Below, piece by piece: positions 1 through 64,000 of a stretch of 64,000 nt of DNA. Under the pieces are notes generated by a model that made no database searches, was not told where the DNA came from, and worked only from the letters and a program-made list of their open reading frames with translations. The position numbers were made by a program, and so were the translations under genes. Each line of letters opens with the position of its first letter. Positions within the stretch are counted from its first letter, which is position 1. This DNA is from Bryoerythrophyllum caledonicum (lineage: Eukaryota; Streptophyta; Bryopsida; Pottiales; Pottiaceae): assembly GCA_963971425.1 (NCBI GenBank), contig OZ020514.1, positions 23,781,406-23,845,405 on the forward strand. Reading direction: 5' to 3'.

Positions 1-726
1 CTATTGTGGTTAAAGGGCTCAAAAGGCCTTTTACTTGCCATTTCCTAATTTAGAATGAGGTCATCATCCCCAATTGGAGATTTAATTTTGTTAAAAAACT
101 AAAAAAAAAAAAATTAAAAATTAAAAAAAAAAAAACTTAGAAGACGAAAGGAATTCTTGCAAAAAGGGAGACACCTCAAACCCCATGTGTTTTTAATACA
201 ATGGGAGGAAGGCTTGGGAAAAACAAAATAAAAAACCGAAGAGGTAAGTAAACAAATAAGTAATTAAATAAAACAAACAAAAACCAAAAGTAAACAAAAC
301 TCGGAGTGCAACCATGATGTGGCCACTCTTGTAGTTAATCTTTTAAAAAAACCATGCACGAAGTAGTGGCACATGGCCTTGGAAGAAATTAGAAAGTTTA
401 GATGGTGACGAGGGGAGAAATTAGCACCAATTATTGGCGATCATGGGCTGCCCTTAGTGGCATGCCCGAAGTTACCTTTAAAAACTTTTTTTATTTTAGT
501 TTTCTTCCTTCCCCCTCGCCAACTCGGAGGAATTTTGGGTTTTTCCGGGGAATATTTCCCGGAATCTGCTGAAGAAATGCTGGACTTCCAACGTGAGTTG
601 CGTGCGCGGCTGCCGTTGGAGCTGGAGGGTGCTGGGTTGACTGCGGACATGGAGTTGTTTTTTGGTCTTTCGTTTTTTTGTGTGGGTTTTTTTTTTGGGG
701 TTGTTGGATCTCGCGTCTGGAGAGGA

Positions 727-1290
727 GATGGCGGAAGAGCCGCAGCGACAAGGAGTTTGAGGTGGAGTTAGCGAAGGGGAAGAGCCCGGTATTGTGCGGT
801 AGCTATAGAGAATAGTTAGGAGACAACGCCGGAATTTGCGTAAGTACAAATCGGAGTATTCTATGTGTTCCGTGTAGTCTATGAGAGTGTATGCAATTGC
901 CGGAAGAGTGTGTGTGTGAGAAAAGACGTGATGGTACTTTCGAGCACCGGTGGATCAGCAGTCGGTTATGAGTGACCAGGGAAAAAACTCGGATAGCCGG
1001 GCATAGCTCGGAGGCAAGATCAGAACCTGCCGAGAGAAGGACGAAGAACGACCAGAGGGAAAGCTCCGGTTGCAGGACGGAATTCGAGCAGAAGTCGGAA
1101 GCTCCGACTGGGAGATGAAGGCAGAATTCGGCAAAGGAGAAGAGCCCCAGGCTGAACGCGGCGTGCGGCTGCGGTTGTTTGCAAGAGTGGTTAGGAGAGA
1201 GCGCCGAAATCGTGTAGGTGTGAGTTGAAGTATATTGTGTGTTTCCACGTTGTCTGTGAATGTGCGTGCTAGATGTTCGAGAGTTCCGCA
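727..1290 (+). repeat. Imperfect direct duplication, about 370-bp spacing
   Basis: The block around 770-900 and the block around 1135-1270 share the same order of short words: GAAGAGCCC, then GTTAGGAGA, then a GCCG run, then AGT(A)T.TGTGT and a TGTCTGTGA/TAGTCTATGA ending. The spacing is about 365 bp. Identity is only moderate, so this is an old duplication or a repeat inside an LTR or leader region. Confidence 0.4.
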
Positions 1291-2289
1291 GGCCGGAGGG
1301 TGCGGATCCGGGAAGCCAGGGAATTGACAGCGAGCGGGTAGAGGCTGCGACCACGTGGAACGCGAAGACGGCGGCGGAGTTCAGCTGCAAAGAGTGCGAG
1401 CTCGAAGAGTGCAGGAGACTGCGGTGCCGAGTCTGAAGGAAGTGTGGAGAAGGGAAGCGCCCCACGAAGACAGGGCTGCTGGGTTCCGATCGGGAGCGCA
1501 GAAGCTGCAAGGATCAGGCCGCGGTGCGAGGAGAGCGTCGGAAGAGCGTGGGCACGATCGGAGGCAGGAAGAGCGAGACCATGGCGGAACCCTGACCATT
1601 CACCAGGGAGCTCTTTCTGTTTTTATTTATTTTTCCTCCTTGATGGTCCCTCGTGAATCCATGCTTGTGATGTGAGCCACAAGATGTCGAATGTAATTCC
1701 GTGATGTTTTGAGGCTGTTTAAACCCTTGCGGAAGCGCTGCCCGATTTTTGGCAGAATTAGATTATAGTTAGAAGAAGGTGCCACCTGAAATCAATGGAA
1801 CTAGGAGCCCTGTAAGTATGCTCAATGTGTTGGACATGTGTGAATGGAGAACGCCACAATTGGTTAAAGGCACGAAATGAAGCTGCTTCCCTTGTTAAAA
1901 TTTGAACTTGCATGAGCCGCCGCTGGCCGTCTGAATGCCGTGGGTAGTTGGGTCCTAAACTGAATTTTTATTAGTCCATCATCAAAAGCACAAAAAATCA
2001 GTAAGGATAAGCTTTTAGAATGTCCAAATCGGAGTTAAATTCAAGAAGTTAGGATTAAGTGAAGTTTTGGAATGGAATTGGGGTTGTCTGATGCTTGGCT
2101 ACCTGGGGGGGTCGTGTGTTGGTCCTGACTTGATTTCCAGGGGTTCAGTCAAGTTGGCAACAGGCTGCTGGTCATTTAGGGAAAAGAAAATCAGAAATTG
2201 GAGCCTCAGATCAAATTATATGGGCTGCTGAAGTTGGACCGTAAGGTAGGGCAGAATTCAAGCGAATCAGCCAAGACTAATCAAAGACT

Positions 2290-2359
2290 AGGAAAAAAAA
2301 AATAATAAAAAAAAATAAAAAATAAAATAATTTAATAATAATAAAATAATAATAATATA

Positions 2360-2413
<54 letters not shown>

Positions 2414-2520
2414 GAAATTTAAAAAGAATTCAAAGTAAAAGAAAAGAAATCAAGGAGTAAATAAATTTTTTAAAAAAAAATAAATAAAAAAAAAATATAT
2501 ATATATATATATATATGTAC
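2290..2520. repeat. A-rich tract with two (TA)n microsatellites
   Basis: A poly-A and AATAA-rich tract runs into a (TA)n run of roughly 50 bases (about 2356-2410) and a second shorter (TA)n run at about 2497-2515. Nothing coding is seen. Such runs are slippage-prone and may be unstable. Confidence 0.8.
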
Positions 2521-2688
2521 AGAAAAGAAAAGGGAGAATGCAACAAGAGCGGTCGAAGTAAAGGGAAAACAGTCCTAAAAGGAACCGCAATTAATAGCCA
2601 AGTGCCTAAAGAACCTTGTAATGCTTGTAAGTGCATGTTTTGAGTATTGATTATGCAAGGGCTGAATCCCTGAAGTAGCGTCTTGTAT

Positions 2689-3425
2689 TCAAGATAAGCT
2701 TCCCACTAAGAGGGGTTTATTTGGCTCATAGTTGGTCACGAGACCGTTGATCATCTTGCTCATGAGCGTCCCCCAGCCCACGACGATCTTCCCCTGGAGT
2801 GCTCCGAGGAAAGTACAGGCCCACTTCACCACCACCACCCTCGGCTTTTCCGGATGGAAAAAAGAGTTTAAAAACCCTAGCACCAACTGGGCATCCCAGT
2901 GAAGTAGGTCTTGCACGCTATAGCGTTCTTTCAAATCGGCTTTCCTACCAAATTCCTCCATCAGGAATTCGTCTTGCCGTTCCACCACCTTGGTGCGACC
3001 GGCCCGGAAATTGTACGCCTGGGACCATTCTGGAACTCCCCAGCATTCCGGATGGGCTCGTAGCAACCCTTCGTACTTCGGGTCTGGAGTGCCGATCAAC
3101 TCCCGGACGTATGTCTCATCCCGAATGCTCCAGGCGACTTCAAGAAAGCCTTCACAACCCATCACCTTCAAGCTCTCCTTTAGCAGGTCGTACTAGTCTA
3201 GGTCTGCACGGATCTTTGGAAGCACCCGCGTCAGGGGCGGAAGCGCACCGGCTGGCTCTTTGTCTTGCCTCCCGCGCCCATCTCTGTCGGTTTTATTCTT
3301 CTTGGCCATGGGGACCGTCTTCATCAAATGTTCCTACTTCCTCACTTTCCCTCGATGTTGTCCCTGCAAGCATTGACCTCACAAAAACCCTCCCTAACAG
3401 ACACATGTCCATTCTAACCGTTTAA
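2689..3425 (-). pseudogene. Extra ORF downstream of integrase, Ty3 element A
   Basis: A minus-strand frame of about 160 residues (2689-3171), with similar-looking sequence continuing upstream to about 3425, lies 3' of the integrase. It contains a stretch reading GTPDPKYEGLLRAHPE and later GVPEWSQA. I do not recognise a catalytic motif. Its position after integrase in the same strand is that of the accessory ORF many plant Ty3 elements carry. No envelope features such as a signal peptide or membrane segment are visible. It could also be an unrelated fossil frame. Confidence 0.45.
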
Positions 3426-4009
3426 ACTACAAACCTTGACGGCCAGCGGTTAGGAGAGTGCGAGTAAGAGAGAGAGAGACAAAGTGAGAGAGCGCTGGAG
3501 CGGAAGCACCTCACACAAAAAGGATAAGAAACGAAAGAGTCTCTCCTCGCGCCCCAACCCTTTGTAGTCTGGCCGTTAGTAGAGCTCATGATGACAACTA
3601 ATGGTGACAGCTCCGGATGACAGTTCCGGAGGACAGACTATCCAAGAATTCTGTTAACTACTCTGGCTGTCCGTTTCGCAGCTTTTAGGCTCCAGTGGGG
3701 ATTTTAGCCGCGTCCATCCGTCATTATTCTTACAACCTGACTACAGGTTTTATTCTAGCGCAAACTACTTAACTAATTTTTTTGTTTTTACCGGATTTTT
3801 AGGTTAACTTCCGGCACCGTGTGGGAACGGATTCTCACATTACCCCTTTTTCACCCGTGAGCGTCCTCGCGCACGCTTCTGGTCTGACCTTCTGGATTAT
3901 AGAGCTTGACCCTAGAGCCGTTAGTTCTAGTGTCTAACGGCCTCCCTTCTAAATCTACTAGTTGAAGAGATCCATTGGCGTAAATTCGAACAACTCTAAA
4001 GGGTCCCAT

Positions 4010-4930
4010 CTAGCGGGTATGTAATTTACCGGGAAAATCCTTATGTCGACTGTCATAGAGGAGTACCAAATTGTCCTCCTGAATTCCGATGTCTGTTGGC
4101 AATTTCCGGTCATACGCCTCCTTCCGGCTTTTTTGGGTTATCTTTGTCCTTTCGTTCAAAAGCATCCATCCGGCTCTCCACGAGATTATCGATGTCTTCC
4201 AGCCGTTAATGTATGTCGGGTACCTGGTCTCCATGCTGGAAGGATAAGATCCGAAAGGTCTCTACTTCTGTCTCTACGGCTTGGAGCACTTCATGTCCAT
4301 AAACCAGAAAGAAAGGGCTCTTACCGGTGGTGCTTTTGTATGCTATGTTGTATGCATAGACGGCTGAATTAAGCTTCTTGTCCCAGTCCGTCTTGTGCGA
4401 GGTGACCACCTTAGTCAGGATCTTGCAGATGATGCCGTTTGCGCGTTCTGTCATCTCGTTTGGTTTCGGATTGTAGGGAGTCGTCTTCCGGTGTCGGATG
4501 TCATACCGTCCGGTTAGGTCAGCTACCACCTCGTTTAGGAAATGGGTCTTTTGGTCACTTACCAATTCCAACGGATGTCCAAACCTCATCATGATTCGCT
4601 CGAACAAGAACCTTGCTGATGTTTCAGCGTCGTTCTTCCGGGTTGCTCTAGCCTCTACCCATTTTGTGGCGTAGTTTGTTGCCAGTGTGATGTACCAGTG
4701 CTTCTGACTTCCTAAAGGCTGGAACGGGCTGATGAAGTCGACTCCCCACTTCTCAAAAGGTGCCAATGGTAAAATTGGGGTTATTGGCCAATGGTTCCGG
4801 AAAGTGGGATTTCCGATGCATTGGCATGGGTCGCAGCTCCGGATGAAGCTCCGGACGTCTCAATTTAGGTATTGCCACCAGTATCCGGCGCTCCGGATTC
4901 TTTCGACGGTAGTGACGGCTGCAAAATGAC
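4010..4930 (-). pseudogene. Integrase region, Ty3 element A
   Basis: The fragment carries the Ty3 integrase core: a MAPFEKWGVDFISP opening with the first Asp, a YATKWVEARAT segment, a LELVSDQKTHF segment with the second Asp, and an ERANGI segment in the position of the catalytic Glu. The family's C-terminal module follows to the left (FPGK near 4030). The protein normally joins cDNA ends to host DNA in the nucleus. The copy is fossil. Confidence 0.8.
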
Positions 4931-5268
4931 CTCCAGCCGGTCCATCATGTAAACTCCGGATAACTGTAATTCAGAACTTAGGCTCCACGCATCGCCTCAA
5001 TACATCATCCGGACCCATCCGGAAGACTATGTCTCTGATCAACAAATAAGGGACTGCTCGGTGTTGAAAAACACTCTTCTCTTTCCATGTCAGTCCAACC
5101 GGGTAGCGATGAGTACGGAGGTACTCTTGTATGCGCATCACCTCCGGTTCTTTGTCTTCTTCGGTAAGAAAAACCGAACTTTCTCCAAAAATAGGAAGTT
5201 TTTCCGGATTGAGGATGTTTATCGGAGTTGCGATGTCCGGAAACTCATCCAGAAAGTCTGCCTGGAGC

Positions 5269-6288
5269 TCATTCAGGCTTTCCGTCTAGGATAACGTGGA
5301 ACTCCTTCGTCCAGACCGGTGGGGCCAAAATTGGCGCTCTCACCAATCGCTTCTTCATCTCCTCAAAGGCTGCCTGCCTGACTTCTATCCAAGCGTACTC
5401 CATTTCCTTTCTTCGCAGCTCCGTCAACGGCATGGCGATCCGGGCATAACTTTCAATGAATCTCCGGTGATATCCGGTACAGCCAAGAAATCCACGTAGC
5501 TCTCGGAGGTTCCGTGGAGGAAGAAGGGCCAGCATAACCATGATTTTTCCTAGGTCTACGGCAATCCCATGTTCGCTTATTATATGCCCTAGGAGTAATC
5601 CGGATATCATCCCGAAGAAACACTTACCGGGATGTAACTTGAGGTTGGTCTCTCGGCATCTCCGGAACGTTTTCCGGAGGCAGGACAGGTGCTCTCGTAT
5701 CTTGCTGAAGAGGGCGAAATCATCAATGAACATTTCCAGGAAATGATTTAGGAAATCCTGGAAGATATCCATCATGAGGCATTGAAATGTTCTAGGGGCG
5801 TTGCATAGTCCAAACGGCATTCGGTTGAATGCACAAGTCTTCCAATTCGTGGTGAACGTAGTGTTTAGCGGATCTTCCTTCCGGATGGATACTAGATTGT
5901 ATCCAGAGAATCTATCAAAGAAACTGAAGCACTCTTGACCGGCCACGTGATCCAAGACCATGTTGATGAAGGGCAGAGGGAAGTGGTCTTTCTTGGTTGC
6001 CGCGTTGAGCTTCCGGAAGTCTTTACACACCCGGATTTTTACCTTTCCGTTCGGACCGGCCTTTTTGGGCACAATCATAATGAGAGACACCCATTCTGAA
6101 TTGTTAACCGGATAAATGAAGCCGGCCTCCAGGAGCTTTTCCAACTTTTCCTTTACCATTAGGGAAAATTTGGGATTCAGTCGATATTGGCGTTGCCCGC
6201 TGGGAATAACTCCGTTGATCAGGTCGATGTGATGCTCTCCCAGTCCCGATGGTATTCCAATGAGGTTGGAGGGTGTCCATGCCAACAC
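5269..6288 (-). pseudogene. Reverse transcriptase region, Ty3 element A
   Basis: A 339-residue open stretch carries the Ty3 reverse transcriptase signature: a VPKKAGPNGKVKIRVCKDFRKLN block, a PFGLCNAPRTFQ block and the catalytic box MFIDDF, followed by the thumb segment FLGCTGYHRRFI. In the intact family this copies genomic RNA into cDNA inside the virus-like particle. It sits between the protease region to the right and the integrase to the left in the expected order. Confidence 0.88.
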
Positions 6289-6342
6289 ATCGTCATACTC
6301 TATGAGTAACTTGATGTACTCCTCTCGCTCTTCCGGAGACAG

Positions 6343-7341
6343 CTATTTTCCTAGGAAAAAACTCTTAGTCTCCGTCACCTTGACTGAATCGTAATCTTCC
6401 GGGGATACAACCGTCTTAATTTGATCGATCTCACCGGTTGCTAGTCCGGTCCGGAATTCAGCCCAAGAGAGCGGAGTTGTGGTTGATCTGATAGGGACTG
6501 TTGGAAGCAGTCCCTCCGCAATCTGTCTCCAGATCCACTCGGCCAGAAACTCCACACTTGACTCTCCTAGAGATCGGTCATCCGATGGGTTTACTAGGGA
6601 ACCCGTGCCTTCCTTTAGAGAGTGTGAAGTGCCTTGTTCCAGAATTGGTTCCGGATAGCCAAGATCTTCAATTGTGATTTCCCGGAATACTTGAACTTGG
6701 TACGACTGTACCGAGTCTGAGATTCCGGGTCCGTCCAATCTGTAGTTGACTCCGGAACCTCCGTCCACCGGAACGTTTTGGATCGTGCCTCCGTCGATTT
6801 CGACGGATATCTCCGGAGCTCCAAAGTCTTCCATCTCCGCAAAATTAACCGCCACCGGAGGTAAACAGACTGTTCTCCTCCGGGGTTTGACCACAACAAC
6901 CTTTAGCTGCTTTTGATAATTCACATTATCATGCAGCAGTTGTCCAAAAGTCACATTGGCAATCTGGTCCTGGATAACTTGCAAGATATCATACTCGTCA
7001 ACCTTTACCTTGAAATCCGGTTGCACCAGGGTAAGGGGTTCCTGGAATCTGCCAGTTCGTCTCGTCTCACCTTGATTCCGGTTCAGTTCTTCTCGAACTT
7101 CTGCAACAATGACCGGGTTGAGAATTGGATCTTCTACCCTTTTTTCTAATTCTGCTACTCCCGGAAGAATCTCCACGTCCGAACTTCCGGAACTATCTAA
7201 TGGTTTTGGAACTCTGTTCTGTCTCTCAACGGCCTTTGCCGGTTTAGCCATTTGGATCTTCTTCCTTCTTGTTTGACCCTTGGTGGTGCTACGCGTACTG
7301 ATCTGATGGATGCTGCTCTCTGGTCGGTCCGGCTGCTCCAC
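6343..7341 (-). pseudogene. Gag-protease linker and protease region, Ty3 element A
   Basis: A 332-residue minus-strand frame includes a retropepsin-like active-site stretch PVDGGSGVNY, with DGGS standing in the place of the usual D(S/T)G. This is a known variant in plant Ty3 elements. The N-terminal third is rich in charged residues and looks like the linker after the gag knuckles. A family retropepsin would cleave the polyprotein during particle maturation. Confidence 0.6.
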
Positions 7342-7350
7342 CGGACAACG

Positions 7351-8160
7351 TCAGGTGTTCGGATTCTCCACCCCATTCTTGTGACCGTAGTTAAGGGCGC
7401 TCTGCTCTCTGGGCGGCACATCAACTTGTTTGTACATCGGCCTTGGTTTCGGCGGATGCTGACAGCCCGGTGCGATGTGTCCGAAGTGCCTACAGTTTTG
7501 ACACGGTAGTTGTAGTGGAACTCCCTGACCTCCTTTCAGTGGGCAGTCAGGCGAATAGTGTCCGGATTTGCCACAGGTGAAGGAGAGTCCGTATTGACGC
7601 TCCGTTGTCACCGGATGTCGTGGGTACTCGGTCGTTCCTTGTGGACCTTCTGCAGGTTGTCCAGGGATCCCCTGTCTTCCGGTTGGATTCCAAGGCCTCA
7701 TTATTGGTTGTAGTCCCCTCTCCCTTCCGTAGGTCAAAGCGATCTGGTACACTGGTACCAAGTCCAATTTCTCCTCCTCGTACTCTAAGGCAGCGTAGCA
7801 TACGGTCCCTTCCTTGTCCACAAATTGTACCCTTTTGGATGGGACATGTGGACACTCGCTCGGGTAATGACCGGGTTGTCCGCATCAGGTGCACCAGACG
7901 TTGTTCCGGACCACCGGAACGGCTCTTCTCGGCTACTATTATTCGCCAACTAAACTTTGATGGCCGCCAGGCTGGTCTGGATGTCCTTGATCATTCGCCG
8001 GTAACAGCAGGAAATTCGGAAACGCCTTCCGGATCGAAGGAGCAGGTGCTTGCCTCCGTCTCAGAGCCGCTAGCTACCATTACGGCATGTCCGGAAGCCA
8101 GCGCAGCACCAGTAGAGGTAACCCCTACACGCCCAAGCAGTAGGAAGAAGAATCAAGTTA
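7351..8160 (-). pseudogene. Gag nucleocapsid region, Ty3 element A
   Basis: Cys/His knuckles of the retroviral CCHC type are visible on the minus strand: CGKSGHYSPDC and CQNCRHFGHIAPGC near 7480-7580, and a third similar one further upstream near 7860. They bind packaged RNA in the family. The capsid part to the right is not recognisable. Confidence 0.65.
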
Positions 8161-8169
8161 CACCTTAGA

Positions 8170-9300
8170 TAGGTCTTCTAGTCCTTTCAGTTTGATAGCG
8201 ACTAACGATGGGGCTTAGGGTTGCACCCGGCTATCACACCATAGGCTAATGAAAACCCTAAACTAGGTTTCTAGTTAGCTCCGAGAAAACCGGATCTTAG
8301 ATCCGGAAATTCCGGATCTGAGTTTTGAATTCCGAATTTCTAGGGATAAGATCCTTTTTACTTTTAGATAGGATTTTCCGGATTTCCAGCAGATAGGATA
8401 GGATTTTAGGTTCAGGAGTTAGTGGTTACTTAATGGATGAGCTTTAGTCGGCTCATCGTCTTGTTTTCTCTTTCATAAAGAGTATTTTCTGTTTGTATAC
8501 TTTTCCTTCTTGAATCTATGGTTATGGAGTACCATTTTGTGGAGAGGGAATAAGATCCATTGTGGTTGATGTGTAGTGAACTTAGTTCTTATGTGTGAAG
8601 TGTTGCAAGGGTTGCACCGAGTACAATCGGTTGGAGCTTGTTTGGGAGATCGCCCGAAAGAGCTGAAGGAGAGGTTGGGTAGAGTCTGACAATCCATAGG
8701 GACCGGAAGTAGCCTAGAAGGGGAGGGAGGGTACTGCAGGGGTGAGCCTGGTAGCTCCCAGGGCACGGAGAATCCGAGTGAACCTGGATTCCGGTTGCGG
8801 CCGGAATTTCCCCTCACAATAGAAGAAAAAGCTTGAGGTGTATATCTAGAAGGGAGTCTATGTGCAAATCTACTACACTCATCCAATAGAACCACTGAGC
8901 ATCAATTGGAATGTCGTTGTAGTCCGAACGAACCTCTGAGTGACCGCATCCGGAAGGCCTTCCAAATGATGTGAGGATGCGAGTCTAGCAGCAACAAACC
9001 AACTATCGGTTAGCGAAGTAGGAAGAGTGGGTGTCCAACCACTATAATCTCGGGGAAGTGGGTGTCTAGCCACTTTAAGTCACAAGACAGAGGGGAATCC
9101 GGCCACTTACACAAAATAGGATCAGCAGTATTTGGCTACTCAGTTAAAAACTCCCGAAGAAAACTCCGTCTGAAACTATTCAAAATTCGGAAGGATCCGT
9201 AAGTTGAAAGAAGGAACATCCAAAATCCGGAAGGATCCAGATGAGTAGATTGAGGGATGAATAGGAGGGTCATAGTCCACTAGGGTTACTCACTTTTGGG
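8170..9300 (-). other. Leader of Ty3 element A, TCCGGA-rich, no gene
   Basis: No coding feature is supported. Several ATCCGGA words occur (8281-8360, 8945, 9230). Short frames on the minus strand show no domain. The stretch probably holds the 5' leader, and perhaps part of the 5' LTR, of the minus-strand Ty3 element. Confidence 0.4.
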
Positions 9301-10667
9301 CAAAAACTGAGAATTCAATTAAAAATTCAAATTTTTTTTTTTACATTTTGGTTGATTGGTGATAGAAGTTAACTTGATCCTACATGTAGGCCTGATTTTT
9401 TTGTTATTTTATTCCTTCTACAAGGAATTTTTTAGGAACGCTAAACTTGAGAGGAGGGACATTGTGACGCTAAAAATTCCTAATTTTGAGTTTACAATTA
9501 TTTCAACAATGATCTAATTATTAAAAAATTATATATACGTGTTCAATCTTGTTTATTTCCTTTTCCAATTAACAAAAGTGTAAAAAAGATTATTTTCAAT
9601 TTTTTATGGAATTTCTCATTTTTTAGTGAATTAGTGAATAAAACCTAATAATGATTATAAAATGGTGAATTGCCCTTGGATCCTAGGATCCATTAGTAAT
9701 GTCAATCATTCCACTAAGTTCAATTATGCCATTTTCCTGATTTATATATCCTTAAAATAAATAAGTAGTGTTTTTTTTTACTTTTGTGACACTGTGACAC
9801 CAAAACGGGGTACCTTAGTAGACCGTGACCCAGGAACGCTAATCGATAGATAATAGTGTAGGTAGTAGTTAGTGGTACTTATCATTTGAGAAAGAAACAA
9901 TAGGTCTCTGTGGGACCAAATTTTGAGCGGATACTTTGTATACATTTAGCTACAATTAAGTGCTATCCGGAGGAATATTCACTCTACGAACTGCAACAAC
10001 CCTGTTGAGTGAAGTTGGAGGCACAATATGTCAAAGGCACAAGTGTGACATAAGTTTGGAGGAAGAAACTTGGAAGAAGATGTAGAGAGACTAATTCAAG
10101 CTACAAACGAGATGTACCCTGACAACCCACTTGGGTACGGCATAAAGATGTTTTTTAATCAAACCATGGGGTGGCATTGGAATCCTCAAAGGAAGGAGTT
10201 GGTGCACGATTTAGGACCAAAACCATATTAAAATTCATCTGGTAAGCAAGCTGTAGAGACCCTGGAACTACGCAGAGCCTGTCGTAGAACTCCTCTAATT
10301 GAGAACACCAGAACACATGACTTGTTTTGAGAAGAACAATACCATCATAAACGACTACTAGTGGTGGCGCTCAATGCAATATTGTATGAAGTTTCCCCGG
10401 AGGTGAAGGAATGGCTAAATGGTGAGGACATACCTTGATATTTGAAAATGGATATTTCCTATGAACGCCATGGATATGGGACACGCACTAATGTTCGTGC
10501 AAAAGGCGGTGACTCCTCCAACCTTTCAAGACTGCGGCAGTAATTTGCAAAGGTAAAAGAAAGGAAACCGAGTAACTCGATTGGCAGTAGATTCTCCCTT
10601 CAATGAGTATATTGGAAATTCCTCGTCCATGTTGTTGCCATTATGGACATAGCCATATAGGTATAGT
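9301..10667. other. AT-rich stretch, possible LTR start at 9471, decayed coding trace
   Basis: At 9445-9475 a purine tract GAGAGGAGGGACAT runs directly into TGTGACGC, which looks like a polypurine tract followed by the 5' end of a plus-strand LTR. I could not find its partner. From 10050 to 10440 one plus-strand frame stays largely open (NLEEDVERLIQATNE, MGWHWNPQRKEL) but I do not recognise it. The remainder is AT-rich with no gene. Confidence 0.35.
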
Positions 10668-11062
10668 TGTGGAAGACGTTGTGCAACATCCACGAAACCA
10701 AGAGCTTGTCCAACATCCTCTTCATTCGCCGTAAATTCTTTACCATCAAGATGCAAGAAGGTGATGACATGTTAACACACATCAACAAAGTCAAGGAACT
10801 TGCGGATCGACCTAATTGTTTGGAGGTCCCCGTAACAGATGAAGATATCGTCATGACGATGTTTGAGAGCTTGCCGCCATGGTTTGAGAGCTTGATCACG
10901 GCCTTGGAGACATTGAGATTCGAGGACTTTCCCATGGAGTTTGCTACTGCACAAATGATGCACGAAGTGTCAAAACGCAAGGAGAGGAAGGTTCATGGCG
11001 ATGATGCGGCCTTGGTTTCAAGGCAAATCAAGGGGGGCGGCTCATCATCACGTGGAGAGCCC
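10668..11062 (+). pseudogene. Ty1/copia gag fragment, left half (copy 1)
   Basis: The frame carries the copia gag signature found again at 52132-52809 and 54123-54452: TLCNIHETKSLSNILFIRRK, a DMLTHINKVKELAD block and a SKRKERKVHGDDAALVSRQ tail. It stops exactly where the LTR of the 22.45-kb Ty3 element begins (11063). The sequence resumes at 33514 with the zinc knuckle, so the two pieces were one gag region before the insertion. The last five bases before the junction, AGCCC at 11058-11062, are the left target duplication. Confidence 0.85.
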
Positions 11063-11975
11063 TGTTAAAGGGGGATTTCACCTCAAGATTAGGTGAAAGA
11101 CATTCTCTACGCTCATTCAAACAGGAGTTCCAAACCATAAGACACAAGTCAAGGATCCGACTTGTACTGAATCCAAAACCTCCGAATCGACCTAGATCTG
11201 AATCAAGATCTGAATTCAAGGTTAGTTGGGACTTCATTTCTGTGGTTTTTCTTACGTTTAATGCACAGATCTCAAGTTTCCGTACGCAATTACAGTAAAT
11301 CAGACCATACCCACAACATATCCGGACTTGATTCTAACTCTAACATGCTGGATTTGATGAAGGTTTAGTAGATCGAGCTAGATCTATACCAGATCTAGTG
11401 CATTTAGGCCAGATCTTCAATACCCACAACCAAATTACACTCAAACCCTCTTCTAACAACAAGATCTACTCACACATTCACAACACCAACATAAACACGC
11501 AAGATGTAGTATCCAATTCATGCTTTACTTCCTCAAACCTCCACAAATCTCTTCCATACTCTCTACAACTACAGATCCGCACATTTGCTCCAGATCCTAA
11601 CTCTCTAACCACACTTCTATACTCTAGTCTAACACATTACGAGCTCCACACACACACATACCAAGAGAGAAGAAGAGAGAATGGAATGAGCCTCCAAACC
11701 CAAGAAGGCGGCTCTCTATCCCCTCCAAACCCTAACATGCCCTAATGGATGAAAGATGTCCGGACAGTTTCATCCAAAGTACAGACAGTTCATCCACTGT
11801 CAACTCAGGACAGTTTCATCCATTGTCATTCAAGACAGTTTCATCCACTGTCATTCAAGACAGTTTCATCCACAGTCCTAATTCATCCACTGGTTTACTT
11901 TTTAACCATAACTACTTAGTAACTTCAAAAAATTACTACCGGGACCTTATAATAAGCCTAAATCTCCGGTTAACA
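11063..11975 (-). repeat. 3' LTR of Ty3 element B
   Basis: It is 913 bp long and aligns along its whole length with 32606-33513. It carries a short tandem array of GACAGTTTCATCCACTGTC-like units (11769-11895), one unit more than the partner LTR. On the element's minus strand it begins TGTTAACCGGAG. Confidence 0.93.
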
Positions 11976-11990
11976 TTATCCCCCTTTTGA
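11976..11990 (-). other. Polypurine tract of Ty3 element B
   Basis: Read on the minus strand the sequence just before the 3' LTR is CAAAAGGGGGATAA followed by TGTTAACC. A purine run abutting an LTR is the plus-strand primer site of LTR elements and confirms that the element runs on the minus strand. Confidence 0.75.
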
Positions 11991-12107
11991 ACAACATCTG
12001 CCCTGAGATGTTCACGTGGTACTGGAGAGAAACATAACTCTAGACACAAAAATACTGGTACTAACATCTTGAGTACGAAGTCACCTCTAAAGCTCTACTA
12101 GACATCT

Positions 12108-14963
12108 CTAGCCACTTGAAGGAAGAACTACCTCGCGGGGAAGATCTTCAGTGCTTGTCAAACCGACTTCAGGCTCTGAATTGGTCGCTGCCTGCAAATC
12201 ATGTCCTGAACTGGATGCCGTCGCCTTCAACTTGATCGATTCGGGTCTTGAAACTGCCTTCGGGTCGAGTGTCTTCGTCAATTCCACCCTGGGAGGTGGA
12301 ATAGGTGTCTGGACTGGCCCTGGAAAAGTAACTGGAGGAGCCATCGGGTAATACTGCTGATACTGCGGTGCATGTCCGCCCGTACTGGAACCTATACCAT
12401 AAGGTCCAGATACTCCGCTAAACGGATAGTGCCCCGGCGGTAGATAAGGAAACAGGCCTCCGTAGCCTCTTGCTCGAGCGTAATGCTCCATAGTAGCCAT
12501 GTTGAACCCTGGTGGTCCTCTACCGCCTTGAACGTCTGGAGATCCAGAAGAAATCCCCGCTTGACCCTGAATGGGTCCAGAACCAGATCCACCCTAGAAA
12601 GGATAAGCTGCGCCCCAGAATGGAGTAGTCTGAGGCTGAAAATCTGGGGTTGGGAGAGGAATCGTCCGGTCCCAAGAAAGGGTCACCGTCCTAGCAGCAG
12701 GTGCCTTGGATTGGGGAGTAGCCTGCCATCCAATTTCAGTGTCGGAGGCCACTGCAGAAGTGTCTTGAACACTTCTAGATGTACCACCTTCTAGAGTTGG
12801 ATTAATCTCCTTCTCTGGAGGGTCGTCCAACTCTTCATCGGAGCAGTAAACAAACTCCGGGTAAGCATCCACAAACTTGAGGAGATACTTGTTCAAACGA
12901 TCCAAATCCGCCTGGTAAGCACCCACCTCACTAAGCAGATGTCGTCGTGAAGCAGCAAGGAGAGGCTTGGTTATCCCACGGCTGGAAATCGTCTGATGCC
13001 CTTCCACTAACTCCAGTCGACGAAGAAGTTGATGGTTATCCACCTCCAACTGGTCAAATGCTTGAAGTCGAGCACTCATCTGAGTCTCCAGTGCTACCCT
13101 CTTGACATGAGCTGCTGCAACAATCGTGGGGTCAAATCTGGACATCTTCAATCTTGCGATGTCGAGCTCCTTCCCTTTGTCCTCCAAGGTCTGAGAAGTG
13201 ATCTGCAGTTGAACCTGGAGTGCTTGAATTTTTCTCTGGAGTTCGGCCTGATCCTCGATTAGTTGGATTCGCGTTGGCTGCGCTCGTTCCAACTGACCTT
13301 GGAGTCCCTGAGTTCTGGACAGCGTCTTGGTAGTGAGGTCCAGATACCGCAGTGCCTCCTGAAACCCTGCTGCAACGTCCTGTGACTGCTGCTGGACTTG
13401 GGTAATTGTCAATTCCAACGCCATAGTTGTTGGGGGAACCTCTCGGGATTGGCCCGTTGGCTGGGAATCCTAAACGGAGGGTAACTCCTCGAGAACCGCC
13501 TTCTCTGGTACGATACGTGGTTGCTCCTGTGGAACCGCAGAAGTGCTTGGTCTGTATTGCGGTGGAGACTCTTCATCCGTCTCCAGATGGGTCTGGACTA
13601 GCCTCCGCAATTGCTTTGGAACTCTGGATACCGGGCTGGGAAACTCTACTCCCATCGTGGTAGCTACTGGTGAAAGTTGTCTTTGACTGGAGGTGACCGC
13701 ACTTTGCTCTATCCTTTGAAGCTCTAAAGAATCCAGGTCCTCTGCTGTAGTGGCTGCAAGTGTCTGGGGAGTTCCTGTAAGCTCAGCATGTTTGGTCCTC
13801 TTTCGGGTTTGGATGGGGCTCTGTAGGGGACTACTCTTCCTAGATTGGTTTCTTATGGACCGTCTGCCGGGAGGTGCAGTCGTTGGAGGAGGTGGTCCCT
13901 CTGGAGATGGTGTGAGAGGGATTGGGTTTCCCACAGTCCGTCCTCGAGAGCCATCACTTTCATGCAAATCTACGGGTGTGCCAAGTAATGGGTTCTCGTG
14001 GTCAACCTGGACATCTGCGTCACTGTACTCCTCGTCATGTGGAAACCAGCCCCTGAGTAAAGCGTTGATCAACGCCGCACCTGGAATCTCAGACATCCCC
14101 CCAAGATACACTCGAGTTAACATCCGCCGCAGTCCAGAGATCACCAGTGGTGTCCAGTCGTGGTTACCACCCTTAGACTCCATCGTAGTATACAGATGAG
14201 CCATGAGGTCATTACTGGTGTGTGAAGATCGTTTCTTCACACATAGTACCTCCACCAAGGCCTGGATGCGGGTCTGATATAACTCTGAAAATCCTGCTAT
14301 AAGGACACCATCAGTAGAAAAATGCTTGGGTGTGAGCTTGAACCGTTTCTGATACAGTCGGTGTGTATCCTTGGCGCTCCTGGACACAATTAATGTCTGA
14401 GTACCCTCCAAACCCAGGGCCTCCTGAACCACTTGATAGGTAATGTTGACTGGGATGCCCCTGACCACTGCTCGTATTGGTGACTGTGGAGTTAGTAGCT
14501 CGGGTCTCTCGTGGATGAATCCTTCCACAAAGTCCCGCACTAACTCCTTTCGAGGTGGAGACCATGTGTACACATAGAACGCGCCAAGTCCCACCGATCC
14601 AGCCCAAGCATCATCCTGAATATCCCGCCAATTCTTCCAGAATCGTAAAGGTAAAAGCTGAAGGTTCAATCTGCGGTTTAGCTGCCGAGGGATGTGCACC
14701 CTTCTGGGAACTCTGGCATCCTGCTGAGCAACTTTTCGCCGAACTGGGACTTGGTCTCTAGTGTTTGATACGCCAAGGATACTCCTCCCAGGTCCAGTGC
14801 TCGTTGGTGCCAAGTTTTCCTGCAACTCAGCAAGGCTGGACATCCCTACAGTCCGAGATATCGCGTCAGGGGGTCTAGTTGGTAATGGAAGTACCTGATG
14901 CTCTGGATCTTTGCCTGGATGGACCGTTAGTTTGGGGGGTGCTCCTCTCCCCGGAGTAGTCAT
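12108..14963 (-). pseudogene. Long downstream ORF of Ty3 element B
   Basis: Three large open stretches (about 497, 276 and 130 residues) follow each other in one frame between the nested transposon and the 3' LTR. The first contains a segment LVRDFVEGFIHERPEL followed by VRGIPVNITYQVVQEALGLE, a pattern like the plant-retroelement 'putative transposon protein' domain. The second is rich in Gln, Leu and Glu with heptad spacing and is probably a coiled coil. The third is rich in Pro, Gly and Tyr. I see no signal peptide or membrane anchor, so there is no evidence for an envelope. The role is unknown. It is broken in a few places. Confidence 0.6.
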
Positions 14964-14985
14964 CTTGGGGGGGGGGCACTTAGTG

Positions 14986-15825
14986 TATAAATCTAGAACT
15001 AGCTGCGAACACTAGGTATTTTCAGGGGGGGTATTATTTTTGATGGGACGAATATTGTACTATGTTCAATTACATAATACCCTTGTTTTGCTCAATTGAA
15101 TGTACCGTTGTTTTTATTACAATTTTTTTTTTTGGGAATAGATTGCATGCTAAGTTAGTTTAAAAAATTAGTTTTAGACGGTTTAAGCTCGAAGCTAGTA
15201 CAAAATCAGAAAAATGACAACGAATATAAAAACTGCAACCAATTGCCACTAAAATGCAGAACATTCATTAAAACGCATACATTCAAAACTAGACATACAA
15301 AAATCGCACTGCAATACAGTATTCCCAATTCGCATGCATTAACATCCAAACTCAAACATGCTCAGAAAGTGGACTCTTTAATAACCTGATTGCAGCTTGA
15401 CATTCGCTTACAAAGTCGAGAGCATTCAACTGTACACAAGTATCCACAAGTCACAGGTGCACAAAACAAGATCAACAACAACCAAAGTCAAAGTCAAAGT
15501 ACTTTCCTAAGACGAGGTCTTGTGTCTCTCAACACAGCTTGGAGGATGAGCACCCTAAAAAAAAGGAAACAAACAGTCCAGCAAGTGGAGTCAGTACGAG
15601 GTGAACATCTCCCGGTAGCTACTGTGCACAAGTCCGTTGTGCAACTACGACTAGCCTCTACATGTTCCTGTAATCTAATGGTTACAAGCACCATGAATAA
15701 GTCAAAAAACCAAAACAACCAAACTGCCACGGTAACGAAGGAATGTCTGCTGTTACCCTCCGTGGGCGGTTGCAAAAAAAGCAAAAATCAGCTAATGATT
15801 ATACCTCCCGCTCATCACGATCCTT
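14986..15825. other. Left terminal region of DNA transposon C, no gene
   Basis: AT-rich and non-coding, with G runs at the outer edge and scattered ACAAAATCA-type words. It is the 3' flank of the transposase gene. A plus-strand frame near 15390-15970 exists but has no domain and antisense overlaps the last transposase exon. Confidence 0.5.
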
Positions 15826-18800
15826 CTACGACTTCGAGTTGCCGCTTTGTTTCTGCTCGTCTAGTGCGTCCCGTACAGCCGCCAAATCCTCCACCAGTAG
15901 TGTGCCAAGCTCCTCAGCATTCACCGCAGTCGACGCGAAAGCCTCGAAGTCGCGCTGCCAACGCCCTCTGATGAAGGCGACCTTGTCCACCCACCCCACA
16001 TCCGCAACCAATTGGTACTCCCACACTGCAAGACGAATTCATCGCAGCTGCGGCGTATTAGGAAATGCCTGCAGCACCCGACACAGCAGCGACGCACAAA
16101 GCAAATGTGGAAACGAAAGACGAGTACAGCGTGAGGACAGACGCAAAGTATGATTGACATGCAAATCAAGGTCTTACCTTGTTCGATTTTGGGAAGGGCA
16201 GTCGTCATGACATTGGAGCTCAATGCTTCGAAACGAAGTCATCCAACACCTGTCTGTCAGAATCCGCAAGACAATACAGGTTTTGCCTACTGTTAAAGGT
16301 AAGAGCAACGCTCGAGATAATGCAGTCAACATCGATCCATTGGGTATTTGTAACATCGTACTTGAATTTGTTCCGGCCTGGTCCCTTCGAAAACCAATTA
16401 AACATAACCTGCACCGTCGGTGCTGCACTTACCTTCTTACCGTTAACAGTTGATCTGTTCATTAAATCGATGGGGTTCCATGAAGGGCCCCATTTTGTAC
16501 CATATGACCGCCTGATTTTTTGTACCCTCCCTATCCACCACGAACTAGAGTCTGCGCCGGCTAATACAACAACCGGAGTCCCTCTTCTTTGCATCGATAG
16601 CCTACTACGTTTTTGAGCTGCACGACATGTAGAAGGGGTAGCAGTTGTCTAATCCTGCTCAAAATACACCCCACAGTCCGTCCCTAACCCAACAAGGCAA
16701 GTGCTATTTGAACTAGAAGCAGACAGATAGTCTTTAGCGTTATTGAAATAAACCGAATTCCTTATTCTCGTAAGACGATCCTTAGATAGGAAGGGATTAC
16801 CGTTTAATTCAGAAACCAACGTTGATTTATATATCTGCTTACCAGAATACTCGACCACTGGCGAAATCCTTACAGTCCCTTCTTGCGATGTCGTTTCACT
16901 ACTTGGTGTTATATCAGACGTACTCAGCAGGTCCCAAATTGCATGTCTGCACTCGTCTTCGGCAACGACAAGGGGATCCAGACCATCCTCAGTGAATGCA
17001 ATGTCTTCTTCTGCACAATCTGGCGTGTTTTCTTCATGCTCCCCGAATGTGACATCCGCACCAAGACTCTCCCTCATCACCTCGCCGTCACCGTCTTCTC
17101 CTGGAACCGGTTGAGATGGCGGGCTGTAAGTCCAATGTTTCGTATCCGCTGCCTTGAGCATCCACGCCTGTAGAAACCATTTCTTCTCCCTTGCTACCGT
17201 TGACGGAGCCATATTCAGTCCTCGCAGCATACTCTGTGTTGATTTAAAGCCCTCCTGCAGACAAGAAATTAGAGCTGCATCTGTTTCAAGTCCACCGTAG
17301 TCACCTAAATTTGCCGCACTCTCGTTCTCTCCTAACGGATGAAGCTTGGCCTAGATGTTAGCTTGTTTCTTGTGGGCCCTATTGAACTTCAAGCCATTCT
17401 CGCCATATTCGATGTCTGCAAGGTGGTTGATAGTGTTTGCACAACCCAGTAGCTCGTGAAAATCATATGACCTCTCCATTCCCTGCATACCACCTACTTT
17501 GCTAAAGAAAATCTCACATGAGTCTGAGCCAGTTAAATGCAACGGAATTGGTAAGTCGCTATGAAAGTTCCGGAAATATTTAACTAAAAGAACCACAAAG
17601 TGACACGACGGCTGAATGTCAATGAAGCATTGGTTACTCACAAAACACTCTTGAACAGAAAGGGTTTTAGTATTACCGCCAACGCTGTGATCACCAAATT
17701 TGAACCAGAGTTTCCAAAGTCGGAAGAAAAACGAAACCTTGGCTGCGAGAACAACTCTATCTCAAAGACTCAAAGACACCGACAAGAACACATCTACGTA
17801 ATCTGATACAATCTGTAGGTACATTTCGGTACCAAGAGTCCTCTCCTGATGTGCGTCACGTTCTACCTGCAATTTCCGAAGACTATCTCTTACCTTCTTC
17901 GAGCATAGTCGTTGCGCACTCGCCCAATTTTGTCTGTCAGTTCGTTGGACGTCCTCGAGTCTAAGGCCGTGATCATCATATGAAAACTTATTGTACACCT
18001 GTCCTATGTGCTCAAGCAAGCAAACATCAGCCCCTAATTGGAGACTCTTCACGGCACTATCCAACGGATTTATCAATTTCTTACCATTGTGCACATAATC
18101 CTGATCATGCAACCCTACAACCCGAACAGAGTTTAGAAGCGAACCTAAGAGAGTCCACCCCCCCCAATCTATACTGTACCTTACCCCATCTTTCCCAGTC
18201 AAATCCTGGATCATCAGCTGACGCCGTCGTGAATCTCCATCCGACGCATGTCCGATTATCGGACCTACTGCCTCCTCACACTCAACCTGCCAGAGCACAT
18301 CAATGGCGTCCCATTGTTCCCGTATCCATGCAGAATTGAAACAATTGCAAGTAACGTTGACCACGAGCATAAGTCTAGGCAATTTATCATGCAATGGATT
18401 GACCACTATAACCCTGGCGAAGCTCCCTATGCGGTTAGTCCTAAACGCATCTACAATGTTAGTATATCCTGTATCTCTAGAGCCAACCACAGGCTTGAAA
18501 TGTAAGTCACAACGATGATTCTCTTTGGAACCACAGAAACCAACGAGAACATCAGTACGTGACTCCCACGAAATTCAACTTTTAACCTTGGTTTCATCTT
18601 CGGCAAGTATCACCGGCACTGGCCCTCTGATCCCGTAGGCAACCTTTGCTTCTCGGTAAATCCCTGCAACACAGCTGAAAATCTGCACATGTTCTCCCGC
18701 AACAAACTGCACCCCTTTCTTATGCTCCCGTTTAGTACTGGAATAAGAAGGTGCAGCATAATTCAGAGCAAACAAGTCACACATGCGGCGCCCACCGTAT

Positions 18801-20711
18801 ATCTTCATAGCCTGAGAAAACAACTTGGTATTCTTAGAGTACCTAAATCATTCTTTCTGACGGTTCAAATTAGTGGCGACATCCCTAAGGAAGTCCCACA
18901 GTGCTGGCTTTCCCCCGAACGCATTGGTTCTGTGAGCAGCGAGTATATTGTTACAAAATGCTAACACATCTTTCCTATTAAAATTCTCTACCGCACACAA
19001 TTTCAAACCCTTCGTCGTCAGTTTCATTTGGGCCATTTTAGCCTTCAGCAGCTAGTGAGACGTTTTTTCATCTTTGTATTTCCTAGCGAGGACTCTACTA
19101 CTACTAGCCAATTCTCTAAGTGACAGATAATCAACCCTACGTCCTGGACAGTTATCACGGAAACCTCTCTTCACTACAACGTGATTCTCTCGCAAAACCC
19201 GAAGGCGAAAATCATTTTCTTTAGGGATTTTGGTACATTCAGAGCATGTGAAATTAAAGAACGGTTCTCCTGTCAAGCTCAGACGTTTACACCTAACATG
19301 TCGAAAACATCTGTCCACTGTACTAACAACTCCCCGATACAGGAACTCTGCCGAGGTTGCCGGCTCTGGAACCCACTCTTTCCCTGGCTTCGGGTCGTGT
19401 AAGAGTCCCAAGAACTCATACTCCAAATCCCCATACGTAGTAGACGGACCCCTTAATCCCCAGCAAAGCAAACTAAGGGGGCAGAAGCACTCACCAGAAT
19501 CAGTCGATGTTGAAGTTCTCTCGGAAAGCCTCAACCAACTGTGCAGATTCTGGTGGTTTCCGATTGTGCGCGTGGAGGACAACGGCCTGCCCTTGCGACC
19601 ACTGTAAATCGCATTGGAGGAAGACCTCTCCCCCGGAGCTAAGTCATGTAGCGCTTTGGTGTGCTTTAATCCGTGTACATGATTCTCGAGGTTCGCCTTC
19701 AAGTTCTTCCTCACTAGACAGAGCTGGAAAATCTCCCCGTCCACCTTGCACCAAACTTTGTACCAGAATGACTTCAATTTAGTCGCCTCTTCATCACCAA
19801 TGACTACAAACGGACCCTGCCCGCCATCGACAGCCATGTTCACCTCTTCCAGAATCGTGAGACCTTCTTCGACCAGCCGCTTATGGCCAGCGGCAGTGAG
19901 GATTATCGATTTGCCTTTCGAAGCTTGAGATTGCGGATGATTGGAATAATCCACGCCTTTCCTTCAACACCAAGACCTTATGTGCAACAACGACTGAAGG
20001 TGGGACTTCTTGAAATTCGCAAACAAATTGTGAATGGCAGATTTAGAGTGATCTCCAGTCGTCCCTCCGAAATCTTTACCGCATTCACCACAGTGCAACT
20101 TGACGACACCAACATCGTTTAGGTCATAAGATTTCAGGTGCTAGAGATGGTCGTCAAAGTCCATCTGTTGTAGTTCCTTCTGTAATTTTAGTACTTGAGC
20201 TTTAAACTTCTCCATTACGTCTTCTGAAACTAGGATTGACAACAGATTAGCTGCGGAGTAAGGGTCACTGACTTCCGGCAACGCCACAGATGGGGTGGTA
20301 GGAGAAGGGGTTGCAGGATCCGTAGCAAAATCGTCGTCAACTGGGAATTGTGCCTCCTCGAAGGGGGGGGCTAAATCCGAATACTTCCTCACCATCCCTG
20401 ATTTCCTGGTCATCCCTCGACGATCCAGCGTTTAATCTTCTCTGCTTTGCTGGTCCTTCGTCGATGACCTCACACGTTGGAATAACATACACACGTAAAC
20501 CAACTGTGTTCATACCCTGGAATGTTCTCTTTATCCTGCATTTCTCCTCGACGTCCCAAAACTCAAACGGCCATTCCACGCAACCGGCGGACTCAAGCTT
20601 TGCCCTCAAATCCCTGCAGGAGTCGTTCTCACGGCTTTCAAGAGGACTAATTAGTACCGGGTTTGAATCTTCATCGGCCAGACCATACAATTTCACCTTG
20701 CACGACGACAT
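15826..20711 (-). pseudogene. Large DDE transposase with GHASDGDSRRR motif, decayed
   Basis: About 1,500 codons run on the minus strand from a Met at 20711. The order is: a short N-terminal region with a Cys/His finger (CGECGKDF, near 20060), a second Cys/His pair near 19240, then the catalytic core. The core has AEDETKVK near 18595 (first Asp), GHASDGDSRRRQLM near 18240, HDQDYVHNGKKL near 18090, and SDSCEIFFSKVGGMQG near 17515, where the Glu fits the last DDE residue. The C-terminal part reads WWIGRVQKIRR and WIDVDCIISS. Likely introns are 17612-17797 and 16026-16177, both GT..AG. The frame is constant over 4 kb apart from one change at an 8-base G run near 20370. The stops in it (for example at 20141, 19052, 18575) are TAG or TGA. 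I know the pattern from uncharacterised plant and animal proteins; P/THAP9-like or Kolobok-like ancestry is inference. Confidence 0.7.
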
Positions 20712-21386
20712 CTTCCCTCGAACATAGAAGATATAGAATCAGACGCACTAAACCTCCAAACCCTAACCCAATTCACAATAGGAAACCAGAAAACACAACC
20801 ATACACCCGTAAATAGTAACCCTAGCAGGAGAGAGGTTAAGAAATCAATTGAATCTCAAGGCTTGCAGAAGTTCTGTTGCGATGATGCAAATCTCCATGA
20901 AAACAGCGCAAAATCAGAACCCTCCCGCAACGACACCATTGCCCGATGATTGCATTTGGAGTGGAAACAGAATTGGAAGCGGGAAAACCTAGGCCGCCAC
21001 CCTAAACCGCTGGCAGTGGAAGTGAATCATCACTGATTCAAAAACCGTGGTATTTTCTTACAAGATCTCCCCCGTTCAGACCTCAATCTAATCCAACGGT
21101 GAAAATAAACCCTAAACCCTAACCCTGTACCCTAGACCCTGATTAAAAACCCTAAACCCTGTCACATTGTAGTAATTTAGATTCTAGTCATAGCTAATTA
21201 ATATATGGCACACTACCTTAATATTAATAAAAATCTAACATGGTCTATATATTTGCACCCTATATTACTTATAATTTATCTCCACTATTTCCTTGACGCC
21301 TATAATAAATCAAATATTCTTATAATTTTTTGGCCAATATAATAAAATACACCGTATTTGTTCTCTCCTAGTTTCTAACTCAACCG
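20712..21386 (-). promoter_or_regulatory. Upstream region of transposase C with telobox motifs
   Basis: AAACCCTAA-type teloboxes lie about 45 bp upstream of the start (CCAAACCCTAACCC near 20757-20770) and again at 21107-21127 and 21145-21161. In plants the telobox is a known promoter element of genes active in dividing cells. Here it may drive the transposase in the same cells. Beyond 21165 the sequence is AT-rich to the proposed transposon end. Confidence 0.45.
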
Positions 21387-21393
21387 CTTAGTG

Positions 21394-23931
21394 CCTTTCC
21401 CGAGGGAGTCATCAGAAACGTCGCAGACTCTGGAGGCTCGACGTGATATGGCGTTGAACATCTTGGATCACGCGCGAGTATGTCGGGATTGGTTTCTAGG
21501 GGTATGGTGACTGAAATGGGCCGTCCGGGTTCCAGGGGTCTGGATGGTGATCCCGCCATCCTCTGCTCTCGTGACTCCTCGAGGTCCCGTACTTCCCTGC
21601 TACTTACCAATCCAGATCCTCTTCTAGTAGACTCCAGTCTGAAAGCAGATGTAGGAAGGCTAGACAAACCTAGACTAGTTCCATGATGTCCGAAGACTCC
21701 AGAGTGACACCGTTCTAACCCTAAATTGGTTTTTTAAAAAAAAAATTGTTGTATCCTAACACTCTGGTTTCTATCTTTCAATGCAAACAAAGCTTCTAAT
21801 ACGTCAACTTTGGGGACCTTACTTGTGGTTTGCAAAAGGGTTGGCAAGTGCTCCCGCTCGTTGTGGTCATAGCTATTGGTTACCTCCGCTGCTGGGGTGA
21901 CTTCGATGTGGGTGTTATTCCTGGTACGGGGTTCTTCCCTGATCTGGCCGTAACCTCCAATGTTCTTACCTGGTTCACGTACCCGGGTCAATACCCGTAA
22001 ACTGTGTAGGAGCCTCTCGCCTTGTGTCTACGCTGCGTCTTCTTCGATGTCGGCCACTTCGACGTGCTCCCGATCACGAATATGCAGCCTGCTCACCCCT
22101 GCGTTCGTAGTAGCTCCTTGCGTAACCGCCTCACTCCTCGATGTTGTGATTTGTTTTTTCTTGTGTTGGATCCTGGTCGCCCTGTCTGGCTCGCACTGCT
22201 GATCTTTTCTTGTGATCGCAGTACCTGCACCCCAGTTATAGCCTCTTCCGATGGTGTCGCCTGGGGTGTCAGCTGTGAAGTTTTGGCTCACTACCGCTGT
22301 TGTTTTGTCGGCCGCTGCCTCATCTTCCTCTCTTGTAGTGACTTCTTCTTCGGGTGTCACCGCAGCTCCGGCCCTCTTGACGATCCTAACTTCTGTGGTT
22401 GCTCCTGTTAGTAGGTTCCCAGCAAGTCCCCTCGATTTTTCGTCTTGGTCTCTCCCCTCCTCAATACCTTCAAATTCTTCCACGGACTCGCCAAGCCCTG
22501 TTCGCCGGTCCTTCCCGGCTAGACTTTCCTCTCGTGCTGCCGGTCTTGAACTGTAAGGTTGCGGATCCTCGCTGCTCGTGACGCCACCACGCGTTGGGAA
22601 CTTATCGCCACCACTCTGCAACCAGGTTACACTTTCTCTGCGATCAATCCGTGTTACCTGGGCTCTCTTCAAGACCTCCTCGCGATGATGTACTACCTCC
22701 GGAGTACCCTTATTGTCTTGTGATGCTGTCTGGAAGTCGCGCGTCTTCGATTTCTTGATGCTGAACGTGGTCCCCCTCGCGCTTGCAGTTACTCTGTTTC
22801 TGTCGATCCTGTTTTTCACCACAATTCTGTGCTCGACAATCGCCCCGAAAACTTCAACGGCTGCAATCTTCTCCGCGCCCTCAGCTTGTGCGGACTGTCT
22901 TTCAAAGTCTCCCGCTCCCTCCACGTCTTCCACTAGTATTTCAGCTCTCCCCGTTCTCACTACCCTCGCCGGTGTGTTTGCAAGTGAAACCCTCGCTTCT
23001 CTACTTTCTCTCCAACCTCCCTCAAAGCCTCTAGACCTTCTCGTGAACTCTTCACATCGTACACAGGCGCTGTCGTTGGTGGTGTCCACTCGGATGTGGA
23101 GTCCATGGAGGTCGCCTCCATCCTTGCTTCGATGCTGAGATCTTCCGACGCCTCCTTCCTCAGCTTCTATTTGCCCTTGTTCCCGCTCTTCGTGAACCTG
23201 TACCGCCCCCTGTTGTCTTAATCCGCAGTACTGCGCCGGGTTTTCATCATGGTTGGATGATGAAAATTTCATCCCGCGGTTTTCATCCGTACCGGATGAT
23301 TTTCTCACCGATTGCCCCTTCTCACCCTGGATGGATGAAAACTGTTCCTCCCAAAATTTTCTGTCCGACTTAGAAAAACATTCTTTTGCTTCCAGCCATC
23401 ATTTGTTACGGCTATTTTTTGCACGGATTCACCCTTTCCTATGACAGGTATTGTCCACCAATTTTCATCCCTTTCGGATGAAATTCGCTTTTGTTCCTGG
23501 TCTTTCTCCATGTTAGATATATTCAGTGGGAACGAAAATTCTTCATCGAATGGGGATGAACTTTCTATCATCCTCCAATGTTCATCCAATCTGGACATCT
23601 TCTCGTCTTGTGAGCACATTTCCTCCACTATCGATGGAACTTGCGCTTCTCTACTATCTTCAACTAATTGGGGTGAACAATTCATCATACAAAGGGATTG
23701 TACCTTAGTAGTAATGTTTCTGTTCGGTCTGGGCGTTTTTCTGCTTCCATGTCCATCCTCTTTCTCCACCACTTCCACCGTGTTGCAACCCAATATTAAT
23801 CCCCAACGTTTCTCCTCCACTTCTCCTCTCCATTCTTCCTTCTCTGGCTGCTTCTGGTAGTGGTTAGACTTGCCCTCTTCTCCCATATCACTCCCTAATT
23901 TGAGGTTCTCCAACTCCAGTTGACTAGTGCC
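21394..23931 (-). pseudogene. Downstream accessory region of Ty3 element B, right part
   Basis: Between integrase and the nested transposon the minus strand holds open stretches of about 95, 426 and 202 residues. The last one (23305-23913) has several Asp-Glu-Asn/His-Trp peptides encoded by the repeated word GGATGAA. The 426-residue one (22028-23308) is charged and low in complexity, and may not be the real frame. No known domain is seen. This is probably the same accessory region as 12108-14963, split by the DNA transposon. It is broken. Confidence 0.4.
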
Positions 23932-25390
23932 CTACTGATTGTTTTTTGTCAGTGTTGACGTAAACACTGGACTTTTCCAATTGCCATGATTCCTTAGTAC
24001 CGCTTTGTGGTACTCGCCCGGGTTTTCTGTGTTTCCCAGGTCCTCTTCAAACTCTGCTTTCGCAAACTCCAGACATCCTAGTCCCTCCTGGTTCATCTGA
24101 TCGTTTCGACCATCCTGTTCCACCAATCTTACCTTGTCTGGACCACTGTGTTCAAGCAATTCCGAAGTATCTGAACTCTTTTGTCCGGATGACTCTAGAT
24201 CATCTTCCAAGCCATCCCTTCCAAGCCACTCCGTTTGGACTGTCTGAGCCATTCGTACTATCTGGTTTGCTGGAACTCCCGCAGTATCTGGACTTCCTGG
24301 GAAAGTCGGAGCCTTCTGAACTTGGTCTTTAGGACCACTATCCCCCTTTTGTTGTTCAATCCGTCCCTGGATTGAGTCATCTGAAGTGACTGGAATTTCC
24401 TGGTTGGCCTCATAGAACCGGTAGGGCTTGAGTTTGTTAGTGTTGACCAAAATTGGGTTGGGCTCAAAGTTGTCCACCTTCACCAGAAGGGTTGTATTGT
24501 TCGGTAACCTATATTGGATCCGGTAAGGTCCAAACCACCTGCTCTTGAATTTACCGGTAAACTCCTTGTGGCCCTTGGGGTACCATAAAACATGATCTCT
24601 AATCTGGAAGTCCTTCTGTTTATAATGTTGCTGACTCCAGAGCGCTCGGTCCCACCGCCGTCTGCCAATTTGCTCCTGGGCCACTATCCAGTAAGTGTCC
24701 ACCTGCTCCAGATCTACAATCCAAGCTGCCAAGACCCGTGTAGCTGTAAGGTCCAGAGATCCTTCCGATGTCCGGGTCGGGATCAAGTACTATGTGGGCA
24801 TCATCAAATGTAAGCCATACACCAGTTGGAATGGTGTATGTCCAGTTGACACCTTGTACGCTGTTCTGTAGGAAAACAACACAGTATCATGGAGATGTTC
24901 GTCCCAGTCCGTGCGCTTCTCATTCACCAACTTTGTGAGGAGTAGGCCAATCACCTTGTTGGTGGATTCCGCATGACCATTGCCTTGTGGATAGTATCTT
25001 GTAGAAGTTGGGTGTTGGAGTAGAAAATGGTCCACCAGATACTCGATTGCTTCATTGATAAAGTGGGAGCCTTGGTCGCTGACAAGTGTCAAAGGACACC
25101 CATACCTCGTCAATATCTGTTCATACAGAAATCTTGCAGTGACAGCAGCAGAGTTTGTTTTCAAGGCCCGAGCCTCGACCCACTTGGTAGCGTAATCGGT
25201 TGCCACCAGAATGTACTGACACCCTGATCTGGCCGCCATGGGTTTGATGGGCCCAATAAAGTCTAGTCCCCACTTCATGAAGGGCTCCGCGGGCATGCTG
25301 GTAACAAGTTGAGCAAGTCCCGTGGTTGTCATCCCTCCCACCCGTTGACATTTGTCACAGGCCCGACAATACTCCAATACGTCTTTGTGT
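23932..25390 (-). pseudogene. Integrase region, Ty3 element B
   Basis: The integrase shows a zinc-binding remnant CRACDKC, a core opening MKWGLDFIGPIKP with the first Asp, YATKWVEARAL, LTLVSDQGSHF with the second Asp, and NGHAESTNKVIG with the catalytic Glu. The C-terminal GPY/F module is clear: KSRWFGPYRIQY near 24530. A Ser/Asp/Gly-rich tail follows to 23932. It lies directly downstream of the RNase H as expected for Ty3. Confidence 0.9.
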
Positions 25391-25401
25391 AGGGCTAGCC
25401 A

Positions 25402-27072
25402 CTAGTATCCAGCATCTAGAATCTTTCGTGCAGTAATGTCTTGTGAAAAATGGCCGCCTCCAATCTCCATGTGTAATTCCCGCATCACTAGTTCGGCTTG
25501 ACCGGGGTCCAGTACTCGACAAATAACCAGATCTTGCCCCCTCTTGTGCAGCACTCCAGATATGAGCGTGAATGGAAGGGATTTGAGGATGAGCTTCCAT
25601 TGTTCATCTTTAGTCAATTCAGGTCGCAAATGTCCAGTGCGGAGGTAGGCTGTCACATCCTGTAACCACTCTGGGTTTACATAGAACAGACCTGCATCTC
25701 CAGTTTGATCTTCAACTCCAGCTGGAGGTTCACCATTGGGTAATCTGGACAACGCATCCGCGATCCCATGGGTCTTGCCTGGTTTATAAACCACAGTAAA
25801 ATCGTACTCCTGGAAAAGTAAGAGCCATCGTGCAATTCGTCCGGATACCTGTGGTTTATTGACCAGGTACACTAAAGCCATGTGGTCAACATAAAAAACA
25901 ATTTTGTTGCCCAATAAGTAGTGGCGGTACTTACTCAGAGCATACACCATTGCCAGAGCTTCTCGTTCGGTTGTGGTGTAGTTCTTCTCAGCTGAATTCA
26001 ACAGTCGAGAAGCATAGGAGATTGGCTGGTCACATTTCCCAGTAGGATTCTGGGCGAGCATGACACCCACAGCAATGTTGGAGGCATCTGTATGTATGTG
26101 GAACTCCAGATCCCAGTGTGGTACAATGAGAATCGGGGCATTCTGGTACCTCTCCTTGATGTCCAGCCAAGCCTTCTCGCATTGGTCAGTCCAAATGAAC
26201 TCCTCAGTTTGGCGCATGAGCTTGGTTATAGGTTCCATGATGTGTGCATAGGACCGGATATAGCACCTCTTGAACAAGGCAAAGCCGTTAAACACCTGGA
26301 CGTCTCTAGGTTTGGTCGGTCTTGACATATTGGCAATGACCTCGATCTTCTTCGGATCTGGAAATTTTCCTTCTCTGGACACGACGTGGCCTAATATAAT
26401 TCCAGAGTACACAAGTAGTGCACATTTCTCCGGGTTCAGACTAATGCCGTACTCCCGACACTTGATAAAGCACAGCTGAAGCTTCTCCAGGTGAGTGAAT
26501 ATATCACTGTATATGCTGAAGTCGTCTAGAAACAGCTTCATGAAGTCATCAATATACTCCCGAAGGAGTGTCTCTGCTTGTGCAGCCAATTCCGGGTTCA
26601 GATCAGCATTTATCCGCAAATACTGTGGTTCCTCTTCTGTCCCCACATTGACCTTCCCTAGTTGTTCTGACTCAGGAAGTGTCCAGGCCGCCACCTTCAT
26701 GTTTTGGACCTTGACTCTCGCTGGAGTTTCGTCTACATCAATGTCACCTTCCGTGAATGTGTAGAAGTGATCCGGGTACGTGACATCTGGACTCGTCTGG
26801 CCCTCGGAAGAGGCCTGCGGGTCTGACACCATCTCCTGTAACGTGGGAGTGTCTGGGAGCAAGTTCGAATCTGGACTGGGGCTGAAACAGGGTAGTGTGA
26901 CTATCCCAACAACCAAAATGTCTAATTCTGTTTCCAACCACCTGGACTCCTCCTCCTCGGTGAGTCCAACCTCAAAGCTATAGGCGACCATAACTTCCGG
27001 GAGCTTCGGTGTGGGACCTGTGCGCTGATTAACCGGAATGGTTTTCATTGTGCCGCCTCCTCGAATTGTCAC
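25402..27072 (-). pseudogene. Reverse transcriptase and RNase H, Ty3 element B
   Basis: A 556-residue open stretch holds part of the reverse transcriptase, with a catalytic-box region LFLDDFSIYSD and the thumb FNGFALFKRCYIRSY, and then a Ty3 RNase H: HIHTDASNIAVGVML with the first Asp, TEREALAMVYAL with Glu, and YVDHMALVYL with Asp. It ends GIADALSRLP, the usual RNase H end. In the family this domain removes the RNA template during cDNA synthesis. Confidence 0.9.
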
Positions 27073-27424
27073 CAGGTTGTTGCCCCAATCGTGCTGGACT
27101 TTGGCATCCTATCAGCCATGGTCTTTCGAGCAACATACTGTAGGCTTCATTAACCTCCTTGTTCTTGATCACTGTAAGACTGATCATGTATGGGATTCTA
27201 TGAATGTGAATCTTGACATTCCGGATAAGTCCCACCGGTTCCACAACCGTCTGGTCTGCCATAAGTAATCTGTATGGTGCAGCCTGTGGGTTGCTCAGGC
27301 CAAGACGCTTCCGCTCCTCGTCCGTGATGAGATTAACCCTAGATCCTCCATCCAACAGAACATTCTTCAAAGTTCTAGTGCCTATTTGTACGCGCAGTTC
27401 AGGCAGGTTCCGGTCAACATCCAC
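27029..27424 (-). pseudogene. Protease region, Ty3 element B
   Basis: The 131-residue stretch contains VLLDGGSRVNLI, the plant Ty3 retropepsin active-site pattern with DGG(S), followed by a flap-like region and RLGLSNPQ. A homodimeric aspartic protease is expected in the family. It lies between gag and the reverse transcriptase. Confidence 0.75.
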
Positions 27425-27502
27425 TGCGGCACTGGAAACTGGACGCTGTACCCTGGATTGATCTGGATTTGTCTTTGGAGTGGGACTCGGGTCTGGAGTT
27501 GG

Positions 27503-27970
27503 CTATGGTTCTAGAGAGGGAAACAAATGAGTTTTCATAAAGTCCCTGAGGTTAGGAGCCATGTACAGTAGCTGCCCTAGAGCCATCGTTACTGGGCTCT
27601 GTAATATCCTCCTTCCAACTCCAGGGATGATGTCTGTTGAACCTCCGGACGTAGGTAACTCGCTTGGTGTGGTCTCCTTGGTCCGGACTGGACTTTCGAG
27701 AACATCAGAGTCTGGAAATTCCAACCAATCTTCCGAAGAGGAAGGTATAGCTTCCTTGTCTGGGTCTAGAGTGGGCTGGGTAGAGGTCGTTCCTTGATCG
27801 GCCTATTCCCGCTCTTGTATCTCCTTGATAGTGTCCATCATCTCGTTCCTCAATCTCTCTTCTTCTTTCCAGTCTGCCTTAGTCCAAGCACTCTTGGGTT
27901 CAGGTGCTCGGCCTTCCTTGTCTGGTGATGCTAATCCTGCTTTGAGACGCTGAGCTCTAGTCAGGCTGGC
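27503..27970 (-). other. Linker between gag and protease, Ty3 element B
   Basis: Low-complexity minus-strand coding, rich in Ser, Thr, Pro, Glu and Lys. It separates the knuckle end of gag from the protease. No separate function is suggested. Confidence 0.4.
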
Positions 27971-28000
27971 TACTGCAACTGGATCTGCTTCCTCCAGTAG

Positions 28001-30166
28001 CTAGATCTCCACGTTGTTGACGTGATGAGCTGGATTAGCCTTGGTCTTAGCCGTCGTGGCCAGAAATTCTTCCCACTCTTTCTTGCGTGGGCAGTTGTAT
28101 CTCCGGTGCCCCGGTTGACCGCATAAGTGGCAAACTTCAGGCTGGTTATAATTAGAGTCTCCACCTCCAGCGCACGAATATACCGGTCTTGAGTAGCTTC
28201 CGGAAGAATTTTGTTGTGTGCCTTTGTTCGATTCAGGCTGGATCCGGACTTCATTTACATTCACTGATGCTCCCTCCGGGGTTTTTCGAGACAGTCCTTG
28301 TGGATTATCTGGATTGAACCAGCAATCGGGTTCCAGATGTCGTGCACGTTTCCAGCGGGTGCAAAACTTCTTGGATGCTGCTGGAGTGGCCGCCTTACTC
28401 ATGGTGCCTCCACTCTTGCCACTGGAGTCGTTTCTTCGGATCTCGATGCCTGTTGTTTTACCATTCAGGTCCGAACAGTTCTCCTCGCATCGAAGTGCTG
28501 CATCCAGCAACTCTGTCAAAGTCCGGGCTGGAGCAATGCTCGTGGTGAACTTGATGTACTCCAAGAGTCCAGCTCTGAAGTTAGTAATTCGGAAGCCCTC
28601 TCCTCGATCTGACTGCAGACATTTCATCAATGTCATGAACTGGTCATAGTAATCTTGGACTTTTTCTCTCACCTGCTGTGCGAAGGACTTCAGTTCCCTG
28701 TACACGGCTTCATCGGTAGTCTGGCTCCGGTAGCGTTTCCGGAATGCCGCCTTGATGTCAGCCCATGAGCAGTACAGGTGATTCTCCAGATATGTCTCAT
28801 ACCAGCCTCCAACTTTGTCTCCCAAAGTGGTCCCAAACAAATTGATGATCACTTGTTCATCGGTTTCTCCATTATGCCACAATGTCCTTTCGAACTGGAG
28901 TATGTGAGCATCTGGATTACTCCCCTCCTTGTTCTTGGTGTACGTTAGAGGTTTCCTGTTTGGTACTACCGCCGAGGGTGCTGCGGTTCGCCAAACTGGA
29001 GGTGGTGCTAGAGGTCCAGCTGAGTAATCTAGTGAAGGATACATCCGAATGGGTCCTCTGTACGTGGTCTCTCCAGGTGGCAACGGTCTGTCATCTACCA
29101 CTGGTGGATAACTGGAGCTTGGTTTTGGAGCCAAACCCGGGGGTGGGCCCATACGTACAAACTCTGGAGCCCTGGATCTAGGTCCTGGTGTAACGACTTG
29201 AGGTGGGTAGACCGTAGGATACGTACCCACATACGGCTGCTTCTTGTAGTGCACCGGTTCCGGTGCCCTTGGTAATGTTCCAGTTGGATGGACCGGACCT
29301 CCTGGACCTGCGCCCCTGCCGTCGGGTCTGGGTGTTGGCGTGGCTCCCATTGTCCTGGAAGGCCGCCGGTCCATGTATCCCCATTCCTCCGGGCCTGGTT
29401 GTCGGGATGAGTCTCCCAGCCGCTCTATAGGGCCGGTCTCTGGGAAATGTCTCCATCTTCCTGACGGCTCTGGTTGTGGTGCTGCCGTAGATGGCTCCGC
29501 TGCACTGTGCCATGCTTCCCACCACTGGAAAGTCTGTTGTCGGGCCTCGTCCTTCCGCCATTGAATGTCTGCAGCCCTCTGGTCCTCCAAGCGTCGCTGC
29601 TCTTTGTGCCATGTCTTCTCTGCATCTTGTCGTTGGGTCTGCTCTTGCAGTAACCTCATGGCTTCCGGGAGTTCAGGTCCAGCTCTTGTCTGGTAGCCAC
29701 ATTCTCTTCGGTGCGGTTGTACTAGGCCTCCTTGTGTCTTTTGGTGTCTTGCCTCTTTCTTCGCCCTCTGTAGAGCCTTAAACTCATCTAGCATGCGCCT
29801 TTGTTCAGAAATGAACTTTGGATCATGGTCGAAATCCTCCCCCTCCTTGAAGTGGACTGTTGGTGTCCTTCGTCCTGGTGGTAATCCTTGATCGCCCCTG
29901 TACTGGTCTGGTCCTGGACGTCCCATCTCTGGACCATATCTCTGAAGGTATCCCTGTCCCAACCTCTTGCTCATCTCATCCAAACTAGCACGGAGATTGT
30001 CAGGAGTTTGAGCTTCATACCTTGGGGTTGGTGGTCTGTCCCATGCTCGGGGATCCATCCTCTCCTCTAGGTCTGGATCATTGACCAACATGCTGACATT
30101 TGTCTGAACCAGCTCCCATCGATGGTGGAGTATGCCTTTGTGGACTCCAAAGTCCCTCCGGTTCAT
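28001..30166 (-). pseudogene. Gag, Ty3 element B (fossil, long open frame)
   Basis: A 721-residue frame holds a long N-terminal part rich in Arg, Gln, Glu and Pro (probably coiled coil followed by a disordered Pro/Arg segment), then the retrotransposon gag capsid domain (FERTLWHNGETDEQVIINLF, YRELKSFAQQVREKVQDYYD, FRAGLLEYIKF), and a single CCHC knuckle CHLCGQPGHRRYNC near the end. The gag domain forms the virus-like particle in the cytoplasm. At over 700 residues it is longer than the usual Ty3 gag because of the N-terminal extension. Confidence 0.85.
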
Positions 30167-31257
30167 CTCTGGTGCTCCTTCTACTTCTCTGTTGTCCTAC
30201 CTTGTCCGGATCGGGAGCTCTCATGGATCTCCGAGTCCGTCTATTCTTCTCTGGGGCAACTCGTATGCCCCTTGTGATGAATTCTCGCCAATCACCTCCA
30301 TGTCGGTTGGGTGTCTCCGGTTCGCCGTACTCTCCTCTGAGCTTGGGTTCCGGTACCCTGTAGTGTCCTCCGCCTCTACTTTCTGCTCTTGAATCCTTGG
30401 TAGAATTTGTCTCCTCTCTTGCTGTGCTTGGAATCTTGCTGCAAGCTCCATGTCCAGATCTTCATGGTCTCCCTCCATCCTGTAGCAGGTGCTGCCACTC
30501 TTTGTTATGACTTCTCTGTTGTATCACTCCAATAGTGTGCTTCTCCAGTACTCCAGTGTGTGGTCCTCCATCAGTTACCTCCTCCGGTACTGCCTTTGTC
30601 ACCTGCACCTGGTCTGGTCTTTGCCACTGTCCTGTTTCTACACCCAAATCACCCCACTCATACCAGTAGTCAGTAGTACATGCTCGTCATTCAGGTTAGG
30701 TCCTTTCTTGGTTCTAGATCATTGGTTTCGCCATCAAATATTCTTTGCCAACATTTTTCCTGGGATAACACTGGTCCAGCCACTGCTTCCTCTTTTGTTC
30801 ATTTTCCACTGGATGTCCAGATCTGATTTCCAGCTACACCCTTTCTCCTTACCTAATTCCAAGTCTGAGTCTTAGGTCCCAATTCTGCCCTAACTGTTCT
30901 CAACTGATATAGGTTTTCGTCTCTTGTTTTTCTGCCCGCCATACACATTTGTTGTTTTTGTTGTTTTGTTTTTCCCTGTTTATGGTTTTTATGTTCTCAT
31001 ATTAATTTTTGTGAATGTCCAGATGTTAATACATATCTCAGGTTACATCCAGTTCATGTCTAGTTTTGTTTGGATTCCTTACTGATATAGCCAATAATTG
31101 TCCAGATTTTTTGTTAACGTCCAGTTACTGGTATTTGTTTACATCCATAGATGACAATCATCCAAACAACATCCCCATTCCATTCAACCCAACTGCAGAA
31201 TTTTTGGATTTGGAACTTACCTCGGTAACACTGGACTATCTCCCTTTTGATGTAGGA

Positions 31258-31803
31258 TCAGTCCTCTGATTCAGAGCTGGTCGTGTGTTGGCTGCACTTT
31301 GGCGCCTCCAGCGTATTGTCGCCTAGACCACTGCTCCAAGGTTCCAATGCCAGTACCCGAGTCACGACAGGGGTCCGAGTGTCATAGGCAGTGGTGTTGG
31401 GGGCACTACTGCTCTGCTGCGGAGGTGTAGATGCAGACTCTGAATGTGCTAGTGGAGAGTCCAAAGGCAGTCTTCGGGAGTTGTACAACTCGAGTTCCTG
31501 GACTGTAATCCTGGACGTCTCCTTGTACCGTGGGGTAGGTCTGGGCAGACTCTGACTGGGGTGATATGAGTCTGGACACTCCAGATGTCGTAGGATACCC
31601 CGCTGAAATTCTTCAAGTGTGAGATGGTCACAGCTGGAAGGGCTGTTTGGGGCCGTAAAGAAGGCTTCGTCCTCCTCAAAGCCCTGGTGGCTGCGGTTGC
31701 CCACGTAATGGTCAAAGTTCGCAATGGATCGTTCCAATGGGAGCTGCACCTCACTCTTGAACTTTGTGCTCGTCCTTGACCCCATCCACATGGACTTAGT
31801 CAA
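31258..31803 (-). pseudogene. Small ORF upstream of gag in Ty3 element B
   Basis: An open stretch of 181 residues lies between the 5' leader and gag on the element's coding strand. It is rich in Ser, Pro, Thr and Glu (for example LTLEEFQRGILRHLECPD). I do not recognise it. Pre-gag ORFs are uncommon in Ty3 elements. It may be a true accessory frame, an N-terminal gag extension, or chance. Confidence 0.35.
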
Positions 31804-31879
31804 TCTTGTGGGACTGCTACAGATTCTGCAGAGTCGTCACCAATTTTGAAAAAATGTTGTCCATTTCTGGACTGGACTG

Positions 31880-32300
31880 TACTGCAGGATCTCGTCAGAA
31901 TATCCGCCGGACTTCACTTGAGCAGGGTCTCTCCAGGATTTCGGTGGATCTTTATTGCTGTAGGGTATCTTCAGGATCTCTGTGGATCTGCACTGCTCCA
32001 GAGTATCGTCAGGAGCTCTTGTGGGTCGTCTGCTGCAGGGTATCACCGGATCTCTGTTGGTCTTCTGTTGTAGGGTCTGACCAAGGGCTCTGTGGTCTTC
32101 TGGTACAGGGTGTCTTCAGGATTTCTGTCGGTCTTCACTGCTGCAGGGTATCTTCAGGATCTCTGTGGATCTACACTGCTCCAGAGTATCTCCACGAGTT
32201 TTGTTGGACTTCACTTCAACATAGTCGCAGCCGAGGTGTTGCTGATCGGTAGTGCTGTAGGGTATGATGAGGATCTCTTCAAGTTGGACGGCAGTAAGGT
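31880..32300. repeat. Degenerate ~50-bp tandem repeat in the leader of Ty3 element B
   Basis: The words GGTATCTTCAGGATCTCTGTGG, split by CTGCTGCAGG or CTGCTCCAGAG, recur about every 45-55 bp, roughly seven to eight times. Units are diverged. It lies between the 5' LTR and the upstream ORF. Confidence 0.7.
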
Positions 32301-32357
32301 ATCACCTGGTCGCTGCCGTTCCTCACTTGAGCAAGGTAGGGCGTGGATATCTGCAGG

Positions 32358-32410
32358 TCGACGTCTGTCTGTTTGTCTGTCTGTTTGTTTGTCTGTCGGT
32401 CTGTTTGTCG

Positions 32411-32442
<32 letters not shown>

Positions 32443-32490
32443 GTGTCTGTCTATCTGTCTGTCTGTGTCTGTTTGTGTCGGCCGCAACTG
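32358..32490. repeat. (GTCT)n microsatellite
   Basis: About 130 bp of GTCT repeats with occasional GTTT, ATCT and GTGT variants lie just inside the 5' LTR of Ty3 element B. Long open frames across it are repeat artefacts. Confidence 0.95.
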
Positions 32491-32605
32491 TTTGTATGAT
32501 GTTGATGTCGCTCGATCAACCACCGCCTGCTATCCTCCAGAAGGCTGCGGTCTTACGTTGCGGGTCACAAGAGCCACTTGATTCGAACTTATGCATGTTC
32601 GCCAA

Positions 32606-33513
32606 TGTAAAGGGGGATTTCACCTCAAGATTAGGTGAAAGACATTCTCTACGTTCATTCAAACTGTAGTTCCAAACCATAAGACACAAGTTAAGGATCC
32701 GACTTGTACTGAATCCAAAACCTCCGAATTGACCTAGATCTGAATCTAGATTTGAATTCAGGGTTAGTTGGGACTTCGTTTCTGTGGTTTTTCTTACGTT
32801 TAACGCACAGATCTGAAGTTTCCGTACGCAATTACAGTAAATCAGACCATACCCACAACATATCCGGACTCGATTCTAACTCTAACATGCTGGATTTTAT
32901 GAAGGTTTAGTAGATCGAGCTAGATCTATACCAGATCTAATGCATTTAGGCCGGATCTTCAATATCCACAACCAAATTGCACTCAAACCCTCTTCTAACA
33001 ACAAGATCTACTTACACATTAACAACACCAACACAAACACGCAAGAGGTAGTATCCAATCCATGCTTTACTTCCTCAAACCTCCACAAATCTCTTCCATA
33101 CTCTCTACAACTACAGATCCGCACATTAGCTCCAGATCCTAACTCTCTAACCACACTTCTACACTCTAGTCTAACACATTACGAGCTCCACACACACACA
33201 TACCAAGAGAGAAGAAGAGAGAATGGAATGAGCCTCCAAACCCAAGAGAGCGGCTCTCTATCCCCTCCAAACCCTAACATGCCCTAATGGATGAAAGATG
33301 TCCGGATGGATGACATCCAAGTCCGGATAGTTTCATCCAAAGTACAGACAGTTCATCCACTGTCAACTCAGGACAGTTTCATCCACTGTCATTCAAGACA
33401 GTTTCATCCACAGTCCTAATTCATCCACTGGTTTACTTTTTAACCATAACTACTTAGTAACTTCAAAAAATTACTACCCGGACCTTATAATAAGCCTAAA
33501 TCTCCGGTTAACA
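32606..33513 (-). repeat. 5' LTR of Ty3 element B
   Basis: It is 908 bp and matches 11063-11975. Differences are scattered substitutions, one missing TTCATCCA unit, and a short extra GGATGGATGACATCC stretch near 33305. It would hold the promoter for minus-strand transcription. The right target duplication AGCCC follows at 33514-33518. Confidence 0.93.
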
Positions 33514-33664
33514 AGCCCAAGTTGTGTTACAATTGTGGCAAACCGGGCCGCCTTGCACGAAATTGCTTCAAGCCGAAGAAGTGGAAGCGCGACAACTTAA
33601 ACTAAGCGAAAGAGAAGGAGGGTGCCAACCATGCAAAGGACGATGATGACTACGCGTTTACAAC
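33514..33664 (+). pseudogene. Ty1/copia gag fragment, right half with zinc knuckle (copy 1)
   Basis: The sequence resumes the gag broken at 11062. It carries the CCHC knuckle CYNCGKPGRLARNC and the DDDDYAFTT tail also found in the copia copy at 52132-52359. It ends where the hAT element begins, inside TTTACAAC. Confidence 0.82.
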
Positions 33665-35850
33665 CAGAGTTGTTAGGACGCTCGACGTCCATGACGTCCG
33701 GTCGTCTAGACAGAGGATGTACTCGGGCCCATGAGGACGTCCGGTGACATAACGACTTTTGTCAGTTTATCCGGGGGTAAATAGCCGTCCGCAGCCTCGG
33801 CCGATTGCCTATTCCATTTGCTTAGGCCAACCGCACAGCGGTTTGTTATCTGCCGCGGCCGTTTACTATAGGCGACTAGCGTCCGTTGTCTGCCGTCTGC
33901 CGCGGCCGACTGTCCGCTGTCCGCCTGGCGGCTGTCTGCGGCGGACGGCCCTCTTCTGACCGCTCTCATGACCTCGTCCGCTAGTAAATTAACATCCTCT
34001 TGTCTCTTAACAGTCACAATCAGCGCGAGTATAAAGAAAACAACACATGAAGCCTCACTTTACTTCTGAACTTTTGTTTCCCAAGAGCTTTGAGCTACAC
34101 TATGTAACCATTGTTTGGTAATCATTGAGTTTGGAAGTCTTCAATATCAGAGTTTCTTTAGGAACTCCTGATATTTCTTCCACATACTACCTATCACGTT
34201 CGTGCATTTTTCAATATATACCCATCAATATGGCCACCAAACCTTGGTCTCCTTCGTATATCAAAATCACTGAAGTACAAGGTAGAAAGACCAACTCCCT
34301 CCAATGCAATCTCTGTCACCGCATTTTTGCAAGAAGGCTAGAACGACAGCTAAGTCATCTCAAGTACGAAGAACTCGCTGACAAGCACAATATCGATGTT
34401 GGCCTCTACACCATATTGACAACCCGCGTACAGATTTTAATTAAATATTGTCCTGGCCGCTACCCGAAACACAATGGAGAATTGTTCTCCGAACATTACC
34501 CCACCCCATCATTGAAATTTGCACTTGCCTCGGAATATGGCACGCCCAAGTCTACTAGTGAAGACTCTTATATAGGGTCCACTCAAGCCCCTCCTTGATT
34601 TTACCATCAACCATGGTTGAACCGACCCCCACCTTCCACGACTTCACCGAACAAGGGAGTGTAGGTGCCACCTTCCCCAGATTGATGAGGCAATCCGTGA
34701 TCAAAGAGGGCTTTCAAGAAGTGGAGCGGCGGGAGCTTGACAAAGTGTGGGCGAAGTTTTTCTACGAAGCAAACGTGCCGTTTGCTGTATCACGGAATGC
34801 TGCGTTCAAGGAAGCCGTGATGAAGACTGCTTCTTTCAAAAAACCATATGTCTCACCTTCTTACCATGACATTTGAATAAGTTTGTTGAGACAAGCAAAG
34901 GCTGATTTGGAAGCACAACTTAATAAAAGACTGTTTGAGAGTGTTCGGAAGTTCGAAGGAACTCTAGCTCTGGATGGGTGGACATTTGTGACTAGTCGCC
35001 CTTTCTGCAATGCAATGCTTGTGTCTTCCACTGGAGAGCTCTTCTTGAGAGCTGTAGATACAACAGGCAAAGAAAAGAACGTTGCGTACCTGGCATCCAT
35101 CATGTTCAAGTTCATTGAACAAGTTGGCCCCCACAACATTGTTCAGGTGTGTACTGACAATGCTCTCGTAATGCTCAATGCCTCAGAATTAGTCGTCAAG
35201 AAATATCCACACACATACATTCAAAGATGTGCCGCGCATACCATGAACTTATTGTTGGAGGACTGGAGGAAGGTTACATGAATAAAAAAACTCTCGAGAA
35301 AGCCAAGTTCTAGGGTATCTTTGTCAAGGATCGGCAAATGCCTCTCGCCGTGTTTCGTAAACAGGAGGCCAAGTTCAACCTATTGATGCCTGGGCAAACA
35401 AGATTTGCATGTAACTTCATAATGATAGATCGCTTCTTGAAGGTCAGAAATCATTGGAGCAAACTATCGTTGATCTTGAATGGCACGCATACGTCTCAAA
35501 GAAGTCACTCTCGGCTAGAGATAAACTAGTGATCTCTCGGAGCATCAAAAGAGTGATTCTAGATGAGCATTTCTGGAAGCGGTGCACGAACTTCCAGGAG
35601 ATGGTAGCCCCTGTAGTGTATGCGCTTCGGGAATTTGATGCCAAGGAACCTTGCATGCCCAAGGTTTTCCATACCCTTCGAGACTTGGAGAAGCATGTTC
35701 TGGCATTGCGTAATGAACCATTTTGTCTCGATAGTGATTTAGTGGTCATTGCTGAGGACGAGTACTACGCACGGAAACAAATGATGACAACGGATTTACA
35801 TTCCGCCCGTGCACTTCTCAATCCTCATTTACTCCATGACGAAGAGTTGG
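33665..35850 (+). mobile_element. hAT DNA transposon, 5' part
   Basis: The left end CAGAGTTGTTAGG matches the CAGRG terminal form of hAT elements and breaks a copia gag at TTTACAAC, the candidate 8-bp target. A GC-rich subterminal zone with repeated GACGTCCGG, GTCCGC and CCGCGGCC words runs to about 33990. A TATA box (TATAAAG, 34030-34036) precedes the transposase. The right end is lost: near 35850 the sequence changes to a Ty3 integrase fragment. Confidence 0.7.
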
Positions 35851-35865
35851 CCAATTGCCGGGTAT
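34230..35865 (+). pseudogene. hAT transposase, decayed
   Basis: The coding trace starts at a Met at 34230 with a BED-type zinc finger (CNLCHRIFARR, then a distal His). The central DUF659-like core reads ALDGWTFVTSRPFC, GELFLRAVDTTG and VQVCTDNALVML, and the hAT Cys/His motif is CAAHTMNLLLEDW. The C-terminal part shows SARALLNPHLLHD, the hAT dimerisation-type tail. The frame changes several times and stops interrupt it (34588-34600, 34874-34882 and around 35280), so it is inactive. The enzyme in the family cuts at the terminal repeats and leaves 8-bp duplications. Confidence 0.8.
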
Positions 35866-36387
35866 GTTGGTAATGTTACAAGATGCCAGGAAACTTGATT
35901 TTCCTGGTAAGTTTGATGCAGTCTGGATGGGTCCTTATTTGGTGGTGGAGGCTTATCCAAACAACTCCGTTCGGCTACAAACATTGAACGGAGAAGTATT
36001 TCCGACCAGGACTTCTGGTAATCGATGCAAGGAATACAAGGTGTGATGATGTAGAAGTCTAATCTAGGAGTTTCCGCGTTCTAGAAGGTCAGTTAAAGTC
36101 CACCTACCTTGGCATCATACATAATTAGTTGAGCCAATTATAGGATGCCAATTCTAGCTCAACCATGTCCATCCACGATGGCCTTATCTTTTAGGATAAG
36201 TATCCACGACTGGTGTCAGGGAAAAATCACAATGGCACTGTGGTTGTAAATTTAGAAGTATAAACTTAGTATAAGTTGGTGCAAGAGCGATGGCTTCTCA
36301 TCCTTACCACTTCCTCCACACCTCTCATCTTATCCTCTCTTATTTTCTCTCTACTCGTTCTTAGTTCTAAGCGTAGCTTCTGTCGAT

Positions 36388-37047
36388 ATGTCAAATACCG
36401 TATGGTTCCTATCCTCGGGCTCGGCCGGTGAGGCAAATACCAGTGAACAACCTTCAACTAGTGAGGGTGTTCAACCGTTAGCTAGTAACCAGAGTCTAGA
36501 GCTATTACTTGCAGACCTTCCAGATAGAGAAATATCATTGATCCAACCTCCTTCCCCTCAGAGTAGGTGGCGTGAACCATCACAAGTCAATTTACTTCCA
36601 CTACCTCCAACACAACGTCGGCGGTTGAATGCCCCATCCAACTTCGGTCAGAGGGGAAGGGGTCCTTTGAGTCCACATCCACCTTTATTTCCACCCTTGC
36701 CGACGCGAGTTGCGGACAGACCGGAACCTTCAGCATCAACCATAAATGAAGTGCTTTATGTAGGCAATTTGTTACCTGGACAAGCTAGAGTGCTAGGTCA
36801 ATTTTTATGGGTTGGCAGAACCGAGCCAGAGGGCCCAATCCGATACTTCGAGGCTACTTATGAGGGTCCTAACGATGATCAATATTGGGGAGCTTTTAGG
36901 CCTCCAATTCCACCACAAGAGGGGGTGACACACTGGGGCCATCATCGCTGGTTGTTGGGTCATCAAAGGCAGCTATCGGAGGCAAACTTAGCGGCACAGG
37001 TCAGAGATATGACAGACCGTACACTACGATTTCTGCATCTTCCGTAG
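36388..37047 (+). pseudogene. ORF downstream of integrase, Ty3 element D
   Basis: A 219-residue open frame starts with a Ser/Pro-rich stretch and ends with a segment reading VGRTEPEGPIRYFEATYEGP and later THWGHHRWLLGHQRQL. I do not recognise the family. Its position after an integrase end is that of an accessory Ty3 ORF. No membrane segment is visible. Confidence 0.45.
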
Positions 37048-37079
37048 GCGCAAAACTTCTCAACTCTTCTAATATAGAT

Positions 37080-37206
37080 AGCTTTAGTTTTTATGATAGC
37101 TCTCTTACATATAAAATAAAAAAATAAAAAAAAATAAAAAAAAAGATTTTGACCGTGTGCCCAATGTTGGGTGTCTCTCCTCTTAGTCGTCCCAGATAGC
37201 CGCCAT
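37080..37206 (+). other. A-rich spacer before LTR-like DNA
   Basis: A short tract of AAAATAAAAAAA followed by a GTGTCTCTCCTC stretch. No gene is seen. Confidence 0.4.
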
Positions 37207-38560
37207 ATGTGAGCGCCTAAAAGTGCCACAATGTCAGTTAGTGATTAGTTAGTGGAAAATTGTCTTGTTTATTTCAATTAGTAGTTAGATTAGTAGTTAG
37301 TAGCGCCTTCTAGTGTGTTATTAGTAAAGGTTAGTTAACTGGACTCCACGTAGCCTTAAATTAGTGTAGAGGGTAAAATTAGAATTATTAATAGGAAATT
37401 AGACTTGCAAAAAGCAAAAGAGACATGGAAACCCATTAGTGAATTAGAATTAGTATTCTGTTCTAGGTAATTCAAGTTAGTAGTTTAGTATTTAATTCAG
37501 TTAGTGGAAAAAATTATATTAGAACCTCAATTGTATGGCACTTATGTTATTGTGAAAAGAGAAAAAATAGAAGATAAGAAAAAGAAAAAGAAAAGAACTA
37601 GTAGCAAGTAGATTTAACGATTAAAGTAAACTACTTGGTTTCTAATGATCTAGAACTTGGATTTGGACTTGTGAATAATCAGTCTTGGGGTTAAAGTGTA
37701 TTTTGAACACATTGGTGCTGTTAGTTTTGCTCGAATCCTATTAGTTTGGTAGATATAGGCATGTTCAGCCCTAAAATCAAGTTTAGGGCTTAGGTGATCG
37801 TTGGCCTTTGATCTTGATTAGGGATTGTAAGATTCAAGGGTGGGGATGTGGCCGCCACCCTTGGGCCTCCTCCCACTTGGATAAGAGGCGAGGGTGGCCA
37901 CTCTCCCTCTCTCTCTTTTTGCATAGGGCGAAGCTATGCCAAAACTTCTTCATATTTCCCTTTTATTTTTTAGGCTGCGGTTAATCTTGTGTAGCTAAAT
38001 GGATACTTAGAATTAGGACTTGATATTTTAGCAGTAGTTAGATCTTATTGTTAGCTTTTGAGAGATACTAAGCACGCTCCATTTGGAGCAGTGACAAAGA
38101 AGTTATAGGATAATTTGTAGAAAGAGGTCTGCTGCCTTGGCAGAATTCGAGCATCGACTTTGGAGGGCCATTGCCGGCGGACTACGACGACTTTGGAACC
38201 TATTTTATAAGGAAATGTAGTCCTTGAAGTTGGCTTTTCGTGGACATCCAGCACGCTCAAATCCGAGCAGAGAAGACAGAGTTACAACAGTTTTGGTGTC
38301 CGGGGTGCTGCTGCCAGCCTGATCCGGTTCACCAACTTTGACGGACCTCTGCGAGCGAACAACAACGATTCTGGAGCTGAAAATTGGCATGCTTGTAGAT
38401 CTTCAAGTCAAGGTTCCAGGGACTCTAAGCTTGCTTACTTCCCATCAGCGATGACAAAGTTATAGATATTCTAGCAACAAGGGGTGTGCTGCCTTGATCG
38501 GAGCATGTTTTTTCATGCATTTTTACTTTCGTTGAATGTTCATCGTGTATTTTTTACTTC
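37207..38560 (+). repeat. LTR-like region with ~180-bp imperfect triplication
   Basis: The stretch starts TGTGAGCGCC and is non-coding. From 38069 three units share the order AAGC.CGCTC, GCAGNGANNACA(A)AGTTATA, GTGCTGCTGCC: starts near 38069, 38247 and 38430, spacing about 180 bp. This resembles duplicated leader or R-region DNA of a plant Ty3 element. Confidence 0.45.
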
Positions 38561-38654
38561 CTACTTTTACCCCTGAGTTTCATTGTTTATTTATTTACTT
38601 CCATATCAAGTTACTTATATTTTACCTTGTATAGTTAAAGTCTTTAACCTTAAC

Positions 38655-38850
38655 CTCATCTAATGAAATTCATCCATTAGGTTTTAGGGTTTCATCCATT
38701 CAATTTTAGGGTTTCATCCATTAGGTTTTAGGATTTCATCCATTAGATTTTAGGATTTCATCCATTAGGTTTAGGGTTTCATCCATTAGGTTTTACGGTT
38801 TCATCCATTAGGTTTAGGGTTTCATCCATGCAATTTAGGTTGGATGAAAT
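38655..38850. repeat. ~21-bp minisatellite TTTCATCCATTAGGTTTTAGGG
   Basis: About nine copies of a 20-22-bp unit occur, each with TTCATCCA followed by a TTTTAGGG-like half. The same TTCATCCA word is repeated in the LTRs of element B and in its accessory region near 23260-23590. Confidence 0.9.
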
Positions 38851-39200
38851 TAGATAGGGTGAATTTTGGTTCACAACCCAACTTGTAAGAATAACACTCT
38901 TCTCTTCTCCAAACCTTGGGCCTCGCTCACCATCCTTCGTGAAACTCTCCTACCTACCAAATCAGAGACTTCCCTCTCCCTCTTTCTACTTGCGAAAGCC
39001 ATCTCCTCTCTCTCCACCGTGGGTATGGACTAACAAGACTTATGGTTGAAAGACAAAACATATGGATTGTTGTAGTCTTGAACCCTCTCTTATACTATCC
39101 TCCCTACCCACCCACTAATTATACTTCACGCGCGTAGGTACATTGATTAGAGCCACCATAACACCAAGACTGATAGAATTAAAGGTAGATGCCACAGTCA
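38851..39200. other. Non-coding spacer
   Basis: CT-rich sequence (CTTCTCTTCTCC, CCTCTCTCTCC) with no coding or repeat signature that I recognise. The left edge of transposon E probably lies in or just after it. Confidence 0.35.
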
Positions 39201-39470
39201 TGAATGAACAACATGGTAGGCCACGCGTCAAGCGTCCTGCCGTAATGTGATGTGGGAAGTATAATCTCCGCCGCCAACCATCAGCATCACATTAATCATA
39301 AGAGGGAACTCGGATGACTGACATGAACTGTGTAATTGATCGCCCATTTTCATTTAGGCAGTGGCATTTCATAAATCTAAGAAAGAACCAGCCAAGAGAA
39401 TGCCCAAAAGGTCTCTGATATTTTGAAACAAGTTCCATCGAGAGATAAATTGCAGTATCGTAGTCAGTGA

Positions 39471-39875
39471 AGATCTCCGGATATGATACAATACTCTTAA
39501 AACACCTAGATACGCTCAAAATTGGGAAATGTGGACCCCATTGTTAAGAATGGTGGATGTGAATCTCCTATCCGGAGATCTTCGGCTAGATCTCACCGAC
39601 TTAAACATGGCAATACATGAACATCCTTCCGTCCACGAAATATGACTTCCATACCCGGAGATCTCCGGTAAGCTTTCTGAGAGACGTGCGGGTCTGAAAA
39701 TATTCCGGTGGCATAAACCAGTCAATAGTGATTCTGTCAATTCTCTATGTATCCTAATTACAGTGAATGGAAGAGCACAAATCCGGTTCCCTTCACGATG
39801 ACTGGCGAGAGTTGAAAGGAGGGATGTTGAATTCGGGACCAAATAATAATCGTCTTCTCAGCAGGAGATCTCTGG
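39471..39875. promoter_or_regulatory. Palindrome cluster downstream of the transposase gene
   Basis: One perfect CCGGAGATCTCCGG at 39655-39668. Variants: CCGGAGATCTTCGG at 39572-39585, CAGGAGATCTCTGG at 39862-39875, and a half-copy AGATCTCCGGAT at 39471-39482. They lie just beyond the 3' end of the minus-strand gene, towards the left edge of element E. Confidence 0.85.
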
Positions 39876-42020
39876 TGCTCTTCCGTGAGGACGTAGAGAC
39901 TCTACGAGATTTTCCACAAATAGAATTTCACACAATAGAATTTAAGATATTAAAACTGATCACCATATCAAGGATCAGCGGCATTCGCTTTCTCTAAGTT
40001 CACAAGCGCTGCTTCCTTCATTTTACGTGGAATAGACCTCGTAAGTTGGTTAGCTTTGCTTGACAAAGTCGCAAACAACACAAAACTAACATGACACCAT
40101 ACAGACTTCTTTTGGTCCGAAACCCAAGTGGCTTCCCAACAATCTTGGTACTTCCTCATCAGATTCTTCTGCTTGTTATCAGGCTTCCAATACTTAACGA
40201 GGAATTTTCCGTGGTTGACATTACCCTCATCCTTGACGACGTCCGAAACTGCTCTACCCTGCCAGACATGATAGATGTCTGGATCACTAGATCTAACTAA
40301 AATCCACGACCCGAGACGAATATCACGCCAAGGATTAAATGTGGACTTTGGGGCTTCATTGGCGGGTCCACAGTAAGGCTCGAGAACCTCATCTTTGGGA
40401 GTGACATCCAATGGTTGTGGAAGCGATCCTAGCGGATTTTCACCTCCTTCATGAGGGCCTCTCCAATCATGGGCATGCCAGAATCCCACTTTGAGTTTGG
40501 AGGGCGATTGAGGAAGTGGATTGTCAAGCTCGTCGATGACGTCCTTTCAGTACTGTAGATATGGGCGGATGGAGTCTGCGTACCCTGCGCACTTAGACAT
40601 TCCGGACGCCCAATAGTCCACGTACTTTCGAAGCCCCGTCTTTATGAAGTTTTTGTTCTCCGTCGCTTTTCTGGCCTTGTCTCTGGCAACATTTTGGTTT
40701 CCGACCGGGCTCTGCTCCTCATTACCCCATATGGGCTTGAAAGGAACGGGCTTGGGAGATCCTGTTGGAAGCATGGGACGTCCGCTGTCATCTACCTTCC
40801 AGAGTTTTATCGGCTCTCTGTTCATCGGTAACCACTCTGTGTCAACTGCAGATTTCTTGAGCTTCATGACCGGAACACCGTCATTGTCAACGTAGGATTT
40901 GAAAAGATGCATATCACTTAGTCCCACCAGACGTGTCGCCCCACTGCATTGGTAGCCATCGACTTACGATTTAAAGTCGGCCACCTCTTGGATAACTTTT
41001 GGCATGAAGGCTAGTTTTTGTGACTTCATGAATGCCTTCATCAAATCCGCTAGAATATATGTACTACTTTTCTTCAGTTCTTTCGATAGATGACTAAAGT
41101 AAGCATCAATATCTTCATGCGTATGTTTGACCACCAAGAAGCCAACCATCATCTCCTTGAAAACACATCGAGCTGTTAGCAGTGATAAGAATGCCATCAA
41201 GTATTGGTACTTTTAGTCCTTCGCTGAGTTGTCAAGCTGTAGAAATAATTTCGGTAGCAACGGTTTCGGTCTCTTAAACGCACTGGGCTCCACGGGCACT
41301 AAAGCGTCGACGCACCTGCTCTTTCCCCTCATGAGCGCCGCAAACATCGAGTTTGGAGGTGGGTGCTCGAAGAGCGCGCACGTCTCATGCAATGGTGCTC
41401 CCTCAAGCCGCCTAAAAAGTTTTGCCAAAGAGTATATAGAGGCGTTCGAATCTCCAGGCCATAAAGCAGGAGCATAGTGAGCATACGCTCCGTCGACATG
41501 ACCGTGTGCCACCATTCCGGTGACATTCATGGGAAGCTGTCCGAGACCAGACGTCGCCTTAGTAGTCCTCCACATGCGTGGCAGGGCCGTCTTCGCAGTG
41601 TCCATCTTATCGTAAATGACACAAAGAAAGGTCAGCGGCTTCGCCTTCGACTCCTCTCTCCATGTTGCATAAAGCTTCCGGCATGACTGTTGGTGATTCA
41701 AGCGAGCCTACTTGTTGCTATAGAATAGCTTATATGCGGGCGTTCCCTTTGGAGTTGTCAGTAAGAATTGATTAAACTCATCGCAAGTACTGCATTTTGC
41801 GAAGGTGCTACCAGATGGCTTAATAGCAAGATTCCCGAAGAATTCCTTTCTTACCCTACTAACTATGGACTGACTTACAGGAGGAAGAACGTAGGAGTCG
41901 TTTGTTTGAAAAATTAAATAATAACCTAGTAAGAGGAGAATTTCAGAAGAACAATCCAACAGACAGTGCGAAGTACAGAGTTAATCAATTGAAGGTCAAT
42001 GCATGTCGACGCTGACCCAG

Positions 42021-42034
42021 CCGAAGATCTCCAG
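42021..42034. promoter_or_regulatory. Palindrome variant in a transposase intron
   Basis: CCGAAGATCTCCAG, two mismatches from the 14-bp palindrome. It lies in the probable intron between the exons ending near 42110 and starting near 41933. Confidence 0.7.
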
Positions 42035-42987
42035 TTCAGAAACTAGGACTTCCGTCAACTAAGGAAGGAGATTACAAATCCATAGCAATATGCAGGGACT
42101 GACGTACATCATTGACACTGGCTCGAATTTGCTTCCAGTTGTTTCCCGCAGGAAGATACTTGAGAGTGTCAATCCGACCAATCCCGACATTCCGCATTTG
42201 ATGAGGCATTTGATCCGCGTTGTGATTAATAATGGACGTCATTAAACCCATCGCCTGTATAGTGGCAAGCCGTGGGCGCTTGATGCCCTTGTTACCGTGA
42301 GTTGCATTGATGATTCCTCTACTGAAATGTCCAATGTACGTGTGAAACGTGGACTTCCGAATTCCATGGATCGTGTACCATGCAACGGAGCAGACTTCCG
42401 TTCCCAAGAGCGTGACGTACTTTCTCTTCCGGTCCCCATCAATGCAGTGGAACTGCCCGCCTACCGAGATCGCATACTCCTTTCTGTCTTCAAAGGATTT
42501 GTCATAGAATTTCTGTCTAACAGAAAGAGTCTAGGATTGTTGAAAATATTGGCAGCATCGTTTGGGACAGCACCTTTCCGAGCCAACTTTGCAAATTTCG
42601 TCGTCCGTAGTCCTCTTGGTGTACAAGGATTCCTTCTTGTTAAGGTCTTGATGTCAGGAAATGAAGCGGTAAGGCTTCTTTGCACGACCCCCTAAATGAG
42701 CACTAGAATCAGGTTGTAGAGGCAGGGATGCGAAATGATCAATTGTGTTTTTCAAAGACCGCCTGGAAGGAAAACAACATTCAAGAATAGGCCACGATTC
42801 ATGACTCATAATTCTCTCCGTGTCCCCCACAAAAACGTCGAGGACAATAACACCAATATTATCTTCTCCTAAGCATCCACTTCGGAAATGATCCGATGGT
42901 AACGCGGCCATGATTCTCCCAGAGCAGTGCACCAACCCATTTCTGTCCAACCCATCGCTCTCGTGGTACGAATGGAGAGTCGTCGGA

Positions 42988-43001
42988 CTGGAGATCTCCG
43001 G
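42988..43001. promoter_or_regulatory. Palindrome variant in the first transposase exon
   Basis: CTGGAGATCTCCGG, one mismatch. It lies inside the open N-terminal stretch on the minus strand and is translated there. Confidence 0.75.
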
Positions 43002-43354
43002 TTGGAATCATGACATCCGCCCTTCTCCATAGGACGGTCCGCCGAAGTGTATGAATAAGTGAATCGTATCCGCGTTGCAAGGGAATGAGTGGTAATTCTT
43101 CTGCCGTGGACGTTATGGCCGTTGGTCTAAGTAATACGAACTCACTGGAACCGACTGGTATGTCAACTCCAAGCCATTGTCCCACGGGGTGAACCTCAAC
43201 AATGGACGCTTCTCCAATTTCGCTTGAACCTGGCCTCATAAGATTCACGGACATTCCTGACCACAGAACCTCCGACCTTCAAGTAGACCGTTGGGATGGA
43301 TCATCTTCACCCGTGTAATTCACATGTCCAAAATCGGGGCATTGAGGTGCGACC

Positions 43355-43513
43355 ATGGCAAGGTCTTCCGAGTCATTCTCCCGCCAATCTGAGTCATATT
43401 ACTCCCGTGCTGCATCGTTGAATGTTCAGTTGGTGGCTGCTGCCCTCAATGAGAAATTGAGTGCATGTAGAATCGAATTGGATGACCAACGTCAATATCG
43501 TCGGTTGGGCTAG
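43355..43513 (+). CDS. Possible small ORF, 52 residues
   Basis: A plus-strand frame from ATG at 43355 to TAG at 43511-43513 reads MARSSESFSRQSESYYSRAA at its start and continues with a helical, charged stretch (VAAALNEKLSACRIELDDQR). The stop abuts a perfect palindrome copy (43514-43527). It lies head to head with the transposase gene. It may be a small regulatory protein of the transposon, an exon of something larger, or chance. There is no homology I can name. Confidence 0.3.
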   Translation: MARSSESFSRQSESYYSRAASLNVQLVAAALNEKLSACRIELDDQRQYRRLG

Positions 43514-43810
43514 CCGGAGATCTCCGGCTGAGAGGAGAATGATCAACAACGACAACTTCTTGTTTAAGTAAGGAAGAGAAGGGTGGAGCTAAAAGTTCCA
43601 TTCGTATCTAACCGGAGATCTCCGGTTATATAGAACCAGGCTGGCCAGGAAACTTTCTATAAACATTCCACACTAGAGTAGCCGGAGATCTCCGGGGATC
43701 CTACGTTCGAAGAATATGACACCCACTGGATTCAAGGGTAGCAACCGTGGTTAGCAAGCGATCTTGGCAGAATCTAGACTAGCACAGCATGAACAGCCGG
43801 AGATCTCCGG
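43512..43810. promoter_or_regulatory. Cluster of four perfect palindromes upstream of the transposase
   Basis: CCGGAGATCTCCGG occurs perfectly at 43514-43527, 43612-43625, 43682-43695 and 43797-43810. Two copies extend further: AGCC..GGCT at 43512-43529 and TAACC..GGTTA at 43609-43628 (20-bp perfect palindrome). An inside-out relative, TCTCCGGAGA, is at 43979-43988. The cluster lies 260-560 bp before the transposase start, where operators or transposase-binding sites would be expected. Confidence 0.9.
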
Positions 43811-44870
43811 TTGGCTTTTGTTGTCTTGATCAAAACACCAGCCGTATGGAATATTCGCGGGTATAGTGGTGTGATTCAGTTGCAAAACCCGGTTAACAGT
43901 TGGGATTCACACGCCAAGATATGACGTCATCTTAATTCTCGAGTCGAATTAAAATACTGCTTCCGGGCTATGACTGTATCTCCGGAGACAAATTAGTTAC
44001 AGAATCACTACACGACAGCTCCCGATCGACTCAAAAGGCAGAATGCTAACACAATCTTCACCAATCCTCACAAATAGACAACAAATACGGAATTTTATGA
44101 GGAAACATGTTTAACATTCCTAGAATAATGTCGAATCGTTTTCCTACAGTCATCTAGCACGATGTCGCGCACGCGAACACTCTCACTGACTCACTTAGCT
44201 CCCAGAGCATCTCAAACCTCCAGAGCAAAAAAGGATGAGAGCTGATTTGAAAGATACTCTTATCAACCTTTCCATCAGCTCCTGGAGGGAAAATTTAGGC
44301 GCTCAAATTTGAAACGAATCTTGGACATGCATGCTCCTTCAAACTAACTGTTGTACACCATCATGATAGTGCGCATTCTTCGACGTGCCCACCACCGAGG
44401 CCACATTCCACTCATGATAATGAAAGGCTCGTACTCTTGGGATGGCCGTATTGTAAGGATACCATCTAGTTCCCAGAGTGCTGTAAATTAGAAAACGGAA
44501 GATGAAGTATGCCCCATGATGTATCTTTGAATATACTAGGGCCGTATCACGTCTTAGACTAAATCACCGTATAATGTAATCATATTGGACTTCTCGTACT
44601 CACCTTCGTGAATTAAATTATACCCGACCCAAGGAAAGGAGTCGACGTTCTGCTGCCTACTAGTATTGTTCATCTCGCATTACAAAACTCAAGTAGAACG
44701 TCGGCATTTGTTACCAATTAGAATAATCTCCAATATTTCCTTGTTTGACAGAAGTTATATGGATGCTTGAGAAGATACGTGCATAAAAAATTGAGCAGAT
44801 GCTTTTAGAAGTACACAACCCAGTCCTATGAATTCGGGTACAACTTTCGTGTTCAGGCTGGATTGTGCAT
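43811..44870. other. Central spacer of element E, left part, no gene
   Basis: No frame longer than chance and no domain seen on either strand. Composition is balanced, unlike the AT- and purine-rich blocks to the right. Confidence 0.5.
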
Positions 44871-44985
44871 CACGGTTTAGGGTTTAGGGTTTAGGGTTCC
44901 TAGTTCACTGTTTGGAATTGAAGGTTAAGAGTTCAGGGTTCACGGTTCACCGTGCAAGGTTTTGGGTTCATGAAGATCGAGGACT
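44871..44985. repeat. Short interstitial telomere-like run
   Basis: About three tandem TTTAGGG units lie at 44875-44898, followed by degenerate GGTTCA/GGGTTC units to about 44975. TTTAGGG is the plant telomere repeat. The run is too short to be a chromosome end. Confidence 0.85.
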
Positions 44986-45189
44986 TATATCACCTATAAA
45001 TCTATAAATTAAAATTATTTTATAACTATGAACTATAACCTTAAATGTATCAATAACTATAACTTAAAAAAAAATTGGATACAATAGTGTGTAAGGAAAT
45101 TAAGCGAGAATTGAACAATAACTATTTATTTTGATACATTATAATTTAGTTAGAGGGAGAATAAGGAAGAGAGGGAGGATAATGGATTT

Positions 45190-45470
45190 AATTTTAGAGT
45201 AGACAAGTTGTTGGCGCTTGCTTTGCAATGCATTAGCCCAACCATTGTTATCTATTTTTAATATTAAAAAGTATTAAAAAATGAAAGGTGGAATGGTTCA
45301 CTATATTGTTGACAACGCGGTTGACTGTAGCGTTTTTGTAGTTCACTGCATGGTTGACTACGCGATAGTTCACTCCGTGGTTTACTACGCAAATTATGAT
45401 TTTAGTAGTATGACTAGGAGTTGGCGCTTGGTTTGCAACGCAATAGTTCAACCATTTAAATGTAGTTTTT
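45190..45470. repeat. Direct repeat pair and 24-bp minisatellite
   Basis: GTTGGCGCTTG(C/G)TTTGCAA(T/C)GCA begins near 45210 and again near 45420. Between them about four diverged units of GTTCACT...TGGTTGACTACGCG run from 45294 to 45390. No gene is seen. Confidence 0.75.
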
Positions 45471-45594
45471 GTATCACAAAATATTTAAGAAAAAAGGTAA
45501 CAACAATCTACATAAAATATAAATATATCTTTGAAACCTACGCATTAATTTTAATAATGTAATAGAATAGAATAGAAGAAAACATACTATTACA

Positions 45595-46450
45595 ATGGTT
45601 GAATATTATTAACTAAAGATGGAGATTGAGAAGGAGGCGAGAGTAAAACTAAAATAAATAAAAAAACAAGTAGGAGGGAGAGTAAGGGAGGGAGAGTAAG
45701 GAAGAGAGGGAGAGTATGAGAGGGAGAGACTTGAGGGATTTATTTTTAGAGTAGTTTATATTTTTAGAATATGTAAAAAGAGGAATCTAAAAAGAAAATC
45801 AAATGTAAAAAAGAGATGGGGAGGGAGAGTAAGGAAGAGAGGGAGAGTAAGGGAGGGAGAGTAAAGGATAGGAAGAGTAAGGGATAGGGAGAGTAAGGGA
45901 TAGGAAGAGTAAGCAAGGAAGAGTGCGGGATTGCTTTTTAGAGTAGTTAATTATTTTGAGAATGTGAATTTATTGAAATAAAGGGAAATCCAAAAAATTA
46001 AAATTCAAAAGTAAAATAGAGATGGAGATGGAGAAGGAGGGGAGAGTAAAACTAAAATAAGTAAAAAACAAGTAGGAGGGAGAGTAAAGGAGGGACATTA
46101 AGGAAGAGAGGGAGAGTAAGAGAGGGAGAGACTTGAGGGATTTAATTTTAGAGTAGTTTATATTTTCAGAATATGTAAAAAGGGGAATCTAAAAAAAAAT
46201 CAACTGTAAAAATGAAATGAGGAGGGAGAGTAAGGGAGAGGAAGAGTAAGAGAGGGAGAGTAAGGGAATTTTTTTAGAGTAGTAAGTTAATTTAAGAATA
46301 TGTAATTATTGAAATCACGGGGAGTCTAAAAATATTAGAATCAAGAATAAAAAAGAGATGGAGATGGAAAAGGAGGGGAGAGTAAAACAAAAATAAGAAA
46401 AACAAGTGAGGCAAAGAAGGGAGGGAGAGTAACGGAAAGGGAGATTAAGC
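45595..46450. repeat. Purine-rich ~340-400-bp tandem repeats (GGGAGAGTAA-rich)
   Basis: Three long units start with AGATGGAGAT(G/T)GAGAAGGAGG near 45618, 46018 and 46357. Within each are many GGGAGAGTAAGGGA words and a TTTTAGAGTAGTTTATATTTT segment. The plus strand is almost pure purine for long runs, which can favour triplex or R-loop formation. Confidence 0.85.
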
Positions 46451-47151
46451 TTTTTCACTTATGTCGTTTTAAATTCAAATATAATGATTACTATAATACC
46501 CGGTGAACCCGAGTATCTACTCTAGTCATATGTAATACCTATGAAAGTGACGGACTTTTAGCATACCTTCAAGAGGTTGTTTCCTGGATATAGACTTAAG
46601 GTCGGAGAGCAGGACTGAAACAAAGCGATTGAATTAGGAAGAAATTTGAAGAGCGCCTAGGTTCACCAGCACAGAGCGAATGACGCTACGATTGAGGGTG
46701 GCGTCGACACGAACGACCACGACGTACGGGTGCGCCGATTCGGCAAGTGAAGAGGTATGTAACGTCTCAAAAATGGCTTTCACTATTATTGCAGTCGAAT
46801 TTTCTCAGGACTGCTTAGAATCGTTACTGGAGCAGGTGTAGGGTTCGGTAAGCTTCATTAGGGTTCGAGAGACTCGAATAGTACTGATATTGTTAATCGT
46901 TTGAGCGGAATTGTAGAATTTAGGGTATAGGGTTCTGGTGTTTTGTACATTCAGTTTAGAAGGGCCGTAAATGAGCATTTTATGCAGTGTTGAAATTTTT
47001 TCCGCCGAATTCTTGTCAATCAGAACTGGACCTTATATTCTAGGGCATCTGAGTAATTGTAGAGTTTGTAGTTCTAAGTTGTTGAATGTTGATGTACTAC
47101 AAAGCTGTGTATACGCTTTGATCTAGAGCTATTCCTGGAGGAGGTTGGAAA
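46451..47151. other. Spacer upstream of the ParB-like gene
   Basis: Likely promoter region and 5' UTR. One GTTTAGAAGGG-type word is present but no clear TATA box. No coding is recognised. Confidence 0.4.
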
Positions 47152-47201
47152 ATGGCGACTACAGCAGGGACGTCGAGTGAGACTTCGTGGCATGGAAACC
47201 A
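47152..47201 (+). CDS. Possible first exon of the ParB-like gene
   Basis: ATG at 47152 opens a short frame (MATTAGTSSETSWHGN) followed by a good donor CCA|GTAAGT at 47202. The next acceptor candidate is TTCAG ending at 48005, directly after a palindrome copy. The phase does not match the main frame cleanly, so this exon is tentative. Confidence 0.3.
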
Positions 47202-47760
47202 GTAAGTCCAATATTGAACTGATTATGCTCAGTGCAAGCAACCGGGTGGGGTTCCATTTTTTGAGTGAGTTTCGAATTAGTTCAATTGTTACCGAGCGGG
47301 CGAACACTTGAATGATTAAGAGAAACCTCAGAAATTGCGTACTAGAATTCAGATGTCTGTTTGGCTATAGTCGATTGGTTTTTTGTTGTCCCGTGAACAT
47401 AATTGTATATCTATTCATGTATATGCGTGTGATTTAGGTATTCTATGAACGTTTGAATGTGTTTGTCCATACTGAGTCTTTCGAGTCCGTTCCAATTCAA
47501 TGTGAAAAGGGTAATCCATGTAGAATCGTCACATTTGGCATTCCATCAAAACATTTTCGGATTGTATTTCTTGTGTGTAAGGTCGAGTTTTGAAAGAATT
47601 GTGTGAGCTTTTGATACATTTATTTGTGTTCTCTATTATGTAACTTGTTTTGTGAGTATGTCAAACTTCCTGAGTTATATGTCAAACTTCTATGTGAATG
47701 ATTGAGAATAAATGCGTGATGATCTGATGCGATTAGTGCTATGTAAAGCCGTACTTGCTG

Positions 47761-48089
47761 CAGCCGGAGATCTCCGGCTGTATCCCAAATTGAATACGGA
47801 GTTCCAATATTCAGCCGGAGATCTCCGAAGATCTCCGGATGATGTCGCGGTCTTATGAATCTAAAAAGCCTATATATGCGTTAGTAATTCTCGGAAATAG
47901 CCGGAGATCTCCAGATGTTTTGAAGCAGTGGAGTTACGCGTTGATGGACATGTAAATATCGGGAACCTCTACTTCGGGGTCATCAACCGGAGATCTCCGG
48001 TTCAGGACAGAAATGGATCCGTCTGAGCAGCAAGGATTCGTTCCTGGACAGATGCACTCGACTTCCACAAATCAGCCGGAGATCTCCGG
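47761..48089. promoter_or_regulatory. Palindrome cluster upstream of the ParB-like gene body
   Basis: Perfect copies lie at 47764-47777 (extended to a 20-bp palindrome CAGCC..GGCTG, 47761-47780), 47987-48000 and 48076-48089. Variants are at 47815-47828 and 47825-47838, overlapping by four bases in one double site, and at 47901-47914. This mirrors the cluster upstream of the transposase. The copy at 47987 touches a probable splice acceptor. Confidence 0.9.
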
Positions 48090-49546
48090 ATACTTTCGTG
48101 ATGGGCTCGAACGAAATAGAACTTCACATTGAAGACCGGATAATTGCAGTGATTTCTAACTGCTTGTGTGTTCTTTCGAAATCATCTTGGAGGGATTCGT
48201 GGACATCTACACTTCCGACTAAATGTCGTCCCGGGAAACTTGGGGCGTTTGTAGAGTATTGGCTCCCTGAGTTTTTCTATAGAGGGATTCACAATGTCGG
48301 CTACGTATACATATGCCGAAGGAGCATGACCAAGTGGGGCATCAAGCTCATTAAAACCCCTGAAGGAGCCTAGGAATTCGTCCCTCAGCTTCGGATTGGC
48401 AAACAGGGACACCCCGACATTGGCCTCCAGGTTCTAGAGATGCAGGGTCTTGATGACGAGGTCGGTCTCGTTGTCGTCCAGGAGAACGTGGACTCATCCA
48501 TTGAGCCTCTCATATACGGCTTGATCTTAGAATCATCTAAGATTTTGGATGCGATGGTGGAGACTTGCCAGAATGAGAACTTTTTATATGCCCCGAAAGT
48601 CCCGAAAGCCCCGAAAGTCCCGAAAGCCCGTTCCGGACCCAACTCCCAATCTGTCTCTAGTACCAGCTTCGAGCCCGGCAAGAAAACACAAGACCATCTT
48701 AAAGACTTCGACCCCGGGTTCCTCGTAGCGGGCAGAGAAGGGGAAGAAAGCGAAGGCCGATGACCCTAGCCTCGCGATCGAACAATGCCTGAACTTCACA
48801 CAGGCTGACCTCACCAAAATGAAGCGGACTGAAGTGGAAGCAATTGGCAAGGTTCTCGACGACGCGTTCAAAAACATTTACATACTCAAGAATAAGCCTT
48901 TGACAGTAGGAGACCCTGTCACGAAGAAGGATGTCGTGAAGCTCGTTCATTTTGATAACCTGCACCGGGCCCCGAGTGGAGGATTAGTATACAGGGGCAT
49001 CCAGAAAGAACGGCTTGAAGGAATTATCAACGCAGTTCGCGCGTCCTCGAAGGCCACGGCACCTGAGATTCACATTTGAGTCCTGCCACTGAAAAAGAAA
49101 CCTAAAGGAAATAAGGTGGAGTTCTTCGCGACCAAGCCGACAAAGGAGGATTGCCTAAGGGACTCGACACACTTTTACATTATTGGTGGTCAACATACTG
49201 TGGAGGCGCACAGGGTTTTGTCACACGAATTGCCATCAACGTGGACGCTCGAAGAGATCTCCTACTTTCCCATCATCCCGGTTTGGACAAAACCGAACCC
49301 CAAAGACATGACCCTCCTACAACTCTCGCGCGCTTTCAACCAAGATCTGACGGGTCTGCGGAAGGAGCACAGTTTCACAGAGCAGCTGCAAACGTACCGA
49401 GTGAAGTGGTTTGAGTTCGGAAAACCTGCCCCCTAACTGTATGGTTGTCCACAATCTGACGCATTCTCGATAAGCTTACATTCTCAACCTGAATAGATTT
49501 TAATTCCGTCGATGCGCTCATTCTTCACAGCAACCAAACCAATCAA

Positions 49547-49560
49547 CCGGAGATCTTCGG
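49547..49560. promoter_or_regulatory. Palindrome variant in a ParB-gene intron
   Basis: CCGGAGATCTTCGG, one mismatch, lies in the probable intron just upstream of the acceptor at 49592. The same variant occurs at 39572. Confidence 0.75.
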
Positions 49561-50969
49561 CTGCTTACACCCTCTAATTTTTCTAATTACAGACGTTCCA
49601 ACGGCAAGCGGTGCCAACAATTTTCACACACCTCGGTAAAACGGACCCCAAAGACGCGAAGGTCCCTCTCCTATTCGAGATAGATGATGCGGTGGTCCAG
49701 AAGTGGATCCGAATTGACAGGATGTTCGTCGCTGGACTCCTACCAGACTCGAACGGGAAGACGGGACCCAGCTAAGCTGAAGCGGAAACCTCTGGTGCAG
49801 AACAACTTCAAGCCACTTTACAAAATGCGCGCTGAAGACCTAGACTACCTCACGGACTTAGTGCTCGCGAAGAAGGTCTGTGTGAAGTCCTCCAAAGCGG
49901 CGAACCAAGGTACTATGAAAGGGCAGGCGGAGACTCTCAAAAACGCTGCGAATAGGGAGAAGAGAATCCGGGCAATGAAGAATGAACTCATGTTAAATTA
50001 CAAGTCGCACCCCCTTCCCTTGAAGTCTGCAGACTTCGTCCCATACACGAAGGAGCAGTGGAACGCATTTGCCAAAGAGAGGAATATTGGACGGGTCCAA
50101 CTCGAGTCCTGGATGGACGCCGCTAATTACTCTGCCAAGGGTAAAGCTTGGCTTCAGGGTCGACTGAAGGCGATTATCAAGGAGACCGACTCCACCCCAG
50201 ACGTCCTTGTGTCCATTTGGAGTCAACACATCATTGAAGATTCTGCCAAGGCCACACCCATTCTGCCGAGGCCACACCCACGGATGACACCTCCCTGTTC
50301 GACTCCAAATACACCTGCAGGGTTATGCCTGACAGAGGGGGCGAGATCGCCAAAGTACTTATCGTGCCGGACATTCAGCAGTGGCGTAACGTCACTGACC
50401 CTCACTTTTACTTCTTTTTCCTCTATCGCGTGAAAGACGACATATGCCGTGCACAGGTTCTGGATGCATTGGACTTCAGAACCATTTTCGACCATCTCGA
50501 AGTGAACACGAAGGACGGGCGGACGAGGGTCAAATCACCGTCGGTTCTTATTACCGACGTCGCGGGATACATTGAATTGAAGAGGTACATCACTCTTCGG
50601 CAGAGAGAATCCAGAGGCAAGGTGAAATTGTGGGCAACACATGTGGTCTACTACTTCCCCCACCCAAGTGATGGATTTCCGATTCTAGTAATCTGGGTCG
50701 AGGAGACAGTATACTGCGTATTCCTATATGAATACAATTCAATTGAGACGCCTGCTCAGTCATTCAAGAGGCTCTTCAAAGGACACCCCGAAAAAATGCC
50801 GGCCTTCTTTTCAGCCGCTCAACATCAAGAAACCATCCAGCGCTGGAAGCAAACCGGTGTCCCACAGCTGAGGATCTCGGTCCTCGATTTGTTGTTCACG
50901 GGATACATCAGAGAGGGTATGGTGGTCGTCAATGTTCATGGAAAATCACATTTAACATACCTCGGCTTG

Positions 50970-51070
50970 GTAAGCAGGACATCCTTCCCTAGCAATCCAA
51001 CGTCAAAGTTTTCCAGTCCGAATACAGTTATATGTTTTGGATGACGCCTTACTCATGTTTGTTTTTGCAG
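50970..51070 (+). other. Intron in the ParB-like gene
   Basis: Donor TTG|GTAAGC at 50970 and acceptor GTTTTTGCAG| at 51070 join the frame ending YLGL with one starting THDARVLEIV in phase. Length is 101 bp with a T-rich acceptor tract, typical of plant introns. Confidence 0.7.
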
Positions 51071-51313
51071 ACTCACGACGCGCGGGTCCTCGAGATTGTG
51101 AACAGCGAAGATGCCAAACTGAAGGCCGAATCCTGCGCAAAACAAATATTTAAGTACCACTTGAATACCTTAGCCGATGTTACCAATGCCGTTGCCGAGG
51201 AGGCAGAGGAGACTGACATCACTCGGTCGATCCCAAGCGCTGGGATTCAAACACGGGCAGTGTCGAGGAAGAACTACACCGTTGAGGTATAACGCCTATG
51301 GAAACTACCAGAC

Positions 51314-51327
51314 CCAGAGATCTCCGA
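51314..51327. promoter_or_regulatory. Palindrome variant just after the ParB-gene stop
   Basis: CCAGAGATCTCCGA, two mismatches, 22 bp after the TAA at 51290-51292. It is the rightmost copy seen. Confidence 0.65.
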
Positions 51328-51392
51328 ATGTTCATACGATTCGAATGCCCTCCATACTTCAGGACTCTTTTTTATCATTGCCATGTTCAATT

Positions 51393-52145
51393 TTAGTTCG
51401 TCCGGTAGAATGCAAGTTCCTTGAATTCCTTGAACTTCTCAAGGCACTCCCCCTTCGTCTTCAATGTGTATAACCACACCTTCCTTGAATAGTCATCGAT
51501 GAAGGTCACAAAGTACCTTGCACCACCCATAGACATCGTCCTCATCGGACCGCACACATCCATATGCACAATCTCCAAGGACTTGGTGGCACATGTCCCT
51601 CCATCCTTTGGAAATGGGATCTTATGTTGCTTGCCTTCAACACACCCTTCACAAAATGAGATAGACAAGTCATCCTTGCCAAGGGTCATCCCACTTACCA
51701 TGGTTTGAAGAAAGCGCACACTCCTCACATTCAAATGTCCAAGTCGACGATGCCAAAGCTCCATTGCACCATTGTTCGTTGATGATTGTGCTACGATAGC
51801 CGCATCCGCCTTGTCCACGTTTGTGAAGGTCACTTGGTACAAGTTCGCTTCACGGGGTGCCACAACAAGTACAACTCCATTCGATGCTTTCAATGTACAC
51901 CCATTTACATTGAATTGCACCTTCACTCCACTTGACACAAGCTTGCTCACCGAGAGCAAGTTTGCTTGCATCTTGGGCACATGAAGGACTTCGTTGATGG
52001 TTATGTTCCTTGGACGCCCTCCAACAAGTACTTCCACAACAATGGATGCGACTCCAATGGCGATGACGACGCTATCATCACCCAAATGCACATTGTGTGA
52101 TGGAATTACCTCGTATGTGTCGAATGCCACCCTATGTGGTGTCAC
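51393..52145 (-). pseudogene. Copia pol start: protease end, GAG-pre-integrase, integrase core start
   Basis: A 250-residue stretch contains INEVLHVPKMQANLLSVSKL (end of the copia protease region), the integrase zinc motif HRRLGHLN ... CEGCVEGKQ, and the opening of the core with the first catalytic Asp, HMDVCGPMRTMSMGG, then FVTFIDDYSRKVWLY. The rest of the integrase and the RT are not in this copy. Confidence 0.88.
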
Positions 52146-53027
52146 GTGTTTTGTCGCACCTTAATCCCAAGATCCACTTGCACTTGCACATGGTCTTGAA
52201 ATAAGGCCCATCTTGGGTTGTAAACGCGTAGTCATCATCGTCCTTTGCATGGTTGCCACCTTCCTTCTCTTTTGCTTGGTTTAAGTTGTCGCGCTCCCAC
52301 TTCTTCAGTTTGAAGCAATTTCGAGCAAGGTGGCCCGGTTTGCCACAATTGTAACACAACCTGCGCTCTCCACGTAATGATGAGCAACCCCACTTGATTT
52401 ACCTTGAAACCAAGGCCGCATCATTGCCATGAACCTCCCTCTCCTTGCGTTTCGACACTTCGTGCATCATTCGCAAGGTAACAAACTCCATGGGAAGGTC
52501 CTGGAATCTCAATGCCTCCAAGGCCGTGATCAAGCTCTCAAATGATGGCGGCAAGCTCTCAAGCAACGTCATGACGATATCTTCATCTCTTACGGGGACT
52601 TCCAAGCAATTAAATTGATCCGCAAGCTCCTTCACTTTGTTGATGTTTGTTAACATGTCATCACCTTCTTGCATCTTGATGGTAAAGAACTTACGGCGAA
52701 TGAAGAGGATGTTGGACAAGCTCTTGGTTTCGTGGATGTTGCACAACGTCTTCCATGCTTCCGCCGATCCTTTGCAACTTCTCATGTGGGCAAGTTGGTT
52801 GTCCGCCAAATTGAGCCCGATGACGTCATGGCTTTTTTGGCACGTCGATTGTAGTCCTTCACCACCATGGGATCGTCATCCTTGGCAGGAAGGCCGTCGG
52901 TGCCCTCCACGATCTCCCAAAGGTCCATGGACTCCAACACCATCTCAATCTTGAACTTCCAAAGGCTAAAGTTCTCACCTTTGAACTTGTCAATGGTCCT
53001 AGCACTCTCACTCTCAAATGAGGCCAT
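52132..53027 (-). pseudogene. Copia gag (copy 2)
   Basis: Starts MASFESESARTIDKFKGENF with the LWKFKIEMVL block, continues MRSCKGSAEAWKTLCNIHET, and ends with the CCHC knuckle CYNCGKPGHLARNC and an Asp-rich tail. It is the most complete of the three gag copies in the window and serves as the reference for the split copy at 10668/33514. It is fossil. Confidence 0.85.
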
Positions 53028-54122
53028 GTTGACACTCTAATGGCCAAGATCAGCCCTTGGATGCGTCTAATGTGCACTTATGCACGTCAATCACTCAATT
53101 GAGCCCTTCCTAGGCTTTAAAGTGCATGTAGGCACCTCAACCACTCATATGAGCTCCCTTCGAGCACTAGTACACACAAAGCAACTCACACCCTCAAATC
53201 AGCCCCCTGAAGGCTCTAATTTGCAAGTATATACTTGGAAACACTCAAATGAGTCCGTTCTAAGCTCATACAATCAAATCAGCCCTTTCCTTGCTCATAC
53301 ATGCAAATATGGACTTCAATGAGATCAAAGAGCTTCACCTAGGCTCCAATGTGCATGCTAAGCACATCAATCACTCAAATCAACACCTAAAGAGAGCAAA
53401 CAAGGACATCCACCATGATTGAACACATACAAGGTCCCAAACTCTTCAATGTGCACCACCGCCGCTCTTCCAAACTCCTTGTGCCTCCCGAGTCCTCTCA
53501 AGTGCTCCGAATGACTTCTTGTGCACCTCGGATGCTAGAAATCAGCCTTTGTGTACTCCAATGCTCGAAACGCACTCTCCGACTTTTGGAATGCCCCATA
53601 TTAGCCCTCGTGCTTCTCGAACACTCAAACTTTCGCAAGACCTCCTTCAAAGACCAATTGCAACAAAAACTCTACAGTCGCAACTCACATGAGTGGGCCC
53701 ATAACCTATTGAAGCTAGAAAAAGTAGAGAGATAGTTGCACAAGCAAGAATACACACACAAGGTAGTGTAAACAATGTTTGGAGTGAGAAATTGCCTTTT
53801 TTCGAAGGCATTTATTTATACCACTTCTTTGGCACCTTCCTAGTGCCTTCTTGAACAACTTCCAAGTGGCTTCATCCCACATGGGCCTCATGGCCGCCCC
53901 CTAAGACTTTGCCACCACCCACTTGAGTTTCCAATTTTATCTTTGACTTGGTATAGTCAAAGCAAGTGGGCTGGTCCTTATCCTTTGACTAAGCCATTCC
54001 CATGTGCAACATGTGGCTCTTATACCTCTCTCCATTTTCTCCCCTTTTACTTTTCCCCAAAATCTATCTCGATTAACTATTTTCAATATCGTAAAACTAC
54101 GAGCAATTCTAAACTCTTATAC
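53028..54122 (-). other. Copia leader and LTR region (copy 2)
   Basis: A minus-strand TATA box (TATAAATAAA) lies at 53811-53820. From 53030 to 53400 a degenerate repeat of about 55-60 bp has units with TCAATCACTCAAATGAG and CTCTAATGTGCA words. I could not mark the LTR border or primer site with certainty because no second LTR is present. Confidence 0.5.
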
Positions 54123-54452
54123 TAATTGTTTGGAGGTCCCCGTAACAAATGAAGATATCATCATGATAATGATTGGGAGTTTGCCGCCATCTTTTGAGAG
54201 CTTGATCATGGCCTTGGAGGCATTGAGATTCCAGGACCTTCCCATGGAGTTTGTTACCGTACAAACGATGCACAAAGTGTCAAAACGCAAGGAGAGGGAG
54301 GTTCATGGTGATGATGCGGCCCTAGTTTCAAGGCAAATCAAGTGGGGCTGCTCATCATCACGTGGAGAGCCCAAGTTGTGTGACAATTGTGGAAAACCGG
54401 GCCACCTTGCACAAAATTGTTTCAAGCCGAAGAAGTAGGAGCGCGACAACTT
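54123..54452 (+). pseudogene. Copia gag fragment (copy 3), truncated by assembly gap
   Basis: Starts abruptly at NCLEVPVTNEDI and runs through SKRKEREVHGDDAALVSRQ to the knuckle CDNCGKPGHLAQNC. It contains the intact AGCCCAAGTTGTG site that the 22.45-kb Ty3 element split in copy 1, so it shows the empty target. It ends at the run of N. Confidence 0.85.
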
Positions 54453-54652
54453 NNNNNNNNNNNNNNNNNNNNNNNNNNNNNNNNNNNNNNNNNNNNNNNN
54501 NNNNNNNNNNNNNNNNNNNNNNNNNNNNNNNNNNNNNNNNNNNNNNNNNNNNNNNNNNNNNNNNNNNNNNNNNNNNNNNNNNNNNNNNNNNNNNNNNNNN
54601 NNNNNNNNNNNNNNNNNNNNNNNNNNNNNNNNNNNNNNNNNNNNNNNNNNNN
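54453..54652. other. Assembly gap, 200 N
   Basis: Exactly 200 undetermined bases, a scaffolding placeholder. Gap size and contents are unknown, and the two sides may not be true neighbours. Confidence 0.99.
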
Positions 54653-56120
54653 CACCTACATACAATATAAAGTCCATTGTTGCATACAATACACCTACAA
54701 TCAAAGATATGACCAAAAAATTGATTCAAAATCCTAAAATACTATAATTCATTTAAAATTTCCAAAAATAATGTTCAAACAATCCAACATATAAGCTTCA
54801 TACAATCTCAACAACACGTACAACTTTGAAAAAACATTGAATGAAAAAGGTCTCACCAAATACACATGAAGAATGATCAAAGTCCCCCCACCACGCACAC
54901 TCCACGACAAAAGACTCACAAGCTAGAACTTATGTACATGTTGTCCTTCCTTGCTCCATGTACCCTCAAATCCGAACTCCCAGAAAAGACCGGTTATGGT
55001 GTGGTGCGTTCACATTGTTTGGGATTTTTACCCACTTAGATAACTCATGGAAGGAGGTTTACAATGACTGGCTCGAATCAGGCCCGTCGTTCACATCATA
55101 TGCGGCATCGTGTCTGATCCAAAGGCTGTTGTGGGTGACGGAGATGGGGCCTGCCAGCCTGCCATTCATAAAAGTTGCCTCAATCGGGCTCCCAGAAGTT
55201 GCCATGTGCTCGCAGCTAGTGATGTTCAGCCGAGGGCTTGCTTCGCACCTCAATCCATTACTGAAAGGTCGTAGGCAAAATCTGCAAGACGGGAGGCTGG
55301 GACGGAGGATGGGCGGGAGGTGGGAAACAAGGAAGGAAAAGGCTTGGGAACAAAGCCAGATGGAACCACAATCAACGGAGACGAGAATTGGCCATCATCC
55401 ATCATCGGTTGGCTCAACAGGGGTATTCTTTACAAAATTTGAACCGTGTCATGTTCAAACACAGTACTATGCATATTAAAAACATTACCAATTTCTAATT
55501 TATAAAGCATGTTGTACATGGAATAAAATACCCCATGTTATTGGTGCAAAGCTCAGTCTCTACAGATAGCATTGTACTCGTGTTTTCTTATCAGATTGTT
55601 GAGGTCACAAACGAACCGACATGGACTAGTTGTTAGAGGATTTGTAGCAGACGGTCATTGATATGAGCAATATCAAACTATGTATGACTAACTAAAAAAT
55701 GTATTAAAGTGTAGCAAGGCTTACACCTTTGGATTGAACATTCTTCAACTAACATCTTTCATTGCGTGTTTCCGTGCTTTGGATTGCCAAAATTTGAGAA
55801 TATTTAATCCAAATAGAGACTAGATGCCATATTGAACTAAATATAATTCATGTTATACTCTGTCAACAATAGAAGACCACACAATGAAAGAACACACATG
55901 AAGACCATGATAACTTTGAAGAACTAAATTACTTATGTGCACTTCCTATTATACTTTACGATTGTAGTAGGAATAGACCATAAAATGAGTGTTTGTATTT
56001 TTTCTTGTATCTTCTGAGACAAGACCATGGAAAATTGGCTACAAATACACAAGGATGCGATATTTAAGTAAAAATGGACTATGGAATGAAATGTGGACTT
56101 TGAAATCCGGACTTTGCTAC
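54653..56120. other. Gene-poor stretch with one possible conserved exon
   Basis: Mostly AT-rich. On the minus strand at 55059-55270 one frame reads ITSCEHMATSGSPIEATFMN and later LWIRHDAAYDVNDGPDSSQS, which looks protein-like rather than random, but I do not recognise it and it is short. The plus-strand frame 54958-55479 is probably its shadow. Nothing else is supported. Confidence 0.3.
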
Positions 56121-56128
56121 GAGACCTA

Positions 56129-56445
56129 GAGAGCTCCCAATGTAGGTTACGTGGAGAGCTGGAGATATTAAGTTTTCATAAACCGAAAAAGGAGGTCCCG
56201 AACCATGTTATGTCCAGATCGGGCGAGCTCCCGATCCAAGTTACCACATGACCCAGGGAGGTTTCATCCAGGTGACACTGAAACCGGGCGAGCTCCCAAT
56301 CCAGTTACGTTGGGACTCGGGAAGGTCCTCATCCAGGTTAAGTCTAACCGGGCGAGCTCCCGATCTTGGTTACGTCGTGATCTGGGAAGGTCCTCATCCA
56401 CGATACAACTAGACTGGGCGAGCTCCTGATCCCGGATTTTTTTAG
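56129..56445. repeat. ~64-bp tandem repeat, GGCGAGCTCC units
   Basis: Units begin (C/T)GGGCGAGCTCC near 56219, 56284, 56348 and 56413, each followed by (C/T)(G/A)ATC, a GTTAC stretch, GGGA(A)GGT and TCATCCA. A weaker unit precedes at about 56129. About four to five copies; no gene. Confidence 0.85.
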
Positions 56446-56851
56446 GGGAATCTTAACAAAATAGAGACCTGCTATCAGCTGACCAGCTAACAAAACAACA
56501 TCTCTTAGAATTTGTACATCCAGGTTACATCCTAGACCGAGCAAAGAAAATAAACAATGTTCATGTGTTGCATCGAATTGAAGACCTTTAAAGAATTGAA
56601 AATATGAAAGGGAGTAAATAGACATTCATGTATGCAATGATTTGAAGACCAATAAGGAATTGAAAATTTATTCACATAATATTGGAATGTACAATAGTGG
56701 GAACAAAAAACGGAGAGAGTACCCATCTATATTAGGTTACCTCTACATATTCAAAATAACGCTCACGAAAAATCTCCTACGCTCTCAGGATCTCCCAAAA
56801 CAGTCTCGATCGAGGGCTCTCCGGATCCCACAGTCCTGATCGCATTCACCT
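56446..56851. other. Non-coding AT-rich spacer
   Basis: Short direct words recur: GAAGACC(T/A)..AA(A/G)GAATTGAAAAT occurs near 56581 and 56645. No gene is recognised. Confidence 0.5.
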
Positions 56852-57541
56852 CTATTCTTGTAGTCCCCAATCAAGTGCTCTTGCGAACTCGGAGGCCGAG
56901 ATTGCATCACCTCTACCTACTCTTAAATAGTTCGTCATATTGCCATTGCTGACATAGTGTTCGTTTACACTGCCATCCATATCATGTGTCTGAAGATACT
57001 CCTTTACAAACGGTGAAGATCGCAAGGGTAGGATGAACGGAAGCAATGTTGTTGCAATGTTAGGTATAACTTTCCTTGCATTGGGTAAGGTCATCTCCCC
57101 ATGCCATGACTTTGGAAAGTAGCATGCCAAGTTTCCGTTCATCAAATTCTGCCATGTGAAATCGTCAACCATCAATACCTGGTCCTTTATGCAGAACTCC
57201 TTTGTTGCCTTGTCGTGAGTTAGCCTCAGTAGATCCTTCATGCATGATGGATACCTCGCCGGCAAAGAACACTTATTTCGTCCATAAACAAAAAGGAGTT
57301 TTGTCCTTATACCTTCGGGGAGGATGACTTGAAGAACCTTTCTCAGGCGTTTGGCTTGCATGGACGACCATATACCAACACGAAAGGACCTCAGAAGGAT
57401 TTGGAAGAATTCTACGAGACCAGGCCGAACTATTATGTTCTTCGGATCAAATCGTTGTGGGTTGTGATTATGGTATGGCTCAAAACAAAGCAATCCGTTG
57501 ACAGACAATACGACAACTTTCTTTGAGTAGTCACGGCGTCG
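56852..57541 (-). CDS. FCP1/NIF-like HAD phosphatase-domain exon
   Basis: A terminal exon of about 229 codons starts at a strong acceptor (T-rich tract then TTCACAG, intron side 57542-57560) and ends at TAG (56852-56854). Motif I reads VVVLSVNGLLCF where active FCP1-type enzymes have DxDG. The first Asp is Ser here and the second is Asn, so phosphatase activity is doubtful. Motif II is FRVGIWSSM and the later acidic motif is QVLMVDDFTWQ. These match the FCP1 homology (NLI-interacting factor) domain, which in active members removes phosphate from Ser, for example on the RNA polymerase II tail. It is probably a host gene. The upstream exon is not recognised, and a pseudogene cannot be excluded. 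Confidence 0.65.
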   Translation of the reverse strand, partial: RRRDYSKKVVVLSVNGLLCFEPYHNHNPQRFDPKNIIVRPGLVEFFQILLRSFRVGIWSSMQAKRLRKVLQVILPEGIRTKLLFVYGRNKCSLPARYPSCMKDLLRLTHDKATKEFCIKDQVLMVDDFTWQNLMNGNLACYFPKSWHGEMTLPNARKVIPNIATTLLPFILPLRSSPFVKEYLQTHDMDGSVNEHYVSNGNMTNYLRVGRGDAISASEFARALDWGLQE

Positions 57542-57724
57542 CTGTGAACATAACAAAAAAAAAGAATGTTATACACAATAGACAAGGTAATGTACAAAAT
57601 ATTGAGGGGAATCATAACAAAACAGCTATGACATGGCGTTGTCAACAGCGTAAAAGAGCGTAACAAGCCCTGCAGGTATACAAAACCGGTGTGGTAAAAT
57701 CAAAATATACTAGACAACTTCAGT

Positions 57725-58140
57725 TCACGACGGAGAAGATTCAGGTGAAATAAATCTACGAGTTTGTTGGTCCCACAATTGAGAGCATCCTTTTACTATA
57801 TTTTCACCTACTTTAGAGCGTCTAAGAACAGAACCATCAATAAATCCGGAAAGGGGATTGGCCTGCACATATTGAGGTACAGAACAAAGTGATGCTATCA
57901 TACTCGACAGCCACAGACGCAGGGTCTGGCGAAGGAAGTTGTCATCCATATCACCAGCCCACGTAGGTGGGTGAATAGCACTGAACTCGTCATTCAAGAG
58001 ATTCTTCTCAGGACTATCGTTAATAAGCAACGTCAGGCTGGGGTCGATGATATCATGGTCCCTTGCAAGTTTAGAGAGGTCCTTCAGCATGTACCTCTTG
58101 GTAGGATGGTCCTCTCTAGGATAAGTGGACTTCGTCGTAT
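57725..58140 (-). CDS. Second FCP1-like C-terminal exon
   Basis: The minus-strand stretch ending at TGA (57725-57727) reads YMLKDLSKLARDHDIIDPSL, then LLINDSPEKNLLN (the DDS motif of FCP1 domains, as NDS), and a helical tail with IASLCSVPQYVQANPLSGFI. It is homologous in layout to the C-terminal half of the exon at 56852-57541, so it is a tandem duplicate or an upstream partial copy. The N-terminal catalytic motif is not present here. It could be an exon of the same gene if the domain is doubled. Confidence 0.55.
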
Positions 58141-58400
58141 CATCTTGCGACTAGACTATCAACTGATCTCGCGTCAGTTTAGTATCACGTAGAAGTGTTG
58201 TGACCATATCATCCACATTACGGGACATCGCACAACTACATTTGCATTTTGATCGACCCTTTGTGCACATAAGTATCACTTACCTAATATAGGAGGGGAA
58301 AACCCTTCACATCAAGAGGTCAAAATCAAGAAAAAGAGGTCACGTGACCGGGAGCGGCGGACAGACAGACTGACGCCTATTATATAGGTAGATGTTTATA
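58141..58400. other. Non-coding spacer
   Basis: Nothing recognisable beyond the continuation of the FCP1-like frame. It leads into the AT-rich repeat array. Confidence 0.4.
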
Positions 58401-59635
58401 AATATCCAACATACAACTAAACATACATAGATGTTATATATATATATATACAACATACAATTATATCTCCATTCGATTTATATCTAGTATTTATACAACA
58501 TACACATATATTTCCATCCATTTTGTACATATATACAACATACAATAACTATTTAATGATAGAGTTTATGTAGTTATAGAAGAAGAAGAAGAACGCCTGT
58601 CCCGAAGGGACCGGCGTCAATAGAGTGTCTATTAACACTACCACTAAGACCATGCCCGCCAAGCAAGGAATTAGTAGTATGGGGCTACTTCCCCCTCTCG
58701 AGGGTAGACACTATACAAACACAGATGTTGTATATATATATTATACAACATACAATTATATCTCCATACGATTTATATCTATTTATACAATATCCAATGA
58801 TACATACATACATTTTGTACATATATCCAACATACAATAATTATATATCGATACATGCATACATTTTGTACATATACACAACATACAATAATTTTATATG
58901 TTTATATATATCCAACATACAACTATACATTCACAGGTGTTACATATATTTATATATATACAACAAACATCTGTATCTCGATACAATTTATATCTTTATA
59001 TACTACATACAATGATACATGCGGTATTCATTTTGTACATATAAACAACATTCAAGTATTTTATATCGATACTATTTTATATGTTTATAAATATCCAACA
59101 AACAACTAAACATACGTAGATGTTATATATTTATATAGAACATACAATTATATCTCCATACAATTTATATATAGTATTAATACAACGTACACTTACATTT
59201 CCATACATTTTGTACATATATTCAACATACAATAATTATTTATTGATAGAGTTTATGTAGTTATAGAAGAAGAGGAAGAACGCCTGTCTCGGAGGGACCG
59301 GCGTGAATAGAGTGTCTATTAGCACCACCACTAAGACCATGCCCACCTGGCAAGGAATTAGTAGTATGGGGCCATTTCTTCCTCTCGAGGGTAGACACTA
59401 TAAAAACACAAATGTTGTATATATATATATATATATCATACAACATACAATTTTATCTGCATACTATTTATATCTATTTATACAATATCCAATGATACAT
59501 ACATACACTTTGTACATATATCCAACATACAATAATTATATATCGATACATGCATACATTTTGTACATATATACAACATACAATAATTTCATATGTTTAT
59601 TTATATCCAACATACAATTGGACATACATGGATGC

Positions 59636-59671
<36 letters not shown>

Positions 59672-61700
59672 AGAGAACTATATTTGGATACGATTTATAT
59701 CTATTTATTCTACATTCAATGATACATGCGGTATACATTTTCTACATATAAACAACATACAAGTATTTTATATCGATACTATTTTATATGTTTATAAATA
59801 TCCAACATACAACTAAACATACATAGATGATATATATATATATATATACAACATACAATTATATCTCCATACGATTTATATCTAGTATTTATACAACATA
59901 CACTTATATTTCCATACATTTTGTACATATATACAATAAACCATAATTATTTAATGATACAGTTCATGTAGTTATAGAAGAAGAAGAAGAACGCCCGTCC
60001 CGAAGGGACCGGCGTCAATAGAGTGTCTATTAGCACTACCACTAACACCATGCCCGCCAAGCAAGGAATTAGTAGTTTATGGCCATTTCCCCCTCTCGAG
60101 AGAAGATACTATACAAACACAGATGTTGTATATATATATTATACAACATACAATTATATCTCCATACGTTTTATATCTATTTATACAATATCCAATGATA
60201 CATACATACACTTTGTACATATATCCAACATACAATAATTATATATCGATACATGCATACATTTTGTACAAATATACAACATACAAGAATTTTATATGTT
60301 TATATATATCCAGCATACAAGTATACATACATAGATGCTACATATATACATATATATATACAACATTCAACTGTATCTCGATACAATTTATATCTATTTA
60401 TACTACATACAATGATACATGCGGTATACATTTTCTACATATAAAGAACATACAAGTATTTTATATCGATACTATTTTATATGTATATAAATATCCAACA
60501 TACAACTAAACATACATAGATGTTATATATATATATATACAACATACAATTATATCTCCATACGATTTATATCTGGTATTTATACAACATACACATATAT
60601 TTCCATACATTTTGTACATATATACAATATACAATCATTATTTATTGATAGAGTTTATGCAGTTCTAGAAGAAGAAGAAGAAGAACGCCCGGCGTGAGGG
60701 ACCGGCGTGAATAGAGTGTCTATTAGCACCACCAGTAAGACCATGCCCACCAGGCAAGGAATTAGTAGTATGGAGCTAATTACTCCTCTCAAGGGTAGAC
60801 ACTATATAGACACAAATGTTGTATATATATATCATACAACATACGATTATATCTCCATACGATATATATCTATTTATACAATTTCCAATGTTACATACAT
60901 ACGTTTTGTATATATATACAACATACAATAATTATATATTGATGGAGTTTATGTAGTTATAGAAGAAGAAAAAGAAGAACCCCGTTCCCGGAGGGACCGG
61001 CGTGAATAGAGTGTCTATTCGCACCATCACTAAGACCATGCCCACCAGGCAAGGAACTAGTAGTTTGGGGCTACTTCCCCGTCTCGAGAATAGACTCTAT
61101 ACAAACACAGATGTTGTATATATATATCATACAACATACGATTATATCTCCATACGATTTATATCTATTTATACAATGTTCAATGATACATACATACATT
61201 TTGTACATATATAATACATACAATAATTATATATGGATACAATTTATATATATTTATATACAACATACAACTATACATACACAGATGTTACATATATATA
61301 TACAACATACAAATATATCTCCATACGATTTATATCTTTTTATACTACAAACAATGATACATACATACATTTTGTACATATATACAACGTACAATAATTT
61401 TATATGTTTATATTTATCCAACATACAACATTACATACACATGTTATATATATATATTTATATATATATATACAACTGGCAATTGTATCTTGATACGATT
61501 TATATCTATTTATACAACATACACTTATATTTTCATACACTTTGTAGAAGAAGAAGAAGAACGCCGATCTCCGAAGGAGGCTGGCGTGAATAAAGTGTCT
61601 GTTCGTTTCACTACTAAGACCATGCCCACAGGACAAGGAACTAGTAAGCTGGAACTACTTCCCTCTCTCGAGGGTAGACACTATGTAACAAGAAGCCAAA
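58400..61700 (-). repeat. Tandem array of LINE 3'-tail-like units with AT-rich spacers
   Basis: Six cores of about 150 bp begin with a GAA run at 58579, 59264, 59976, 60668, 60960 and 61547. Each has AACGCC..GGGACCGGCGT, AATAGAGTGTCTATT, CCATGCCC.CC..GCAAGGAATTAGTAGT and CTCGAGGGTAGACACTAT. Spacing is about 690-710 bp for the complete units. Spacers are made of degenerate 40-45-bp units with ACATACAATTATATCTCC and CATTTTGTACATATAT words. The last core sits directly behind the stop codon of the LINE ORF at 61834, so the cores are copies of that LINE's 3' end. The open frames across the spacers are repeat artefacts. Confidence 0.85.
58593..58617 (-). other. Conserved hairpin of the LINE tail cores
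   Basis: ACGCC (58593-58597) pairs with GGCGT (58613-58617) and GTCCC (58599-58603) with GGGAC (58607-58611), with a 1x1 mismatch between and a 3-nt loop. The same structure is at 59280-59304, 59991-60015 and 61561-61587. In the last copy the inner arm has changed to CTCC/GGAG, keeping pairing. Copies near 60685 and 60979 are degraded. On the minus strand the hairpin is followed by (TTC)n, the layout of LINE 3' ends recognised by their own reverse transcriptase. Confidence 0.75.
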
Positions 61701-61833
61701 GAACCACAACTACAATCAACCGACCAACGAATCACAACCCAAGCAACTAGCCAACGAACAATCCACAGACCAAGCAAGTAGTCAAAAATCTCAAAAACTA
61801 ACTAGTCATATAGATCAAGGCGGGGGAAGAATT

Positions 61834-64000
61834 TTAGAGGGGGTCCTGTGTATCAGGGAGGGCTTGGTTGTTTTCGATTTTGCGTTTATGTAGAAGAATG
61901 GACATGGCATGTTGGATAGCTATGGTGTTAATATTTTTAAAGGAGGTTCTGATTGTATCATTGGGTATCTTGAAGGTGTCTTCTAGAGTTTTCATAGATG
62001 GGATAAAGGTGGTGGCCCGAGCGCCGGCTGTGATTACAATAAGGGGGTCGACATTCCATCCTAGGATGATGATTTCGTCAATAAGGGGTTGGTATTTGTC
62101 TATTTTATTTTGGATTGTTTCCGGGGAAAATCTATCGTTGCAATATGTGAATTCAATGAATTGAATGATGTAGTCTCGGTTGACGTTACCGGGTGGTGGG
62201 TCATTATATGGTAAACCTTTGACACAAAGGATGTCCGGTTTGAGCCTAGCGTTACAATGACATCTTTGGGTCGTACATGAGCATGGGAGTAGCCAAGGGG
62301 GGACCGTAATTTCTTGTGGATTGTTATTAAAAGTGTCGGCGTTCATTAGTATAAAACATCTCAATTTATTGTAAGAGGTGATTAGTTTTCGGACTTCCCA
62401 TACCGCTTTATTATGTCTTTTAACAATAAGAGAGTGTATGTGGTGGTTTTGGCACTTGAGTAGAACATGTAGCCATGTGTCGGGGTCCGTTGAGGGGCAT
62501 ATCGGGCATGTTATGGATGGAAATCTTTCTATTCCAAAGAAGAGTTGTTTACAGGCGTTTCCCATGTATTGACCGGTACGGAATTTGATAAGGCATGTTA
62601 TTTGTGAATCGGTGATGATGGGGTTTTTCCAAAAATTTGTAGAGAGGTCATTGTCTATGTCGTTATTGTTAGTCCATTTTTCTATGTTAGGAATATTTTT
62701 TGAGATTGTATCAAGGTTGTTGTAGAGGTCTTGTTTTTTGAGGTATTTGCCCAAAAATCTAATTGGGCCTTTGTCAGGGGTATCTTCTTTGGAGGGCCAT
62801 TCTTCTTTTTGAAAGTAGTATGGGGTAGCATGGGCATGCTCGTGTGGGTCTTTGGCATTTGTGTGTGTTTTTTCTCGGCCTTCTTTTGCTAATTTGTCTG
62901 CTTGTTCGTTGCCATCAATGTTGGCATGGGCTCTCACTTTATGGAGGGTAGTGATTTGTGTATGGTTTTGTAACATTTGGACCATGGATGATAATATGAT
63001 TTGATCGGGGTGGCTATTATGAAGGGTAGGGTGGGTTATTTGAGTGTTTAGTAGGTAAAGTGCATTTATGCAATCGGTGAATATGTGTGCGGGTTCATTG
63101 TTGTATTTTGTTGTGATGATATGTAGTGTTTTGTGGATGGCCATGAGTTCTGCTCTGAGGATATTTTGTAGTCCATGGAGTCTTTTGGCTAGTTTGATTT
63201 CCTTGGTAAAATTATATATGCCATAGCCAGCTTTTTCTCTGCGCCAAGAGCCCAGGCTAATTTGTTCGGGTGGTTTAAAGGAGCCATCAGTGTAGTAGCT
63301 GTGTGCGGGGTTGAATTTTGGTGTGGTACGAGTTGGGTAATCTGGAAGAGGGGGAGGTGTGACAGAGTAGTTTATTGTGTTGTTGACATAGTTTAGTTTT
63401 GACCAGTTTTTACTTTTGTTTACAGGGGTTTGTGTGGGTGTTGGTGGGGCCAGTTTTATGTATGGTCGCTGTATGTCTAGATTGTCTGTTATGGAGGTGA
63501 GTTCCGCAATTTGTTCGAGGGAGCCAAGGGTTTGGTTTTGATGATGGACGCATAGTATTTGTAAAGTAGATGGCTCGATTCGGGGTTTTTTTAGCTCGGG
63601 TGGAATAGTAGGTTCTTCGTACGGTATTGTGTCTGCTTCAAATAATGTAATGATATGGGAATCTGGGAATGGATTTGAGTGTGGGTTGTTGTTTTGGTAC
63701 CAATTGTTATTTGGTTTGATGATGATTGTGTTTGTGTTATTTGGATCTTGTTTGGCGGCAAGTCGAGCCCAATGTAGTGCTTGTTCCATATCTTTCTCGT
63801 TGTGGGGGTGAGCTATACCATTGCCGATCCATTTATAGTCAAAGGCGTTCCCTAGGGATCCAAATACTTTGTCTCTTTCATAAGGTGAGTAGAATTTTTT
63901 TAGTTTGGTAGAACATGTGACCGGGGAAGAAAAATATGATTGTTCAATGTTAAAGGATGAGATTAGTGAGTCTAAAATGGAGGTGGGTATTGTGTATTGT
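61834..64000 (-). CDS. LINE ORF2 C-terminal part with RNase H, continues past the window
   Basis: The minus-strand frame is open from the window edge (64000) to the stop at 61834, over 720 codons. Counting from the Met at 63789, an RNase H domain has SYYTDGSF (Asp about 168), AELMAI (Glu about 214), IFTDCINAL (Asp about 239) and HANIDGNEQAD (His about 288, Asp about 292). A Cys/His segment ITCPICPSTDPDTWLHVL follows, as in many non-LTR elements. Upstream of the RNase H is a domain with YFSSPVTCS, SPYERDKVFGSLGNAF, IGNGIAHPHN and ALHWARLAAK. The reverse transcriptase should lie beyond the window. No stop interrupts the visible part, so this copy may be young. The 3' UTR with the hairpin follows at 61547-61833. 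Confidence 0.85.
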   Translation of the reverse strand, partial: QYTIPTSILDSLISSFNIEQSYFSSPVTCSTKLKKFYSPYERDKVFGSLGNAFDYKWIGNGIAHPHNEKDMEQALHWARLAAKQDPNNTNTIIIKPNNNWYQNNNPHSNPFPDSHIITLFEADTIPYEEPTIPPELKKPRIEPSTLQILCVHHQNQTLGSLEQIAELTSITDNLDIQRPYIKLAPPTPTQTPVNKSKNWSKLNYVNNTINYSVTPPPLPDYPTRTTPKFNPAHSYYTDGSFKPPEQISLGSWRREKAGYGIYNFTKEIKLAKRLHGLQNILRAELMAIHKTLHIITTKYNNEPAHIFTDCINALYLLNTQITHPTLHNSHPDQIILSSMVQMLQNHTQITTLHKVRAHANIDGNEQADKLAKEGREKTHTNAKDPHEHAHATPYYFQKEEWPSKEDTPDKGPIRFLGKYLKKQDLYNNLDTISKNIPNIEKWTNNNDIDNDLSTNFWKNPIITDSQITCLIKFRTGQYMGNACKQLFFGIERFPSITCPICPSTDPDTWLHVLLKCQNHHIHSLIVKRHNKAVWEVRKLITSYNKLRCFILMNADTFNNNPQEITVPPWLLPCSCTTQRCHCNARLKPDILCVKGLPYNDPPPGNVNRDYIIQFIEFTYCNDRFSPETIQNKIDKYQPLIDEIIILGWNVDPLIVITAGARATTFIPSMKTLEDTFKIPNDTIRTSFKNINTIAIQHAMSILLHKRKIENNQALPDTQDPL

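Follow-up and report, generated by a model that had tools for sequence, protein, structure and literature searches.

An element-specific array of 14-bp palindromes in a giant DNA transposon of the moss Bryoerythrophyllum caledonicum

Results

A 64,000-nucleotide stretch of the Bryoerythrophyllum caledonicum genome (contig OZ020514.1; the window) contains repeated copies of the 14-bp palindrome CCGGAGATCTCCGG. Their genomic distribution, their presence in other copies of the element and their slow rate of change strongly support a multi-site array that is specific to one transposon. We consider it somewhat probable that the array serves self-recognition in the manner of VANC anti-silencing and that a protein encoded by the element itself, most likely its ParB-like protein, binds it. 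The initial annotation had described a multi-site protein-binding array of a transposon; the element-specific array stands, and the protein binding we infer.

Palindromic sites in the window

Eight perfect copies of CCGGAGATCTCCGG begin exactly where the initial annotation had placed them (39655, 43514, 43612, 43682, 43797, 47764, 47987 and 48076), and none occurs in 100 dinucleotide shuffles. At up to three mismatches, 18 sites are present between 39467 and 51327 (eight perfect, six with one mismatch, three with two and one with three), in line with the earlier count of at least 17. By chance, 1.97 such sites are expected in the full window. Outside 39467–51327, three weak sites are found (5464, 6803 and 14134), and the earlier remark that no full copy lies elsewhere in the window is correct.

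The sites, to which no strand is assigned, follow the structure of two divergent genes. Four (39467, 39572, 39655 and 39862; spanning 39467–39875) lie downstream of the transposase gene, one lies in the transposase intron (42021–42034), and four perfect sites (43514, 43612, 43682 and 43797; 43514–43810) precede the transposase start. Six more (47764, 47815, 47825, 47901, 47987 and 48076; 47764–48089) are upstream of the ParB gene, one is in intron 1 of that gene (49547–49560), and one directly follows its exon 3 (51314–51327). Placement before both genes, in introns and at gene ends, as first described, is borne out by the gene model: 17 of the 18 sites are noncoding (binomial p = 5e-5, with 6081 of 11861 bases modeled as coding). 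The sole coding site, 42988 (42988–43001), is inside transposase exon 1, where the window encodes TGDLQ and the relatives P0024 and P0025 encode AGDLR. In P0024, the read-through intron encodes QPKIFGC, as expected of a site variant.

Beyond the palindrome itself, A occupies the second outer position in 29 of the 36 half-sites of the window copy, which favors some sequence preference beyond 14 bp. The proposal that the flanking arms had changed together is not sustained. Pairing at the outer three positions does not rise above the shuffled level (p = 0.39 over all 18 sites; p = 0.08 for the eight perfect ones). Between subfamilies, the outer positions diverge as ordinary flank does, and joint variation of both arms is seen in 3 of 23 sites for offset 1 and in no site for offsets 2 and 3. 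Copying, the other source suggested for the sites, fares no better: among the 16 window sites compared, flanking sequences are 25% identical from one site to another, and spread by duplication of longer units is rejected for this element.

The element and its genes

Comparison by blastn with copies A, B and D of the same genome delimits a transposon remnant at 38881–51409, in the opposite orientation to copy A. The window copy has decayed and is what remains of a 17.8-kb terminal inverted repeat (TIR) transposon: truncation has removed approximately 0.9 kb and 3.1 kb from its two ends, and it differs from copies A, B and D by ~10–20%. Its truncation and decay escaped the initial annotation. 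Because the copy is truncated, no TIRs above shuffled levels are found within the window. Its right break adjoins a Copia fragment; this fragment, at 51.4 kb, was considered as a host of the element and rejected, as its other half is not seen at the left flank. Among 15 sequences examined, seven have both ends recognized. These measure 16.9–17.8 kb, have imperfect TIRs of ~29 bp, and in all seven the 4-bp target site duplication (TSD) is exact and different each time.

The element encodes a DDE transposase (DUF7869) and a divergent ParB/Srx-fold protein, a gene set common to its copies, and fuller copies add a NIF-type phosphatase, found downstream in copy A. The transposase gene is on the reverse strand. 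Its exon 2 (39971–41911) carries the DUF7869 domain of DDE/RNase H fold (PF25273, 2.1e-36; tblastn, 61.5% to P0003) and has four internal stops in the window copy, whereas it is open in copies A and C. Exon 1 (42105–43362; tblastn, 61–74% to P0024) contains three stops and a frameshift near 42950. On the forward strand, exon 1 of the ParB/Srx-fold gene (48215–49436, 3′ limit approximate; tblastn to P0001) is interrupted by stops and a frame change, whereas 590-aa frames are open in other copies. Exon 2 (49590–50971) has two frame changes in the window copy and is 85–89% identical, with 0–1 stops, in copies A, B and D; Pfam reports no family above its cut-off for this exon. Exon 3 (51071–51292) was placed by comparison with the same three copies, and the region past it, including the NIF phosphatase, is lost. 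No methyltransferase was detected by Pfam in the element pieces scanned.

The 4-bp TSD, the DDD/E transposase, and a TIR length and size within range are traits of the Sola superfamily, in which TIRs span 11–1124 bp and some elements exceed 15 kb (PMC10741241). A placement in Sola is suggested, resting on TSD, size and a parallel with an Ectocarpus element.

Genomic distribution and layout of the array

The genome holds 2718 exact copies of CCGGAGATCTCCGG and three of a reversed control pattern. A check for confinement had been set beforehand; among the matches listed (the first 50 of 2718, in genome order), all fall inside four copies of one element, and as far as these matches show the array is confined to it. 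As the initial annotation had anticipated for other copies, the array is present in every element copy fetched from this genome. Between subfamilies, the sites have changed by 4.0% and the flanks by 15.9% (p = 7e-10). The array is therefore under selective constraint, with sites evolving approximately fourfold slower than flanks. As a control, at least 120 viral loci with one perfect site were inspected; these hold 1–3 sites each at up to two mismatches, and no relative is encoded in any of them. No element-related DNA was confirmed in the viral contigs and prokaryote genomes searched.

Copy A has 23 sites. An unlikely reading of their layout is that the transposase itself, or a TNPA-like partner, binds the sites for transposition, either in end synapsis or by repressing its own promoter or setting its timing. 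Full copies do have sites near both ends, and the four terminal sites of copies A, B and D share a common variant, CCGGATATCTCCGG or its complement (one is further changed in A), which could be a separate transposase class. However, 18 of the 23 sites in copy A are more than 1.4 kb away from both ends, placed at promoters, in introns and at gene ends, and the subterminal transposon motifs known to us are confined to ends. The TNPA protein of En/Spm is likewise an element-encoded factor with many short sites, but these are found only at the ends, unlike the present array.

The same genome contains a distant family (family III), also missed initially, in which a different palindrome is arranged in a similar layout. 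This family, seen in two copies that are 97% alike, has 18 sites of TCGTGAGATCTCACGA and lacks the CCGGAGATCTCCGG palindrome of the present element (family I). Site and flank changes are 9/324 and 30/1040, so the sites are no slower here. No DUF7869 match was found in the fetched 9.5-kb stretches; family III differs from family I in its other proteins too, and the palindrome switch therefore does not point to the ParB gene in particular. Recruitment of a host protein as an activator or insulator would account for the promoter-proximal clusters of both genes, yet it is quite improbable: the 50 matches listed of 2718 all fall within the element, which suggests that host genes make little use of the palindrome, and the distant family has another one.

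Predicted fold of the ParB-like protein

The fold predicted for P0001, a relative, matches those of ParB, Noc, PadC and sulfiredoxin above unrelated entries, in a model with a mean pLDDT of 64. Foldseek alone returns no PDB match for this model at E ≤ 0.001, phmmer finds none for P0001 among PDB chains, and Pfam and NCBIfam assign no ParB family to P0001 or P0002. No DNA-binding domain was identified in the modeled part of the ParB-like protein, upstream of exons 2 and 3.

Bacterial ParB–parS systems combine the ParB/Srx fold with palindromic sites, and the present element resembles them in its predicted fold and its multiple perfect palindromes. It is nevertheless highly improbable that sliding ParB clamps nucleate at the sites and help an excised circle to be retained or replicated. 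The ParB CTPase clamp needs GERR and ENxQR motifs for CTP binding; judged by eye, these appear changed here, with GGQHT and RxLNQD occupying what we take to be their places in the alignment. Moreover, unlike in bacteria, the sites belong to a eukaryotic transposon and track gene structure, which partition does not need. A functionless repeat that multiplied through slippage, gene conversion or tandem duplication is extremely improbable, as the unrelated family-I flanks and the fourfold slower change of the sites outweigh the four family-III sites spaced exactly 108 bp apart (1910–2234 in L149).

Discussion

In the self-recognition reading that we favor, a giant TIR transposon would encode a protein that binds, as a dimer, approximately twenty sites in its promoters, introns and gene ends; the ParB/Srx-fold accessory protein is the likeliest candidate. 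Binding would maintain expression of both genes in the face of host silencing or mark the chromatin of the element, and every transposon family would pair a palindrome of its own with a protein of its own.

VANDAL transposons are Mutator-type elements. In Arabidopsis, the VANDAL-encoded factor VANC recognizes the short motif YAGTATTAY, and its targets are tandem repeats (PMC5735166, PMC10398659). As in the present array, many short motifs occur in introns, intergenic regions and terminal noncoding DNA, and related families have different motifs. In contrast, the VANC motif is non-palindromic and tandem, whereas the sites described here are 14-bp palindromes with unrelated flanks; noncoding placement is thus shared and tandem arrangement is not, despite the regularly spaced family-III sites.

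ParB-type accessory genes are already published for Sola-1 giants: Sola1-1_Ec32 of Ectocarpus, a giant DNA transposon of 21.5 kb, has an accessory gene of ParB-like type (PMC12477816). Both it and the present element are giant and have this gene transcribed against the transposase. In Ectocarpus, the gene forms a fusion with a DNA methyltransferase, whereas a NIF phosphatase lies downstream here. The authors suggested that ParB-like proteins may bind and modify their own transposon, and no binding sites for the Sola1-1_Ec32 protein were found described in the available parts of that report. In a limited literature search, no report was found on sites of ParB-type transposon accessory proteins, on DUF7869, or on ParB with moss and transposon, and nothing on ParB domains in eukaryotic transposons or transposases was judged related.

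A broader reading can be offered tentatively and falls short of probable. In eukaryotic giant transposons, a prokaryote-type ParB fold and parS-like palindromes may have been made into a self-versus-other recognition code, in which each family has a private palindrome with a shared GAGATCTC center and family-specific arms, and its own ParB-like reader that escapes or sets epigenetic marks; specificity would switch as families split. The candidate sites are now base-exact, under measurable selection and available in thousands, and the genome that carries them also offers a natural palindrome switch; the question of how selfish DNA distinguishes itself from the host thereby becomes testable. If the ParB-like proteins are the readers, they would represent a second origin of VANC-type, sequence-specific self-recognition, on a fold known from bacteria.

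Distribution of the palindrome in the window and the genome

All eight perfect copies of the 14-bp palindrome reported in the initial annotation (39655, 43514, 43612, 43682, 43797, 47764, 47987 and 48076) are present in the window, and the perfect palindrome is absent from 100 dinucleotide shuffles of it. The claim of at least 17 copies is borne out by 18 sites at ≤3 mismatches within 39467–51327; outside this interval just three weak sites (≤3 mismatches) are found, in agreement with the reported lack of a full copy there. By the coding model, 17 of the 18 sites are noncoding, with about half expected. In an own-genome scan (437 Mb, 894 contigs), the exact 14-mer is found 2718 times and the reversed control three times. 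Confinement to the element, which the initial annotation had asked about, is observed for 50 of 50 sites among the matches listed (the first in genome order of the 2718), all inside four element copies (A, 16; B, 16; C, 7; D, 11). Both genes are present in A, B and D; the truncated copy C gave no ParB-like match. Thirteen of the 15 sequences examined carry 21–23 sites at ≤2 mismatches, including 12–16 perfect ones; the count is 11 in the truncated copy C and 17 in the window copy.

Structure and age of the element

The element is complete in copy A, where it spans 17,769 bp and is bounded by an imperfect terminal inverted repeat (~29 bp). An exact 4-bp duplication, different each time, flanks all seven copies in which both ends were recognised by patterns among the 15 sequences, and an ACAA duplication was judged by eye for copy B. 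Downstream of the ParB gene, a NIF/FCP1-type phosphatase domain (PF03031, 4.1e-13) lies on the minus strand of copy A (G000:C1:1562959–1563678; L121 2959–3678); this phosphatase is also present in L152, L149 and L150, described below. The 4-bp duplication, DDE fold, inverted repeat and size all fit the description of the Sola superfamily (PMC10741241), and on these features the element is termed Sola-like.

Outside the window copy, the element family is young. With a 761-bp end probe, 40 of 40 scored own-genome matches (304 candidates) are 98–100% identical, and open frames occur in many element copies among the matches listed. The window copy (38881–51409) is reversed and truncated, with ~0.9 kb missing at one end and ~3.1 kb at the other; both of its genes contain stops and frame changes. 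Thirteen of its 15 core changes are C to T or G to A, a pattern that fits decay of methylated cytosines as the presumed cause.

The window appears to be eukaryotic and plant-like: relatives of its transposase are found in the mosses Physcomitrium and Ceratodon, and it also holds introns and retrotransposon pieces. Direct repeats at 11066–11975 and 32608–33513 (94% identical) bound a 22.4-kb giant LTR retrotransposon (11066–33513), which has minus-strand matches to RT and gag and sits within a Copia-like gag sequence whose two halves overlap by 5 bp. A Copia-like gag fragment occurs in inverted copies (52283–52612 and 54123–54452) beside a 200-base N run (~54454–54653), and an AT-rich array of tandem repeats with multiple overlapping periods occupies 58389–61684.

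Conservation of the sites

Sites were picked in copy A and change was measured between B and D, so the choice of sites does not favour the result. B and D differ at 13 of 321 bases in the 14-mers and at 237 of 1494 in the 40-bp flanks (Fisher p = 7e-10), with 12.7% divergence in other noncoding DNA and 9.0% in coding DNA. The same trend, with 14-mers changing less than flanks, is observed for A against B, D and the window copy. Among young copies (A versus four E copies) the gap is small (0.9–1.6% versus 2.1–2.4%), as expected if their change mostly postdates insertion. At offsets 1–3 outside the 14-mer, B–D divergence is 11–20%. Because conservation ends at the 14-mer edge, the longer palindromes with paired arms, previously read as selected or copied for symmetry, are not a clearly selected feature, despite an outer-base preference in the window copy, where 29 of 36 half-sites have A as the second outer base.

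Four terminal sites (copy A element positions 222, 394, 17392 and 17629) differ from the internal palindrome, being the variant CCGGATATCTCCGG or its complement. They are kept in A, B and D, with an extra change at one site in A, and may form a separate class, perhaps one serving the transposase.

A distant family with its own palindrome

An own-genome search with P0001, a relative of the ParB-like protein, gave three groups by frame length and identity (91 scored of 1406 candidates). Group II (L151 and L152), with which copy D falls (91%), retains the family-I palindrome of the window array (9 and 7 perfect sites). Group III occupies seven places among the 91, with sequence from two, L149 and L150. 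Its ParB gene is 43–44% identical to P0001, the downstream parts of that gene are ~41% and ~28% identical to those of the window, NIF is 42% identical, and the order is the same. No family-I palindrome (≤2 mismatches) was found in L149 or L150. Each carries 18 sites of TCGTGAGATCTCACGA (≤4 mismatches), three of them perfect. Nine precede the ParB start, two fall in the intron that follows exon 1, one is close to the end of the gene and others are located around NIF. Such sites number 0–4 in each of 20 Markov shuffles of L149 and 0–1 in family I and II stretches (≤4 mismatches); none is found in the window at ≤3 mismatches. The half-site reads TCG(T/G)G(A/G)GA; 34–36 of 36 half-sites agree at six of the eight positions, so families I and III have a common palindrome centre and different arms. 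Between L149 and L150, 9 of 324 site bases and 30 of 1040 flank bases are changed, the copies being 97% alike and too close to inform on selection. At L149 1910–2234, four sites exactly 108 bp apart form a small tandem array.

Traces of the array were also sought at the protein level. Where window site 42988 falls in exon 1, AGDLR is kept in P0024 and P0025, two metagenome relatives of the transposase. A read-through intron in P0024 encodes QPKIFGC, the expected product of the site variant CAGCCGAAGATCTTCGGCTGC, and the window has a site in the same intron. The other 79 relatives show no protein-level traces except chance-like matches. These two relatives hint that the array may predate this family.

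Proposed recognition of the element

The dyad symmetry of the site implies a dimeric reader. An element-borne reader would fit the confinement of the listed sites to the element and the different palindrome of the distant family. Since the sites track gene structure and not the ends, regulation fits better than strand transfer. The ParB-like protein would be the better candidate reader, because the ParB-like protein of the Ectocarpus Sola-1 giant has already been proposed to act on its own element by binding and modifying it; the gene for this accessory protein runs opposite to the transposase, and the protein carries a methyltransferase fusion (PMC12477816). The layout across introns, intergenic and terminal DNA is the same as that described for VANC21 (PMC5735166). 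VANC targets lie in tandem repeats, as do the four group III sites in L149; family I is without this feature, and the element is therefore proposed to work like VANDAL/VANC without being a member. Along the steps that we infer from site to reader to effect, self-recognition would lead to anti-silencing or marking of the element.
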